Source of the DNA: Actinomycetes bacterium
GTDB taxonomy: Bacteria; Actinomycetota; Acidimicrobiia; Acidimicrobiales; RAAP-2
Assembly (NCBI GenBank): GCA_021806045.1
Contig: JAJZDI010000005.1
Coordinates: 1 to 64,000 of the forward strand
Direction: 5' to 3'
DNA length: 64,000 nt
Shown: positions 1 through 64,000 of the stretch, one piece after another
Layout: each line of letters opens with the position of its first letter
Position numbering within the stretch: position 1 is the stretch's first letter
Program-made: the position numbers and the translations under genes
The notes under the pieces: model-generated
The model's input: the letters and a program-made list of their open reading frames with translations, nothing else
Told to the model about the DNA's origin: nothing
Database searches by the model: none

Positions 1-2111
1 CCCTTGGCGTCGGGCGTAGCCACCATGGACACGATGGGCTTGTTCAGCACCTTGGCAGCGGTGGAGCCGTAGAAGCCGGCGTCGCCGAAGGTGAAGACGC
101 CACCGTCGGCCGCAACCAGCCAGTAGCTGGCGGCCCGAGATCGGGCCTCAGGTGTCGCCGGCTTGGACGGCGCTGACGCCGGGCCGGTGCCAACTGCGTT
201 GATTGCGGCCACGGTGAACGTGTAGGTCGTCCCGTCTACGAGTCCGATCACGCCGTCGCCTGATCCGGCGCCGACGGTGATCGGTGCACCGGCGCCCGCA
301 CTGGTCGAGGGCGTGATCACGTAGCCGGTGATCGGTGAGCCGCCGTCGGAGACGGGAGCGCTCCATATGAGGTTGACAGAGCCGGGGCCAGCGACAGCAG
401 AGATGATGGTGGGGGCTCCCGGGACGGTCAACTCAGGTGTCACCGGGTTGGACGACGCCGAGTCCGGGCCGGTGCCGACTGCGTTGATTGCGGCCACGGT
501 GAAGGTGTACGTGGTGCCGTTGGTGAGCCCGGTGATGGTGTCGGAGGTAACGGCGCCGACGGTGATCGGTGCACCGGCGCCCGCACTGGTCGAGGGCGTG
601 ATCACGTAGCCGGTGATCGGTGAGCCGCCGTCGGAGGCGGGAGCGCTCCAAGTGACGGTGGCCTCACCGCCGCTGGCTGTCGCCGTCCCGATGACGGGGG
701 CATCAGGCGCTCCCAGCGGTGTCGCCGGGTTGGACGGCGCTGACGCTGCACCGGTTCCCGTTCCGTTGATCGCGGCCACGGTGAAGGTGTACGTGGTGCC
801 GTTGGTGAGCCCGGTGATGGTGTCGGAGGTAACGGTGCCGACCGTGATCGGTGCACCGGCGCCCGCACTGGTCGAGGGCGTGATCACGTAGCCGGTGATC
901 GGTGAGCCGCCGTCGGAGGCGGGAGCGCTCCATATGAGGTTGACAGAGCCGGGGCCAGCGACAGCAGAGATGATGGTGGGGGCTCCCGGTAACGTCGACT
1001 CAGGTGTCACCGGGTTGGACGGCGCTGACGCCGGGCCGGTGCCGACTGCGTTGATTGCGGCCACGGTGAAGGTGTATGTGGTGCCGTTGGTGAGCCCGCT
1101 GATGGTGTCGGAGGTAACGGCGCCGACCGTGATCGGTGCACCGGCGCCCGCACTGGTCGAGGGCGTGATCACGTAGCCGGTGATCGGTGAGCCGCCGTCG
1201 GAGGCGGGAGCGCTCCAAGTGACGGTGGCCTCACCGCCGCCGGCTGTCGCCGTCCCGATGACGGGGGCATCAGGGGGTGAGGCGATGTTCGTGCTGGTCA
1301 GAATGGGAGGCGCCGCGTATGCCGGCGCAGTCGTCGAAGGCAGCGGGGAAACCACAACCGCCGGGTATCCCAGAACCGTGACGGTCGCGCCGACGATAAA
1401 CGTACCCAAAGTGATGTTGGCAGACGTGTCGAACTCACTCTGCGTCCAGTTGATCGTTGATCCACCAGGACCGGTTGCCTTGAGGGTGATGGTGACAGCG
1501 GGCAAGGCTAAGGTGGCGCCCCCCGGTATAGGTGTACCTCCGGTACCGATTTCGAGGTATGGCAGGGAGGTGCTGCCGAGGAACCCGTTGTAGACACCTG
1601 GAGAGGTCGATGGCGCTGTTGTGGGCGTGGCGGTACAACCAGCCTGGCCGTCCGTCGTACAGTAGGTGATGATCAGCGGGAACGAACCTGTGGCAGGCAG
1701 GGTCCCTGAATAGCCCGATGGCGTCGTATATGAAGCATCGCCACTTGCGACCGCATTCTGATATGTCGTCCCGGTCGGGATAGGGTAATAGTTCTTGTTC
1801 TCACTGATGAAATTGACGGTAGCTCCGGAGTTGCTCGTCGGGACTACCTGGCTCCCTCCCGCGTCTGTGATGGTGAAGTCCGAACCCTGTGTCACCGTTG
1901 CAACGGAATAGGAAGCGGCGGTAAGCGTATTCTCGCCGTAGCCCGTAGGACCGCCGTAAGCGAAGGTCTGCGTAACCGTGGTTCCCGGAGACGGAGTCGC
2001 CGACACCGGCAGGGCAGTGGCCAGCCCTGCAGTACCGATCCCCGAAGCAACGAGCGCGGATACAGCGCCGACCGCACCCACGTGGGCGACCCGGTCCTTG
2101 AATGTTCGCAC
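1..2111 (-). CDS. secreted fibronectin type III repeat protein, C-terminus cut by window edge
   Basis: I translated this frame by hand from a GTG at 2111; GGGAGGAG lies 6 bases upstream. An N-terminal signal peptide (MRTFKDRVAHVGAVGAVSAL, then ATALPVSA) is followed by about 260 residues of secreted domain without a recognised fold. Four fibronectin type III modules follow, each about 94 residues and each containing a WSAP.SDGGSPITGY strand and a TYTFTVAAIN strand. After them the frame enters a segment reading SYWLVAADGGVFTFGDAGFY, the type of repeat common in secreted Acidimicrobiia proteins. No stop is met before position 1, so the gene continues to the left. It is probably a cell-surface or exported adhesive protein. 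The function is inferred from architecture only. Confidence 0.8.
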   Translation of the reverse strand, partial: MRTFKDRVAHVGAVGAVSALVASGIGTAGLATALPVSATPSPGTTVTQTFAYGGPTGYGENTLTAASYSVATVTQGSDFTITDAGGSQVVPTSNSGATVNFISENKNYYPIPTGTTYQNAVASGDASYTTPSGYSGTLPATGSFPLIITYCTTDGQAGCTATPTTAPSTSPGVYNGFLGSTSLPYLEIGTGGTPIPGGATLALPAVTITLKATGPGGSTINWTQSEFDTSANITLGTFIVGATVTVLGYPAVVVSPLPSTTAPAYAAPPILTSTNIASPPDAPVIGTATAGGGEATVTWSAPASDGGSPITGYVITPSTSAGAGAPITVGAVTSDTISGLTNGTTYTFTVAAINAVGTGPASAPSNPVTPESTLPGAPTIISAVAGPGSVNLIWSAPASDGGSPITGYVITPSTSAGAGAPITVGTVTSDTITGLTNGTTYTFTVAAINGTGTGAASAPSNPATPLGAPDAPVIGTATASGGEATVTWSAPASDGGSPITGYVITPSTSAGAGAPITVGAVTSDTITGLTNGTTYTFTVAAINAVGTGPDSASSNPVTPELTVPGAPTIISAVAGPGSVNLIWSAPVSDGGSPITGYVITPSTSAGAGAPITVGAGSGDGVIGLVDGTTYTFTVAAINAVGTGPASAPSKPATPEARSRAASYWLVAADGGVFTFGDAGFYGSTAAKVLNKPIVSMVATPDAK
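150..1275 (-). repeat. 567-bp tandem duplication of a two-module FN3 block
   Basis: The four FN3 modules alternate as A-B-A-B. A modules begin DAPVIGTATA and B modules begin APTIISAVAGPG. The A copies and the B copies each recur at exactly 567 bases (189 codons) and are almost identical at the DNA level, which indicates recent duplication of a two-domain block. Confidence 0.85.
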
Positions 2112-3027
2112 GGGAAACTCCTCCCACAGCCGATCAAATCTGATGACAGTCGCCTGCCATTTAGCAAACTAGTGTTGCTCCTAGGAAACACATCATGACC
2201 GTCGGTTTCCGTTCTTGATGAGCGAAATGCCAGGACGCATCTTGCGAATAAGCTGACCGGATTGGACGATGGGAATTCGACCAGTCCAACTTGTGGCATG
2301 TGCAAGATCGACCCGCACGTCGATAAATCCAGGTAAAGCTAACGAAACACTGACGGAATGAGAACTCCCAATCGTTCGCAACATTCAATACGGCCTGCCG
2401 CCACTTCCCGCCTCCATCATGGATTCGATCGCGAACCCGCAAGTACCCGGGGTCGAAGGAGGAGATCGTGACGGAGTAGCGACACTATGGCGACATTACG
2501 CTGGAATGATGTTGTCCGCAAGAGGTCGCACTCATAGTGAATAAGTCATCACAGCGGGAGACAATTGTGTCGATCTGGTGGCGAATACGGCGAGTAACAC
2601 CCGCTGTCAAGGGTGCCGGCAACTGTAGAAAACCAATTCGGTAGATGCGTTCAGGCACCAGTACAAGTGTTTCGGCCCTGGTTGTGCTGTCTCTGCGAAG
2701 AACGGCCCGCTCCGAAGGCATCAATCCAGTAGATCGGGTGCCATGCATAGGGAGACAGCGCATGACATGACAGCATGAGGAGCGCAATGCAGGTAGCCGG
2801 TGCATGTTTTGTCCGTGGAGGTGCCGAGAGCGGCCGAAACGCTGCGGCACCTGCGACTACCTCATCTTCGATAGATCACCTCGAACATTGCGCACGATTT
2901 CAGCTTGGAGGTCGACAAGAGCATCAATCTGCCACCTCTACTACCGCCAGCATCGCCACCCGAGTAAGTGCGCCGACATACTTCGAGCTGTCATGGAAAT
3001 GTGTAAAGCGCCCTCGAGTTCTTGGTA
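2112..3027. other. gene-free, lower-G+C gap
   Basis: These 916 bases separate two minus-strand surface-protein genes. By eye about half the bases are G or C, against roughly 70 percent around it. The short frames on both strands have no recognisable family, weak ribosome sites and atypical composition, so I call none of them. The part just above 2111 should hold the promoter of the FN3 gene. Confidence 0.5.
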
Positions 3028-5763
3028 TCACGACGTGATGAGGAGCAACGTCGCTGTGTAGTGCCCGGCGGCCACGTAGGGCGGGACGGCGAGCGACAGC
3101 GTCGCCTGGCAGCCGTAGGACCCTCCGCCGGACCCGGGCGTTGCCGCGCACAGGACGGTCGGGGTCGTGGTGGAGAGTGTCGCACCCGGGCCCGCGCTCA
3201 CGCCGGACAGATCGGCACCGGGTGAGGGCGCCACCGGTGACGGCCGCCAGGTGAGAAAGTCGGCCGGGATGACATTATCGTCGGCCGGCCCCACGGGGGA
3301 CGCGTTGGCGAAGTCGCCCTCGAGCTGGCCGGTGACCGACCAGCCGGGCTCCGTCCCGCGGTTGTCGGACACCCCCACCATGTCAAGCGTCCCGGTCGCC
3401 TGGGCGAACTGCGGTCCTCCCGGGCCGGGTCCCTGCAGGCTCCCCAGGGTGACGGGCGACAGCGTCACCGAGGACTGGCTCGGGTTCGACCCCGTCGGGA
3501 TGTCCTGGACGGTGAGGACGCCGGCCTGGACCACCTGGGAGAGGACGGGCGACGGACTGCCGGCATCGGTTGCCGAGCCGAGGTAGGTGGCGACGATGGA
3601 GAAGGTGCCGGCGAGCGGCATGTCGACCTGGCACGTCGCCATGCCCGAGGTCAGGGGGACGGCGACGCAACCGGCGAGGTCGGCCCCGTTCGAGGTGAAG
3701 GTCACTGAGCCCGTCGGCGTGCCGGTGGCCGGGGCCACGGCGTCGACGGAGGCGGCGTAGGTGGCGGGCGCACCGGCGAGCGACGGGTTGGCCGCCGAGA
3801 CCAGCGTGGTGGTGGTGGCGGCAACCACGGCGCTGAGGCCGAGCGCCGGCGCGGTGCTGGCCAGGTCGTCGGTGCTCCCGCTGTAGGAGGCGGTGAACGA
3901 CAGGGAGCCTGTCGCGCTCGGCGTGTAGCTGCAGGTCGCCATGCCTGCCGTCAGCGCCACCGACGTGCACGAGGTGAGCGCGGTGCCGTTCAGGTCGAAG
4001 GACACCGTGCCCGACGGCGTGCCCGACCCGGGCGCCGACGCCGTGACGGCAGCCGTCACCGTCACCGCCTGGCCGACGGCGACCGAGGTGAACGGCGCGC
4101 TGAGCGACGTGGAGGTGGCTGCCGGTGCCACGACCACGGCGAGCGAACCCGAGCTGGGGAGGTGGACGTCATCGCCCGAGTAGGTGGTGGCCACCGTGTG
4201 GGTAGCGGCGTTCCCCGCAGTCGCCGGGCACGTGGCGGCACCCGATGCCAGTGGCACTGATGTGCACCCGGGGATCGGTGCGCCGTTGTCGGTGAACGAC
4301 ACCGTCCCCGTCGCGGTTGCCGCCGCCGAGCCCGACACCGTTGCCGTGTAGGTGACCGCCTGGCCGACCACGGGCGAGCTCACCGAGGCGGTGACCGACG
4401 TCGTGCTGGCCGGCGGGCTTCCGACGATGAGCGTCTGGTCCACGGGCGTGGTGCCGGTGCCCCCCGAGGCGGTGCCGACGGCCCAGATGTCGGCGGCGCT
4501 GGTGGCGGCTACCCCGGCCAGCTGGTTGGACAGCGTGGTGCTGGTGTCGGGGCTGGCCACGATGGACCACGCCGTCCCGTCGTAGTGCTCGATGAGGGTC
4601 TGGTCCACGGGCGTGGTGCCGGTGCCTCCCGAGGCGGTGCCGACGGCCCAGATGTCGGTGGCACTGGCGGCGGCCACCCCGGCCAGCTGGTTGGACAGCG
4701 TGGTGCTGGTGTCGGGGCTGGACACGATGGACCACGCCGTCCCGTCGTAGTGCTCGATGAGCGTCTGGTCGACGGGCGTGGTGCCGGTGCCCCCCGAGGC
4801 GGTGCCGACGGCCCAGATGTCGGTGGCGCTGGTGGCGGTCACCCCGGCCAGCTGGTTGGAGAGCGTCGTACTGGTGTCGGGGCTGGCCACGATGGACCAC
4901 GCCGTCCCGTCGTAGTGCTCGATGAGGGTCTGGTCCACCGTGCCGGTGCTGGTGTAGCCGACCGCGTCAGCGCCGCCGGCGCCGTCGAGCGCCACTGCGG
5001 TGAGGACGTTGGCCGACGTGCCCGGATTGGGGCTGGCCACGATGGACCACGACGTGCCGTCGAAGTGCTCGATGAGGGTCTCGGCCGTGCTGCCCGAGTG
5101 GTACTGGCCCACCGCCCACACGTTGGTCGGCGAGGCGGCGGCGACGCCGAGGAACTGGTTCTCGGTTGCCCGAGGCCCGAACGCATCGAACGGCGACGCG
5201 GTTGCCGGCGCCAGCGACCACGCCGTCCCGTTGTAGTGCTCGACCAGCAGCTGGTCGACCGGGTAGCCGTAGGCGTTCACGTCGACGTACCAGCCGACGG
5301 CCCAGACATCGGTGGCCGAGTCGGCAGACACTGCGACCAGCTCGTTGCTGGTGGCTACGCCGTTCACGTTCAGCTGGTCGGGGCTGGGGACGATGGACCA
5401 CGACGTGCCGTCGAAGTGCTCGATCAGCGTCTGCGGGAGCGGCGAGGCCGACGTGCCGGCCTGGTACCAGCCGACGGCCCAGGCGTCACCCGTCGTGGTG
5501 GACGTCACGGCCAGCAGGTCGTTGGCCGTCTGCGCCGACGGGGAACCGACGGTGGCGTCGGGGGACGGCACGACGGCCAGGGTGGGTGTGGCGGCGAAGG
5601 ACGGATGGGCGACGAACGGGAGCGACGCCCCTACGACCACCAGGCCGGCCACGACCGGCCACCAGCGGCGCGACACCCGGCGCCTCGCCCGCGCCGACAC
5701 CGACCGCCGCCACCGCAATGCCCGCTCCAGTGCACCGGTCCCCCGGGGAACGGATGTGCTCAT
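3028..5763 (-). CDS. secreted WAVG-repeat / Ig-like / WxL-like surface protein
   Basis: The product is 911 residues from the ATG at 5763. The reading frame is open further upstream, but this start places a basic stretch (RARRRVSRRWW) just before a signal peptide ending near HPSFA. Six or more repeats of the type DIWAVG...TLIEHYDGTAWSIV follow and look like blades of a propeller or beta-sheet repeat. Next come three Ig-like domains with pattern SVTFTSNG...GMATC, each with a Cys pair. The C-terminus (VSDNRGTEPGWSVTG, then DFLTW, then AGHYTATLLLI) resembles a WxL cell-wall-binding domain. It is probably attached non-covalently to the envelope. The ligand is unknown. Confidence 0.8.
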   Translation of the reverse strand: MSTSVPRGTGALERALRWRRSVSARARRRVSRRWWPVVAGLVVVGASLPFVAHPSFAATPTLAVVPSPDATVGSPSAQTANDLLAVTSTTTGDAWAVGWYQAGTSASPLPQTLIEHFDGTSWSIVPSPDQLNVNGVATSNELVAVSADSATDVWAVGWYVDVNAYGYPVDQLLVEHYNGTAWSLAPATASPFDAFGPRATENQFLGVAAASPTNVWAVGQYHSGSTAETLIEHFDGTSWSIVASPNPGTSANVLTAVALDGAGGADAVGYTSTGTVDQTLIEHYDGTAWSIVASPDTSTTLSNQLAGVTATSATDIWAVGTASGGTGTTPVDQTLIEHYDGTAWSIVSSPDTSTTLSNQLAGVAAASATDIWAVGTASGGTGTTPVDQTLIEHYDGTAWSIVASPDTSTTLSNQLAGVAATSAADIWAVGTASGGTGTTPVDQTLIVGSPPASTTSVTASVSSPVVGQAVTYTATVSGSAAATATGTVSFTDNGAPIPGCTSVPLASGAATCPATAGNAATHTVATTYSGDDVHLPSSGSLAVVVAPAATSTSLSAPFTSVAVGQAVTVTAAVTASAPGSGTPSGTVSFDLNGTALTSCTSVALTAGMATCSYTPSATGSLSFTASYSGSTDDLASTAPALGLSAVVAATTTTLVSAANPSLAGAPATYAASVDAVAPATGTPTGSVTFTSNGADLAGCVAVPLTSGMATCQVDMPLAGTFSIVATYLGSATDAGSPSPVLSQVVQAGVLTVQDIPTGSNPSQSSVTLSPVTLGSLQGPGPGGPQFAQATGTLDMVGVSDNRGTEPGWSVTGQLEGDFANASPVGPADDNVIPADFLTWRPSPVAPSPGADLSGVSAGPGATLSTTTPTVLCAATPGSGGGSYGCQATLSLAVPPYVAAGHYTATLLLITS
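4436..4930 (-). repeat. 165-bp tandem repeats inside the WAVG-repeat gene
   Basis: Three near-identical copies spaced exactly 165 bases apart (the shared CGGGCGTGGTGCCGGTGCC block starts near 4443, 4608 and 4773) encode 55-residue units containing ATDIWAVGTASGGTGTTPVD. Repeat number could change without shifting the frame. Confidence 0.8.
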
Positions 5764-5839
5764 CTCGACAACCTGCCGTCCTCTCGGATCCCGGTCCGGA
5801 GCCGCCGGCGGGCGGCGGACCGGCATCCCCTTCCCGCCC

Positions 5840-6574
5840 TCAGGCCGGGAGCGCGTCCTGGGCGCTCTCGTCCGGTACCGTTTCGTTCCCGCCGTGGTGG
5901 GTGGCCGTCCGCACCGGGTGGCCGGCGTGGTCGGACCTGGCCGGAATGGCACTGTCGGCCAGCGGCAGGCCGTCGACGACGAGCGTCGTCAGGTGCGTGC
6001 AGAGCTCCTGGCGCGTCAGGTCACCGCCTCCCATCCACCAGTCCGCCGCCGTCTGGATCATGCCCACGATGCCGAACGCCCATGCCTCGGTGGGGGCGAG
6101 GTCGGCCCCGACCGCACCGAGGGCGTCCGCCAGCACGAGGGCGATGCGCCTGCCGGCCAGGCGCGAGTAGTCGTTCAGCGGGCCGCTGCCGTTCACGGCG
6201 TCCGAGCAGTGAGCGGACAGCAGCCGGTAGATCTCCGGGTCGGCCTCGATGAAGGTGAGGAATTCGTCGACCCCGTTGCCCACCCGCTCCCGGTAGGTCG
6301 CACCCGTGCGCAGGGCACGGGCGAGCCGGTGTGAGGCGGTGGCGAACACGTGATCGGCGATCGCTCCGATCAGCCCGCTCCGGTCGGTGAAGTGCCGGTA
6401 GAGGATGGGCTTGGACACGCCCGCCTCGGCCGCCATCTGGTCCATCGAGGCGTTCCGCCCCTCACGCCGGATGACGGTGATAGCTGCTTCGACCAGTTCG
6501 GTCCGGCGGACCGAACGGTCCCGGACGGTCACCTTCACCGGCCCGTCGTGAGGGCCCACGTCGCAGACGTCCAT
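5840..6574 (-). CDS. TetR/AcrR family transcriptional regulator
   Basis: The product is 244 residues from the ATG at 6574, preceded by GGGGGAG at 8 bases. The frame is open further upstream to about 6670. The N-terminal helix-turn-helix is typical of TetR proteins: ELVEAAITVIRREG, then ASMDQMAAEAGVSKPILYRHF. The C-terminal ligand and dimerisation half begins after TDRSGLIGAIADHVF. It ends 76 bases upstream of the WAVG-repeat gene on the same strand, so the two may be co-transcribed, although a local regulon is not proven. The ligand is unknown. Confidence 0.88.
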   Translation of the reverse strand: MDVCDVGPHDGPVKVTVRDRSVRRTELVEAAITVIRREGRNASMDQMAAEAGVSKPILYRHFTDRSGLIGAIADHVFATASHRLARALRTGATYRERVGNGVDEFLTFIEADPEIYRLLSAHCSDAVNGSGPLNDYSRLAGRRIALVLADALGAVGADLAPTEAWAFGIVGMIQTAADWWMGGGDLTRQELCTHLTTLVVDGLPLADSAIPARSDHAGHPVRTATHHGGNETVPDESAQDALPA

Positions 6575-7167
6575 CGCATCACTCCCCCTACCCCGTGCCG
6601 CGTGCGCGCTGCATCGCCTGCGAAGCCTTGTGGCGGGCAGTCCACGGCAGCGGGATCGATCGTTGCACATGCCCGGCCGTTAGTCACGTAGAAATGTGCT
6701 GTATGGCGGCGTGTAGGTGCCTAGGAAATAGGACAATGGAATCCAAATTGCGACATGAGGCAAGGTCGCATATGTCCTGACCAGGACCGGTGGACGATCC
6801 TTCCCACAGCCATGAACCTGTTACTCGCAGTACGGGGTGGATCGATGTAGATCCAGGGTTCGCGCGGGCCGCGTTCGTACCAACCGGCACCGTACGCACG
6901 GTGGTGGATTGCGGATGGATCCGGGTGCGCATGCCGGTCCGCCCGGGTGGTGGTGCGGCCCGACCGGCGCCGGTGGTGCGACGCGCCGGACATGGCGGGG
7001 CCCGCCAGGACGGGTCCCCTGGTCACCGCTGGTCGGGTCCCCTGGTCCCCACTGGACGGACAGGCGTGGGCTGCCGGCTCCACTGTGAACACCTGGGGTC
7101 CGGGGCGCCTACCATGGTCGGCGATCCACCGGAGGCCGGAGTGCCGGGCTGCGGTGGGGCACACATC
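6575..7167. other. gene-free stretch between TetR gene and tRNA
   Basis: No convincing coding frame was seen. The long minus-strand frame across it is an artefact of the tRNA antisense. Two nested inverted repeats lie at 6730-6778. Promoters for the TetR gene (leftward) and the tRNA (rightward) are expected here. Confidence 0.5.
6730..6778. promoter_or_regulatory. nested inverted repeats upstream of the TetR gene
   Basis: An outer pair AGGACA (6730-6735) and TGTCCT (6773-6778) encloses an inner pair TGCGAC (6749-6754) and GTCGCA (6765-6770) with a 10-base centre. TetR regulators commonly bind such dyads, but this one lies about 155 bases upstream of the chosen start. The role is inferred. 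Confidence 0.3.
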
Positions 7168-7241
7168 GGGGATGTAGCTCAGTTGGCTAGAGCACCTGCT
7201 TTGCAAGCAGGGGGTCGTGGGTTCGAGTCCCATCATCTCCA
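7168..7241 (+). tRNA. tRNA-Ala (anticodon TGC)
   Basis: A full cloverleaf can be drawn. The acceptor stem is GGGGATG with CATCTCC, including the G3-U70 wobble that marks alanine tRNAs, and the discriminator is A. The D arm is TAGCTCAGTTGGCTAGAGCA. The anticodon stem CCTGC / GCAGG holds loop TTTGCAA, and the T arm contains GGTTCGAGTCCC. CCA is not encoded after 7241. Confidence 0.97.
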
Positions 7242-7356
7242 CTCGGCGCGCGAGTCGCGTCTCGGCTGATCGGGCCGTCACGGATGGGTGACAGCTGAGA
7301 GGAATCGAACCGGCGACGCGGTTGGCATCCATTTTCAGGACCGGTGGATGGGGGAC

Positions 7357-7644
7357 TCACCGCGGGCGGTAGACGTCCCGGCGGCGCTCTATGCGGAGAA
7401 CGACTACCTCACGAGGTTCGTCGAACACCCGGTAGAGGATGCGGTAAGTGCCCCGGCGAGCCGACCAGATACCGGCGAGGTCGTCACGAAGTGGCTTGCC
7501 AACAGTTCTCGGTTGGACGATGACCGCAGTGGTGAGGAAGTCGACGACCGCTGCCGCGACTGCTTCGGGGAGTCGGTCGGCAATGGCCCTCCGAGCCGGT
7601 GGGGTGAGGACGAGTTCGTAGTCACCTTCGCTCGCCGGGCTCAC
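7357..7644 (-). CDS. RelE/ParE-type toxin
   Basis: The product is 95 residues with the RelE-fold layout: VLTPPARRAIADRLPEAV near the N-terminus, then KPLRDDLAGIWSARRGTYRILY, then VVVLRIERRRDVYR at the C-terminus. Known members are ribosome-dependent mRNA nucleases or gyrase inhibitors. The GTG start overlaps the antitoxin stop as GTGA, so translation is coupled. Length and gene order (antitoxin first) fit a YefM-YoeB/RelBE-type module. The exact target cannot be told from sequence. Confidence 0.88.
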   Translation of the reverse strand: MSPASEGDYELVLTPPARRAIADRLPEAVAAAVVDFLTTAVIVQPRTVGKPLRDDLAGIWSARRGTYRILYRVFDEPREVVVLRIERRRDVYRPR

Positions 7645-7907
7645 CCCCGAAGACGACGCACCGCGTCGACGCCGCGCACGACGTCACCGCGGGCGTAGGC
7701 CTGATCGGCCTCACGGATGTCCGCCAGTGCATCCGGGTCGCTCAGCACATCGATCGTCTCTTCCATCTCGGCGAGGTCGTCAGGGCTGATGAGCACGGCT
7801 GCGTCGCGCCCATTGCGAGTGATGACGACCCGCTCGTGGTGGTGTTCGACCCGATCGACGACTTCGGACAAGTGGTCCCGGACGGTCCGCAACGGCTCGG
7901 TGCGCAT
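7641..7907 (-). CDS. YefM/Phd-family antitoxin
   Basis: The product is 88 residues from the ATG at 7907; an in-frame ATG at 7943 is the alternative. The N-terminal Phd/YefM fold is clear (RTVRDHLSEVVDRVEHHHER, then VVITRNGRDAAVLISPDDLA). It is followed by a helical tail that should wrap the toxin. It is the first gene of the pair and would neutralise the RelE-like protein and repress its own promoter. A 14-bp palindrome sits directly upstream of the chosen start. Confidence 0.87.
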   Translation of the reverse strand: MRTEPLRTVRDHLSEVVDRVEHHHERVVITRNGRDAAVLISPDDLAEMEETIDVLSDPDALADIREADQAYARGDVVRGVDAVRRLRG

Positions 7908-7908
7908 G

Positions 7909-7922
7909 GCCACAATTGTGGC
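7909..7922. promoter_or_regulatory. 14-bp palindrome, candidate antitoxin operator
   Basis: GCCACAATTGTGGC is a perfect palindrome immediately before the antitoxin ATG at 7907. Antitoxins of this class autoregulate by binding such dyads. If translation began at 7943 the palindrome would be coding, so it also supports the shorter start. Confidence 0.5.
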
Positions 7923-8427
7923 GTCATCCTGGTGAGCGGTCAAGTCCCGTGCCGCACGAGGTCGACGAAATGGCTGATCTGGGTGCGAATACCAAGACGG
8001 CTCGAATGGCGACAGCGCAACACCACGCTCGTCCTGGATACCACAACGTCATGTGGAGTGGTTCCGGCTGCAGGGCCGGCGTGCCGCCGACCCGTCGGGC
8101 AACCGGGTCCGTATCGCCCGGTCCTGACCAGCCGGGAGCGTCGACGCCCCCGTCAGGGCGCCCGCCCGCCAGCCCGCCGCGCGGTACGCGGGGCCGGCGG
8201 TAGGTGTTGGCGGCATCTCTCCACGGTGACGCAGGACCCTGCATCGGCCACGCTGTTTGAGGACGCGGTTGGACGAGGGAGTCCTTGCGTCGCATGTACC
8301 GGCCCTCCACCACTACGGCATCAACGGCATGACAGGCACGACCCGTGGACACCGCCCCAGCAGGTGTCCACGATGGCGTGGGACATGGTGCCCAACACGT
8401 CATGGAACGGAACGCCATCACCTCCCG
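7923..8427. other. gene-free spacer between two toxin-antitoxin modules
   Basis: No frame here has a recognisable family. The long frames crossing it are shadows or upstream extensions of the Phd gene. It holds the promoters of two divergent modules at its ends. Confidence 0.5.
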
Positions 8428-8456
8428 TTGGTATATGTGGCTACATGTGCTATGCT
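8428..8456 (+). promoter_or_regulatory. sigma-A-like promoter for a leaderless antitoxin transcript
   Basis: TTGGTA (8428-8433) and TATGCT (8451-8456) are separated by exactly 17 bases. The expected start of transcription falls at about 8463, which is the GTG of the antitoxin gene. No Shine-Dalgarno sequence is present, so a leaderless mRNA is likely. Direct repeats GCTACATGTG and GCTACACACG overlap the -10 region and could be operator half-sites. Confidence 0.55.
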
Positions 8457-8462
8457 ACACAC

Positions 8463-8708
8463 GTGGCCACCTCGATTTCCGTCCGGGACCTGCGGAACAC
8501 GGTCAGCGAAGTCCTCCGTCGGGTCGAAGCCGGCGAGAGGTTGACGGTCACGGTCGACCGGCGCCCAGTGGCGGAGATCGTGCCCCTGCGTCGCCGCCGG
8601 GCGGTGTCGGCAGCCGACGCCCGCGCCGTCGCATCCCGGTACGCGGCTGACCGTGGGCTCCTGAGGGACGTGCGTGTCCTGCTGCCCGATACGACCGACG
8701 ACCTGTGA
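8463..8708 (+). CDS. Phd/prevent-host-death family antitoxin
   Basis: The product is 81 residues from the GTG at 8463; an ATG at 8445 is in frame, but the promoter position favours the GTG. The Phd core reads ATSISVRDLRNTVSEVLRRV, then AGERLTVTVDRRPVAEIVPL. A charged C-terminal helix follows and presumably contacts the toxin. The stop codon overlaps the toxin GTG as GTGA. Phd-type antitoxins next to PIN-domain toxins are a common VapBC variant. Confidence 0.87.
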   Translation: MATSISVRDLRNTVSEVLRRVEAGERLTVTVDRRPVAEIVPLRRRRAVSAADARAVASRYAADRGLLRDVRVLLPDTTDDL

Positions 8709-9088
8709 GGGCGCTCCTCGACACCTCGTTCTTCGTGGCGACGGAGACGGGACGACCGCTCGGCGAGATGGAGGGGGTGACGGAGACCGAGGTGTCCGTC
8801 GTGACGTTGGCCGAATTGACCCTCGGGGTCCTCGTGGCACATGACGATGACCGGCCGTCGAGGCTGGCGACGCTCTCGGCGGTGGAGTCGACCTGGGACC
8901 CACTGCCGGTGAGCGCTGAGGTGGCCCGCCAGTTCGCCCGCATCGTCGCCGCCCTGTGCGCTGACGGGCGCCGGGTCCCGATCCTCGACGCCCTCGTGGC
9001 CGCTACTGCCGTCGTCGAGCAGATCCCGGTCGTCACGCAAGATGCGGACTACAGCGCCATTCCCGGGGTCGAGGTCATCCGGGTCTGA
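8705..9088 (+). CDS. PIN-domain ribonuclease toxin (VapC type)
   Basis: The product is 127 residues with the PIN-domain acidic residues in order: LLDTSFFV (Asp6), TLAELTLGVL (Glu), ILDALVAATA (Asp) and VTQDADY (Asp). The family cleaves RNA with bound magnesium and is held inactive by its antitoxin. It starts with a GTG overlapping the antitoxin stop by four bases. This is the second module within 1.8 kb of the tRNA. Confidence 0.92.
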   Translation: MRALLDTSFFVATETGRPLGEMEGVTETEVSVVTLAELTLGVLVAHDDDRPSRLATLSAVESTWDPLPVSAEVARQFARIVAALCADGRRVPILDALVAATAVVEQIPVVTQDADYSAIPGVEVIRV

Positions 9089-9446
9089 TCATCGGCCCTC
9101 GTCGATGTCGGGGGCCACTGTGCCGAGCGGGGCTGGCGTCCCCGCACGTTCATCGATGTGGGGGGCAGGCAGATCGTCATGGTCGACGTGGGGGACGGTG
9201 ACCTTCCGTCATCTCCGGGGAATGGCAGGTGGGCGTACCCGGCGGTCGCGTCATCACTCCGACCTCACGCCGAAACACGTCGGCGGCGACGGCGGTGTTC
9301 CTGGCGGTGCTCGCGCGGGCGCGGCCCCGGGGAAGGCCCGCCAGCGGGTGGGTAGCCCGCCCGCCAGCCGGCCGAGTGGCACCCGGAGCGGGCGCCAGCG
9401 GTAGGGTGCCGAGCGGACCGGGCACCGTGACGAGGGGGACAGAGCC
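9089..9446. other. gene-free stretch before the lipoprotein gene
   Basis: These 358 bases contain no frame with a recognisable product on either strand. The lipoprotein promoter and a terminator for the PIN toxin gene are expected, but neither is obvious by eye. Confidence 0.45.
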
Positions 9447-11654
9447 ATGGACGTCGTCGTACGAGGCGGGCTGCGGGCAACACAGCCACGACGGGCGGGC
9501 CGGGTGCTCGCCGGGTTGGTCGTGGCGGCGACCGTGCTCAGTGCGTGCAGCAGCTCGGGATCGGGTGGTTCCTCCTCGTCGGCGACGCCCGTTGCCTCCG
9601 CCCAGCCCCTGTCGCTGCCGGCCCCGGCCGGCGCGGTGACGGTGACGGGACACGGGACCAACTGGGGTGCCGGGGTGGCGGGGGCGCCGACCTGCAACCC
9701 CCTCGGCGGCCAGAGCTGCATGCTCCCGTTCCCGAGCGACTATTACACGGTCCCCGACCCGTCGATGCCCTCGGGCCGCCGCATCGCCTTCCCCCTGGGC
9801 GCCATGCCCGCCAACGCGTCGGGTGTCCACATCGACCCGACGACGTGGAACGCGAACGACGGCTTCTCGCCGGGGTCGACCATCGAGGTGCAGGTCCCGA
9901 ACCTCGACCTGGCCACCTCCGGCATCGTCGACCAGTACCACGTCGGCGGCTCGCTGGCCGCCGGCGCGCCCATCGTGCTCCTCGACGCCACCACCGGCCG
10001 TCGGCTCGCCTGGTGGGCCGAGGCGGACACCCGCGACCCGAACCCGGCCACCCGGCTGCTGATGATCCATCCGGCGGCCGACCTCCCCGAAGGGCACCGC
10101 ATCGTCGTGGCCCTGCGCACCCTGCGCACCACCTCCGGCGCACCCGTCACCGCCAGCGGCGCGTTCGCCGACGTGCTGGCCGGACGGCCCGTCCCCGGAC
10201 CGGGGGGTTCGGAGCTCGCCGCCCACCTGCACCGCATCCTGACCGTCCTGGCCAAGGACGCGTCGGTGACCACCACCGGCCTGTACCTGGCATGGGACTT
10301 CACCGTCATCAGCGCCACCAGCCTCACCGGTCCCGTGGTGCACATGCGTGACGTTGCCATGGCCGCGCTCGGGTCGGGCGTGCCCACCTTCCATGTGACG
10401 TCGGTGACCGACCTGACGCCCTCCGACCGGGGTGGTCGCACCATCGCCCGCCAGATCAGCGGCACCTTTGACGTACCCAGCTTCCTCACCGGCCCCACCG
10501 GCGATCACACCGACACGCTCCACCTGGGGTCGGGCGGCCTCCCCTCCCAGATCCCCGGCAACGTCGAGCACGCCGTGTTCTCGTGCCTGGTGCCCCGGTC
10601 GGTGGTGGCCGATCCGGGCGCCGCCGGCCAGCAGGTCACCCCCGGGCGACCCGTGCTGTACGGCAAGGGCCTCTTCTCGGTGGCCACCCAGATGGACATC
10701 GGCGGGGTTCGCGACACCGCGGACCACTACCGGCTGGTGCTCTGCTCGACCAACGCCCTCGGCCTCGACGGCAACGACGAGCTCGCCGACGCCCAGCTGT
10801 TCAGCGACCTGTCGAACTTCGCGGCGGTGCCCGACCATCTCCAGCAGGCCATGATCGACGACCTCTACCTGGGCCGCCTGATGGCCAGTCCCGGCGGGTT
10901 CGCATCCGATCCGGCGTTCCGGTCGGCCGGGGCACACCCCACCGCGTTCATCGACACGACCCAGAAGCTCACCTACTACGGCAACAGCGAGGGGAGCCTG
11001 ATCGGCGGGGCGGTCACGGCCATCTCGACCGAGTGGAGCCGGGCCGTGCTCGGGGTCCCGTCCATGAACTACTCGATCCTCCTCCCCCGGAGCTCGGACT
11101 TTGTGGCCCTCTACCCGTTCTTCGACAAGAGCTATCCGGACGAGCAGTCCCAGGAGCTCATCCTCGGGCTCATCCAGATGCTGTTCGACCGGGGTGAGAC
11201 GGACGGCTACGTCGAGCAGCTCACCACCCGCCCCCTGCCCGGAACGCCACCCCACCAGGTGCTGCTGCAGATGGCGTTCGGCGACCACCAGGTGTCGAAC
11301 TTCACCACCGAGATCGAGGCGCGGACCATCGGAGCCGTGGTCCACCGACCGGCCATCCCGGCCGGATTGGTGGCCGGTGATCCCTTCTACGGGCTGGCCG
11401 CCGCTCCCGCCTCGGCCCGCGGCCCGGCCACCCTGTACGTGTGGCAGGACCCGCACACGCCGCCACCACCGCTCGCCAACGTGCCGCCCACCGCGGGCAT
11501 CGACCCCCACGACTTCATCCCCCGCAGCCTTCCCGCGGCACAGCAGCAGCTCATGGGCTTCCTCACGACCGGCACGGTGGCCGATGCCTGTGGCACCGGT
11601 GCGTGCGCGACCACGGTCACGAGCGAGGTGCACCCGGCCAACCCGGGCCCGTGA
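9447..11654 (+). CDS. large lipoprotein with an alpha/beta-hydrolase-type nucleophile elbow
   Basis: The product is 735 residues. GAGGGGG lies before the ATG. An N-terminal signal peptide ends in lipobox VLSAC with Cys34, so the protein should be lipid-anchored outside the membrane. The body is not a family I can name. Around Ser514 the sequence YYGNSEGSLIGG contains G-x-S-x-G, the elbow of serine hydrolases, and it is followed by a hydrophobic strand as expected. Candidate acid and His residues lie in the last 200 residues. An esterase or lipase role is inference. Other members would probably be annotated as hypothetical. Confidence 0.72.
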   Translation: MDVVVRGGLRATQPRRAGRVLAGLVVAATVLSACSSSGSGGSSSSATPVASAQPLSLPAPAGAVTVTGHGTNWGAGVAGAPTCNPLGGQSCMLPFPSDYYTVPDPSMPSGRRIAFPLGAMPANASGVHIDPTTWNANDGFSPGSTIEVQVPNLDLATSGIVDQYHVGGSLAAGAPIVLLDATTGRRLAWWAEADTRDPNPATRLLMIHPAADLPEGHRIVVALRTLRTTSGAPVTASGAFADVLAGRPVPGPGGSELAAHLHRILTVLAKDASVTTTGLYLAWDFTVISATSLTGPVVHMRDVAMAALGSGVPTFHVTSVTDLTPSDRGGRTIARQISGTFDVPSFLTGPTGDHTDTLHLGSGGLPSQIPGNVEHAVFSCLVPRSVVADPGAAGQQVTPGRPVLYGKGLFSVATQMDIGGVRDTADHYRLVLCSTNALGLDGNDELADAQLFSDLSNFAAVPDHLQQAMIDDLYLGRLMASPGGFASDPAFRSAGAHPTAFIDTTQKLTYYGNSEGSLIGGAVTAISTEWSRAVLGVPSMNYSILLPRSSDFVALYPFFDKSYPDEQSQELILGLIQMLFDRGETDGYVEQLTTRPLPGTPPHQVLLQMAFGDHQVSNFTTEIEARTIGAVVHRPAIPAGLVAGDPFYGLAAAPASARGPATLYVWQDPHTPPPPLANVPPTAGIDPHDFIPRSLPAAQQQLMGFLTTGTVADACGTGACATTVTSEVHPANPGP

Positions 11655-11706
11655 GGCGGGGGCGGGTTGGCTCAGCCGGGACGTCGGCCGGCGGCCAAAT
11701 GGGACG

Positions 11707-12375
11707 TCAGCCGGCGTGGGTGCCGACGAGCGAGAGAACCAGCAGGACCTGGGCCACGTGGTACGTGGCGTGCACGACGAGCGTCCCCTGACGGAGCGGC
11801 CGGACGAACCGGTCGGTGGCGAGCAGCGTGTCGGAGACGAGGAACGCGGTCGCACCGGCGGCGGCCAGCGGGCGTGAGACGTTCCACGCGATGGCGGCCA
11901 TGGTGGCGATGGCGGCCACGTAGACCATGACCGGCCCGATCAGGAGCCGGTCCCCGGCGGCGGCGATGGCCCGCACGATCCGGTAGACGGGGTAGGCGCC
12001 TGCCGCCACGACGACGGCGGCGGCGATGGCGATACCCGCGGCCGAGCGCACCTGGGGCGCACCGGGATCGAGGAACCCGACGACGAAGAGGACGTGACCG
12101 GCGAGGAAGCTGGCCAGGCCGGGCACGAAGAGGTCGCGGGGCAGCATGAGGAGCACGTCCCCCGCCAGGCAGCAGGCGAGCGCGGCGAGGAACCACCACC
12201 GCCGGGCCGGATCGACCACGTTCGACGCCGGCATCAGCGCCACGGCCGCGACCAGCGCCGCCAGGACCAGGGGTTTCGCCACATACTCGAGCGGATGGTC
12301 GTCGTTGGCCACCGCCCACCAGTCGGCCAGCGCGGCGATCCCGGCCAGCCCGAGCAGCGTCCAGAAGGCGGCCAC
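11707..12375 (-). CDS. YhhN-family (TMEM86-like) membrane protein
   Basis: The product is 222 residues from the GTG at 12375. It has about eight hydrophobic helices and family-like segments KPLVLAALVAA, LACCLAGDVLLMLP, FLAGHVLFVVGF and FLVSDTLLATDRF. Relatives in animals (TMEM86) hydrolyse lysoplasmalogens. Bacterial YhhN proteins are mostly uncharacterised, so a vinyl-ether lipid role is possible but not shown. There is no Shine-Dalgarno site; a TANNNT box 7 bases upstream suggests a leaderless message. It is convergent with the lipoprotein gene. Confidence 0.8.
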   Translation of the reverse strand: MAAFWTLLGLAGIAALADWWAVANDDHPLEYVAKPLVLAALVAAVALMPASNVVDPARRWWFLAALACCLAGDVLLMLPRDLFVPGLASFLAGHVLFVVGFLDPGAPQVRSAAGIAIAAAVVVAAGAYPVYRIVRAIAAAGDRLLIGPVMVYVAAIATMAAIAWNVSRPLAAAGATAFLVSDTLLATDRFVRPLRQGTLVVHATYHVAQVLLVLSLVGTHAG

Positions 12376-12382
12376 GGCCGGG

Positions 12383-12388
12383 ACAGTA
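12383..12388 (-). promoter_or_regulatory. -10-like TACTGT for a leaderless start
   Basis: On the minus strand TACTGT lies 7 bases before the GTG at 12375 and no ribosome-binding sequence is present. The geometry fits transcription starting at the start codon. Confidence 0.4.
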
Positions 12389-12514
12389 CCGGAGGTGGGG
12401 GGCCGGTTGGGAGGATGCGTGCCGGATGGGGGATAGTGGTGGGCCACCCGGCCGATCGGCGCCGCCCCGCCAGGGCTCCGACCCTGGAGCGCCACCCCAT
12501 CCCGAGGAGACGTC

Positions 12515-14737
12515 TTGAGAGCCCTAGCCACCTGGTGCGTGCGCCACCGGCGCATCGTCGCCCTGCTGTGGGTCGCCGCCCTGGTCGTGATGACCGTCAT
12601 CTCCCAGGCCGTCGGAAGCGCGTACTCCAACAACTTCCAGCTCCCCAACACCGAGTCGACCCAGGCCATCGCCCTACTGAAGGCGGCTGCGCCGAAGCTG
12701 GCGGGCGACACCGAGCAGATCGTCTTCCAGACCTCGGGCGGGACGACGGTGACGGACCCGGCCGTCGAGGCGCGGATCGACGCCATGCTGACCAGGGTCC
12801 AGACCGTCCCCGGCGTGACCAGGGTCGCCTCCCCCTACGGGCCGGCGGGCGCCAGCCAGATCAGCCCCGACCGGACGATCGCGTTCGCGCAGGTCACCTT
12901 CGACAAGCTGGCCCAGGCCATCTCCAACGCCACCGCCACCCGCCTGGTGGACACGGCCACCTCGGCGGACGGCCCGAACCTGAAGGTGGCGGTGGCCGGC
13001 CAGGTGGCCGAGAAGACCAACCCGCCCTCGCTCGGGGGCACCGGCCTCGGGGTGATCCTGGCCGGCGTGGTCCTGCTGCTCGTGTTCGGCTCGGTGTTCG
13101 CCATGGCCCTGCCGCTCGTCTCGGCCATGGCGTCCCTCGGCACCGCCATCGCCATCATCGGGCTCCTCAGCCACGTGCTGAAGATGCCCCAATTCTCGAA
13201 CGAGCTGGTCCTCCTCATCGGGCTGGGCGTCGGCGTCGACTACGCCCTGTTCATCGTCACCCGCCACCGGCAGGGTCTCATGGCCGGGCGCGACACGGAG
13301 TCGTCGATCGTGACGGCGGTCGACACCTCGGGCCGGGCCGTCCTCTTCGCCGGGCTGATCGTGTGCATCGCCCTGCTGGGCATGTTCGCCCTGGGCGTCT
13401 CCTTCCTCTACGGCCTGGCCGTCGCCGCCTCGTTGGGCGTCGCCTTCACCATGATCTCGGCCCTCACCCTGCTTCCGGCCATGCTCGGCTTCATCGGTCC
13501 CCGGGTGATGAGCCGCAAGCAGCGCGCCCACCTGGCCGAGCACGGACCGCGCGTCGTGGGTGTGGGGTCGAGGAGCTTCTGGTCCCGGTGGTCGGACTTC
13601 ATCCGCAACCGCCCGATCCTCCCCGCTCTGGCCGCACTGGCGATCATCGCCGTGGTGGCCACGCCGTTCTTCTCCCTCCGGCTGGGAAGCTCCGACCAGG
13701 GGAACGACCCGGTGGGCACCACCACCCGGACGGCCTACGACCTGTTGGCGAAGGGGTTCGGACCTGGCTTCAACGGGCCGCTCGAGCTGGTGGCCACCGG
13801 CACGGCGCCCCTCTCGACGTCGTCGCTCGACACCCTGGCCCACGATGTGGCCGCCCAGCCCGGGGTCGACCACGTGATGCCGCCGTTCGTCATCCCGACG
13901 CCGGCCTCCCAGCCCCCGGTCGCCCTCATCATCGCCTACCCCACGACGTCGCCCCAGGCGGCGGCGACCACCGACCTCATCAACCACCTCCGCCACCAGA
14001 CGATCCCGGCGGCCATACGGGGAACCGGCATGAAGGTCGACGTCGGGGGGACGACGGCCATCTTCGCCGACTTCGCCACCGTCCTCACCTCGAAGCTCCC
14101 GCTGTTCATCGGCCTCGTCGTCCTCTTCTCGTTCGTCCTCCTGGCCGTGGTGTTCCGGAGCTTCGTCATCCCGCTCACCGCGGCGGCGATGAACCTGCTG
14201 TCGATCGGCACCGCGTTCGGGATCCTGGTGGCCGTGTTCCAGTGGGGGTGGCTGGGCGGTCTGATCGGGGTGAACCGTCCCGGGCCGGTGGAGTCGTTCC
14301 TCCCGGTCATGCTGTTCGCCATCCTGTTCGGGCTGTCCATGGACTACGAGGTGTTCCTCGTCACCCGGATCCACGAGGAGTGGCTGAAGAGCGGTGACAA
14401 CCGCACCGCCGTGCGCAACGGCCTGGCGGCGACGGGCAAGACGATCTCGGCCGCCGCCCTGATCATGATCCTCGTCTTCGCCTCGTTCATCCTCGGCGGC
14501 CAGCGGGTGATCAAGGAGTTCGGTCTCGGCCTGGCCGGCGGGATCCTGTTCGACGCCATCGTCATCCGCATGACCGTCGTTCCCGCGCTGATGCTCCTGT
14601 TCCGGCGGGCGAACTGGTGGTTCCCGGGGTGGCTGGACCGGGCCCTCCCCCGGCTCACGGTCGATCCGGAGGAACCGCCCCCGCCGGCAGCCGCTCTCGA
14701 GGACCGGGACGCCGACGAGGTGCCGGCCGAATCGTGA
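12515..14737 (+). CDS. MMPL-family RND transporter
   Basis: The product is 740 residues starting with a rare TTG, placed by GAGGAG five bases upstream. Two MMPL halves are visible. Each has an N-terminal helix and an outer domain and then a helix bundle with the family signatures GLGVGVDYALFIVTRHRQ (first half) and LFGLSMDYEVFLVTRIHEEW (second half). Relatives in mycobacteria export large lipids or their precursors by proton motive force. The Asp-Tyr pairs in both halves match the proton-relay positions of MmpL3-like proteins. The substrate is unknown, and no polyketide or acyl-transfer genes sit beside it. Confidence 0.92.
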   Translation: MRALATWCVRHRRIVALLWVAALVVMTVISQAVGSAYSNNFQLPNTESTQAIALLKAAAPKLAGDTEQIVFQTSGGTTVTDPAVEARIDAMLTRVQTVPGVTRVASPYGPAGASQISPDRTIAFAQVTFDKLAQAISNATATRLVDTATSADGPNLKVAVAGQVAEKTNPPSLGGTGLGVILAGVVLLLVFGSVFAMALPLVSAMASLGTAIAIIGLLSHVLKMPQFSNELVLLIGLGVGVDYALFIVTRHRQGLMAGRDTESSIVTAVDTSGRAVLFAGLIVCIALLGMFALGVSFLYGLAVAASLGVAFTMISALTLLPAMLGFIGPRVMSRKQRAHLAEHGPRVVGVGSRSFWSRWSDFIRNRPILPALAALAIIAVVATPFFSLRLGSSDQGNDPVGTTTRTAYDLLAKGFGPGFNGPLELVATGTAPLSTSSLDTLAHDVAAQPGVDHVMPPFVIPTPASQPPVALIIAYPTTSPQAAATTDLINHLRHQTIPAAIRGTGMKVDVGGTTAIFADFATVLTSKLPLFIGLVVLFSFVLLAVVFRSFVIPLTAAAMNLLSIGTAFGILVAVFQWGWLGGLIGVNRPGPVESFLPVMLFAILFGLSMDYEVFLVTRIHEEWLKSGDNRTAVRNGLAATGKTISAAALIMILVFASFILGGQRVIKEFGLGLAGGILFDAIVIRMTVVPALMLLFRRANWWFPGWLDRALPRLTVDPEEPPPPAAALEDRDADEVPAES

Positions 14738-14745
14738 GCCGGGCT

Positions 14746-14761
14746 CGGCCGGCCACGGCCG
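14746..14761. terminator. short GC hairpin between convergent genes
   Basis: CGGCC (14746-14750) can pair with GGCCG (14757-14761) around a six-base loop, between the stops of the MMPL gene and the convergent membrane protein gene. It lacks a T tract. Confidence 0.3.
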
Positions 14762-14774
14762 GCGACGGCGGGCG

Positions 14775-15899
14775 CTAGCGGGCCACCATCCGGCTGGGCG
14801 GGGCGGAAGCCCGTCGGCGGGCGTCGGAGGTCAGCGACCACGCCGCGGCGATCGTCACCACCAGCCACGCCGCTGCGCCCCATTCGCTGGGCAGCATGAA
14901 GCGGGCCATCGACGCGCCGACGGCGACGTCGCCGTACGGGTCGGCCGGCGCAAAGGGGGCTTCCACGGGCGGTTGGGTGGTGGTCGCCGCGATCCGGTAG
15001 GTGCCGGGCGCGGTGGCGACGAAGGAGCCGATGGCCCGCGCCCCACGGCCCCCCAGCAGGTACTGGGCGCCGGCTGGGCCGGGGCGCACGGCCAGCGGGC
15101 GGCCTGACGGGTCCGTGGCGACGATCCCGATGTCGCTCCCGAGGCTGGCGGCGTTGCCCTCCGCGTAGACGACCCACGAGGTGGGCCGGTCACTGGTGAC
15201 GGTGACGGTGCCCGGCACCGCCGTGCGCTCGAACCCTGCTGCCTCGTGGGTGAGGACGGCCTGCGCCGTGCCGAGCCACACGAACGACCCGACGATCCCG
15301 GCAGCCACGAGCACGACCGCCAGTCGGGGGAGGCTCGTTCGGCCATGGCCTGGCGTCCAACCTGATCCTGCAAGCTCGCCTGGCGGCGCCCGGTCGGGAC
15401 TACGTCCCGACAGCGTCCGGCTGGCAGCGAGGGAGACGGCGAGGCTGGCGGCGCCCACGCTCAGTGCGACGGCGAGGAGGGCCCAGACGACGGTGCCCGG
15501 CACGACGGCCCAGAGGGACTCGGCGCCCACCTCCAGGACCAGCGCCAGCATGCCGGTGAGGACGGCCGCGTGGAGCCAGGCTGCGACCCGGCCCCGTTGC
15601 CAGCCGAGCGCGGACGAGCAGGTCCCCAGCCACAGGCCGGCCGCCGCCGGGACGAGCACCAGGGCGTCGGCGGGGAGGCCGCGGAGGACGGCGCTCCATC
15701 CGGTGACCCGCTCGCTCTGGGCGAAGCCGGCCGATGTCTGCATGGCCACCTGCCAGAGGGCGAAGATCGCCACCGCCACAGGGACCGCGACGAGCAGGAG
15801 GAGGGCACGCGACCCCTGGACGTCACCGGGCGTCACCTTCACCTCCCGGTCCCGATCGGGGAGGGGTCCTTCTCTGGTGTCAGTCTTCGGCACGCGCAT
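14775..15899 (-). CDS. polytopic membrane protein of unknown function
   Basis: The product is 374 residues from the ATG at 15899, preceded by AAGGGAG. Four hydrophobic helices occupy roughly residues 30-170, a fifth lies near 200-220, and a periplasmic-sized region of about 110 residues follows (TVTVTSDRPTSWVVYAEGN onward). A final helix (AAWLVVTIAAAWSL) lies near the C-terminus. I do not recognise the family. The external region reads like a small beta-sandwich. It lies between MMPL and MFS transporter genes without a clear operon link. Confidence 0.7.
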   Translation of the reverse strand: MRVPKTDTREGPLPDRDREVKVTPGDVQGSRALLLLVAVPVAVAIFALWQVAMQTSAGFAQSERVTGWSAVLRGLPADALVLVPAAAGLWLGTCSSALGWQRGRVAAWLHAAVLTGMLALVLEVGAESLWAVVPGTVVWALLAVALSVGAASLAVSLAASRTLSGRSPDRAPPGELAGSGWTPGHGRTSLPRLAVVLVAAGIVGSFVWLGTAQAVLTHEAAGFERTAVPGTVTVTSDRPTSWVVYAEGNAASLGSDIGIVATDPSGRPLAVRPGPAGAQYLLGGRGARAIGSFVATAPGTYRIAATTTQPPVEAPFAPADPYGDVAVGASMARFMLPSEWGAAAWLVVTIAAAWSLTSDARRRASAPPSRMVAR

Positions 15900-16128
15900 G
15901 GCCGGCTCCCTTGGTCCGCACCGCCAGCCTGGCGCCGCCGCTCCACGTTCGGCAGGGTCGTTCGTCCCGTGTCGTGTGGACGGAGGTGGACGAGCGAACG
16001 CGGGAGAGTGGGGAGGCTGAAGTGAGGGGGACCGGGCCAGCGCGCCGGGGCGTCAGCGGACCCGTGTCAGTGGCAGCCCGGCCACCAGGGCCGGTTCAGC
16101 CGGCCGGCGCTACGGGTGTGAGCCGGCG

Positions 16129-17628
16129 CTACGCGGCGTCGATCGGTGCGATCAGGTCGTCGGGGGACGGCGCCCGCCACCGATCGTCGTCCTCGCCGGA
16201 CACGTCCTCCAGGGACCGCTGGGCCGGCTCGGGGAGGACCTTCGTGAGGAGGTACCCGGCGACGGCGGCCCCGCCGGCCACCAGGAGCATGCCGCGCAGT
16301 CCGATGCTCTTCTGGAGCTGGGGGACGAGGAACACTCCGATGAAGGCGCCGAGCTTGCCCACCCCGGCCGCGATCCCGTGCCCGGTGGTGCGCATGCTGC
16401 CCGGGAAGACCTCGGACGGGAGCACGAACGTCGTGGTGTTGGGGCCGAACTCGATGAAGAAGTAGCTCAGCCCGAAGATGGCCAGGAAGGGAGCCACCGC
16501 TGCGGTGAGGGCGTGGAACGCACCGAGTGCGATGAAGCAGGCGGCCATGACGGCGAAGCCGAGCAGCTGCAGGCGCCGGTGGCCGAACCGGTCCATGCGG
16601 GCGACAGCCAGCGCGTAGCCGGGGAGGGCGAAGACGACGAAGATCCCGAGCGACCACGCCAGCTGGGCCATGAGGGTGGCGTGCGGAGCCACGTCCTTCA
16701 GGATGCTCGGCAGCGACAGCGTGTTCCCGTAGTAGGCGTAGTCGAACAGGAACCAGGTGCCGGCCGTGCCCAGCAGCAGGGTCAGCATCCGGCGGTCGGT
16801 GAAGAACTGGCGGAGGCCGAGCCGGTGGCCGTCCTCAGCGGCTGCCGACGACGCGTCGACGGCCCCGGCGGCGAACTCGTGGAGCTGGGCCGCGGCCCGG
16901 GCCGCCTCACCCTGGACCTTGGCCTGGTAGCGGGGGGACTCGGGCATCTTCGCCCGCAGGTACACGACGGCCGCCGCCGGCACCGCGCCGAGCGCCAGGA
17001 GGATCCTCCAGGTGACGTCGTGGCCGATGCCCGAACCGACGAGCACCAGGGCGACGAGCGGCCCGACGATCAGGCCGAGCGCCTGCATGGAGAAGACCAG
17101 CCCGACCAGGCGGCCCCGGTCGCGGCGGTTGGCGTACTCGCTCATGAGCACGGCCGAGACGGGGTAGTCGCCGCCGATGCCCAGCCCCAGGATGAAGCGG
17201 GCGACCACGAGGAAGATGAAGCTGGGGGCGAGGGCCGAGGCCAACGCGCCGACGATCATGATGGCGGCCACCACCGTGTACACGGTCTTCCGGCCGGCGA
17301 GGTCGGCGATCCTGCCGAAGACGAGGGCGCCGACGAAGGCGGCGAGCACGGCTGAGCCGGTCACCCAGCTCGTCTGGGTCACCGACAGGTGCCACTGGAC
17401 CTTGACCAGGGCGGCGACGGTGCCGATCACGAAGAGGTCGTAGGCGTCGGTGAAGAAGCCCATGCCGGAGATGACCACCGCCCGGTGGTGGAAGCGGCTG
17501 GTGGGCGCTTCGTCGAGGAGCTGGCTGACTGTCGGGTGGTCCACTGTGCCCCCCGTACCCGGACCCGCAGCGCCTTCCGGCGCCGGTCCGGACACCTGGT
17601 CCGCTGCGTGTCCCTCGGTCACGACCAC
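16129..17628 (-). CDS. MFS transporter, phosphate:H+ symporter-like (PHS family)
   Basis: The product is 499 residues from the GTG at 17628, chosen because GAGGAGG lies 5 bases upstream; the open frame reaches 17682. There are twelve predicted helices. The segment GMGFFTDAYDLFVIG in helix 1 and GIGGDYPVSAVLMSEYANRR near helix 4 are typical of the PHS group (Pho84-like), and the loop GRIADLAGRKTVY is the general MFS motif. Inorganic phosphate is the family's best-known substrate. Organic acids or sugars remain possible. It stands alone on this strand. Confidence 0.87.
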   Translation of the reverse strand: MVVTEGHAADQVSGPAPEGAAGPGTGGTVDHPTVSQLLDEAPTSRFHHRAVVISGMGFFTDAYDLFVIGTVAALVKVQWHLSVTQTSWVTGSAVLAAFVGALVFGRIADLAGRKTVYTVVAAIMIVGALASALAPSFIFLVVARFILGLGIGGDYPVSAVLMSEYANRRDRGRLVGLVFSMQALGLIVGPLVALVLVGSGIGHDVTWRILLALGAVPAAAVVYLRAKMPESPRYQAKVQGEAARAAAQLHEFAAGAVDASSAAAEDGHRLGLRQFFTDRRMLTLLLGTAGTWFLFDYAYYGNTLSLPSILKDVAPHATLMAQLAWSLGIFVVFALPGYALAVARMDRFGHRRLQLLGFAVMAACFIALGAFHALTAAVAPFLAIFGLSYFFIEFGPNTTTFVLPSEVFPGSMRTTGHGIAAGVGKLGAFIGVFLVPQLQKSIGLRGMLLVAGGAAVAGYLLTKVLPEPAQRSLEDVSGEDDDRWRAPSPDDLIAPIDAA

Positions 17629-17814
17629 GAATACCTCCTCGCCGCGTTCATCACCTCCTACTGTCGCGGGCGCCGGCGACACGAATCCGAACAGTGGGTT
17701 ACCGGAACGTGAACTCCACGCGAACTCTTGGCGATCGCCGGCCGGTTGACCAGGCAGGGAGCCGGCCGGGGGCCCACAACGGCGGGTGGCCAGGACGAGG
17801 CCGCCGGTGTCCCC

Positions 17815-20118
17815 TTACTGCTCCGCCAGGATGGCGGCCAGCTCGGCCAGCGGGTCTCGGACGACGGGACCTCGGGCCTCGACGACGGCCGACTCGATGG
17901 TGACGTTGGCGGGGAACGGCGCCCGGTAGCCGTCGCCGACGGCCGGGCCCCACTCGTAGCCGCACGTGAGCCCCACCCCCACCCCGTTGAAGCCTGACGG
18001 CGTGAAGCGGGGGATGGTCGCCTCGGCGACGATGTCGCCGTCGCAGCGCAGCGTGCCCGTCCCGCCCAGGCCGGTGTCCTTGGCGAACTCGTACTCGATG
18101 CGGTGGCGCCCGGGCCCGACGACCACGTCCGACTCGACCAGGTGGCGCTCGGCCCCGTAGAGGTTGTGGACGTAGCGGGGCCGGCCGTCGACGAGGTGGA
18201 GCGACCACCCCCCGAGTGCGCAGCCGAGGGCCAGGAGGACACCTTCTGGCACGGTGCCCTGGGGGACGTCCACGTCGACGATCAGCGCGTGGGAGCGGTT
18301 CCGGACGTCGACCGCCACCTGCTCGGGCACCGGCGCCCCCCCGGCCACGTAGCGGGCCCGGGTCCGCCCGGCCAGCCTGGTCGGCTTGGGGTGGGCGAGC
18401 GTCCACAGCACCCGGTTGTCGAGGGGGAGGACCTGGTTGCGCCGCGCCTCTTCCCACCAGCGGGCCACCAGCGCGTCGACCAGGTCCGGGTGGTCGGTGG
18501 CCACGTCGTGGACCTCGGCCACGTCGGTCGCCACGTGGTAGAGCTCCCACACGTCGTCGTCGAAGGGGGCGTTGGGGTCGAGGCCGTCGTCGTAGAGGGG
18601 GCCGACCGGGTGGTAGGTCACCGCCTTCCACCCGTCGTGGTAGATGGCCCGCGATCCGAACATCTCGAAGTACTGGGTGCGGCGATGCCCGGGGGCCTCC
18701 GCCTGACCCTCGCCGAGGATGCCGGCGAAACTGGTCCCGTCGACAGGCGACTGCGCGATGCCGTCGACGACTCCCGGCAGGTCGATCCCGGCCAGCTCGA
18801 GCACCGTCGGCATGACGTCCACCGCGTGGGCGAACTGGTGGCGGATCGCTCCCCGAGCCACCCCGCCTGCGGGCCATCGGACGATGCAGGGGTCGGCGAC
18901 CCCGCCGGCGTGGACCTCACGCTTCCACCGGCGGAACGGGGTGTTGCCGGCCATCGTCCAGCCCCACGGGTAGTTGTTGTGGGTGAGCGGTCCGCCGATC
19001 TGGTCGAGGCGCCCGAACATCTCGGCGGTGGACGCCGGGTCGAGGTTTGTCAGGCGGACGTCGTTGATCGATCCCTCAGCCCCGCCCTCGGCGCTGGCGC
19101 CGTTGTCGGACACCACCACGACGAGGGTGTCCTCCAGCTCTCCCAAGCCGGCGATGGCATCGAGCACGCGGCCGATCTGTGCGTCGGTGTGGGCCAGGAA
19201 CCCGGCGAACGCCTCCATCAGGCGCGCGGCGACGGCCCGTTCCTCGGCGCCGAGATCGTCCCACGCCGGCACCCACGGCGGGCGGGGCGAGCACGTGGTC
19301 CCCCCGGGCACGATGCCCTGCTCGAGCTGGCGGGCGAAGGTCCGCTCCCGCCACTCGTCCCACCCGGCGTCGAAGCGACCGCGCTCCCGTTCGATCCACG
19401 GTCGAGGTGCCTGATGGGGGGAGTGGCACGCGCCGGGGCAGAAGTAGAGGAAGAAGGGTCGGTCGGGGTCGGACGCCCGCAGGTCGCCCAGCATCCCGAT
19501 GGCCCGGTCGGCCAGGTCCTCGGTCAGGTGGTACCCGTCCTCGGGTGTGGCCGGGGGTCGCACGGCGTGGTTGTCGTGGTAGAGCGCGGGGGCGAACTGG
19601 CTCGTCTCCCCCCCGTGGAAGCCGTACCAGCGGTCGAAGCCGCGCCCCAGCGGCCAGGTGGACCGCGGCGCGCCCATGTGGGTCTCGTCCTCGGGCGTCA
19701 GGTGCCACTTGCCCACTGCGTAGGTGGCATAGCCGCGGGCCCGCAGGATCTCCGAGAGGAAGCCGTTCTCCCTCGGCGGCCTGCCCCAGTACCCGGGGAA
19801 GCCGACGGCCAGGTCGGCCACGCGGCCCATGGCGTTGCGGTGGTGGTTGCGCCCGGTGAGCAGGCAGGAGCGCGTCGGTGAGCACAACGCGGTGGTGTGG
19901 AAGTTGGCCAGCCGGGTGCCGTCGGCGGCCAGCCCGTCGATGACCGGGGTGGTCAGGTCCGACCCGTAGCAGCCCAGCTGGGCGAAGCCGACGTCGTCGA
20001 GGACGATCACCACGACGTTCGGGGCACCCTGCGGCCACGATGGCTCCGGTGGCCACCACGCCTCCGACGCCCGCCAGTCGTCCCCGATCCGTCCACCGAA
20101 CTGTTCGGGCACGGGCAC
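17815..20118 (-). CDS. arylsulfatase-family sulfatase
   Basis: The product is 767 residues from a GTG with AGGGAAGGAG upstream. The sulfatase N-terminus is clear: VVVIVLDDVGFAQLGCYG supplies metal-binding Asp41/Asp42. CSPTR (Cys79, Pro81, Arg83) is the C-x-P-x-R signature whose Cys is oxidised to formylglycine. VGKWHL and an SDNGAS segment supply further active-site residues. The C-terminal third (after RWWEEARRNQVLP) is an extra beta-rich domain seen in large bacterial arylsulfatases. No export signal is evident, so it is probably cytoplasmic. The maturation enzyme is not encoded in the window. Confidence 0.93.
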   Translation of the reverse strand: MPVPEQFGGRIGDDWRASEAWWPPEPSWPQGAPNVVVIVLDDVGFAQLGCYGSDLTTPVIDGLAADGTRLANFHTTALCSPTRSCLLTGRNHHRNAMGRVADLAVGFPGYWGRPPRENGFLSEILRARGYATYAVGKWHLTPEDETHMGAPRSTWPLGRGFDRWYGFHGGETSQFAPALYHDNHAVRPPATPEDGYHLTEDLADRAIGMLGDLRASDPDRPFFLYFCPGACHSPHQAPRPWIERERGRFDAGWDEWRERTFARQLEQGIVPGGTTCSPRPPWVPAWDDLGAEERAVAARLMEAFAGFLAHTDAQIGRVLDAIAGLGELEDTLVVVVSDNGASAEGGAEGSINDVRLTNLDPASTAEMFGRLDQIGGPLTHNNYPWGWTMAGNTPFRRWKREVHAGGVADPCIVRWPAGGVARGAIRHQFAHAVDVMPTVLELAGIDLPGVVDGIAQSPVDGTSFAGILGEGQAEAPGHRRTQYFEMFGSRAIYHDGWKAVTYHPVGPLYDDGLDPNAPFDDDVWELYHVATDVAEVHDVATDHPDLVDALVARWWEEARRNQVLPLDNRVLWTLAHPKPTRLAGRTRARYVAGGAPVPEQVAVDVRNRSHALIVDVDVPQGTVPEGVLLALGCALGGWSLHLVDGRPRYVHNLYGAERHLVESDVVVGPGRHRIEYEFAKDTGLGGTGTLRCDGDIVAEATIPRFTPSGFNGVGVGLTCGYEWGPAVGDGYRAPFPANVTIESAVVEARGPVVRDPLAELAAILAEQ

Positions 20119-20183
20119 GCTCCTTCCCTCGGCGCACGCATGGTACCGGACGCCCTGTCCGGGCCCGGGAGTAGGTTCGGCTC

Positions 20184-21392
20184 ATGACGACCGTCGATGT
20201 CGACGGGGCGGGCGACCGGGCCGGCGCGACAGCCGGTCCAGGTCCCGGGACGGGTCCAGGTCCCCGACCGGCCGGGCGCGCTCGGCGACTGGTCGCCCAC
20301 CCGGTCCTGCGGTCGCTCGTCGGCGTCGTCCTGGTCGCCGTGGCCGTGGCCGTCCTGGCTGGCCGCCGGACCGAGCTCCACGCCGTTCTGGGACGGCTGG
20401 GCGACCTGGCCTGGCCATGGGTCGCTCCTGCGTTGGTGGTCGAGGCGCTGTCGTACGTCTGCTACGCGCTCGTCCAGCGCGGCCTGCTGGCCGCGGCGGG
20501 CGCCGACGTCGGCGTCGGTCCCCTTGTGGGCATCACCCTCGTCACCAGCTCGATGGCCAGCTCCTTCCCCGCCGGGCCGGCGGTCGCCTCCGTCTACCGC
20601 TTCCGCCAGTACCAGCGGCGCGGTGCGGACCAGATCGCAGCGGGGTGGGCCCTGGTCGCCGTGCTGGTGGCCGCGGCGGTGAGCCTGGCGCTGGTGGCGA
20701 CGGTGGGGATCGCCGCCACCGTGGCCGGCCGGGGAAGCGGCGGGGCCGGGGGCGTGGTGGGAGCGGTGGTCCTGGTGGTCGCCGTCGTCACCGCCGCCGC
20801 CGCGCTCGTGGTCCGTCCCGAACTGATCGCCGCCGCCGCCCGGCGCGTCACCGCCGTCATCGAGCGGATGGGAGGGCGCCGCTTCCTCCGCCTCGAACAG
20901 GCAGCCGATCGCCTCGCCGCCCGGGCGCGGGAGATCCGGCTCGGGCGTCGGCGGGGAGCCGCCGTGCTGGGCTGGGCGGTGGGGAACTGGGTGTTCGACT
21001 GCGCCTGCCTGGCGTTCGCCTTCACCGCCGTGCGGGAGCCCGTCCCGTGGACGGGCCTGCTCCTGGCGTACGGGATCGGGCAGCTGGCCGCCATCATCCC
21101 CGTCAGCCCCGGAGGCCTCGGTCTGGTCGAGGGGAGCCTTGCCGTGGCGCTCGTGACCTACGGCGGCGAGCCCGCCGCTCCCGTGGTGGCCGCCATCCTC
21201 GTCTACCGGGCACTCAGCTTCTGGCTGCCGCTCCCCACCGGTTGGGGGGCGTGGGGCGTCATCGCGCTGGGTGAGCGGCGTGAACGGCGTGAGCTGCGTG
21301 GGGAGGCGGCAGCCGGGGGAAGCGACGGTCTGCCGACCGATGACGTCGAGGCGGGCGGACCCGCATCCGATCTCGGTAGCCTGCCGGCGTGA
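20184..21392 (+). CDS. lysylphosphatidylglycerol synthase TM-region (UPF0104-like) membrane protein
   Basis: The product is 402 residues. A basic, Pro/Gly-rich N-terminal tail precedes about eight hydrophobic helices. Family features are SSMASSFPAGPAVASVYRF in the middle and IIPVSPGGLGLVEGSLAVAL near the end, as in the flippase-like membrane part of MprF and in AglD-like proteins. There is no aminoacyl-transferase domain, so it more probably moves or senses lipid-linked material. Its stop overlaps the next start as GTGA, which makes it the first gene of a five-gene unit with collagen-like proteins and a glycosyltransferase. Confidence 0.83.
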   Translation: MTTVDVDGAGDRAGATAGPGPGTGPGPRPAGRARRLVAHPVLRSLVGVVLVAVAVAVLAGRRTELHAVLGRLGDLAWPWVAPALVVEALSYVCYALVQRGLLAAAGADVGVGPLVGITLVTSSMASSFPAGPAVASVYRFRQYQRRGADQIAAGWALVAVLVAAAVSLALVATVGIAATVAGRGSGGAGGVVGAVVLVVAVVTAAAALVVRPELIAAAARRVTAVIERMGGRRFLRLEQAADRLAARAREIRLGRRRGAAVLGWAVGNWVFDCACLAFAFTAVREPVPWTGLLLAYGIGQLAAIIPVSPGGLGLVEGSLAVALVTYGGEPAAPVVAAILVYRALSFWLPLPTGWGAWGVIALGERRERRELRGEAAAGGSDGLPTDDVEAGGPASDLGSLPA

Positions 21393-22555
21393 GCGCCGAC
21401 GACGACCGGTCGACGTCCCGGCCCGCATGGCAGGACGATCTCGACCGCTCGATCTGGGCGTGGCGGGCCCGGAAGCCCGGTGCCGGCCTGGCTGCCGCGG
21501 GCCGTGTCCTCGCCGACGTCGGGTCGCACGAGGAGGCGCGTCACGTGGCCCGCGCCAATGCGACCTGGTATGCGCCGACGCTCGCGGCATGGGTGCCGGG
21601 GGTGCGCTTCAGCCCGCTGCGCCCGCCCGTCGCTCCCGGTTGGAGCCGCTTCAACCCGAGCATCATCGCCGCCGACGGGAGGTTGATCACCGCCGTCCGC
21701 TCGTCCAACTACAGGCTCGACGACGGCGGCGGGTACCGGATCGACGACCCCGAAGGGGTGGTGCGGACGACGACGTACCTGGTGGAGCTGGCCGAGGATC
21801 TGCGCCCGGGGACGGTGCAGCCGATCCGTGCCGCAACCCCCCGGGCACCTTCGACGTTCCCGGTGCACGGCTGGGAGGACCTACGGCTCGCCCGGATCGG
21901 CGGGCGGCTGCTGGCGCTGGGCACGGTGCGCGATCTCGACGAGTCGGGCACCTGCACGATGGTCGTCCTCGAGTTGTCGCCGTCGGGGGAGGTGGTGCGC
22001 GAGACGCCGATCGCCGGGCCCGTCCCCGGTCGTCACGAGAAGAACTGGGTGCCCTTCGACGCCGTCACCGCGCAGGGTCGCGCCGCGGGGCGCGCCAGCC
22101 AACTGGCCGTCGTCTACGGGTGGGACCCGCTCGTGGTCGGGTGGATCGACGTCGAGCGGGGGCGCTGGACGGAGGTGGAGCGGCGCTCCAGCCCGATCCC
22201 TGGCGCGGCCATGCGGGGCGGCACCCAGGGCGTCGCCGTGCCGGGTGGTGTGCTGTTCGTCGTCCACGACCAGGTCTGGCTGGACGGATCGACCCGCCGG
22301 TACCCGCACCGGTTCGTACTCCTGGGCGATGACGGGACGTTCCTCTCCTCGCCACCGTTCTTCTTCCTCCGCCGTGGCATCGAGTTCGCGGCAGGTCTGG
22401 CCACGGTGGGCGATCGGCTGGTGATCTCGTTCGGGGTCGAGGACGCCGAGGCCTGGCTCGCCACCGTCGACACCGCAGCTGTCCTGGTCCGACTGACACC
22501 TGTTCCAGAATCGTTCAGTACCATGTCGCCCAGCAGATCCGCTTCGGACGCGTAG
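21389..22555 (+). CDS. propeller-like carbohydrate-active protein (GH130-like fold suspected)
   Basis: The product is 388 residues from a GTG overlapping the upstream stop. After a short helical N-terminus the sequence has repeats of the five-bladed propeller type: [20 protein letters not shown], then [20 protein letters not shown], then HEKNWVPF, then [18 protein letters not shown], then [20 protein letters not shown]. The NPSI, EKNW and GIEFAAGL segments resemble glycoside phosphorylases or hydrolases of the GH43/GH130 kind. The family assignment is tentative, and a nucleotide-sugar or glycan role fits the neighbours. There is no signal peptide. Confidence 0.6.
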
Positions 22556-22584
22556 GGCGGTCCGACGGCAGCAGAGGGGCGATC

Positions 22585-23289
22585 GTGGTCTCACGACGAG
22601 AGGTGCTCATCATCGCCGGCGGGCTGGTCGCCGGACTGGCGGGCGGTGGTGCCGCCGAGGTCGTCTTCGGCGAGCAGGCCGGTCCGCGGGGCTTCGCTGG
22701 GGCGCAGGGACCGACCGGCCCGGCCGGCGCCGACGGCGCCAACGGTGCCAACGGTGCTCCTGGCGCGACCGGGGCCCGCGGCGCCCCGGGAGCGAACGGC
22801 GCCCCGGGAGCGACCGGTGCGACCGGACCGGCAGGTGAAGTGGGTGCGACCGGAGCCACCGGCGCAACTGGTTCGACGGGTCCGGCAGGAGCGGACGGTG
22901 CGCCTGGAGCGACCGGTGCGACCGGACCGGCCGGTCCGACCGGAGCGGTCGGTGCCACCGGAGTTGACGGCCCGACCGGGGCACCGGGTCCCATCGGTGC
23001 TCCGGGTCCGACCGGTCCTCCCGGCTCGTTGGGCCCCACCGGTCCCGCTGGCCCGACGGGTTCCTCCGGCTCGACGGGTGCCAGTGGTCCCACCGGACCC
23101 GCCGGCACATCCGGCCCCACCGGCCCGACGGGTGCCAGTGGTCCCACAGGGTCCTTCGGTCCCACCGGCCCTTCCGGCACATCCGGTCCCACCGGCCCGA
23201 CGGGTGCTACCGGCCCGACGGGATCCTTCGGCCCCACCGGCCCTGTTGGCGCCTTCGGTCCTACCGGCCCGACGGGCCCCATCGCCTGA
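22585..23289 (+). CDS. collagen-like protein 1 with twin-arginine N-terminus
   Basis: The product is 234 residues from a GTG with AGAGGGG upstream. The N-terminus [20 protein letters not shown] has a twin-arginine pattern followed by a hydrophobic stretch. From Gly33 to the end the protein is about 67 uninterrupted Gly-X-Y triplets, rich in GPT, GAT and GPA, ending [10 protein letters not shown]. No C-terminal trimerisation head is present. Bacterial collagens of this kind form triple helices on the surface, and Thr in the Y position is often glycosylated (known for BclA). The next gene encodes a glycosyltransferase. Confidence 0.9.
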
Positions 23290-23292
23290 GCC

Positions 23293-24412
23293 GTGTCCGG
23301 AGCGACCTCTCCGGTTGGGGGGAATGCTGCCCGGCCGTCTGTATGCCTCGCCATGATCGTGCGTGACGAGGCCGAGGTCATCGAGCGCGCGCTCCGCTCG
23401 GCCCGTGCGCTGGTCACCTCATGGCGGATCATCGACACCGGTTCGACCGACGGCACGCAGGAGCTCATCCGGTCCCACCTGGCCGATGTGCCCGGCGAGC
23501 TCCGCAGCGCTCCATGGGTCGACTTCGGGACCAACCGGACCGAGCTCGTCCAATGGGCCCGGGGCGCGGGCCAGTGGTTGCTGCTGCTCGACGCCGACAT
23601 GGAGATCGAAGTGGCGGACGACGTCGCCGAGCAGCTCGCCCGGCTCGACGCCGACGCGGCGTTCGTCCCGGTCGACGGCGGCGTGCAGTACCGCATGCCG
23701 TATCTGGTGCGGTCAGATCTCCCCTGGCACTACGTCGGGCGCACGCACGAGCACATCGCCTGTGACGGCCCCTTCACCACGGCGTGGTTCGATGCGCTCC
23801 GGGTCCTCCATCACGGCGACGGGGGATCCCGGTCGGAGAAGTTCGAGCGGGACGTGCGCCTGCTCCATCGGGACCTCCTCGAGGACCCCTCCAACCCGCG
23901 GGCGCACTTCTACCTCGCCCAGACCCTGCGGGACAGCGGCGACCATGCCGGCGCCATCGAGCACTACGAGCGACGGGTGGCACTCGGCGGTTGGGACGAG
24001 GAGGTCTTCTACGCGCAGTACCAGGTGGGGGTGTGCGAAGCGGCGTTGGGCCGGGAGCGGGCTCCGGAGTCGTTGGCCCGTGCGTGGGATCTCCGCCCGA
24101 CCCGGGCCGAACCGCTGTACCACCTGGCCAGGGTCCGGCGCATCGAGGGCCGGTTCCAGCTGGCGTGGATCTCCGCCTCCCTGGCGGTGGGTATCCCCCA
24201 GCCAGCCGACATGCTCTTCGTCGAGCCATGGATCTATCAGTGGGGCGTGCGTTTTGAGTGGTGTGATGCTGCCTGGAGGATCGGGCACGCCGACCTGGCC
24301 CGGTCGTTGTGTGCCGAATTGCTCGGCCGTGACGACCTGCCCGACGACCACGTGGAGCACCTGAAGGCCATCGAGGGCGACGTGGCCGACCCGACCGGCG
24401 AGAGGGAACGGC

Positions 24413-24429
<17 letters not shown>
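23293..24429 (+). CDS. family 2 glycosyltransferase with TPR region
   Basis: The product is 378 residues from a GTG three bases after the first collagen stop. The GT-A N-terminus is clear: [21 protein letters not shown], then [10 protein letters not shown] (Asp48), then [10 protein letters not shown] with the DxD pair Asp100/Asp102 for a metal-bound nucleotide sugar. Residues about 200-300 form helical repeats of TPR type ([22 protein letters not shown]). GT2-TPR proteins often glycosylate polypeptides. Its place between two Thr-rich collagen genes, overlapping the second by 17 bases, makes the collagens the likely acceptors. The sugar is unknown. Confidence 0.88.
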
Positions 24430-26294
<1,865 letters not shown>

Positions 26295-26349
26295 GGACCC
26301 ATCGTGACATGCCCGTCCCACCGGGCGTCGGCCCTGGCCGTGTGCCACG

Positions 26350-28032
26350 ATGGCCGGGATGGTGACGCCCGGCGGAGAAGCCCCTCGCACCCGATCCTGG
26401 TGGGGATGGGGGTACGACGACGCAGTGCTCGACCCCTCGGAGCTCGGCGGCCTGGCCCGCCTCCTGCGCGACTCCTTCGGCATCGCCGCCACCCCACGGG
26501 ACCCGCCCGACCTCGGTGCCGTCGACCTCCCGTCCCCCCGCCTCGTCCCCCCGGCCTCGCTCGCCCACCTGGTCTCGGACGTGCCGGCTGACCGGGTGCG
26601 CCACGCCTACGGAAGCTCGTTCCGTGACATCGTGCGCTCGCTGGACGGGCGGATCGACCACCCCCCGGATCTGGTGGCCCGGCCCACGTCGGCGGCCGAG
26701 GTGGTGGACGTGCTCGACTGGTGCAGCAGTTCCGGCGTCGCCGCCATTCCCTACGGCGGTGGCACCAGCGTCGTGGGCGGGGTCGAGCCCGATGTGGGCG
26801 ACGGCTATGCCGGCACCGTATCGGTGGACCTGGCCGCCCTCGACGGCCTGATCGAGCTCGACCGGCGGTCGTTGGCGGCGCGGATCGGTGCCGGCACCCT
26901 GGGGCCGGCGCTGGAGGACGCGCTCCGACCCCACGGCCTCACCCTCCGCTTCTTCCCCCAGAGCTTCGAGTGCTCGACCCTGGGCGGGTGGATCGCCACC
27001 CGTGCGGGCGGCCACTTCGCCACCGGCCCCACCCACATCGACGACCTGGTCGAGGCCATGGGCGTGGTCACCCCGGCGGGGATCGTCGAGACACGACGGC
27101 TCCCGGCGTCGGGCGCCGGCCCGTCGCCCGACCGCCTGTTCCTCGGCTCGGAGGGCGCGCTCGGCATCATCACCGACGCGTGGGTCCGGGTCCGGCCCCG
27201 CCCTCGGTTCCGGGCCGGCGGGTCCGCCACCTTCGCCAGCCTGTTCGAGGGGGCCGAAGCGGTACGGGCTCTCGCCCAGTCAGGTCTCGCCCCCACCAAC
27301 TGCCGGCTGATCGATCCCGTCGAAGCCATGGTGAACGGGGTGGGCGACGGCTCGGGCGCGCTCCTCATCGTCGGGTTCGAGTCCGCCGACCATCCGGTCG
27401 ACGGACTGGCCGCTCGTGCGGCGGAGCTGGTGCGGGACCACGGTGGGACGGTCGACGAGGACAGCTGGCACCACCCGGGTGGCGCCCTCGACGTGGACGA
27501 CCTGCCAGCGTCGCCGGGATCGGCTGCGTCGCCGGGATCGCCGGGATCGGCATCGGCTGGTTGGCGGGGGTCGTTCATCCGCGCCCCGTACCTGCGCGAC
27601 GGCCTGGTGCGCCTGGGCATGATGGTCGAGACGTTCGAGACCGCCGTCACCTGGGACCGGTTCGAGGACCTGCACGCGGCCGTGACCGGAGCGACGCTGT
27701 CGGCCCTGGCCGAGGTCGGTGCGAGCGGGGGGTTCGTGACGTGCCGGACCACCCACGCCTACCCGGACGGGGTGGCGCCCTACTTCACCGTCATCGCACC
27801 CGGCCGGCCCGGCGGCATGCTCTCCCAGTGGGACACGGTGAAGGCGGCCGCGTCCGAGGCGTTGCTGGCCTCGGGCGGGACCATCACCCACCATCACGCG
27901 GTGGGGCGGGACCACCGGCCGTTCTACGACCGCCAGCGTCCCGAGCTCTTCGCTGCCGCGCTCCGCGGGGCGAAGGCCGTGCTCGACCCGTCGTCGATCT
28001 GCAATCCCGGCGTGCTGCTGCCGGCCGGCTGA
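26350..28032 (+). CDS. FAD-binding oxidase, alkyldihydroxyacetonephosphate synthase-like
   Basis: The product is 560 residues. The VAO-type FAD domain shows PDLVARPTSAAEVVDVLDWC, the PYGGGTSVVGG nucleotide loop and LGSEGALGIITDAW. The N-terminal RSWWGWGYDD and the C-terminal THHHAVGRDH (the His cluster used by AGPS-type enzymes) point to the alkyl-DHAP synthase group, which exchanges an acyl for an alkyl chain in ether lipid synthesis. Bacterial relatives also include other glycolate-oxidase-like enzymes. A low-complexity PGSAASPGSPGSASAG insert lies near residue 390. The YhhN-like gene 14 kb away would fit ether lipid metabolism, but the link is speculative. Confidence 0.85.
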   Translation: MAGMVTPGGEAPRTRSWWGWGYDDAVLDPSELGGLARLLRDSFGIAATPRDPPDLGAVDLPSPRLVPPASLAHLVSDVPADRVRHAYGSSFRDIVRSLDGRIDHPPDLVARPTSAAEVVDVLDWCSSSGVAAIPYGGGTSVVGGVEPDVGDGYAGTVSVDLAALDGLIELDRRSLAARIGAGTLGPALEDALRPHGLTLRFFPQSFECSTLGGWIATRAGGHFATGPTHIDDLVEAMGVVTPAGIVETRRLPASGAGPSPDRLFLGSEGALGIITDAWVRVRPRPRFRAGGSATFASLFEGAEAVRALAQSGLAPTNCRLIDPVEAMVNGVGDGSGALLIVGFESADHPVDGLAARAAELVRDHGGTVDEDSWHHPGGALDVDDLPASPGSAASPGSPGSASAGWRGSFIRAPYLRDGLVRLGMMVETFETAVTWDRFEDLHAAVTGATLSALAEVGASGGFVTCRTTHAYPDGVAPYFTVIAPGRPGGMLSQWDTVKAAASEALLASGGTITHHHAVGRDHRPFYDRQRPELFAAALRGAKAVLDPSSICNPGVLLPAG

Positions 28033-28097
28033 CGCCCGCCCCACACGCCGTTCTCTCCGACGGCCCCGCCCGGCGCCGGTGCCGGACCCGCTCGACG

Positions 28098-28928
28098 TCA
28101 GGCGTCGCGGCGGACGAAGAGCGCGCCGGCGACGACGAGGAAAGCCGCTGCGTAGACGCACAGGAGGCCGAAGCCGACCCATGGCGAGAACGCGTCGGTC
28201 GTCGGGTGCACGGAGATCATGGAGCTGGCGATGGTGAGGGGCAGGAACTTGCTGACCGACGTCTGCACCGAGGCCGGGAACGCCTGCAGCAGGAGGGGCA
28301 GGATCAGGAGGAGCGCCACGAACGTGCTGATGGCGCCGGCCGTGTGCCGGATGATCGAGCCCAGGCCCAGCGCCAGCAGCCCGAGGACGGCCAGGTAGAG
28401 CCCGCTGCCGGCGACGGCCCGGAGCACGCCGGGCTGGCCGAGGGTGGCGTGGGGGACGGGACTGGTGAGGAGCGACTGCCCCACCAGGAAGGCGGCGAAG
28501 GTGACGACCTCGCTCACGACCAGGGCCACGGCGCCGAACACGGCCGCCTTGGCCGCCAGCACCAGGGGGCGGTTGGGCACGGCGGCCAGCGTGGCCCGGA
28601 TCATGCCGGTGCCGTACTCGCTGGTGATGGCCAAGATCCCGAGGACGCCGATGGCCAGCTGGGCCAGGAAGATGCCCCGCAGGCTGCGGCTGGTGGGATC
28701 GAAGTGCAGCCGCTCCAGGGGACCGAACGTCGACCACCGGTTGTTGACGGCGACGCAGATCAGCGCGCCCATGCCCACGGTGACGACGGCCAGGGCCAGC
28801 AGGCTCCACACGGTGGAGCGCACCGAGCGGAGCTTGGTCCACTCCGACCGGAGGACGCCGGCTGGTGACGGGTGCCCGGTTGCCGGAGGTGCCCCGGCGG
28901 CGGGGACGGGAACGGTGGTGGTCGGCAT
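28098..28928 (-). CDS. ABC transporter permease (ABC-2 type)
   Basis: The product is 276 residues from the ATG at 28928 with GAGGTGAG upstream. After a Pro-rich N-terminus the conserved SEWTKLRSVRSTVWSLLALA segment leads into about six hydrophobic helices. ITSEYGTGMIRATL is characteristic of actinobacterial ABC-2 permeases. It starts 8 bases after the stop of the ATPase gene, so the two form an exporter. The substrate is unknown. Confidence 0.9.
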   Translation of the reverse strand: MPTTTVPVPAAGAPPATGHPSPAGVLRSEWTKLRSVRSTVWSLLALAVVTVGMGALICVAVNNRWSTFGPLERLHFDPTSRSLRGIFLAQLAIGVLGILAITSEYGTGMIRATLAAVPNRPLVLAAKAAVFGAVALVVSEVVTFAAFLVGQSLLTSPVPHATLGQPGVLRAVAGSGLYLAVLGLLALGLGSIIRHTAGAISTFVALLLILPLLLQAFPASVQTSVSKFLPLTIASSMISVHPTTDAFSPWVGFGLLCVYAAAFLVVAGALFVRRDA

Positions 28929-28936
28929 GGTCGAGC

Positions 28937-29878
28937 TCACCTCGCGGGATCGGGGACGGGACTGGCGGCCGCGGGCACATCGCCCCGGTACTCGACGCTG
29001 TCGGCGGTCAACTCCATGAACGCCTCCTCCAGCGAGGCGGACTGCGGCGACAGCTCGTGGAGGACGAACCCGGCCGCGGCGGCCGCCTCGCCGATGGCGG
29101 GAGCGGCCAAGCCCACGACGGCCAGCGCGCCGTCGCTCTCCGGCGTGACGGTGGCGCCGGCGCGCTGGAGCTCGCCGGCCAGTCCGGTGGCGTCGGGGGT
29201 GCGCACCCGGACGAACTGCCGGGAGCTGCCGGCGACGAAGTCGGCCATGGGGAGGTCGGCGATGAGGCGGCCGCGACCGATGACGACGACGTGGTCGGCG
29301 GTGAGGGCCATCTCGCTCATCAGGTGGCTGGAGACGAAGACGGTGCGCCCCTCGGCCGCCAGTCCACGGAGCAGGTTCCGCACCCAGCGGATCCCCTCGG
29401 GATCGAGCCCGTTCACCGGCTCGTCGAAGAGGAGGACACCGGGGTCGCCGAGGAGGGCGGCGGCCATGCCGAGGCGTTGCCCCATGCCCAACGAGAAGGT
29501 GCCGGCCCGCTTGCGGGCCACGTCCTCCAGCCCGACCAGCTCGAGGACGGCGTCGACCCGCGTGCGGGGGAGGCCGTTCGTCTGGGCAAGGCACCACAGG
29601 TGGTTGTAGGCGCTCCGCCCCGGGTGGACGGCCTTGGCCTCGAGGAGGGCGCCCACCTCCCGGAGCGGATGGCCGAGCTCGCCGTAGGGCCGGCCGTTCA
29701 CCGTGGCACGGCCGCCGGAGGGGTGGTCGAGCCCCATGATCATCCGCATGGTGGTCGACTTGCCCGATCCGTTGGGGCCGAGGAACCCGGTCACCCGCCC
29801 TGGGCGGACCTCGAAGGAGAGGTCGTCGACGGCCAGCGTGTCCCCATAGCGCTTGGTCAGCGACTGCGCCTCGATCAT
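28937..29878 (-). CDS. ABC transporter ATPase
   Basis: The product is 313 residues from the ATG at 29878, placed by GAGGAG five bases upstream (a GTG at 29884 is the alternative). Walker A is GPNGSGKST, the signature loop is FSLGMGQRLG, Walker B is VLLFDEPVNGLDPEG and the switch His is in VFVSSHLMSE. The C-terminal 90 residues are the extra domain usual in DrrA-like exporters. It pairs with the downstream permease. Confidence 0.93.
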   Translation of the reverse strand: MIEAQSLTKRYGDTLAVDDLSFEVRPGRVTGFLGPNGSGKSTTMRMIMGLDHPSGGRATVNGRPYGELGHPLREVGALLEAKAVHPGRSAYNHLWCLAQTNGLPRTRVDAVLELVGLEDVARKRAGTFSLGMGQRLGMAAALLGDPGVLLFDEPVNGLDPEGIRWVRNLLRGLAAEGRTVFVSSHLMSEMALTADHVVVIGRGRLIADLPMADFVAGSSRQFVRVRTPDATGLAGELQRAGATVTPESDGALAVVGLAAPAIGEAAAAAGFVLHELSPQSASLEEAFMELTADSVEYRGDVPAAASPVPDPAR

Positions 29879-30106
29879 CGGCACTCCTCGTCGGCTTCCG
29901 CCGCGGGTGGCCGGCGGTGTGCCCGGTCGGGCATCGCATCACTCTGCCCCATCGCCGCCCCGAAGTCCGGTCGCCCCCGACCGGCTGCCGCGGGCGTCCC
30001 GGACCGCCGCCGCCGTCCGCCGTCCGCGGACCGGTCCGGGACCTCGGTAGGCTCCCAGCCGGCCGGCGCCCGACCGGGGCGACGACCCGGCCGTGGGGGA
30101 GGGACG

Positions 30107-30937
30107 ATGGGAGCGGTGGAGGGGAAGGTCGCGTTCATCACCGGCGCCGCCCGGGGCCAGGGTCGCAGCCACGCAGTGCGCCTGGCCGCCGAAGGCGCCG
30201 ACATCATCGCGGTCGACCTGTGCGGTCCGGTGGCCAGCGCGGCGGCGCCACCGGCGACGCGCGCCGACCTGGACGAGACGGTCCACCGGGTTGAGGCGGC
30301 GGGAGGGCGGATCGTGGCCCGGGTGGCCGATGTCCGTGACCACGCCGCCATGGAGGAGGTGGTGGCCGAGGGTGTCGACGCTTTCGGGACCGTGGACATC
30401 GTCATCGCCAACGCCGGGATCTCCACCGTCGACGGGTTGTTCACGTGCACGCCCGACGTGTGGCGGGAGGTCATCGACATCAACCTCACGGGGGTGTTCA
30501 ACACGCTGGTGGCCGGGACGAAGCCGATGGTGGCCGCCGGTTCCGGCGGATCGGTCGTGCTGGTCAGCTCCATCATGGGCCTGCGGGCGGCCGGGGGGAT
30601 CCCCGCCTACACGGCGGCCAAGCACGGGGTGGTCGGGCTGATGCGTGCCGCCGCGCACGACCTGGCGCCTCACCGGATCCGGGTGAACGCCGTCCATCCC
30701 GGCAATGTGCGGACGGCCATGATCGACAACCCCGGCATGCACGCGCTCTTCCGCCCGGACCTGGCCGAGCCGACCCTCGACGACATCGCCGGTGGGCTCT
30801 CGACCATCAACCTGCTGCCCGAGCCGTGGGTGGAGCCCGAGGACGTGACCGAGGCGGTGCTCTGGCTGGTGTCCGATGCGTCGCGCTTCGTGACCGGCGT
30901 GACCCTCCCCGTCGACCTGGGCGCCACCGTCAAGTAG
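30107..30937 (+). CDS. SDR family oxidoreductase, mycofactocin-coupled type
   Basis: The product is 276 residues from the ATG at 30107, set by GGGGGAGGG just upstream. It has the glycine-rich loop TGAARGQG (13-19), NAG at 102-104, and catalytic Ser154 or Ser155, Tyr168 and Lys172 (YTAAK). The N-terminal sequence KVAFITGAARGQGRSHAVRL and an insert near residues 40-55 are those of the mycofactocin-associated SDR group, which hold NAD tightly and pass electrons to the peptide cofactor. No mycofactocin synthesis genes lie in the window. The substrate is probably an alcohol or sterol-like compound. Confidence 0.9.
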   Translation: MGAVEGKVAFITGAARGQGRSHAVRLAAEGADIIAVDLCGPVASAAAPPATRADLDETVHRVEAAGGRIVARVADVRDHAAMEEVVAEGVDAFGTVDIVIANAGISTVDGLFTCTPDVWREVIDINLTGVFNTLVAGTKPMVAAGSGGSVVLVSSIMGLRAAGGIPAYTAAKHGVVGLMRAAAHDLAPHRIRVNAVHPGNVRTAMIDNPGMHALFRPDLAEPTLDDIAGGLSTINLLPEPWVEPEDVTEAVLWLVSDASRFVTGVTLPVDLGATVK

Positions 30938-30944
30938 ACCGCGC

Positions 30945-30990
30945 CGTACCCGGGGCCGTACCCCGGGCCGCACCCGGGGCCGTACCCGCC
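30945..30990. repeat. short GGGGCCGTACCC-type repeats after the SDR gene
   Basis: Several degenerate copies of CCGTACCCGGGG alternate with CCGCACCCGGGG between the convergent SDR and glycerate kinase genes. They can fold into a GC-rich hairpin, so they may double as a terminator. Confidence 0.4.
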
Positions 30991-31024
30991 GGGACGTCCC
31001 GCCCGGTCGCCGCCGGGACCGGCC

Positions 31025-32092
31025 TCACCCGGACGACAGCCACGCCGCGACCGCCTCCTCGATGCAGGCGGCCACATCGGTGCGGGACCGCTCGGGCCCG
31101 CAGCGCTCCTCGAGGACGGCGACATCGGCTCCGCCGGACCGCGCCAGCTCGACGCCGTCGGGGTCGGCCCGCCCGGCCACGACCAGGCACGGCACGCCGA
31201 GGGCGCGTGCGTCCCCGACCACGCCCCCGACCACCTTCCCCGAGAAGGACAGCGCATCGAGCGAGCCCTCACCGGTGACGACGGCGTCGGCGCGCTCCAG
31301 CGCCCGCCGGAGCCTGACCCACGACGACACCAGGCCGTAGCCGCTGTCGAGGCGGGCACCGGCCACGGCCAGGGCGCCGCCCATCCCGCCCGCGGCGCCC
31401 GATCCGGGCAGGTCGGCCACGTCCCGCCCGGCTCGCAGTGCGTACTCGGATGCCAACCGGTCGAGGCGGGCCTCCAGCTCCTCCACCTGCGCCGGCGACG
31501 CGCCCTTCTGCGGGGCGAAGCGGCGGGCGGCGTCCCGGAACCGGGTGGCCGTGTCCCAGGCGGCGACCAGGGAGATGCGGTCCCCCAGCCCGCCCGCCTC
31601 GTCGATGGCCGCCACCAGGCCCTCGCCGCCGTCGGTGGTGGCGGACCCGCCGAGGCCGATGACGATGGTCCCCGGCGGTCCCACCGGGCACGGGGTGCGG
31701 GCGGCCTCCTCCGGGTCGATGCCGGCAAGTGTGCGGGCGGCCGCCACCACCAGCTCACCGGTGCCCCGGCTGGTGGCCCGGACGGGGTCGTTGGCCGCCG
31801 CCCCGCCGGCCACCACCAACCCCGATGCCTGGGCCGACTCGACGACGGCTCGACCGGCCCCGAGCCACCATCGGGCCCGGACGGGGGTGCGGGCCGGACC
31901 TGTCACACGCGCCGGGACGAGGGTGCCGCCCAGTGCGCTGCACACGGCCAGCAGCCCTTCGCCGCCGTCCGACAGGGGGAGGTCCACGGCCAGCCACCCG
32001 TGTGCCCGGGCGGCGCGCCCGGCCGCGGTCGTGGCGCCGTGCGCCGTGATGGTTCCCCGGAAGCCGTCGGGGGCTGTGACGAGGACGGGCAC
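31025..32092 (-). CDS. glycerate 2-kinase (GlxK/GarK type)
   Basis: The product is 355 residues from a GTG. Family features are PDGFRGTITA at the N-terminus (where relatives have DSFKGS), LPLSDGGEGLL, IGLGGSATTDGGEGLV, LPGSGAAGGMGGAL and VVTGEGSLDALSFSGKVVGGV. The enzyme phosphorylates glycerate, feeding glyoxylate or serine carbon into glycolysis. No glycerate pathway genes flank it. Confidence 0.92.
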   Translation of the reverse strand: MPVLVTAPDGFRGTITAHGATTAAGRAARAHGWLAVDLPLSDGGEGLLAVCSALGGTLVPARVTGPARTPVRARWWLGAGRAVVESAQASGLVVAGGAAANDPVRATSRGTGELVVAAARTLAGIDPEEAARTPCPVGPPGTIVIGLGGSATTDGGEGLVAAIDEAGGLGDRISLVAAWDTATRFRDAARRFAPQKGASPAQVEELEARLDRLASEYALRAGRDVADLPGSGAAGGMGGALAVAGARLDSGYGLVSSWVRLRRALERADAVVTGEGSLDALSFSGKVVGGVVGDARALGVPCLVVAGRADPDGVELARSGGADVAVLEERCGPERSRTDVAACIEEAVAAWLSSG

Positions 32093-32143
32093 GACTTCAC
32101 GCTAGGTCCCGGGCGACGGATCCGATCGCCCCGGGTCCAGGTA

Positions 32144-32174
32144 GGGACTTTCGGCCCTAGCTAGAACACGTTCT
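32144..32174 (+). promoter_or_regulatory. two-part promoter element: DosR-like box plus AGAACACGTTCT dyad
   Basis: GGGACTTTCGGCCC (32144-32157) matches 12 of 14 core positions of the mycobacterial DosR consensus. Six bases later AGAACACGTTCT (32163-32174) has 5-bp inverted arms and fits the KstR-type pattern TNNAACNNGTTNNA at all defined positions but the last. It lies 40-70 bases upstream of the P450 start. The same pair recurs at 39969-39996. Which regulators bind here is inference. Confidence 0.55.
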
Positions 32175-32213
32175 CGTTTCGTAGGGTGACGGCAGCGTCG
32201 GAGGGGGTAGAGC

Positions 32214-33515
32214 ATGCAGTCGACGGAGGTGGAGGGACCGGACGCGCCGGTGGGGACGGACGGGCGCCCGGTCTGCCCGGTTCGCGTCCTCGACCGGGAG
32301 CTCTTTCGCGACCCACACGCCAGCTACGGGCGGTTGCGGGCGGAGGCGCCCGTGTCGTGGGACGGCGAGGTGCCGGCGTGGGTGCTGGCCCGGCACGCCG
32401 AGGTGGCCGAGGTGTCGCTGCACGCGGAGCGCTTCTGCTCCAGCCGGGGCATCCGCCCCCGCCAGTCGGTGGACCTGTCGATCGTCAGCCTCGACGGCGC
32501 CGAGCACGTCCGCCAGCGGCGGCTCATCAACCAGGGGTTCTCCCCCCGCATGATCCGCCTCATGGAGCCCCGCGTCCGGGAGGTGGTCACCGAGACGCTC
32601 GACCGGATCGCCGCCCTGGGCAGCTGCGACTTCGTGGCCGACATCGCCGTCCCCATCCCCCTGGTGGTGATCGCCGAGCTGATGGGTCTGCCCGTCGAGG
32701 ACCGCGAGCGGTTCTGGCACTGGTCGGACCGGATGATGGGCGGTGACGGGCGGACCGACCCCGACGACCCGGCCCTCCTCGACGCCATGGCCGCCTTCGC
32801 CGAGTACACCGAGTACCTGAGCGGCAGGATCGAGGAGCGGCGCGCCGCCTACCGCGCCGCCAAGGAGGCAGGGGGTGGGCAGGCGCCGCCGCCCGGTGAC
32901 GATCTCATCAGCGTGCTGGTGGCGGCGGCCGAGGACGACGTCCTCCACACCGATGCCGAGCTCACCAAGGACGAGCTGACCATGTTCCTGGTCGTCGTCG
33001 TGATCGCCGGCAACGAGACGACCCGCAACGCCATGTCCGGGGGGATGCTCGCCTTCAGCCGGTTCCCCGACCAGTGGCGCCGCCTGGTGGCCGAGCCGGC
33101 GCTGATGCCGACCGCGGTGGACGAGATCGTGCGTTGGGTGACGCCCGTCATCAGCTTCGCCCGGACGGCCACTGCCCCCACCGAGCTGGCCGGCCACGCC
33201 GTCGACGAGGGTGACAAGCTGCTCATGCTCTACCAGTCGGCCAACCGGGACGAGTCCGTGTTCGACCGGCCCGACGAGCTCCGCATCGACCGCACCCCCA
33301 ACCCGCACCTGGCCTTCGGCATCGGGCCCCACGTCTGCCTCGGGATCAACCTGGCCAAGCTGGAGCTCCGGGTGCTCTTCGAGGAACTGGTGCGGCGGTT
33401 CCCCGACATGGCGGTGGTGCCGGGCACGGAGCCCGCCTACGGGGACTCCACCCTGGTGCACGCGCTCGCCACCCTCCCCGTCACCTATTCGCCCGAACCC
33501 ACCGGCGCCCGCTGA
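32214..33515 (+). CDS. cytochrome P450
   Basis: The product is 433 residues; GGAGGGGG precedes the ATG. The I-helix motif AGNETT is at 265-270, the K-helix ExxR is Glu304/Arg307, and the heme loop FGIGPHVCLG places the thiolate at Cys375. It is a soluble class I bacterial P450 that needs a ferredoxin and reductase. A ferredoxin gene lies at 41.9 kb in an operon with the same promoter element. The following gene, 30 bases downstream, is a flavin-dependent monooxygenase. The substrate could be a sterol, terpene or fatty acid. Confidence 0.95.
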   Translation: MQSTEVEGPDAPVGTDGRPVCPVRVLDRELFRDPHASYGRLRAEAPVSWDGEVPAWVLARHAEVAEVSLHAERFCSSRGIRPRQSVDLSIVSLDGAEHVRQRRLINQGFSPRMIRLMEPRVREVVTETLDRIAALGSCDFVADIAVPIPLVVIAELMGLPVEDRERFWHWSDRMMGGDGRTDPDDPALLDAMAAFAEYTEYLSGRIEERRAAYRAAKEAGGGQAPPPGDDLISVLVAAAEDDVLHTDAELTKDELTMFLVVVVIAGNETTRNAMSGGMLAFSRFPDQWRRLVAEPALMPTAVDEIVRWVTPVISFARTATAPTELAGHAVDEGDKLLMLYQSANRDESVFDRPDELRIDRTPNPHLAFGIGPHVCLGINLAKLELRVLFEELVRRFPDMAVVPGTEPAYGDSTLVHALATLPVTYSPEPTGAR

Positions 33516-33545
33516 GGCGCGCCCGGATCCGGAGAGAGGAACACC

Positions 33546-34745
33546 ATGGAATTCGGCATCTTCATCAACGGCTACCTCCCCGGGCCGGCCGCCCACGACT
33601 CGGACAGCGAGCACCTGATGTACGAGCGCGAGGCCCGCTACGTCGAGACGGCCGACCGCAACAACTGGAAGTACGCCTGGTTCGGGGAGCACCACGCCCT
33701 GACGGAGTACAGCCACTGCTCCGCCCCCGAGGTGGTCATGGGCTACGCGGCCCGGGCCACCGAGCGCATCCACCTGGGCTCCGCCATCATGAACCTGTCA
33801 CCGCGGGTGAACCACCCGGTGCGCAACGCCGAGCGGGCGGCGGCCCTCGACCACCTGTCGGGTCGCCGCTACGAGTGGGGCACGGGCCGGGGGGCCGGCA
33901 GCCATGAGATCGCCACCTTCAACATCCTCGACAAGGACTCGACGAAGGCGGAGTGGGAGGAGGTGATCGCCGAGATCCCCCGCATGTGGGAGCAGCGTGA
34001 CTACTCGTTCGCGGGCGAGCACTTCACCGTGCCCACCGCCCACGACATCCTGCCGAAGCCGTGGGCGCCCGGCCATCCTCCCATCTGGGTGGCGTGCGGC
34101 AACCCGGGCACCTTCGCCACCGCCGGGCGCCTGGGCATCGGCGCCATCGCCTTCAACTTCGAGCCCGTCTACGCGCTCGCCGGCCGCATCCAGGCCTACA
34201 AGGAGGCGATCGCCGGGTGCACCGAGCCGGTCGGGCAGTTCATGAACGACAACGTCATGATCACCAACGCGGTGATCTGCCTGTCCGACCGGGACCGGGC
34301 CCGCCAGGTGGCCATGCGCCCGGGCCGGGGCTACCTGTACTCCATGGTCTGCCTGTACCACGACACCATGCCCCGGCCCGAGCACGCGCCGGTCTGGCCC
34401 CACCAGCCGCCGGCCATCCCCGACGAGGAGACCCTCGACCGGCTGATCGCCGAGGGGTGGCTGCTGTGCGGCACGCCCGACGAGGTGGCCGAGCAGGTGG
34501 AGCGCTACCACTCGGTGGGCGCCGACCAGCTGGTGTTCGGACTTCCCGCCGACTGCGTGGCGGACGAGGAGGTCCACGAGATGCTCGAGCTCTTCGGGTC
34601 CAAGGTGATCCCCCAGTTCGACCGGGACCCCGTCCACTCCACCACCCGGGCTCGGGAGCACGCCGTGCGCAAGTACCCGGACTTCGCCGGGCCCGTTCCC
34701 GAGATCACCGTCGACGCCCTGCCGACGAACGCCATCCTGCGCTGA
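33546..34745 (+). CDS. LLM-class (luciferase-like) flavin-dependent monooxygenase
   Basis: The product is 399 residues with GAGAGAGGAA before the ATG. Bacterial luciferase-like TIM-barrel features are MEFGIFINGYLPG at the N-terminus, YAWFGEHHAL, LGSAIMNLSPRVNHPVRNAE, LDHLSGRRYEWGTGRG, and LLCGTPDEVAEQVERYHSVG near the end. The family uses reduced flavin and oxygen (or F420) to oxidise or reduce substrates. Thirty bases separate it from the P450, so the two probably act in one catabolic pathway. Confidence 0.92.
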   Translation: MEFGIFINGYLPGPAAHDSDSEHLMYEREARYVETADRNNWKYAWFGEHHALTEYSHCSAPEVVMGYAARATERIHLGSAIMNLSPRVNHPVRNAERAAALDHLSGRRYEWGTGRGAGSHEIATFNILDKDSTKAEWEEVIAEIPRMWEQRDYSFAGEHFTVPTAHDILPKPWAPGHPPIWVACGNPGTFATAGRLGIGAIAFNFEPVYALAGRIQAYKEAIAGCTEPVGQFMNDNVMITNAVICLSDRDRARQVAMRPGRGYLYSMVCLYHDTMPRPEHAPVWPHQPPAIPDEETLDRLIAEGWLLCGTPDEVAEQVERYHSVGADQLVFGLPADCVADEEVHEMLELFGSKVIPQFDRDPVHSTTRAREHAVRKYPDFAGPVPEITVDALPTNAILR

Positions 34746-34762
34746 ACCTCCCCGGGTCCTGG

Positions 34763-34815
34763 TTGGCACTCATACTTGTTGACTGCTAGCAGTCAAGCAC
34801 TAAGAGTGCTAACAT
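34763..34815 (+). promoter_or_regulatory. heat-shock-type operator region upstream of hsp20
   Basis: Three overlapping dyads are visible. CIRCE-like half sites TTGGCACTC (34763-34771) and GAGTGCTAA (34804-34812) flank a perfect 18-bp palindrome TTGACTGCTAGCAGTCAA (34779-34796). AGCACTAAGAGTGCT (34796-34810) is a 6-bp-arm inverted repeat. The CIRCE halves are much farther apart than the usual 9 bases, so classic HrcA control is uncertain; an HspR-like repressor could use the palindrome. Confidence 0.6.
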
Positions 34816-34875
34816 AGTGATGGTTCCCGTAGGTGAGGGGACCGGAAGACCGACCGCACCTCGGAGGTGGAAACC

Positions 34876-35319
34876 ATGGCACTGGTACGCAGCGATCCGT
34901 TCCGGGACCTCGACCGGGTCGTCCAGCAACTGTGGGGCCCCGTGGGCCAGGCGCGCCCGCTGTCCATGCCGATGGACGCGCACCGGCGGGGCGACCGGTT
35001 CCTGGTGCAGCTGGACCTGCCTGGTGTCGACCCGGCGGGCATCGACCTTACGGTGGAGGACAACGTGCTCACCATCCGGGCCGAGCGTCCCGCTCCGGAA
35101 CCGTCCGACGACGTGGAGACACTGGTGGCCGAACGGTTGCACGGGACCTTCACCCGGCAGCTCGTCCTCGGTGAGAACCTCGACACGGAGCACATCGAGG
35201 CCGACTACCGCGACGGCGTGCTCACTCTCGGCATCCCGGTGGCCGAGGCGGCCAAGCCCCGCCGGATCCCGGTAACGGCGCCGGCGCGCGGCGACGAGGC
35301 CCCCCGCCTGGCCAGCTAG
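34876..35319 (+). CDS. Hsp20/alpha-crystallin small heat-shock protein
   Basis: The product is 147 residues from the ATG at 34876 with GGAGG eight bases upstream. The alpha-crystallin domain spans roughly residues 35-130, with [50 protein letters not shown] and [12 protein letters not shown]. It is an ATP-independent chaperone that holds unfolded proteins. The N-terminus [15 protein letters not shown] is typical of actinobacterial members. Operator-like dyads lie upstream and a strong hairpin lies downstream, so it is monocistronic. Confidence 0.95.
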
Positions 35320-35340
35320 TCCCACGGACGGTCGCCGACT

Positions 35341-35377
35341 GGTGCCCCCGCCGGGAACGACCCGGGCCGGGGGCACC
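35341..35377. terminator. strong bipartite hairpin between hsp20 and pyrophosphatase genes
   Basis: GGTGCCCCCG (35341-35350) pairs perfectly with CGGGGGCACC (35368-35377). Inside it CCGGG (35351-35355) pairs with CCCGG (35361-35365) around loop AACGA, leaving only a two-base bulge. The genes are convergent, so it may end both transcripts. No T tract follows. Confidence 0.7.
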
Positions 35378-35450
35378 GCCGCGCCGGGACCGTGGGCGAA
35401 GGGTGGGCAACCGGTGTGTGGGGCGGGCCGCTGCCCGGCGCGCCCGGGTG

Positions 35451-35951
35451 TCAGCCTCGGGCCCGGGCCACGGAGGCATCGATCTCGGCCCAGGCCGCCG
35501 GCGCCCCCTCGAACCCGCCCACGTTCGTCTGCTTGCCGGGTTCGAGGTCCTTGTAGACGTCGAAGAAGTGGGCGATCTCGTCGGTCAGGTGCCCGGGGAG
35601 GTCGTCCAGGTCCCGCACCTGCTCCCACAGGGGATCGCCCAGGGCCACGGTGATGATCTTGGCGTCGGGGCCCTTCTCGTCGGACATCCAGAAGACGCCG
35701 ACCGGCCGGCACGCCACCAGGCAGCCGGGGAAGGTCGGCTCGTCGATGAGGACGAGGGCATCGAGCGGGTCGCCGTCCTCGGCCAGCGTGTCGGGCACGA
35801 ACCCGTAGTCGGCCGGGTAGAACGTGGCCGAGAACAGCCGCCGGTCGAGGCGGATCAGGTGCCGCTCGTGGTCGTACTCGTACTTGTTCCGGCTGCCCCG
35901 GGGGATCTCGACGATCACCTCGACGTGCCGCTCACCGGCCTGGTCGCCCAT
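35451..35951 (-). CDS. ppa: inorganic pyrophosphatase (class I)
   Basis: The product is 166 residues from the ATG at 35951 with GAGGAGG upstream; the frame is open above it. The signature DGDPLD (Asp59-Asp64) supplies metal-binding acids, and EIPRGSRNKYEYD and YPADYGFVPDT are the usual substrate-pocket segments. It hydrolyses pyrophosphate to phosphate. It is divergent from polyphosphate kinase across 109 bases, a sensible pairing because both handle phosphoanhydride pools. Confidence 0.96.
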   Translation of the reverse strand: MGDQAGERHVEVIVEIPRGSRNKYEYDHERHLIRLDRRLFSATFYPADYGFVPDTLAEDGDPLDALVLIDEPTFPGCLVACRPVGVFWMSDEKGPDAKIITVALGDPLWEQVRDLDDLPGHLTDEIAHFFDVYKDLEPGKQTNVGGFEGAPAAWAEIDASVARARG

Positions 35952-36048
35952 GGTCCTCCTCAGTGCCCCGGGAACGCAACGTAGCGCGCCACCGGCCTGC
36001 CGGCCGTTCGTGCCGGCGCGCCCGTGCCGGATCACGCCGGTGCCCCGG

Positions 36049-36054
36049 TATCGT
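36049..36054 (+). promoter_or_regulatory. -10-like TATCGT, leaderless start of ppk
   Basis: TATCGT ends six bases before the ATG at 36061 and no Shine-Dalgarno sequence is present. The spacing fits transcription beginning at the start codon. Confidence 0.4.
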
Positions 36055-36060
36055 TGGTCG

Positions 36061-38223
36061 ATGACAGTCGATGCCCCGCAACGTGGCGGGTCCGATGCCC
36101 CGCAACGTGGCGGGTCCGGGGAGCCCGACGCCGGCAGCCCGCCCTACTTCGCTCGGCAGCTCTCCGACCTCGACTTCAACGACCGGCTCCTCGACCTGGT
36201 GGCCGACCCGTCGGTCCCCCTCCTCGAGCGGGTCAAGTTCGTGGCCCTGTTCACCGAGCGGATCGACGAGTTCTTCCAGGTCCAGGTGGCCGGGCTCAAG
36301 CGCCAGATCGACGCCGGCATGCACTCCCGGGCGCTGAACGGGGCGCTCCCCGATCAGCTGCTCGCCGACGTGCGGGCATCGATCGAGCGCATGCTCACCC
36401 GCCAGGCGTCACTGGTCCACGGCACCCTCGCCCCCGAGCTGCGCAGCCAGGGCATTGCGGTGTGCGACTGGGCCGACCTCGACGACGACGAGCGGGTGGC
36501 CATGCGGGAGGTGTTCGACCGGCTGGTCCTGCCGGTGGTGACCCCCCTCACCGTCGATCCCAGCCACCCGTTCCCCTACATCTCCAACCTGTCGCTCAAC
36601 ATCGGCGTGCACGTGCGCAACCCGGACGAGCCCGACGCGCGCTTCGCCCGGGTGAAGGTTCCTCCCAACGTGCCCCGCCTGCTCCCACTGCCGGGCGGCG
36701 GGCGCTTCGTCCCCATCGAGCAGATCCTGACCGCCTTCCTCGACGAGCTCTTCCCGGGCATGGAGATCGGTGACCCGTGCGTCTTCCGGGTCACCCGCGA
36801 CGCCGACCTCACCCTCGAGGACGACGTGGCCGACGATCTCCTGCTCGCGCTCCAGGAGGAGCTCCGCCGGCGCCGGTTCCTGCCCGTCGTGCGGCTCGAG
36901 GTGGACAGCCGCACCTCCGACGGTCCGGTGGCGTGGCTGGCCGACGAGCTGGGCCTCGGCCCCGCCGACGTCTACCGGATCGAGGGCCCGCTCGGCCTCG
37001 ACTGCCTGTGGACGCTGCACGCCCTCGACCGGCCCGATCTGCACGACCCGCCCTGGGCCCCGCTCGTCCCCCGGCCGCTGGCGCCGATCGAGCGGGGGGA
37101 CGAGGCGTCGATCTTCGACATCCTCGACCGGCAGGACGTGCTCGTCCACCACCCCTACGACTCGTTCTCCGCGTCGGTCGAGGAGCTCGTCTCCGAGGCC
37201 GCCGACGACCCCTACGTGCTGGCCATCAAGCAGTGCCTGTACCGCACCTCGGGCGACAGCCCGGTGGTGGCCGCGCTGGTGCGGGCGGCCGAGCACGGCA
37301 AACAGGTCGCCGTGCTGGTGGAGGTGACGGCCCGGTTCGACGAGGAGGCCAACATCGGGTGGGCCCGGACCCTCGAGGAGGCGGGGGCCCACGTGGTCTA
37401 CGGGCTGCTCGGCCTGAAGACCCACGCGAAGACCACCCTCGTCGTCCGGCACGTGGGCGACGACGTCCGGCGCTACTGCCACGTCGGCACCGGCAACTAC
37501 AACCCGAAGACGGCCCGCATGTACGAGGACCTGGGCCTGCTCTCGTCCCGGCCGGCGCTCGGCGCCGACCTGACCCGGTTCTTCAACTACATCACCGGCT
37601 TCAGCCACCCGCCGGACTACGAGGAGCTGGTCACGTCGCCGGGGGGCATCCGGGCCAGCATGCTCGAGCACATCGCGGCCGAGGCCGCGCACGGCCCCGA
37701 CGGCCGGATCGTGCTGAAGGCGAACGGGCTGGACGACCCGGAGATCATCGACGCCCTCTATGAGGCCTCGGCGGCCGGCGTCCCCATCGACCTGGTCATC
37801 CGGGGCATCTGCTGCCTGCGCCCGGGTATCCCCGGGCGATCCGACACGATCCGCGTCCGCTCCATCGTCGGACGCTTCCTCGAGCACTCGCGGATCTTCC
37901 GGTTCGGTGGGACCGGCGGTCGCCCGGCCCGGATCTTCATCGGGTCGGCCGACCTGCGCCGGCGGAACCTGGACCGGCGGGTGGAGGCGATGATCGCCAT
38001 CGACGATCCCGTGGCCGTGGCCAAGCTGGAGCGCATCGTCGAGCTCAACCTGGCTGACGACAGCCAGGCCTGGGAGCTCGGCCCCGACGGGGTGTGGACT
38101 CGCTGCCCGTCCGTGACGGGCGCTGATCTGCAGGCGTCCTTGCGAGCTGCCGCCTACGAGGAGAGCGTGGGCGGGGGGGACGGCGTGCCGGGTGGCCCCG
38201 GGGCGGGGACCCCGGCGTCCTAG
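36061..38223 (+). CDS. ppk: polyphosphate kinase 1
   Basis: The product is 720 residues from the ATG at 36061. The N-terminal domain opens with YFARQLSDLDFNDRLLDL, and SLNIGVHVRNP lies in the head domain. The two C-terminal PLD-like domains hold LKTHAKTTLVVRHVG (His455, the expected phospho-acceptor), HVGTGNYNPKTARMYEDLG, and FLEHSRIFRFGG (His609, the second active-site His). It makes polyphosphate from ATP reversibly. A duplicated 8-residue segment (DAPQRGGS twice) sits at residues 4-19, before the conserved region. The gene is divergent from pyrophosphatase. Confidence 0.96.
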   Translation: MTVDAPQRGGSDAPQRGGSGEPDAGSPPYFARQLSDLDFNDRLLDLVADPSVPLLERVKFVALFTERIDEFFQVQVAGLKRQIDAGMHSRALNGALPDQLLADVRASIERMLTRQASLVHGTLAPELRSQGIAVCDWADLDDDERVAMREVFDRLVLPVVTPLTVDPSHPFPYISNLSLNIGVHVRNPDEPDARFARVKVPPNVPRLLPLPGGGRFVPIEQILTAFLDELFPGMEIGDPCVFRVTRDADLTLEDDVADDLLLALQEELRRRRFLPVVRLEVDSRTSDGPVAWLADELGLGPADVYRIEGPLGLDCLWTLHALDRPDLHDPPWAPLVPRPLAPIERGDEASIFDILDRQDVLVHHPYDSFSASVEELVSEAADDPYVLAIKQCLYRTSGDSPVVAALVRAAEHGKQVAVLVEVTARFDEEANIGWARTLEEAGAHVVYGLLGLKTHAKTTLVVRHVGDDVRRYCHVGTGNYNPKTARMYEDLGLLSSRPALGADLTRFFNYITGFSHPPDYEELVTSPGGIRASMLEHIAAEAAHGPDGRIVLKANGLDDPEIIDALYEASAAGVPIDLVIRGICCLRPGIPGRSDTIRVRSIVGRFLEHSRIFRFGGTGGRPARIFIGSADLRRRNLDRRVEAMIAIDDPVAVAKLERIVELNLADDSQAWELGPDGVWTRCPSVTGADLQASLRAAAYEESVGGGDGVPGGPGAGTPAS
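36070..36117 (+). repeat. 24-bp perfect tandem duplication in ppk
   Basis: Two identical 24-base units (36070-36093 and 36094-36117) encode DAPQRGGS twice, in the disordered N-terminal extension of the enzyme. Confidence 0.9.
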
Positions 38224-38233
38224 GGGCACGGTG

Positions 38234-38868
38234 ATGGTCGATCGGAACGACGGCGGCACCCTCCCCCCAGGGACGCCCGCCCCCGACCCCGCCGCAGGAC
38301 CCGGCCCCGGTGAGGCGACCCACCGCCGTGCTCGCCGCCTGGCCTGGATGTACGCCCTCGGAGCCGCCGCACTGGTGCCGTGGGTCACATGGCTGGCCCT
38401 CAGCCTCCCCAAGCGGAGCTTCGACCACCACTACAAGGCGGCATGGGTCGGGTTCGACCTCCTCCTCATCCTGGCCATGGGCCGCACCGCCTACCTGGGG
38501 TTCCGCGAGGACGCCCGCATGGAGATCCCGGCCACCGCCACCGCCACCCTGCTGATCGTCGACGCCTGGTTCGACGTGACGACGTCGGCCAGCCGGGAGG
38601 CCGCCGCCGTCGCCATCTTCTTCGCGGTGGTCGCCGAGCTGCCCATCGCCTTCTTCTCGCTCTACGTGGCGTTCCGGGCCAACGCGCGCCTGGCCCAGCG
38701 GGCCGGGCTTCCGTCCCACCCACCCGGCAGCTGGCTGCGCCAGCTCATGGGCGGTCGGTTGGACGCCATGCACGCCCACGGCCTCGGCCACCGGTACGGG
38801 CACGCCCACGGGCAGGGCGGTGAAGGCGCAGACCGGCGGGGAGCCGGTGAGGCCGGTGGTGCGACCGG

Positions 38869-38872
<4 letters not shown>
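38234..38872 (+). CDS. four-helix membrane protein of unknown function
   Basis: The product is 212 residues from the ATG at 38234, eleven bases after ppk. A Pro/Gly-rich N-terminus precedes four hydrophobic helices: [60 protein letters not shown] and [20 protein letters not shown]. The C-terminal tail is His- and Gly-rich ([16 protein letters not shown]) and might bind metal. I do not recognise a family. Position suggests co-transcription with ppk. Its stop overlaps that of the convergent aldo/keto reductase gene on the palindrome CTAG. Confidence 0.72.
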
Positions 38873-39849
<977 letters not shown>

Positions 39850-39968
39850 GGTCACTCCTCGTCGTGTCGTCGCAGCCAGGGGCGCAGACCGGCGTCCCCG
39901 GCCACACCCTACGGGCCGGGCCGCCGGAGCGGTTCGCAGGCGCATGTGGCACGCGCATGGGCACAATT

Positions 39969-39996
39969 GGGACCTTCGGCCCTAATGGAACACGTT
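39969..39996 (+). promoter_or_regulatory. two-part promoter element: DosR-like box plus GGAACACGTT
   Basis: GGGACCTTCGGCCC (39969-39982), with flanking TAA, matches 11 of 14 core positions of the DosR consensus. Five bases later GGAACACGTT (39987-39996) carries the same AACACGTT core as the element at 32163. It lies about 60-85 bases upstream of the diiron gene and between divergent genes. The shared order and near-equal spacing with the P450 promoter make chance unlikely. Confidence 0.55.
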
Positions 39997-40054
39997 GCCG
40001 ATCTGTACCGTGCCCCCGGGGGGTCGTCTGCGCCTCCCGTGGGGAGGATGGCCG

Positions 40055-41185
40055 ATGACCGTGACCGACGACGCCGATCGTCCGGCGTACGACGAGTTGC
40101 CGAGCGAGTCGCCGCTCGGCGCACCGCTCGACTGGGCCTGGCTGCGGGGAGCCAAGAGCGAGTGGGGGATCCACCCGAAGCCGAGCCCGCGGGGCCTCAC
40201 CATGCTCGACATCGCGGTGGGCACCTACGGCGACATTCCCGAGCACCCGCCGCGCCGGTCGATGGCGCCGCGGGGTGCCGACGTCGACGACGACGTCGTC
40301 GACATGGGCTACATCCTCAACTCGAAGACGGACGTGTGGGCGGAGAACACCCGCGAGCTCTACGAAGAGGCCGTCGCCCGGCAGTGGTCGGCGACGAGGG
40401 ACATCCCCTGGGGCGAGCTCCAGGAGCTCCCCGACGACGTGGAGCACGCCGTGTGCCAGCTCTGCACCCTCCTGACCGAGGTCGAGATGATCGCGGCCGA
40501 CCTGCCGGCCAAGTGGATGTGGCGCATGAACCACGACTTCATCGAAGCCAAGATGTTCCTCTGCACGCAGATCATGGACGAGGCCCGCCACGCCGAGGTC
40601 TTCCGCAAGCGGGCCCTCGCCAACGGGGGTGGCCTCCTGCTGTCGCGGGGCGGACCCACCAGCCTGCTCCGCACCATCATCGAGGCGAAGACCTACACCC
40701 AGGCCTCCGCACTGCTGCACCTGCTCGGCGAGGGCTTCGTCCTCGACATCTTCCGGATGGGCGAGCTCATCGCACCGACCGACGTGGAGAAGCGGATCTT
40801 CCGCATGTGCATGCAGGACGAGGCCCGCCACGTCGCCTACGGCACCATGCACCTCCGCTACGCGGTGGAGAACGATCCCGACGTCGCCGAGGAGATCCAC
40901 GCCGCCCTCGACCACGGGGAGCAGGTCCTGATCGACTTCGGCACCGCTCCCGATGTCAGCACGGCCCTCGCCCTGCTCCTCGCCGGCGGCGCCGAGCACG
41001 TCGAGGACAAGGGCTTCCCGCTCGCCCTCGAGCTCACGAAGAAGCAGTTCACCTCGTACCTGGCCCGGTGCGAGCGGGCCGGGATCAGCCGGCTGGAACG
41101 CACGACGGTGCCGCTCGACCTGTTGGGCATCGACCCGGAGCAGGTCCGGGGCGCCGCTCCGGCGGCCCAGGGAGCGCAGTCATGA
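40055..41185 (+). CDS. ferritin-like diiron oxygenase/oxidase with two DEARH motifs
   Basis: The product is 376 residues from the ATG at 40055 with GGGGAGG upstream; the frame opens at 39995 but that start lacks a ribosome site. A four-helix diiron core is indicated by Glu142/Glu144 (LLTEVEMIAADLP), DEARH at 175-179, Glu225 (LLHLLGEGFVLD) and DEARH at 255-259. Such ExxH/DEARH pairs bind two irons that activate oxygen in R2-like oxidases, aryl N-oxygenases and monooxygenases. It heads a four-gene operon ending in a ferredoxin, a likely electron donor. The reaction is unknown. Confidence 0.85.
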   Translation: MTVTDDADRPAYDELPSESPLGAPLDWAWLRGAKSEWGIHPKPSPRGLTMLDIAVGTYGDIPEHPPRRSMAPRGADVDDDVVDMGYILNSKTDVWAENTRELYEEAVARQWSATRDIPWGELQELPDDVEHAVCQLCTLLTEVEMIAADLPAKWMWRMNHDFIEAKMFLCTQIMDEARHAEVFRKRALANGGGLLLSRGGPTSLLRTIIEAKTYTQASALLHLLGEGFVLDIFRMGELIAPTDVEKRIFRMCMQDEARHVAYGTMHLRYAVENDPDVAEEIHAALDHGEQVLIDFGTAPDVSTALALLLAGGAEHVEDKGFPLALELTKKQFTSYLARCERAGISRLERTTVPLDLLGIDPEQVRGAAPAAQGAQS

Positions 41186-41619
41186 GCCCGGCCATCGACA
41201 CGGTTGCGTTCTTCGACGCACTCTCCGACGAGATGAACGCGTCGACGGAGCGGCTGCGGATCGTCGGCGATGCCGACATGACCGCGGTGGTGGTCATGCA
41301 CCGGCCCGGGGGCGATCTGCGCGTCCGGCTGGTCTTCGAGGGCCTGATCTGCGCGGGCGTGGCCGAGGTCGGCGCGGAGGAGGCCGGCCATGCCGACTTC
41401 GCCCTGGTGGGCGACCTGGCCGACTGGCAGGGCATGTTCGACGACATCGTCGCCAACGGCCGGGCGACCGGGCTGTGGACCATCAACAGCCTGGCCCTGC
41501 TGGGCGACCGCATCAGCTGCCAGGGGGACGACCCCATGGGACTCGACAAGTTCTCCCGCTTCAACCAGACGTTGCAGGAGTTCTTCGACGGCGCCGCCCG
41601 CATCGCGGTCGCGGCCTGA
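41182..41619 (+). CDS. SCP2-like sterol/lipid-binding protein
   Basis: The product is 145 residues from an ATG overlapping the diiron stop as ATGA. The second half, ADFALVGDLADWQGMFDDIV followed by WTINSLALLGDR, resembles the SCP2 fold in strand order and length. SCP2 domains bind sterols or acyl chains, so it may present a lipid to the diiron enzyme. The homology is weak by eye, and an enzyme-specific small subunit is the alternative. Confidence 0.62.
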   Translation: MSPAIDTVAFFDALSDEMNASTERLRIVGDADMTAVVVMHRPGGDLRVRLVFEGLICAGVAEVGAEEAGHADFALVGDLADWQGMFDDIVANGRATGLWTINSLALLGDRISCQGDDPMGLDKFSRFNQTLQEFFDGAARIAVAA

Positions 41620-41638
41620 ACGGCAGGAGGAGATCACC

Positions 41639-41845
41639 ATGGACGCACCCCGCTGCCCGCACTGCGGCGAACCGGTCACCCGTGCGCTCGACCTGCCCTA
41701 TGGCTGGTGGGAGTGGACGGGCGACGGCTACCGCCTGACCACCGCCTCGGACCGGGTGGACGTCTCCCCCTGGGTCCACTGGGACTGCATGGGCGAGCTG
41801 CGCCAGTTCCACCCGCAGGACGTGGGCACCTACCAGATGCGATGA
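41639..41845 (+). CDS. small CxxC protein of the diiron operon
   Basis: The product is 68 residues with AGGAGGAG before the ATG. CPHCG at residues 6-10 and a later HWDC could form a zinc site. The rest is rich in Trp and Tyr (YGWWEWTGDGY). I do not recognise the family. It may be an assembly or coupling factor between oxygenase and ferredoxin. Confidence 0.72.
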   Translation: MDAPRCPHCGEPVTRALDLPYGWWEWTGDGYRLTTASDRVDVSPWVHWDCMGELRQFHPQDVGTYQMR

Positions 41846-41855
41846 TGGGAAGGCT

Positions 41856-42272
41856 ATGAGCTTCCGGGTCGAGGAGGACGTGTGCATCGGCTGCGGTGCG
41901 TGTGACTTCTCGTGCCCGACGGGGGCGCTGACCAAGACCGAGTCGTTCCTCGGGCTCTTCGCCATCGACCCCTACACCTGCGATGACTGCGCCATCTGCG
42001 TGGAGAAGTGCCCGGTCATGGCCATCGTCCCCGATCCGGCGTGGCCGGTGTGCCGGGGGCACGGCTGCCCGCTCACCTCCAAGCGGCTGGCCGGGGTGGA
42101 CTGCGCCATCTGGCAGGAGCGCTGCCCGTCGTGCGGCTCGACCATGTGGATCACGCCCGACGGCCGCCATGCCTGCTCCCGCTGCGACCTCGAGATGAAG
42201 GTCACGTGCCCGAAGAGCCGCCATCTGGGGGAGACGGCACCGTCGCCGTCGCCCGTGTCGGCCCGTCACTGA
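41856..42272 (+). CDS. 2[4Fe-4S] ferredoxin with C-terminal zinc-ribbon-like extension
   Basis: The product is 138 residues. The first cluster motif is CIGCGACDFSCP (Cys10, 13, 16, 20) and the second is CDDCAICVEKCP (Cys42, 45, 48, 52), as in bacterial 2[4Fe-4S] ferredoxins. An extension of about 75 residues carries further Cys pairs (CRGHGC, CPSCG, CSRC) that look like a zinc ribbon. It is the last gene of the diiron operon and probably donates electrons to the diiron site. It could also serve the P450 under the matching promoter. Confidence 0.9.
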   Translation: MSFRVEEDVCIGCGACDFSCPTGALTKTESFLGLFAIDPYTCDDCAICVEKCPVMAIVPDPAWPVCRGHGCPLTSKRLAGVDCAIWQERCPSCGSTMWITPDGRHACSRCDLEMKVTCPKSRHLGETAPSPSPVSARH

Positions 42273-42461
42273 GGAGATCAGGGAAAGGCTCCCCGGTCGG
42301 GGTGGGCCTACACGGGAGCGATGGCGGGGCCGGGTGCCACAAGGGCGATCGCGCGCTGCCGTGCGGGTGGGCCCTTCCCCGGCGCGCACCCGCTGCATCC
42401 GGACCGGACGGTGGTCCGGATCCCCCAGCCGTTACCGGCGACAGGTGCGCCGTGCGTAAGC

Positions 42462-44141
42462 TCAGCGTCCGGGAGCTCGGGGTACCAGCTGGATGGCGAT
42501 GCGGCCGGCGTGGCCCAGGTAGCCCGGGAGCGACGCCGACGTCCGTTGCCACGGCGTGAGGAAGATGCTGGCGTGCTCGCGGCCGTTCGTCACGTACGCG
42601 GTGCCGAACTCGACGCGCCACTCGCGGCTCACCGACGGGCGGATCCCCCGGCTGTCGAGCTGATTGACGAACCCGATGAACTCTTCCAACTGGATGAGGT
42701 CCGGTCCGTCGTCTTCGACGTAGACGTGCTCGCCCCGGTGGAGCCGGGGGACCACGAGTGCGGCCAGCCTTCCGACCACGGGGTCCGATGCGGCAGAGAG
42801 CGGTGGGATGCGCGCAACCTGGACGACGGCGGCCACCGCTATCACGCAGGCCAGGCCCGCGACGGTGAGTCGAGTGGCCGTTCGTGACGATGCCGGTAGC
42901 CGCCGGGGCAGTCCGAGTGAGCCGAGCCCGATGAGCGAGACGACGGGGCAGACGATCGACCACCAGATCAGGTAGCCGAAGAACAGACCGGGAATGCGCA
43001 ACGCGGACAGGAGTGAGACCACGGTGCCGAGGATCCCGACGGCGCCGGCCGATATGGCGAACGGTCGGTGCCTGAGGATGCCGCCCACCACGGCGACGAC
43101 GGCCGCGACCAGGCACAGCCCGGTGGCGATCAGTTTCACGGTGGGATGTACCGGTGGCGTCCAGAGGACGGAGCCGATGACCCGAGCCGGCCCGGTGGCC
43201 AGGACTCCTTGCGCCGTGACGGTGCCCCAGAAGGCGATGGCGAGGTTCTGACCCTGGCGGGCAGCGGAGAAGTACCGGGCGATCCGGGTCAGGTTCCCCG
43301 GGTGACCCGTGATCTGCTCGACGAGCGGAGGGATCCAGGCGAGCACGACCAGGGTGCCGCCCGCTGCCCACCACCCGAGCCTCTTCGGACGGCGTCGCGC
43401 TCGCGCAGGGGGGTCGAGGGCCGGTTTGCCTCCTGCCCGCCGGCTCATCAAGGTCCGGGCCACCGTGGCGACCACCGCCGCAAGACCGCACACGGCCACC
43501 AGCGGGGCCGTGGCGATATCGGTCTGAACCACGAACGTGCCGCTGACGGCGGCCCCCAAGAGCGACAGCGGTGACCCGGCTGGCCCCGCGGCACAGAGGA
43601 CCAGCGTGAGGAGGAGGGGGAACACGATGACCGTCGGGTTCCACGGGCTCACCAGCGCACCGAGCCGGCTCTCGGAGTAGGTCACGTCGAGCGGTCCGGT
43701 GAACGAGATCTGGACGGCGAGGAGGCCGATGGCGCCGGCTGCCCACAGCGCCGCACCGTCGCCGGCACGTCGCCGGACCGCCCACACGGAGCATGCCGCC
43801 GCGGCCCCGTTGATGGTGGCGGCGCCGACGAACAGCGCTCTCGGTCCGCTTCCGATCAGCCGGGCCGGAATTGACAGCAGGTAGAACAACGAGGGGCCGG
43901 GGTGGTTCCAATTGTTGCGGTCGAAGGGGCCCAGCGACTGCGCCCATGACAGTGCGTTCCGGGTGTGGAGCTCGATGAGCGCCAGGTCGTCGGGCAGGGT
44001 GATCCGGGGCGACGCCTCCACCATGAGCCGGACCACGCCGACGGCGAACGGTAGGAGTACCAGGCCGGCGGCGAACCAGGGTGGGACCTGACGGCGGGTC
44101 CGTGGCGGGCTCGAGCCGGCTGGCGGAGAGGCCCGCTCCAT
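42462..44141 (-). CDS. GT-C-like polytopic glycosyltransferase or membrane protein
   Basis: The product is 559 residues from the ATG at 44141. There are about eleven hydrophobic helices. The first loop holds ITLPDDLALIELHTRNALSW, an acidic pair as used by GT-C enzymes, then NNWNHPGPSLFYLLSIPARL, which matches the HPGP segment of dolichyl-phosphate-mannose or ArnT-like proteins. The C-terminal 120 residues are soluble and extracytoplasmic. The family would use a polyprenyl-phosphate sugar and transfer it outside the membrane. The acceptor is unknown. Confidence 0.72.
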   Translation of the reverse strand: MERASPPAGSSPPRTRRQVPPWFAAGLVLLPFAVGVVRLMVEASPRITLPDDLALIELHTRNALSWAQSLGPFDRNNWNHPGPSLFYLLSIPARLIGSGPRALFVGAATINGAAAACSVWAVRRRAGDGAALWAAGAIGLLAVQISFTGPLDVTYSESRLGALVSPWNPTVIVFPLLLTLVLCAAGPAGSPLSLLGAAVSGTFVVQTDIATAPLVAVCGLAAVVATVARTLMSRRAGGKPALDPPARARRRPKRLGWWAAGGTLVVLAWIPPLVEQITGHPGNLTRIARYFSAARQGQNLAIAFWGTVTAQGVLATGPARVIGSVLWTPPVHPTVKLIATGLCLVAAVVAVVGGILRHRPFAISAGAVGILGTVVSLLSALRIPGLFFGYLIWWSIVCPVVSLIGLGSLGLPRRLPASSRTATRLTVAGLACVIAVAAVVQVARIPPLSAASDPVVGRLAALVVPRLHRGEHVYVEDDGPDLIQLEEFIGFVNQLDSRGIRPSVSREWRVEFGTAYVTNGREHASIFLTPWQRTSASLPGYLGHAGRIAIQLVPRAPGR

Positions 44142-44218
44142 GACCGGCCGAGTGTACCGGCAACGCCGAATTGCGGGCGGGTCCGCCTGACCGGTTGTCG
44201 GCGTGTAGATCACGCTTT

Positions 44219-44244
44219 GTGACTTACTTGTCACTAATAGTGAC
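44219..44244. promoter_or_regulatory. triple GTGAC/GTCAC half-site operator
   Basis: GTGAC (44219-44223), GTCAC (44230-44234) and GTGAC (44240-44244) alternate in orientation. The last two form a perfect 15-base dyad GTCACTAATAGTGAC (44230-44244). The array lies between the divergent GT-C-like and HD-GYP genes and could control either. Confidence 0.5.
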
Positions 44245-44328
44245 ATTAGGCCCTGGGGTGCAGGGCAGTTCGCCCGTACCGTGACACGAGGAACGTAGTG
44301 GATCGTGGCGGCTGGAGGGCCTGGGGTG

Positions 44329-45081
44329 ATGGGGAGACGTGGGACGGCAACGGTGGCGGCACGAGTGGCGGCTTCCGGTGGTACGGATTCAGGAGCTCGG
44401 AGCGGTGCGGAGCCGAACGGGCCGATGCCGGGTGACCGCGACATCATCCCGCCCAATGTGCTCCACGCCTTCCAGCGGGCACTGTTCATCGCAGATCAGG
44501 AGACGGCTCGCCATGCAGCCCGGGTGGGGGCGGCAGCAGCGGCGCTGGGCAGATGGATGGGCCTGCCCGCCGGTGAGGTCCGGTTGCTGCGGGCGGCCGG
44601 CATCCTCCACGACCTCGGCAAGCTGGTCGTTCCTCAGGAGATTCTCGACAAGCCAGGCCCGCTGACCGCCGACGAGTGGGTCGAGGTCCGCCGCCATCCG
44701 TCGGTGGGCGCCGACATCCTGCTGGCCGTCTCGGCCGACCTGGCGCCGCTGGCCGACGCAGTCCGCTCGCACCATGAGCGGTGGGATGGCTCCGGCTATC
44801 CCGACGGTCGCGCCGGGGAGCAGATCCCGCTCGCCGGCAGGATCCTGGCCGTGGTCGACGTGTTCGATGCCGTCACATGCACCCGGAGCTACCGGACACA
44901 CACCTTGGGGGAGCTCGAGGCGCGTGCGCTCCTGGTCGCCGAATCGGGCAGTCATTTCGATGCATCCGTCGTCAGGACGTATCTCGCGGTGCGGGCCACT
45001 ACCCCGACGGGCCAGACCTGGCGCCGCCCGGAGAGCGGGTCCTCCGCGCGGGATCCCGCCCTGGTGGAGGCGACGCGATGA
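44329..45081 (+). CDS. HD-GYP domain protein (cyclic-di-GMP phosphodiesterase type)
   Basis: The product is 250 residues from the ATG at 44329 with GGAGGG nine bases upstream; a GTG at 44305 is the alternative. The HD pair is His94-Asp95 in ILHDLGKLVVP, followed by KPGPLTADEWVEVRRHPSVG, then SHHERWDGSGYPDG with the GYP triplet at 156-158, and then VVDVFDAVT. Such proteins hydrolyse cyclic-di-GMP. No sensor domain precedes it, only a low-complexity N-terminus. Its stop overlaps the next start as ATGA. Confidence 0.93.
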   Translation: MGRRGTATVAARVAASGGTDSGARSGAEPNGPMPGDRDIIPPNVLHAFQRALFIADQETARHAARVGAAAAALGRWMGLPAGEVRLLRAAGILHDLGKLVVPQEILDKPGPLTADEWVEVRRHPSVGADILLAVSADLAPLADAVRSHHERWDGSGYPDGRAGEQIPLAGRILAVVDVFDAVTCTRSYRTHTLGELEARALLVAESGSHFDASVVRTYLAVRATTPTGQTWRRPESGSSARDPALVEATR

Positions 45082-45569
45082 CGACCGGTGTCCACGGGTG
45101 GGCGGTGGTCCGTGACGAGGCTGCTGTGGGCGTCACATGCGTGGCGCTGGCCGTGACGGCAGCACTGTCCCTGCACGGCGCACTGGTCGCCAGCGGTCCG
45201 TCCCGACCGCTCGCCCTCACCGTGACGCCGATCGCCACGGTCACCAGCCTGTCGGGGCGAAGCGTGTACGCGGACGTGGCCGCTCCGGATGGGGCGCTCC
45301 CCCAGCAGGTGGCGATCGACACGCATGCCCCGACCTCGGTGGGGGGCGAACTGTCCGCATGGGTCTGCAGCCGGCGCTGGGTGACGGCGACGGGCGCCTG
45401 CCCTGGTCGGACCGCGCAGGTCGAGGCGCCCGGCGCCCCCTCCCGGATCGCCCTCGTGTCCGTCCCTCCGTCGATGGCAGCCGGAGACGCCGCCCACTTC
45501 CGCTTCGTGCTGGCCGGGCCGCCAGGGAATGGCGGGGGGGCGCTCGCCCTCTCAGTGGTGCCCGTCTGA
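45078..45569 (+). CDS. small secreted or membrane-anchored protein coupled to the HD-GYP gene
   Basis: The product is 163 residues from an ATG overlapping the HD-GYP stop, with GGAGG upstream. One N-terminal helix (VGVTCVALAVTAALSLHGAL) precedes an external domain with two Cys (AWVCSRRWVTATGAC) that could form a disulfide. I do not recognise a family. The coupling suggests it may sense or report envelope state to the HD-GYP protein. Confidence 0.7.
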   Translation: MTTGVHGWAVVRDEAAVGVTCVALAVTAALSLHGALVASGPSRPLALTVTPIATVTSLSGRSVYADVAAPDGALPQQVAIDTHAPTSVGGELSAWVCSRRWVTATGACPGRTAQVEAPGAPSRIALVSVPPSMAAGDAAHFRFVLAGPPGNGGGALALSVVPV

Positions 45570-45628
45570 GCCGAAGGGTGGCAGGTCGCTGCAGGGGCGG
45601 GCGTCCCGGCCCGAGCGCCGACAGGCCG

Positions 45629-46534
45629 TCAGCCGATGCGTATGGGTCCGTGGTCCGGCACCGGGCCCGCGCTCGTCCCCACCGGGTCCAGCCGGACGAT
45701 GGCGCCGGTGTCGCCCTCCGCCATCTCGTCCATGCCGATCGGTCCAGCGGCCCGGCCCGCCAGGAACTGCTGGATCACCGGATCGTCCGACGCGCACATG
45801 TCCGCCTTCGTCCCGAAGCGCACCAGCCGGGACCGGAACAGGAGGCCGAGGTGGTCAGCGGTGCGCATGACCGACTGGATGTTGTGCGTGATCACGAAGA
45901 AGGTGGCCCCGGTCTCGCGTTGGGCCGTCAGGACCAGGTCGTCGAGGTAGGCGACCCGCACCGGATCCAGGCCGGAGTCCGGCTCGTCGAACAGGACGAT
46001 CTCGGGCTCGAGCACCATCGCCCGGGCGAGGCCCGCCCGCTTCTTCATCCCGCCCGAGACTTCGCCCGGCAGCTTGTTCAGATGGTCGCCGAGCCCGACG
46101 AGCTCGGCGTTCCTGTCAACGATCTGCTGGATCTCCCGCTCGCTCTTCCGGGTGTGTTCGCGCAGCGGGAACGCGATGTTCTCCCGCAGGCTCATCGAGC
46201 CGAAGAGCGCGCCATCCTGGAACAGGACGCCGAACTTGCGCCGGACCCGGAAGAGGTCACGTTGACCGAGTGATCCGATGGATGAGCCGTCCACCACCAC
46301 CTCACCGGTGTCCGGCCGGAGCAGGCCGATGATGACCTTGAGCAGGACGGACTTGCCGGTCCCCGACGGACCGAGGATGGCGGTGATGGCACCGCGTGGG
46401 ACGTCGAAGGTCACGTCCCGGAGGACCGTGTGGGTGCCGAACGACTTCGAGACGCCGCGCACGGAGATGGCCGCGTCCGTACGGTCGATCGTCGGCAGCC
46501 CAACCTTGACCGCCTTCATCTTCGAACGGAGCAC
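45629..46534 (-). CDS. Mce-system ABC ATPase (MceG/Mkl type)
   Basis: The product is 301 residues from a GTG with GGGAGGG upstream. Walker A is GPSGTGKSV, the signature is VSGGMKKRAGLARAM, and Walker B is EIVLFDEPDSGLDPVR with the DSGLDP form typical of MlaF/Mkl ATPases. The C-terminal 50-residue extension (FLAGRAAGPIGMDEM onward) is also usual in MceG. It energises the YrbE permeases of mce operons. It is transcribed away from the mce operon 5.5 kb downstream. Confidence 0.93.
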   Translation of the reverse strand: MLRSKMKAVKVGLPTIDRTDAAISVRGVSKSFGTHTVLRDVTFDVPRGAITAILGPSGTGKSVLLKVIIGLLRPDTGEVVVDGSSIGSLGQRDLFRVRRKFGVLFQDGALFGSMSLRENIAFPLREHTRKSEREIQQIVDRNAELVGLGDHLNKLPGEVSGGMKKRAGLARAMVLEPEIVLFDEPDSGLDPVRVAYLDDLVLTAQRETGATFFVITHNIQSVMRTADHLGLLFRSRLVRFGTKADMCASDDPVIQQFLAGRAAGPIGMDEMAEGDTGAIVRLDPVGTSAGPVPDHGPIRIG

Positions 46535-46633
46535 TCCCGGTCCCTCCCACTGGTCACGGCGGGGACGCCCCCGGCGCAGCCGCTTGTCGGCCTTGGTAGG
46601 GGAACGCTCCCGGGAGGGGGACCTTTCGGTGGA

Positions 46634-48091
46634 TCAGCCGGAAGTCGAGCCGAGCAGCCCGCTGCTCGTGCTGTTCAGCGTGTTCGACAGCCCGCTGCTC
46701 GTGCTGTTCAGCGTGTTCGACAACCCGCTGCTCGTGCTGTTCAGCGTGTTCGACAACCCGCTGCTCGTGCTGTTCAGGGTGTTCGACAGCCCGCTGCTCG
46801 TGCTGTTCAGCGTGTTCGACAGCCCGCTGCTCGTGCTGTTCAGCGTGTTCGACAGCCCGCTGCTCGTGCTGTTCAGGGTGTTCGACAGCCCGCTGCTCGT
46901 GCTGTTCAGGGTGTTCGACAGCCCGCTGCTCGTGCTGTTCAGCGTGTTCGACAACCCGCTGCTCGTGCTGTTCAGCGTGTTCGACAACCCGCTGCTCGTG
47001 CTGTTCAGCGTGTTCGACAACCCGCTGCTCGTCCCCGGACCGGATCCGGTGCCCGATGCGGGAGCCGGGGACGGCCCTGAGGACGGCGGCACGGGCGACG
47101 TGGCTGGACGCAGCGGTGTGGCCGTCCCGCCAGCCCCAGCCGTGGACGACGGCGGCACGGTGTGCGTCCCCGTCGTGCTCCCGGCGGTGGGCGACGCATG
47201 GGACGGAACGGCCACGACCGGCCGGACCGGCACCTGGGGTCGGGCCGCTGCGCCGGACAGCATGAGCGCGGTGCCGACGGCGACGGCGACGGCACCCGTG
47301 GCCACGGCCATCTGCGGAACGTAGGAGGCAGCTGGCTCCTCGCCGACGACCATGTGCTGGCCCACGGCCGCAGCGTGGCGGAGCGGGACGGCGACGCGCG
47401 CCACCAGGCGCCTGGGCAGGGCCAGGACCAGGGCGATGAAGCCGCCAACCCGGCTTTCGGGGCCGGCCATCACGGCGAATTCGCGCTTGAGGGCCTGGCG
47501 TGCACGCCACAGGAGCGTTTCCACCGCGGCGACACCGACCCCCTCGTGCTCCGCGATCGCCTGGTAGGACCAGCCGGATCCCTCGCGCAGCCCGAGCACC
47601 CGCTGGTGGCGCGACGAGAGCTTGGCGAACGCGGCGGACACCATCTGCGCGTCGGCCTGGCGGACGAGCGCGTCCTCGGCGTCGTCATGGGCGACGTCGG
47701 CCGCCTGGAGCTGGGCGTCGTCCACGGGTGTCTGGCGCCGGCGACGGCGCTGGATGTCGACGCACTGGTTGGCGGCGATCACCGTCAGCCACGGGTAGAA
47801 GCGCCGCTCGCCGGCGAAGTTGGGGAGCGCCCGCCACGCCTTCGCGAACGCCTCCTGGGCAGCGTCCTCCGCCTCGTGCTGGTCGCGGAGGCGCTGGAGG
47901 CAGAACCGGAAGAGCCGGCGGTGGTAGCGCCGGTAGAGGACGTCGAAGGCGGTCGCATCACCGGCCTGGCACCGTTCGACGAGCTCACGATCCCGCCGGA
48001 TGTCCACGTTGCCGTCGCCGGATTCGCTGACGTCCACCAGGCCATCGGGAACCACACCGACAAGGTGGATGTCGTCGCTTCGGAGCGCCAC
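46634..48091 (-). CDS. ECF sigma factor fused to a transmembrane helix and a repeat tail
   Basis: The product is 485 residues from a GTG with GGGGAGG upstream. Sigma region 2 is RELVERCQAGDATAFDVLYR, then HEAEDAAQEAFAKAWRALPN. Region 4 is LSSRHQRVLGLREGSGWSYQ, then AIAEHEGVGVAAVETLLWRA. After about residue 215 it does not end. A hydrophobic helix (YVPQMAVATGAVAVAVGTALML) follows, then a Pro/Thr/Ser-rich region and 11 copies of SSGLSNTLNST. The tail should lie outside the membrane. ECF proteins with such fused tails are thought to be self-regulating membrane sensors, a role I infer here. Confidence 0.9.
   Translation of the reverse strand: MALRSDDIHLVGVVPDGLVDVSESGDGNVDIRRDRELVERCQAGDATAFDVLYRRYHRRLFRFCLQRLRDQHEAEDAAQEAFAKAWRALPNFAGERRFYPWLTVIAANQCVDIQRRRRRQTPVDDAQLQAADVAHDDAEDALVRQADAQMVSAAFAKLSSRHQRVLGLREGSGWSYQAIAEHEGVGVAAVETLLWRARQALKREFAVMAGPESRVGGFIALVLALPRRLVARVAVPLRHAAAVGQHMVVGEEPAASYVPQMAVATGAVAVAVGTALMLSGAAARPQVPVRPVVAVPSHASPTAGSTTGTHTVPPSSTAGAGGTATPLRPATSPVPPSSGPSPAPASGTGSGPGTSSGLSNTLNSTSSGLSNTLNSTSSGLSNTLNSTSSGLSNTLNSTSSGLSNTLNSTSSGLSNTLNSTSSGLSNTLNSTSSGLSNTLNSTSSGLSNTLNSTSSGLSNTLNSTSSGLSNTLNSTSSGLLGSTSG
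46656..47018 (-). repeat. 11 tandem copies of a 33-bp unit
   Basis: Eleven units of exactly 33 bases differ at only two positions (AGC/AGG and GACAG/GACAA variants). They encode the 11-residue repeat of the sigma-factor tail. Because 33 is a multiple of three, other frames stay open across the block, which creates false open frames on the opposite strand. Confidence 0.95.
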
Positions 48092-48444
48092 GTCCCCGTC
48101 CTCCCCGTACCTGCCACCCGGCGTAGATCGCTCAGATGACTACCCCTCGCCTGAGGTCGCGCACCTCGAGGCAACGTCACTATACGGATCGTTCCCCGTC
48201 CTGCCTACCGGGCAACGGACACTGATGAGACAACTTTCGGACAACCCGCCGTCCGGACCGTCAAGACCGCAAGGTCGGGCGCCGACAGCCGTTCCCCCTC
48301 CGACGACTGCGGCTGACCGACCGCCCTCGGGCGACTCGGCGGCCGGCGCCCGCCAGCGGGTACCAGTCAGTAGGGACCGGGGAACCGGACATGGATGCTG
48401 CTCCCCGACGCATCGGGATCGCAGCGCAAGCGGAGGAGGATGAC
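48092..48444. other. divergent regulatory stretch between sigma factor and secreted protein genes
   Basis: These 353 bases hold no convincing gene. A sigma-A-like promoter points left at 48179-48207. The rightward promoter for the secreted protein is not clear by eye. Confidence 0.5.
48179..48207 (-). promoter_or_regulatory. promoter for the sigma-factor gene
   Basis: On the minus strand TAGGCA (48207-48202) and TATAGT (48184-48179) are separated by 17 bases. Transcription would start about 80 bases upstream of the GTG at 48091. Confidence 0.45.
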
Positions 48445-49773
48445 ATGAGGGGACGCATGCGCGAGATCGCATCGTCACTGGCGGTGGTGTCGGCGGTGGT
48501 GGCTGCCGCAGCGGTGCCAGTCGCCATTGCCGGCACGGCAGGGGCATCGCCGGCGCCGGGCTCGTTCCAGGGTGAGGCGCACGGCCAGGCACTTGCCGTC
48601 ACGATCGGGGGCAATCCCCTGACCGCAGGTGTGTCGCGGGCGATGGTCGCGTCCACGCCCACCGCCCAGGCGAACGGATCGGGCGAGCTCACGCCCGGAT
48701 TGACCTCGAGCCAGTCGGCCAGCGCGACCAAGGCCGGCCAGAACGACGTCGCAGCCCAGACCTGTGCCGCCCCGCCGCCGTTCCCGGTGCCCGCACCGCT
48801 GTCCGGCGCCGGCTCGCTGTCACTCGGACTGGCCTGCGGATCGGCGAGCGCCACGGTTGACGCCGCCGGGCTCCCGTCGTCGACGTCCACCGGCTCCATC
48901 GCCTCGCTGGGCATCAGCGGCTCGGGTGCGCTCAACCAGATCGTGCAGGCGGGCGCGCCGCTGGCCGGGACGTTGCAGTCCGTCCTCGGAGCGCTCCCGC
49001 CGCTTCCCGCCGGCGGCGCCACGCTCGGAAGCGTGCTCGACCAGCTGGGTGCGTCGGTGACCGCAGCCACAGGACTGGTGACGGTCGGTGTGGGCCCGTC
49101 CACGTCGGCGGTCACGACGACGACGTCGAGCGTGACGGCCACGGCCTCCTCGCAGGGAGCGACCGTCGGCCTGCTGCCGGGCGTGGGGCCGAAGGGGGCA
49201 CCGCTCCTCTCCGTCACCGTGGGCAAGGCCACTGTGACATCCACGCTGGACCGGGGCACCGCGGCCGGGACGGCGACGGCCGACCCGGGCATCGTCTCCG
49301 TCTCCTTCGGCACGGCCGCCACCGGCGTGCAGACGGTCACGATCGCTCCCGGCCAGTCGCAGACGTTCCTGTCGGGCACGCCGTTGGCCAGCACCATCTC
49401 GGTGGGAGCGGGCAGCGTCACCCACGGCCCGGGTGCGGCCACCGCGACCGCCCACGGCGTCACGTTGGACCTGGCGACGGGGATCGACGGTGGGATCTCC
49501 GTGGACCTGGCCAGCGCCGGGTCGTCGGTCAGCGGTGCCGCACCGGCCGCCCCGGCTTCGCTGCCCTTCACCCCGTCGACGACCGCGCCACCGGCAGCGT
49601 CGCCGGCGCCGGCACCCGCCCAGATCGTGGGCGCCACCTCGGTGCACACGGGTGAGCCGTGGGGCGGTGCCACCCCGATCGTGGGGCTGGCGCTGGCCAC
49701 CGGACTCTCGCTCGTCTACAGGCGCCGGCTGACGCAGCTGGTCCGAGCAGCTGCGGCCCGTCTCGTCCGCTGA
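48445..49773 (+). CDS. secreted low-complexity surface protein, putative sortase substrate
   Basis: The product is 442 residues from the ATG at 48445, set by GGAGGAGG five bases upstream. A signal peptide ends near AGTAGASPA. The body is rich in Ser, Thr, Ala and Gly, with a Cys pair in QTCAAPPPF / LACGSAS. The C-terminus has LPFTP near residue 373, then a Pro-rich linker, HTGEPWGG, a hydrophobic stretch ATPIVGLALATGLSLVY and RRR. That is the order of a cell-wall sorting signal, although LPFTP is far from the helix. A sortase gene starts five bases after its stop. Confidence 0.78.
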   Translation: MRGRMREIASSLAVVSAVVAAAAVPVAIAGTAGASPAPGSFQGEAHGQALAVTIGGNPLTAGVSRAMVASTPTAQANGSGELTPGLTSSQSASATKAGQNDVAAQTCAAPPPFPVPAPLSGAGSLSLGLACGSASATVDAAGLPSSTSTGSIASLGISGSGALNQIVQAGAPLAGTLQSVLGALPPLPAGGATLGSVLDQLGASVTAATGLVTVGVGPSTSAVTTTTSSVTATASSQGATVGLLPGVGPKGAPLLSVTVGKATVTSTLDRGTAAGTATADPGIVSVSFGTAATGVQTVTIAPGQSQTFLSGTPLASTISVGAGSVTHGPGAATATAHGVTLDLATGIDGGISVDLASAGSSVSGAAPAAPASLPFTPSTTAPPAASPAPAPAQIVGATSVHTGEPWGGATPIVGLALATGLSLVYRRRLTQLVRAAAARLVR

Positions 49774-49778
49774 CGCCG

Positions 49779-50933
49779 ATGCGGGGTACGTGGTTGGTGG
49801 GGCGCCGGCGCGGAGCCGCCGGCGCCCCAGGGGCGAGAACGTGGAGGTCGCGCCAGGCCGGCCGGGCAGCGGTGACCGTGCTCGGCGTGCTCCTGGTGTG
49901 GGGGTCGCTCGGGTTCACCGGGTACGCAGCAGGATGGACATTGCACAAGGACCACGCCCAGAACGTCCTCCTCCGTCAGGCTTCGGCCCACGGAGTCAGG
50001 AGCGCCACCGCCACCCCGCAGCCGTGTGTGCAGGCCCAGCCCGCGACCGGGCAACTGGCCGGCGTGGTCTCCATCCCGACCATCGGGCTACGGGCCCCAG
50101 TGGAGCAGGGCACCGGCGACACACAACTCGCGGTCGCCGTGGGCCACGTACCGGCCTCGGTGTGGCCGGGCGAGGCGGGCACCTCCGTGCTTCTCGGTCA
50201 CGACGTGAGCTACTTCGTCCACCTCGACGCACTGCATCCGGGCGACCTCGTCCAGTACCAGGATCGGTGCAGCACGGTGGAGTACCGGGTGACCGGGAGC
50301 CACGTCGTCCCAGCCGGCAGCCCTATCGACAATTCATCGGGCCCGACTCTCGTCCTCGACACGTGCTGGCCCACCAATGCCCTCTTCTACACGTCGCAGC
50401 GCCTGCTGGTGGACGCGGTGGAGGTGAGCGGAGGCCAGGGAGGACGTCGCGGCCCGACCGGTCCCACCCCCACGGCGGCGCCGCCCACCTACTCGGTCCC
50501 GGCGCCGCCTGCCCTGGTTGCCCAGGGCCTGACACTCCAGCAGAACGAAGAGCCGATGGGCACCCTCACGTTGACCGGCTCGCCGTCGATGTCGTGGGAG
50601 GAATCGCCCGGCCCGTTGGCCCTCACCGCGTCGGCACTCGAGGCCTTCTTCGGTGGCGTGCACGCCACCGGATCGGATCGGGCCGACTGGTGGAGCGCCG
50701 TTGCGCCCGGCGTGGCGATGCCGGGGCCGCTCGTCGGCGCGACCGTCTCCGGGCACGACGCGCCACTCGACGTGTCGATCGACTCGGTCAACGGGGTCCC
50801 GGATGCCGTCACCCTGACGACTGACGTGACGGTGTCGGGTGGCGCCGCTCCGGGCCCCTATCACGAGGTGGTCACCGAGGACGTCAGCAGCGGCGTGGTG
50901 ACCGTCCACACCTGGCAGATGACGTGGAGATGA
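49779..50933 (+). CDS. sortase-family transpeptidase with C-terminal extension
   Basis: The product is 384 residues from the ATG at 49779. An N-terminal helix (AVTVLGVLLVWGSLGFTGYA) anchors it. The sortase barrel runs from about residue 95 to 215, with catalytic His141 (LLGHDVSYF), Cys196 (LVLDTCWPT) and Arg208 (YTSQRLLV). It then continues for about 165 residues (after PTPTAAPPTYSVPAPPALV) with an unrecognised domain, which is unusual for sortases. I cannot fix the class. The preceding gene encodes a likely substrate. Confidence 0.88.
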   Translation: MRGTWLVGRRRGAAGAPGARTWRSRQAGRAAVTVLGVLLVWGSLGFTGYAAGWTLHKDHAQNVLLRQASAHGVRSATATPQPCVQAQPATGQLAGVVSIPTIGLRAPVEQGTGDTQLAVAVGHVPASVWPGEAGTSVLLGHDVSYFVHLDALHPGDLVQYQDRCSTVEYRVTGSHVVPAGSPIDNSSGPTLVLDTCWPTNALFYTSQRLLVDAVEVSGGQGGRRGPTGPTPTAAPPTYSVPAPPALVAQGLTLQQNEEPMGTLTLTGSPSMSWEESPGPLALTASALEAFFGGVHATGSDRADWWSAVAPGVAMPGPLVGATVSGHDAPLDVSIDSVNGVPDAVTLTTDVTVSGGAAPGPYHEVVTEDVSSGVVTVHTWQMTWR

Positions 50934-50936
50934 ACG

Positions 50937-51908
<972 letters not shown>

Positions 51909-51910
51909 AC

Positions 51911-51936
51911 GCTGCATCGGGACGGGCCGGTGCAGC
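51911..51936 (+). terminator. hairpin between the Gly-Ser protein gene and the mce operon
   Basis: GCTGCATCG (51911-51919) pairs with CGGTGCAGC (51928-51936), nine pairs including one G-U, around an eight-base loop. It begins three bases after the stop at 51908 and separates that transcript from the mce operon. There is no T tract. Confidence 0.55.
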
Positions 51937-52077
51937 CGCGCGTATCCGTCGATCGTGACCGCAAGGTGCCGGCCGGATCGACGTTCCATGTTCGTAGGGG
52001 TCGCGCTGTCACGAGTGGGACCACGGAAGGCGATGAGCGGTACCCACGTAGGGCGTGCCGGGAAGAGGGGAGGGGTA

Positions 52078-52926
52078 GTGCCGGATCGAGCGGTGCTCGG
52101 TGACCGGGCTGGAACGGTGGGTGGGGTACCCAGGGAGCGCCGGACCCGGCCCGGTGGGTCGCGGATCGGCACGTTCCTGGACGAGGTGGGGACGATGTTC
52201 GCCACCGCCCTCGAAGCGCTGCGGCTCGGGCTGCGTCAGGGCGTGCCCGTGGGCGAGTTCCTCGACCAGTGCTGGTTCCTGGCCCGGGTCACGACGCTCC
52301 CGCTCATCCTGGTGTCGATCCCCTTCGGCATGGTGATCGCGCTCGAGGTCGGTTCGTTGCTGCAGCAGATCGGAGCTCAGTCACAGCTCGGCGCGGCGAT
52401 GGTGCTGGCCGTGGTGCGGGAGCAGGCACCGGTCGCCACCGCCCTGTTGATCGCGGGTGCCGGCGGATCGGCCATGTGCGCCGACCTGGGCTCACGGCGC
52501 ATCCGGGACGAGATCGCGGCCATGGAGGTCATGGGCGTCAATCCGCTGCAGCGACTGGTCCTGCCCAGGCTCCTGGCGGCGACCCTGGTGGCGGTCCTGC
52601 TCGACAGCGTCGTGTCGGTGGCCGGGATCGCTGGCGGGCTCTACTTCGGGACGCACAACATCCACATCACCTCGAGCAGCTTCTTCGCGACGTTCAGCGA
52701 GCTCAGCCAGCTCGCTGACCTGTGGATGGCGTTGGCGAAGGCGGCCGTGTTCGGCTTCCTCGCCGCCATGGTCGCCTGCTACAAGGGCATGTCGGCGAAG
52801 GGCGGCCCGAAGGGCGTGGGGGACGCCGTCAACCAGGCGGTGGTGATCACCTTCGTCCTGGCCTTCTTCGTCAACTTCGTCCTCACCATCGTGTACTTCA
52901 ACTTCGTCCCCCAGAAGGGGATCTGA
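52078..52926 (+). CDS. YrbE-type Mce permease A
   Basis: The product is 282 residues from a GTG at 52078 with GAGGGG upstream; longer frames exist but lack a ribosome site. MlaE-fold helices include [20 protein letters not shown] and [20 protein letters not shown]. The conserved coupling loop [20 protein letters not shown] should contact the MceG ATPase. It forms the membrane channel part of the lipid importer. A 40-residue basic N-terminal extension precedes the usual start ([10 protein letters not shown]). Confidence 0.92.
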
Positions 52927-52927
52927 C

Positions 52928-53737
52928 ATGCCGAGCGCCGCGGCCACCCTCGTGGACAGTGCGTACGAACAGGTGGCGTTCGCCGCCCGGGTCGTGCGAT
53001 CGCTGCCGGCCGCTCTCCGGTACCGGCGCGAGATCGCGCTGATCGTCTCCGACATCACCATCGGCACCGGGGCGCTCGTCATCGGGGGCGGCATGTTCTT
53101 CGTCGTGACGAGCATCGCCTTCTTCACGGGGACCGAGGTCGGCCTGGAAGGGTTCACCGGCCTGCACCAGATCGGCGCCCAGGCATTCACCGGCGTGGTC
53201 TCGTCGCTGGCGAACACGCGCGAGATCACCCCGCTCGTCGCCGGCGTGGCCCTGGCCGCCCAGGTCGGCGCCGGGTTCACCGCCCAGCTCGGCGCCATGC
53301 GGATCTCCGAGGAGATCGACGCGCTCGAGGTCCTGGGAGTGGACAGCGTCGCCTACCTGGTCGGCACCCGGGTGTGGGCGGCGCTCATCACCATGATCCC
53401 GCTCTACCTGGCTGCGCTCTTCGCCAGCTTCATCGCCACCGAGCTGATCGTGACCCAGTTCTTCCACCTGTCCGCCGGCACCTACAACCACTACTTCCGG
53501 CTCTTCCTGCCACCCATCGACGTCCTCTACTCGTTCCTGAAGGCGATGGTCTTCGCCATCGCCGTCACCTTCATCCACTGCGCGTACGGGTACCGCGCCT
53601 CGGGCGGGCCGGCCGGCGTGGGCGTCTCGGCGGGCCGGGCCATCCGCGTCTCGATCATCGTCGTGGTCGTCGTCAACTTCATCCTCTCGATCGTGCTCTT
53701 CGGCGGTGTGGGTTCCACGGCGAGGTTGGTCGGATGA
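52928..53737 (+). CDS. YrbE-type Mce permease B
   Basis: The product is 269 residues starting one base after the stop of permease A. It has SLANTREITPLVAGVALAAQ, VGAGFTAQLGAMRISEEIDA and LEVLGVDSVAYLVGTRVWAA; the EEIDALEVLGV loop is the classic YrbE ATPase-contact motif. It pairs with permease A. The stop overlaps the mceA start as ATGA. Confidence 0.94.
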   Translation: MPSAAATLVDSAYEQVAFAARVVRSLPAALRYRREIALIVSDITIGTGALVIGGGMFFVVTSIAFFTGTEVGLEGFTGLHQIGAQAFTGVVSSLANTREITPLVAGVALAAQVGAGFTAQLGAMRISEEIDALEVLGVDSVAYLVGTRVWAALITMIPLYLAALFASFIATELIVTQFFHLSAGTYNHYFRLFLPPIDVLYSFLKAMVFAIAVTFIHCAYGYRASGGPAGVGVSAGRAIRVSIIVVVVVNFILSIVLFGGVGSTARLVG

Positions 53738-55038
53738 GCGCCCTACGGGTGGTCGTGCGGGCCGCCGTCGTGCTGTCGGTCATCGCCGGTGCCGTCGCCG
53801 GCGTCACGGTGGCGGTCGCGGCATCGGATGGCGCGTTCGCCGGTTCCTACCAGGTGGTGGGGACGTTCCCCGCCGCCGGCCAGGGGCTCCATCCGGGCTC
53901 GGAGGTCACCTTCGACGGCGTCCAGGTCGGCCGGGTCGGTTCGATCGCCCTCGCCGGCCAGCGCGCCCGGATCACGCTCGTGCTCCAGCACCAGTTCCGG
54001 CTCCCCCGAGCCGCCACCGCCACCATCCGTCCGCAGAACCTGTTCGGCGCGGAAGAGATCGCCCTCACCTCCCCCCATGGCGATGCCGGCCCGTGGGTGG
54101 CCGCCGGGGCGACGGTGGCCCGCACGGCCATCTCCAACCAGATCGCCGATCTCTTCGCCGTCGCCGATCCGCTGTTGTCGAAGGTCGACGCCGCCGACCT
54201 GTCCTCGTCGCTGTCCGAGCTCGACCAGGCGACGTCGGGCGAAGGCCCCCGGATCGCCTCCGGCCTCTCGGCCGGGAGCCGCCTGGCCGGCCTGCTGGCC
54301 ACCACGATCGGCGCTCAGCTCCACGCGCTCGACTCGCTGACCGCCTTCTCCGCGGCGGTCGCACCGGACGGTGCCGGCATCAACGCCGTGGCGGGCCAGG
54401 CCAACGCGGCCCTCCCCGCGATCAACGCCGCCGAGGCCGCGTACCAGCACCTCCTCGACACCCTCACCCCCCTGGCTCACGACGTCGCCCAGTTCCTGGC
54501 CGCCTATCGGCCGGACATCGGTGCCCTGCTGCAGAGCGGCGACAACGTGACCCGGGTGCTGGTCGCCCACCAGAGCGACATCGAAGCCCTGGTGCGCGGG
54601 CTCTACCAGTACGTGACCAAGATCGCCCTGGCCGCATCGGGTTCGCAGACGTTGCCCGACGGCTCGAAGTTCGCCTACTTCCGCACCTTCATCGAGTTCA
54701 GCGACGTGAACAACCTCGTGTGCAACCTGATCGCCCCGGCGGCTCCGTCGCTCTCGTACCTCGCTCCCCTCCAACAGGCACTCGGCGCGTCGGGGAGCGC
54801 GTTCGACTGCTCGGCACAGGTGTCGACGTTCAATTCGCTGCAGCACGGCTCGGCCACGACAGCGCCACCGCCTGCGACGCCGGCGCCCGCAGCCACGACG
54901 CTCCCCACCGGGACGGGCGCGCTGTCCGCTCAGGGAGCGGCCGTGGCCGGTCAGCTCTACCAGGCGCTCGGTGCGCCGCAGGCCCCCGCGCCCCACACGT
55001 TGGCGGGCTACCTCTCGATGCTCCTGGGGGCCGGATGA
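53734..55038 (+). CDS. Mce family protein, first (MceA position)
   Basis: The product is 434 residues. One N-terminal helix precedes the MCE/MlaD domain (about residues 40-115): VVGTFPAAGQGLHPGSEVTF, then DGVQVGRVGSIALAGQRARI. A long helical region and a Pro/Thr-rich tail follow. Mce subunits assemble a hexameric tube that carries lipids across the cell envelope. All six mce genes here overlap or nearly touch, so they form one operon with the permeases. Confidence 0.93.
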   Translation: MSALRVVVRAAVVLSVIAGAVAGVTVAVAASDGAFAGSYQVVGTFPAAGQGLHPGSEVTFDGVQVGRVGSIALAGQRARITLVLQHQFRLPRAATATIRPQNLFGAEEIALTSPHGDAGPWVAAGATVARTAISNQIADLFAVADPLLSKVDAADLSSSLSELDQATSGEGPRIASGLSAGSRLAGLLATTIGAQLHALDSLTAFSAAVAPDGAGINAVAGQANAALPAINAAEAAYQHLLDTLTPLAHDVAQFLAAYRPDIGALLQSGDNVTRVLVAHQSDIEALVRGLYQYVTKIALAASGSQTLPDGSKFAYFRTFIEFSDVNNLVCNLIAPAAPSLSYLAPLQQALGASGSAFDCSAQVSTFNSLQHGSATTAPPPATPAPAATTLPTGTGALSAQGAAVAGQLYQALGAPQAPAPHTLAGYLSMLLGAG

Positions 55039-56156
55039 AGGGCCGGGCCCGGCAGGGACGCTCGCGGCACCTGGGAACCGCCCTGCGGTTCGGTGCCTTC
55101 GTGGTGGTGTGCCTCGTCCTGCTGGTCGCACTGGCCCAGCGGATCGGCAACCTCAGCCTCTTCAGCCACCGCGTCACCTACGAGGCCCAGCTCTCGGACG
55201 CCACCGGCCTCCAGCCGTCGGACTCGGTCAAGATCGCCGGGGTCACCGTCGGGCAGGTCACCGCCATCGGCGTCCAGCGGGGACACGCCCTCGTCACCTT
55301 CGCCGTCAACAGCGGCGTGCACCTCCGCACCAGCACGAAGGCGGGGCTCCGGTGGCACAACGTGCTGGGCCAGCAGTACCTCTACCTCTACCCGGGCGCC
55401 ACAGGCACCGCCCTCCGCCCCGGCGGGGTCATCCCCCTCGCCAACGACGTGGCGAGCGCCAGCGTCGGTGCCCTCCTCAACGCGCTGGGCCCGTTCCTCT
55501 CGGCCGTGAACCCGCAGCAGGCCAACACCTTCCTGCGCAGCGTGGTCGCCGCCCTCGACGGCAACGAAGCCAAGGTCAACAGCCTGATCGCCGACGCCGC
55601 CACCGTGTCGCAGACCGTCGGCTCACTCGACAGCCAGGTCGGCCAGGTCATCGGTGATCTCGACCAGGTGCTGACCGCACTCGCGCACCGAAGCGGTGAC
55701 ATCGGCACCCTGCTCTCCAACCTGCAGTCGGTGGCACAGACCCTGGCCAGCCACAACGCCCTCCTCGACTCCGTCGTCACCAACCTCGCCTCGGTGACCG
55801 GCGAATTCGCCGGGCTCGTCCGGTCGAACCAGGGAACGCTGCAGTCCTCCATCGCCGACCTCCAGTCGGTGACCTCGGTGGTCCAGGCACACGAAGCCGC
55901 CCTGTCCCAGGGGCTGTCGACCCTGGGGTCGGGTCTCGCTCCCTACGCGGAGATCTCGGCGTTCGGCCAGTGGTTCCAGATCCAGACCGTCTACACGTGC
56001 ATGGCCGGCGAGACGAGCTGTACCTACATCAACCCGTCCAACCCACCGGCCGGGTCCGCGCCCGGCGGGGCGGCACTTCCCGGGGGACTGGGAACGCCGG
56101 GGACGTCACCGCTGTCCATGCTCCAGATGGTCGCCGGCACAGGGAGCGGTTCGTGA
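55035..56156 (+). CDS. Mce family protein, second (MceB position)
   Basis: The product is 373 residues from an ATG overlapping the upstream stop. After an N-terminal helix the MCE domain shows VTYEAQLSDATGLQPSDSVK, then IAGVTVGQVTAIGVQ, and LGQQYLYLYPG. The C-terminal region has heptad-like helices (VGSLDSQVGQVIGDLDQVL) expected for the tube needle, then a Cys pair (YTCMAGETSC) and a Gly/Pro tail. Confidence 0.93.
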   Translation: MKGRARQGRSRHLGTALRFGAFVVVCLVLLVALAQRIGNLSLFSHRVTYEAQLSDATGLQPSDSVKIAGVTVGQVTAIGVQRGHALVTFAVNSGVHLRTSTKAGLRWHNVLGQQYLYLYPGATGTALRPGGVIPLANDVASASVGALLNALGPFLSAVNPQQANTFLRSVVAALDGNEAKVNSLIADAATVSQTVGSLDSQVGQVIGDLDQVLTALAHRSGDIGTLLSNLQSVAQTLASHNALLDSVVTNLASVTGEFAGLVRSNQGTLQSSIADLQSVTSVVQAHEAALSQGLSTLGSGLAPYAEISAFGQWFQIQTVYTCMAGETSCTYINPSNPPAGSAPGGAALPGGLGTPGTSPLSMLQMVAGTGSGS

Positions 56157-57313
56157 AGGCCTTCACCGACCGCAATCCCCGGCGCATCGGGATCGTGGCT
56201 GCTGGCGTCATCGTCGCCGTGGTGGCCGCCGTCCTCGTCCTCAACCGGTCGTTCTTCGCGTCCGGCTACGCGGTCGACGCCCGCTTCCCGGCGGCCGGCG
56301 GCATCTCGCCGGGCACCGACGTCCTGGTGGCGGGGGTGAAGGTCGGCTCGGTGACCTCCGTTCGCCTGGTGGGTGACCACGTCGACGTGTCGATGCTGAT
56401 CGATCACGGGGTGGTGCTCCCGTCCCGCACCGCTGCGGCCGTCAGCGTCCAGACCCTTCTCGGACAGCTGGACGTGACCCTGCGCCCGATCTCGGGATGG
56501 TCGCGGCCGCTGGCCAGCGGGGCGTTGATCACGGACACGTCGCTGCCCACCGAGCTCTACAACGTGGAGAACGAGGCCGGCACCGTCCTGGCCGGCACCG
56601 ATGCGGGCGCGCTCAACAGCCTGGTGACGGAGCTCTCCTCCATCGCGGCGGGGAAGCGGACCGAGATCACCCAGATCGTCAACGGACTCAACCGGTTCAC
56701 CGGCGTCGTCGACCAGCGCCGCACTCAGGTCAGCCAGCTGATCGACGCGGCCAACGTGCTGTCTGCAGCGGTCCAGCATCGGGACACCCAGCTTGCGTCG
56801 GCCATCGACAATCTGTCCACGGTTGTCGGCGGGTTGGCCCAGCACAGCACCGACCTCGGGACGCTCATCGTCAACACCGAGCAGGCTGCCTCCCAGGTGG
56901 ACACCCTGGTGGGGCGGAACACACCGCAGTTGACGGGATTGATCAACCACCTCGATTCGGTGCTCGGCGTGCTCTCGACCCACCAGCTCGACCTGGCCCA
57001 GGGGGTCTCCACGCTGGCCAGCGCGGTGACCGGATTCCAGTCGGTCGGGTACTCGGGACCGGGCAACACGCCCAACCAGTGGGCCAACATCTACACCAAC
57101 CTGCTCGGCACCTCGGGTGTCTACGGCGTGCTGGGCAACTGCGGCGCGCTCGACCAGGTCCTCGACCAGGCGCTCGGACCGGATCCGCTGGCGTGCAACC
57201 AACGGTCGGGACCGCTGGCTCCCGGCGCCGGTGCCACCGTGCCGGGAACGTCGCCGACCGCTGCCGCCGGTTCCACGGGGCTGGGGAGCGTGGTCACCGG
57301 AGGTGGCTCATGA
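56153..57313 (+). CDS. Mce family protein, third (MceC position)
   Basis: The product is 386 residues from a GTG overlapping the upstream stop as GTGA. An N-terminal helix (GIVAAGVIVAVVAAVLVL) precedes the MCE domain: AVDARFPAAGGISPGTDVLV, then AGVKVGSVTSVRL, and LGQLDVTLRP. Long amphipathic helices and a Ser/Gly-rich tail follow. Confidence 0.93.
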   Translation: MKAFTDRNPRRIGIVAAGVIVAVVAAVLVLNRSFFASGYAVDARFPAAGGISPGTDVLVAGVKVGSVTSVRLVGDHVDVSMLIDHGVVLPSRTAAAVSVQTLLGQLDVTLRPISGWSRPLASGALITDTSLPTELYNVENEAGTVLAGTDAGALNSLVTELSSIAAGKRTEITQIVNGLNRFTGVVDQRRTQVSQLIDAANVLSAAVQHRDTQLASAIDNLSTVVGGLAQHSTDLGTLIVNTEQAASQVDTLVGRNTPQLTGLINHLDSVLGVLSTHQLDLAQGVSTLASAVTGFQSVGYSGPGNTPNQWANIYTNLLGTSGVYGVLGNCGALDQVLDQALGPDPLACNQRSGPLAPGAGATVPGTSPTAAAGSTGLGSVVTGGGS

Positions 57314-58737
57314 CTCGCCGTGCCGTCCGTCTCGGGGCGTGGGTCGTCTCGGTCGCCATCGTCGTCACCGGCGCGGCGGTGGCCGTGAGCCGGTCCGCCC
57401 CCACCTACGAGCTCCAGGCCGTCTTCGCCAGTGCTGACGGGTTGTTCGCGGGCAACAGCGTGGAGATCCTCGGCGTCCCCTCGGGCACGGTGCGGTCGGT
57501 GACGAACGTGGGAGACGCCGTCCGGGTCGCGATGACCCTCGACGGCGACCGGCGGGTGCCGGTGGGAGCCCACGCCGCACTCGTCTCGCCGAACCTCCTC
57601 GGCGAGCCGTCCATCGAGCTGTCGCCCGGATACACGGGCGGACCCTCGCTGCGCCCAGGGGCGACGATCGCCGAATCCGACACGTCGGTGCCGGTGTCGA
57701 CCGACCGGCTGCTGCGCGACCTCCAGGCGTTCCTGTCCAAGATCGACCCGACGGCGACCGGCAACCTGATCACGAACCTGGCCACCGACCTGGCCGGCCA
57801 GGGCACGGGCATCAACGCGCTGCTCGGCAACGCGGCCGGGACGGTGTCGCTGCTGGCGCAGAAGGGTGACGACCTCGGCCGGCTCGAGGCGGCACTGGCC
57901 CAGATCACCGCCACGCTGCGCAACCGGACGTCGACGATCACCGGCCTGATCCGCAACTACGACACGGTCACCTCGGTCATCGCCGCCCATCAGGGGCAGC
58001 TGGGCACGGCGCTCTCCGACCTCTCGGACGCCACCGCCAAGCTGTCGCAGTTCCTGTCCCCCAACCTGGGGACGATCGAGAGCGACATCGCCGGTGTCAC
58101 CAGGGTGGGGAGGACGCTCGATCGGAACCTGTCCTCCCTCGACCAGACCCTGTCGTCCGCCGTGCTCCTCTTCACCGCCGCCCAGCGCGCCTACGACCCC
58201 GCGCACAACTGGCTGAACCTGAACAACCAGCTCGCTCCCGGCCTCACCTCGGCGGTCCTGGCCGGCCTGCTCCGTGACCGGCTCGCCGGCATCTGCCGGC
58301 GGCTCCTGGCCCACCATGCCGCTGGGCTCGACGCCTCCCAGCGGTCGACCCTGACCACCTGTGGCAACCCGAGCTCGGGGTTCTTCAACCCGATCCTGGA
58401 TCTCTTCCCACCCATCCTGAACGCGCTGACCACCGGTGCCGGCGGGGGGCCGAACCCGGCGGCACTCCAGGCCCTGCTGGCCAAGGGGCTGGCCATGATC
58501 CCCGGCACCTCGGCCCTGGCCGCGACGCCGGTCGGTGCCCAGGCGCCGTCCGGCACCCCAGCGGCGCCGTCCGGCAGCACGTCCGGCGGCACGCCGTCAC
58601 TGCAGGCACCGGCCGCTGCGCAGCTCCCGCCGCTGCCGGGTCAGTCCTCGGGTACCGCCGCACCGTCAGGTGGAGGATCGTCGGGCTCCGGTGGCGGGCT
58701 GGGCGGGCTGCTCGGTGGCTTGTTCGGAGGTCTGTGA
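57310..58737 (+). CDS. Mce family protein, fourth (MceD position) with Gly-rich tail
   Basis: The product is 475 residues from an ATG overlapping the upstream stop. The MCE domain has YELQAVFASADGLFAGNSVE, then ILGVPSGTVRSVTNVGD and LLGEPSIELSPGY. The C-terminal 90 residues are Pro/Ala/Ser/Gly-rich and end GGGLGGLLGGLFGGL, similar to the end of the Gly-Ser protein upstream of the operon. It is the longest Mce subunit in the operon. Confidence 0.92.
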   Translation: MTRRAVRLGAWVVSVAIVVTGAAVAVSRSAPTYELQAVFASADGLFAGNSVEILGVPSGTVRSVTNVGDAVRVAMTLDGDRRVPVGAHAALVSPNLLGEPSIELSPGYTGGPSLRPGATIAESDTSVPVSTDRLLRDLQAFLSKIDPTATGNLITNLATDLAGQGTGINALLGNAAGTVSLLAQKGDDLGRLEAALAQITATLRNRTSTITGLIRNYDTVTSVIAAHQGQLGTALSDLSDATAKLSQFLSPNLGTIESDIAGVTRVGRTLDRNLSSLDQTLSSAVLLFTAAQRAYDPAHNWLNLNNQLAPGLTSAVLAGLLRDRLAGICRRLLAHHAAGLDASQRSTLTTCGNPSSGFFNPILDLFPPILNALTTGAGGGPNPAALQALLAKGLAMIPGTSALAATPVGAQAPSGTPAAPSGSTSGGTPSLQAPAAAQLPPLPGQSSGTAAPSGGGSSGSGGGLGGLLGGLFGGL

Positions 58738-58738
58738 G

Positions 58739-59767
58739 ATGCGTATCCCGTCCGCCACACCCCGGCCCGGGGTCCACGCCCGCACCTGGTTGCGGACCGC
58801 CGCCGTCGCCGTCGCCGTCGTCGGGTCGGCCGCGGTCGTCGCCGGTTGCCAGGCGCCCTTCAGCGCGCCTCCCACCGTCTCGGTCGCTGCCGACTTCAGC
58901 GACGTGGGCGACCTGGCCGTCGGGGCGCCGGTCGAGCTGGCCGACATCCCCGTCGGCCATGTGACATCGATCACGTTGCAGGGCTCCGAGGCCCGGGTGG
59001 CCATGGCCGTCCAGCGCTCGGCCGCCGTTCCCGCCGACGCCACCGCCGAGCTCCGGCGCACGTCGCTCCTCGGCGAGCGCTTCATCTCCCTCGTCCCGCC
59101 GACGGGGGGGAACCCGGCGCCGTTGCGTGACGGCGAGCTTCTCCCCCGGGCCGTCGTGATCCCCGGGATCCAGCAGTTCGTGTCGGCCGGAGCATCGGTG
59201 GTGGGCGCCATCGACACCACCCGCCTGGCCGACCTGATCGCCACCGGGGCCCAGGGCTTCGGCGGCCAACAGCAGCAGCTGCGGCAGCTGATCGACGGGT
59301 TCGCCACCGTGGCCCACGGGTACGCGAGCCGCACGTCGGACATCTCCAGGCTGGTCGACACGATGGACCAGCTGTCCTCCTCCCTGGCGCCGGCATCCGG
59401 TCAGGACGCGGCGGCGGTCACGACGCTGGCCCACACCACATCCCTGCTCGCCGACCAGTCGCAGCGGTTCGACCACCTGTTGCAGTCGCTCCAGGACCTG
59501 TCCGTCCAGGGGAGGGGCATCCTCGAGTCCTACATCCCCCAGATAGACGACGAGCTGGCCGGGCTGGCCTCGACCTCCCAGGCGCTGGCCGCCACCGAGT
59601 CGGACCTCGGCAAGCTGATCGACGGGATTCCCGGGCACAACGCCGCGGTGAAGTCGGCCACCGTGGATCACCAGCTCCAGGTGCTCGATGACCTCGTCGT
59701 CTGCGGCCTGCCGGGAGGCGGCGCCAACGCGGCGGTGCCGGCCCAGACGTGCGGGGGTGGCGGATGA
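58739..59767 (+). CDS. Mce family lipoprotein, fifth (MceE position)
   Basis: The product is 342 residues. A signal peptide ends in lipobox VVAGC with Cys37, as usual for the MceE/LprK position. The MCE domain reads TVSVAADFSDVGDLAVGAPV, then ELADIPVGHVTSITL and LLGERFISLVPP. It should be lipid-anchored and would tether the Mce tube. The start lies one base after the upstream stop. Confidence 0.93.
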   Translation: MRIPSATPRPGVHARTWLRTAAVAVAVVGSAAVVAGCQAPFSAPPTVSVAADFSDVGDLAVGAPVELADIPVGHVTSITLQGSEARVAMAVQRSAAVPADATAELRRTSLLGERFISLVPPTGGNPAPLRDGELLPRAVVIPGIQQFVSAGASVVGAIDTTRLADLIATGAQGFGGQQQQLRQLIDGFATVAHGYASRTSDISRLVDTMDQLSSSLAPASGQDAAAVTTLAHTTSLLADQSQRFDHLLQSLQDLSVQGRGILESYIPQIDDELAGLASTSQALAATESDLGKLIDGIPGHNAAVKSATVDHQLQVLDDLVVCGLPGGGANAAVPAQTCGGGG

Positions 59768-61149
59768 TCACCCGCCGGATCGTCGTGAACCTCGTGACCT
59801 TCTTCACCGTGTCGGCCGTGCTGGTGGTGTTCGGACTGCTCGACCTGCTCGGCAACCCGTTCGCGGCGCCGACCGTCGTCGACACGGTCCTCGCCAATGC
59901 GGACGGCCTCTACCCCGGCTTCACCGTGACCCTGAACGGCGTGCCTGTCGGCTCGGTGCGAAGCGTCCAGCTGACGCGTGGCGGCGTGCTCGTCGCCATG
60001 GCCCTCGACCCCGGCTCGCGGGTACCCGGCGATGTGGCCGCCCGGATCGAGGTGGCCAATCCCCTCGGTGAGCAGCAGATCGACCTCGTCCCTCAGCACG
60101 GGGGCACGGCGCCGCCGCTCGTCAACGGGGCCCGGGTGCCCATGGCACCCGGTGGAGGCCCGGCTGACATCGGCCAGGTGGTGGCGGCCGCCACCCGGCT
60201 GTTGGCGGCGATCCCGGTCGGCGACCTCAACACTGTCCTCCACCAGACCGCCGTGGCGCTCGACGGCAGGGCGGCCGCCGTGCGGGCGCTGATCAATGAC
60301 GGCCAGCAATTCTCGCAGGAGTTCGTCGGGTATCAGCAGGCGTTCCGGACCCTCCTGGCCGACGCTCCGCCCGTGCTCGACTCGGTGACGGCGGCCGGGC
60401 CGCAGCTCCACGACGCGTTGACGACGACAGCCGCCCTCCTCGGCGTGCTGGCCAGCCACCAGCAGGCGGTGCTCTCGCTGCTCCGTTCGGGAGCCAGCAC
60501 TGCGCAGCTGCTCGACGCCGCCGTCGTGGCGGAGCGTCCCAACCTCGCCTGCCTCGTCCACGATCTGCGGGACACGGTGGTGAACCTCGCGCAGCCGGCC
60601 AACCTGGGCTCGTTGGCCGGCGCACTGGCCACCAACGGATCGTTCTTCACCATCGTCAACGAGCTGACGCCGACAGGTCCGGCCCGCAGCCTGGTAGCCG
60701 GCCAGCCGGCCAGTGCGGACCAGGTATGGCTCCGGACACGGCTCCTGCTCCCGCCCGTGCTGAGCCCACAGGCGGTCACCTATGCGCAACAACGGACCTT
60801 GCCGGACATCCTGCCCGGCGCGGCGTGCCGGACGGAATTCGGCGCCGGGGTGGCGGCGGGAACGCAGGCCGGCTTCGTGCCGGAGGCGCCCGGCGTCACG
60901 GTCGTCCCACCGACGCCGGCTGAGGCGCAGGTGCGGGGGTCGGGTACCCCGCCGACGGACCCCACCCTGGCCGGGGACCCCGCGCCCACCGGCGGTGGCG
61001 CACCGGCGGGACCCGCCGTTCCGGTGATGGGCTCGGCCGCCGTACTGGCCGCAGGACCGCTCCGGCGCCGCGCTCGGCGCTTCCGCCGAGATCTCCGTGC
61101 GGCACCACGGGGGCGTCGCACCCACCATGAGGAGGAACACCATGGCTGA
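59764..61149 (+). CDS. Mce family protein, sixth (MceF position)
   Basis: The product is 461 residues from an ATG overlapping the upstream stop. An N-terminal helix (NLVTFFTVSAVLVVFGLLDL) precedes the MCE domain: VLANADGLYPGFTVTLNGVP, then VGSVRSVQLTRGG and LGEQQIDLVPQ. The C-terminus has a second hydrophobic stretch (VMGSAAVLAAGPLRRRARRF) followed by a basic and His/Glu tail. That could be a second membrane contact and is unusual. Confidence 0.92.
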   Translation: MITRRIVVNLVTFFTVSAVLVVFGLLDLLGNPFAAPTVVDTVLANADGLYPGFTVTLNGVPVGSVRSVQLTRGGVLVAMALDPGSRVPGDVAARIEVANPLGEQQIDLVPQHGGTAPPLVNGARVPMAPGGGPADIGQVVAAATRLLAAIPVGDLNTVLHQTAVALDGRAAAVRALINDGQQFSQEFVGYQQAFRTLLADAPPVLDSVTAAGPQLHDALTTTAALLGVLASHQQAVLSLLRSGASTAQLLDAAVVAERPNLACLVHDLRDTVVNLAQPANLGSLAGALATNGSFFTIVNELTPTGPARSLVAGQPASADQVWLRTRLLLPPVLSPQAVTYAQQRTLPDILPGAACRTEFGAGVAAGTQAGFVPEAPGVTVVPPTPAEAQVRGSGTPPTDPTLAGDPAPTGGGAPAGPAVPVMGSAAVLAAGPLRRRARRFRRDLRAAPRGRRTHHEEEHHG

Positions 61150-61939
61150 ACATGGTCGTCACGCTGTCCCCGCCACCGACGCCGACGAGCGCCCAGGTGA
61201 CGGCAGGCCCGCCCGAGCTCGTGGGGTGGCGACGATCGACCGGGAGAGCGGAGGCGTCCGGGTCGACACCACCGCCGCGGCCCGACGTGCCACCCGGCGG
61301 CGCTCGCCCACCCCGCCCGAGGAGGCCCGGGAAGGGAGCGCCGCTGGTGCCGCCCAGGCATCTGATGGCGACCGGCCTCCCTCGGGACGTCGTCTGCGAT
61401 CGCTCGGGCGACGGCTGGTCGCCGTGGCCGCCGTGGTGGGCATCGCCGGCACCCTGCTCTTCGGGCACGCCTGGGCCGTGCAACGCCAGCAGGCGGCCAA
61501 CGAGGCGAGCGTCCGATCGGTGGCCAACGGCTTCCTGCTGTCCCTCACGAACTTCGACGCAAAGTCGATCGACGCGGACTTCAACCGGGTCCAGTCCTAC
61601 GCCACCGGGAGCTTCGCCTCCCAGGCCAACCAGTTCTTCGGCTCGACCATCCGCAAGCAGCTGGAGGCGGCCCTCGCCTCCTCCAGGGGCCAGGTCCGTG
61701 ACCTGTTCGTCCAGTCCGCCTCGGCCGGGAAGGCGACCGTCTTCGCCGTGGTGGACCAGACCTACGTGAACGCCAAGATGTCGGCGCCGGCAGCCGACGT
61801 ACTCCGGATCGTGCTCGACCTCGCCTCCCGACCGTCAGGCTGGAAGGTGGCCGACGTCACCGTCCTCGGGAGTGGGAGCGCCACCTCGCCCACCACGTCG
61901 GCCGGCCCGGCCGCGTCGTCTGCGCCGTCCGGGGGCTGA
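61142..61939 (+). CDS. Mce-associated membrane protein (Mas type)
   Basis: The product is 265 residues from the ATG at 61142 with GAGGAGG upstream, overlapping the mceF end by eight bases. A charged cytoplasmic N-terminus of about 95 residues precedes one helix (RLVAVAAVVGIAGTLLFGHA). An external domain follows (SVANGFLLSLTNFDAKSIDA, then VQSYATGSFASQANQFFG), typical of Mas/OmamA-like proteins that stabilise Mce complexes. It is the last gene of the operon. Confidence 0.87.
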   Translation: MAEHGRHAVPATDADERPGDGRPARARGVATIDRESGGVRVDTTAAARRATRRRSPTPPEEAREGSAAGAAQASDGDRPPSGRRLRSLGRRLVAVAAVVGIAGTLLFGHAWAVQRQQAANEASVRSVANGFLLSLTNFDAKSIDADFNRVQSYATGSFASQANQFFGSTIRKQLEAALASSRGQVRDLFVQSASAGKATVFAVVDQTYVNAKMSAPAADVLRIVLDLASRPSGWKVADVTVLGSGSATSPTTSAGPAASSAPSGG

Positions 61940-63536
61940 GCCCGTAGGGGGAGCCGTCCGCGTGCGAGCTCTGTCCCCGGCCATGCCCTGAGCTCGACTC
62001 CTGGGACCGGCCCCGGTCGAGGAGGTCGCCGACCACCGCACCCACGCCGCCGGCAGTGGTCGACACGTCAGTCGCCACGGTCGACACCACGGTCGACACC
62101 ACGGTGCCGACCACCCCACCACCTGCCGGCGCCGTCGTGCCCCGGCCCGGTGGCGGTGACGGAGCTGGTGTCGGTGCCGGTGATGGCACTGGCGCCGGCG
62201 ACGTCTTGGGAGCCGGTGCCGGCGTGGCCACGCTGGTGGGCACGGTCGTCGATCGGATGGCGACGAGTGATCCGGGCTGCCCGGCCGACGACGTCGAGTG
62301 GTTCGTCGTGCCGCCGGCGGCCGCTGGCGTACCCGGCACCGTCGCATGCGGGGAGGGCGGCGGGGCAACGGTGGTCGGCGTGGTCGCCGGTGGCTGGGCA
62401 GGAGCGGCTACCGGCGGTTGGCCGCTCCGCGTCGTATGGGGCTCCGGGGGTAGGGCGACGTGCAGCGCGCCTGTCTCGAGGACCGGTGCAGCGCCGCCGG
62501 CGAGGGCCAGCCCAGCCACCAGCGCGGCGGATGCCGCCCGGGTGCGACGCCGGGGGCGCTCAGCGATCCTCGCGATGCCGCCGGCAGCGCCCGCGGCATC
62601 GCCACCGGTGATGAGGGCGAGGGACGCTCCGGAGCGCTTCGCCCGGCGACGCTGGTACAGGTCGGCATCGGCGAGATCCAGAAGGTCGGTGATCCGGGCG
62701 GCGGGATCGGACGTGGTCGCCATTCCCCAGCTGAAGGGTGGCGCACCGGCGGTCACCCGCTCGAGGAGCGCCGGGACGTCGGCTGCACTCGCTCCGGCCA
62801 GCACGGCGACGAATTCGTCGCCGCCGATCCGGTACAGGGCGTCGCCAGCCCGGAGGTGTGAGGCGAACGAGCCGGCCAGCGCCACGAGCGCCCGATCGCC
62901 GGCGGCGTGGCCTTCGCGGTCGTTGGTCTCCTTCAGCCCGTCCAGGTCGACCATCACCACGGCCAGCCGTTGGCCGAAGCGGCCCATCTGCGCCAGCGTC
63001 CGGGTGAGCTCCGTATGAAGTGCCCGGCGATTGCCGGCTCCGGTCAGAGGATCGACGAGGGCGGCCTGCTCGAGGCGGTCGAGGGCTTCGTCGGCGGCAT
63101 GATCGGCGATGACCCGCACCGAACGTTCGATGGCGATGTCATCTCGCGGGTCGGATCCGGCGTCGATCACCTCCGGCAGGAGCAGGAGGCGCTCCCGCAT
63201 GAGGCGCACTGACCCGTGCGCGTCCGACCAGCGTCGACCGGCCCGTTCGGCCACGCGGTGTGCCCAGACGTCCTCGCCGGTGTGCTGGCGGCCGCCGCCT
63301 CCTCCGCGCTGGAGCTCGACCAGCAGGCGAAGTGCGGCGATGACGCCGACGGCCTCGTCGTCGGGCCAGCTGTCATCGGTTCCCGACGGGATGTCGAGGT
63401 CCTCGGTTCCCGTGGCGCGACCGGCGAAGGCCTGGTCGGCGGCGCCCGACCCCAGGTGGTCGTCCCCACCGCGGCCAGCGAGCTGCCGCCACTGCTCGGC
63501 GATCTCGTGGTCTGTCGCTGCCCTCAGCGTGACCAT
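61857..63536 (-). CDS. GGDEF diguanylate cyclase with membrane helix and P/T/S-rich outer tail
   Basis: The product is 559 residues from the ATG at 63536 with GGGGAGG upstream. The GGDEF domain covers about residues 158-310: VDPLTGAGNRRALHTEL, VVMVDLDGLKETND, and YRIGGDEFVAVL with the intact GGDEF at 238-242. An inhibitory-site RxxD is at 229-232. A basic stretch (RPRRRTR) and one helix (AASAALVAGLALAGGAA) then lead to about 200 residues rich in Pro, Thr and Ser. It should make cyclic-di-GMP in the cytoplasm. Its end overlaps the convergent Mas gene by 83 bases. Confidence 0.9.
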   Translation of the reverse strand: MVTLRAATDHEIAEQWRQLAGRGGDDHLGSGAADQAFAGRATGTEDLDIPSGTDDSWPDDEAVGVIAALRLLVELQRGGGGGRQHTGEDVWAHRVAERAGRRWSDAHGSVRLMRERLLLLPEVIDAGSDPRDDIAIERSVRVIADHAADEALDRLEQAALVDPLTGAGNRRALHTELTRTLAQMGRFGQRLAVVMVDLDGLKETNDREGHAAGDRALVALAGSFASHLRAGDALYRIGGDEFVAVLAGASAADVPALLERVTAGAPPFSWGMATTSDPAARITDLLDLADADLYQRRRAKRSGASLALITGGDAAGAAGGIARIAERPRRRTRAASAALVAGLALAGGAAPVLETGALHVALPPEPHTTRSGQPPVAAPAQPPATTPTTVAPPPSPHATVPGTPAAAGGTTNHSTSSAGQPGSLVAIRSTTVPTSVATPAPAPKTSPAPVPSPAPTPAPSPPPGRGTTAPAGGGVVGTVVSTVVSTVATDVSTTAGGVGAVVGDLLDRGRSQESSSGHGRGQSSHADGSPYGLSPRTAQTTRPGRPTWWARWRSHSRGR

Positions 63537-63753
63537 GGTCCAGATGCCTCCCCGGTTCCGTGCCGTCCCTACCCAGAAGGCGACCGGAACAGTCCCACCA
63601 ACACAATACGTAGTGGAGAACTCACATGGAGCGTCGACCTTGCGAAACGTCCGAAAATTGTGATTTGCGCCCGTAAGGTCCGTGCGGTCGGCCCGTTTCC
63701 CCTCCGTCACCTGCCGGCAGCGAAGCCGGCAGTCCGCGAACGAAGGGGAATAC

Positions 63754-64000
63754 ATGTCAGCGATCAGTAGGACGGCGAAGATCGTCGGAAGTGCGGCAGG
63801 CGTGGCTGGCCTGGTCATCGTGGCCGGAGGGGCCCTCCCGGGCAGCGCATCACCTGCGCTCCCGATGCCGAAGCTTCCCAGCCTGCCCACCGGCACCCAG
63901 TGCGTGAGCACGCCGGCGCCGCCGGCCAACCCGCTGCCCGTCTCCGGTTCCGACCTGGGAACGGCGTCGGTCGCCGGTGGTGGCGGCTCCCTGAGCGTGT
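63754..64000 (+). CDS. secreted protein, cut by window end
   Basis: AAGGGG lies before the ATG at 63754. The visible 82 residues comprise a signal peptide (TAKIVGSAAGVAGLVIVAGG) with likely cleavage near GSASPA, then a Pro-rich segment with one Cys and a Gly/Ser-rich stretch. The composition resembles the secreted protein at 48.4-49.8 kb. The remainder lies outside the window. Confidence 0.7.
   Translation, partial: MSAISRTAKIVGSAAGVAGLVIVAGGALPGSASPALPMPKLPSLPTGTQCVSTPAPPANPLPVSGSDLGTASVAGGGGSLSV

Follow-up and report, generated by a model that had tools for sequence, protein, structure and literature searches.

Among the described O2-activating ferritin-like enzymes, R2lox holds a lipid-type ligand, and VlmB, the azoxy synthase of valanimycin biosynthesis (PDB 6d9f/8wvr), is an oxygenase with a DEARH motif. 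In the portion of the published account drawn on here, VlmB acts with VlmO in an azoxy pathway, and neither an SCP2-like protein nor a ferredoxin is named as its partner (PMC11705231). Cyanobacterial aldehyde-deformylating oxygenase (ADO) is supported by ferredoxin and FNR (PMC3691600). In ubiquinone synthesis (UbiJ/UbiT), an SCP2 fold works alongside hydroxylation enzymes: within a complex of Ubi enzymes, UbiJ uses its SCP2 domain to bind ubiquinone intermediates, and the Ubi hydroxylases, which use O2, are in some bacteria replaced by Coq7 among others (PMC6747719).

Here we analyzed an operon of an Acidimicrobiales bacterium in which a ferritin-like diiron protein, an SCP2-like protein and a ferredoxin are encoded side by side. 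Judging from sequence and predicted structure, we lean toward a ferredoxin-dependent diiron oxygenase or oxidase that would act on a hydrophobic small molecule. ADO and ubiquinone synthesis are precedents for parts of this arrangement and not evidence that the operon belongs with either of them; compared with UbiJ/UbiT, the sequences and the oxygenases differ and a shared operon was not seen. We would file the operon with the known diiron oxygenase systems, its unusual fixed SCP2-like partner being what is new. In the literature searched, which did not extend to subscription literature, we found no description of the gene set. No curated family accepts the diiron protein either, in line with a preliminary sequence-only reading that could not match these genes to a named pathway.

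Operon organization

The window, meaning the whole stretch of 64,000 nucleotides that was analyzed, belongs to contig JAJZDI010000005.1 of assembly GCA_021806045.1 and carries the operon at 40055-42272 (Table 1). The sequence-only reading had placed four ORFs here; all four are present on the plus strand, and an independent codon-position gene caller returned the same four starts and ends. The linkage is as tight as had been described: the diiron and SCP2-like genes share an ATGA overlap (diiron stop at 41183-41185, SCP2-like start at 41182), and gaps of 19 and 10 bases separate the 68-aa gene from the SCP2-like gene and from the ferredoxin gene, respectively. As for an RNA hairpin or terminator 3' of the ferredoxin gene, the predicted folding of this region was no better than that of shuffled sequences.

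Table 1. Genes of the operon, with positions in the window
Feature	Position	Strand	Remarks
Ferritin-like diiron oxygenase/oxidase candidate	40055..41185	+	376 aa; predicted ligands E144, E176, H179, E226, E256, H259
SCP2-like protein	41182..41619	+	145 aa; C-terminal motif DxxGxDKFxRxxxTLQxFFD
Zinc-type protein	41639..41845	+	68 aa; C6xxC9 ... H/C47xxC50; clade I only
2[4Fe-4S] ferredoxin with Cys-rich zinc-ribbon-like C-terminal extension	41856..42272	+	138 aa; Fer4 2e-10

Distribution and co-occurrence of the genes

When 396 genomes were sampled evenly across the phylum, only the order of the window had close relatives of the diiron protein; other parts of the phylum had more distant ones. 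Within the order, a match is present in 48 of 298 genomes and is close in about 30, and Microthrix-labelled genomes are among the carriers. A maximum-likelihood tree comprises clade I, which has the 68-aa gene (branch 100/100), clade II, which lacks it, a subclade III (41-44% identity) and a distant group (about 29-37%). Clade I also takes in two loci labelled Acidobacteria and Proteobacteria, whose MAGs may carry wrong labels.

We scanned GTDB species genomes, found 158 relatives of the diiron protein and kept 80 loci. The diiron, SCP2-like and ferredoxin genes occur together at 74 of these (~56-100% identity), with the 68-aa gene present at 44 and absent at 30 of the 74. Several of the remaining six loci are interrupted by contig ends. 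Locus L033 has no ferredoxin gene at this place, and neither has L088, in a genome where one lies beside a second diiron gene (L141). At L087 (Aciditerrimonas), which was scored as complete, a divergent ferredoxin is encoded upstream on the opposite strand.

The diiron gene is present in 14 of 61 related genomes, its products being at least 56% identical to the window protein. All 14 have the SCP2-like gene, compared with 0/47 of the other relatives (Fisher 4e-14, calculated as if genomes were independent, which they are not), and all 14 have the ferredoxin, compared with 1/47 (counted without correction for shared ancestry). The single exception is a fragment of the Cys-rich ferredoxin tail at a contig edge of a genome in which no diiron gene was detected (G044:C189:3-170), perhaps because the assembly is incomplete. 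The gene trees correlate (r 0.75-0.83, 70 loci), as they would under simple vertical descent.

The association that the sequence-only reading had supposed is thus clearly conserved, and the operon stands as a co-conserved unit, but with a core of three genes and not four. The 68-aa gene is present in all of clade I apart from two rows that contig ends interrupt, and is absent outside this clade; a conserved core of all four genes is ruled out. No further neighbor is constant, the next commonest family lying close by in 20 of the 80 loci at scattered positions. In clades I and II the genes outside the unit vary, which excludes a wider fixed operon there. Because the diiron, SCP2-like and ferredoxin genes are found together across Acidimicrobiales, they very probably act as one oxidation machine, whose substrate is probably hydrophobic.

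The diiron protein

The two DEARH motifs reported earlier are located at residues 175-179 and 255-259. All six predicted ligands are invariant in 88/88 relatives, in the pattern E...ExxH...E...ExxH, and so are D175, R178, F183, D255, R258, G263 and H266. The assignment of E144 rests on its invariance and on the alignment with VlmB, since the first ligand of R2lox aligns one residue off. This ligand pattern and the four-helix-bundle matches of a low-confidence model (Z 16-19) place the predicted protein in the ferritin-like diiron carboxylate superfamily.

No Pfam or NCBIfam cut-off was reached. The best matches were R2lox (2e-8, the best in NCBIfam), DUF455 and ribonucleotide reductase R2. Against PDB sequences, the profile found VlmB first (E 2.5e-13) and R2lox (6e-8), while ADO was not significant (E 0.69). 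The AlphaFold model is poor (pLDDT 59.7), so the structural ranking of relatives is weak: ADO scores highest (Z 19.5), R2lox and VlmB both reach 17.5, and the hydroxylase of soluble methane monooxygenase is also matched. For VlmB and R2lox, the fold matches agree with the sequence profile. On this combined profile and model evidence, the nearest relatives are VlmB, to which the similarity is remote, R2lox and ADO. The nearest solved relatives, the methane monooxygenase hydroxylase included, are O2-activating ferritin-like enzymes, which supports an O2-activating role.

Three memberships were rejected. For R2lox, the score is 33.7 bits versus a cut-off of 194, and the crosslink tyrosine is absent: Tyr162 of R2lox, which forms the Val-Tyr ether crosslink five residues before the third ligand, aligns with L221, a position occupied by Met, Leu or Ile in the 88 relatives. 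For ribonucleotide reductase R2, PF00268 gives 14.1 bits versus 33.6, and the invariant F183 occupies what we take to be the position of the radical tyrosine, four residues after the first ExxH histidine. For AurF-type N-oxygenases, the window protein has no PF11583 match at E up to 1, and a distant relative reaches 23 bits versus 29.6. The extra histidine ligand of AurF presumably lies near the fourth ligand, four residues before E256; at this putative site we find Cys, Ala, Ser, Thr or Val and no His. Of the comparison with R2lox and AurF that had been suggested, the likeness to R2lox therefore stands at superfamily level, whereas membership of the R2lox or AurF (Pfam) families does not.

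Cyanobacterial ADO is a shorter protein and, to our knowledge, has no SCP2-like partner. A hydrocarbon-forming enzyme like ADO, with the SCP2-like protein carrying fatty aldehydes and the ferredoxin giving electrons, would fit the top fold scores (Z 19.5 and below) and the ferredoxin/FNR dependence of ADO (PMC3691600). We consider it quite improbable: those scores come from the low-confidence model, the profile relation is significant for VlmB and R2lox and not for ADO, and a general survey of conserved neighbors brought no acyl-ACP reductase to notice. No VlmO-like gene was noticed either among the recurrent neighbors in this general survey.

The SCP2-like protein

No Pfam or NCBIfam family matches the SCP2-like protein. 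Its profile found nothing among PDB sequences, and the fold is therefore assigned from the model, which is confident (pLDDT 91.8). According to Foldseek and VIA matches, the closest fold is that of Thermus SCP2 (2cx7, 1wfr), with Z 14.2, rmsd 2.3 over 124 residues and 22% identity to 2cx7, and the SCP2-like character read from the sequence is borne out at the level of predicted fold. Unlike Thermus SCP2, the window protein lacks a Pfam SCP2 match, and its family has a C-terminal motif of its own (Table 1). We propose that it may carry a hydrophobic substrate or present it. SCP2-like folds are also found as domains in other enzymes (Eis, macrolide methyltransferases) and no lipid-pathway gene is constant near the operon, which weakens the lipid-carrier reading.

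UbiJ is among the fold matches. Since ubiquinone synthesis pairs SCP2 with O2-dependent hydroxylases, Coq7 being one option (PMC6747719), the operon might tailor isoprenoid quinones, the SCP2-like protein corresponding to UbiJ and the diiron protein acting as a hydroxylase like Coq7. This strikes us as highly improbable, as the diiron protein has no Coq7 family match in Pfam or NCBIfam and the patchy occurrence of the operon (14/61 relatives) is unlike what a core quinone pathway would lead one to expect.

The ferredoxin and the 68-aa protein

The ferredoxin contains two CxxCxxCxxxC motifs, covered by two Fer4 stretches (Pfam), and eight further cysteines. Its cysteines are kept in 71-76 of 76 relatives, the eight cluster cysteines in 74-76. 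Among the further cysteines, C90xxC93...C107xxC110 looks like a zinc ribbon, so that the earlier description as a 2[4Fe-4S] ferredoxin with a zinc-ribbon tail is upheld, and we propose the protein as electron donor. The 68-aa protein, likewise found as an ORF with the C6xxC9 motif expected of it, belongs to no accepted Pfam or NCBIfam family. At position 47, His and Cys replace each other (24:20), and C6, C9 and C50 are conserved, a pattern typical of a zinc site.

A set of proteins for peroxide scavenging, iron handling or metal assembly, and not for oxygenation, would also make use of a ferritin-like fold, and ferredoxin and zinc-type partners would suit redox or metal handling. An OsmC-like gene moreover adjoins one distant homologue (L142). 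We hold this to be very unlikely, because the nearest profile relatives are VlmB and R2lox, not rubrerythrin or ferritin, and the dedicated SCP2-like partner would have no obvious role. At that distant locus (L142:6471-8095), a lone diiron homologue is followed by the OsmC-like gene, which the OsmC-related (seleno)protein model matched below cut-off.

Proposed mechanism

In the diiron oxygenase or oxidase that we favor, the ferritin-like protein would bind two metals (iron, or Mn/Fe) and activate O2, and the electrons would come from the ferredoxin, itself reduced by a reductase whose gene lies elsewhere. The cavity of the SCP2-like protein would hold the substrate (an acyl chain, an isoprenoid, a steroid-like compound or similar) and present it to the diiron protein, or couple substrate to enzyme. 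In clade I, the small zinc-type protein might be an assembly or coupling factor. The reaction would likely be a hydroxylation, desaturation, epoxidation or C-C cleavage. We infer the metal content, O2 activation, electron transfer, substrate class and complex formation in this scheme. Tentatively, and with somewhat more doubt than conviction, we further suggest a distinct multicomponent diiron oxygenase class, with an SCP2-like lipid carrier as obligate third component, for an unrecognised lipid modification in Acidimicrobiales.

If true, this would add to diiron enzymes a three-component design that has a lipid carrier as fixed partner. It would also give a function to assign in the Acidimicrobiales, most of them uncultured, Microthrix-labelled genomes among them. 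Most carrier genomes probably leave the diiron, SCP2-like and 68-aa genes without a name, since the three proteins fall under all Pfam and NCBIfam cut-offs.

Neighborhoods of related and distant loci

In subclade III, the clusters L127, L138, L141 and, up to a contig end, L128 contain, besides the diiron gene, two PF04909-type amidohydrolases and a PF02538-type hydantoinase B (HyuB), the families having been tested on L127. The HyuB resembles caprolactamase subunit beta, and a HyuA-like ORF adjoins in a single instance (L138). These genes could mean that the substrate contains nitrogen and is less greasy, which weakens the hydrophobic-substrate reading. They could belong to a module for the catabolism of an amide, a lactam or a hydantoin-like compound. 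The diiron enzyme would hydroxylate this compound, the SCP2-like protein would be a subunit for binding or an effector, and the amidohydrolases and HyuA/HyuB of the related clusters would open it. We regard such a module as unlikely for the operon, given that clades I and II, the window included, lack these genes as regular neighbors and that the SCP2 fold favors a hydrophobic ligand. Moreover, subclade III is just 41-44% identical, so its substrate may differ.

The distant group has no SCP2-like or ferredoxin genes nearby and shows a TusA-like N-terminal stretch with a weak score (PF01206, 17.7 bits versus 28.6). Seven distant homologues (L129, L130, L132, L134, L135, L136 and L140), from several families of the phylum, each sit in a conserved trio whose other members are a FadE16/Rv1679-like acyl-CoA dehydrogenase and a binding-protein-like gene of the Rv1680 family; HMMs named the families for L129, and the others were named by eye. 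A literature search on Rv1679/Rv1680 returned no description of the gene set, and a search of plasmids gave remote matches only.

Two further links to lipid metabolism were set aside. The hopanoid cyclase shows no association with the diiron gene (p 1.0; 61 relatives). Genes of the mce type are weakly associated, being present in 9/14 diiron-bearing genomes versus 13/47 other relatives (p 0.024, uncorrected and not phylogeny-aware), and were not used as evidence. In the window, six MlaD-domain genes form a mce-type lipid import operon at 53845-60093 (+), about 12 kb downstream. The window also holds a 33-base tandem repeat (11.5 copies, 97% match) at 46655-47032, within a minus-strand ORF (46637-48091) whose start resembles a sigma factor by eye.
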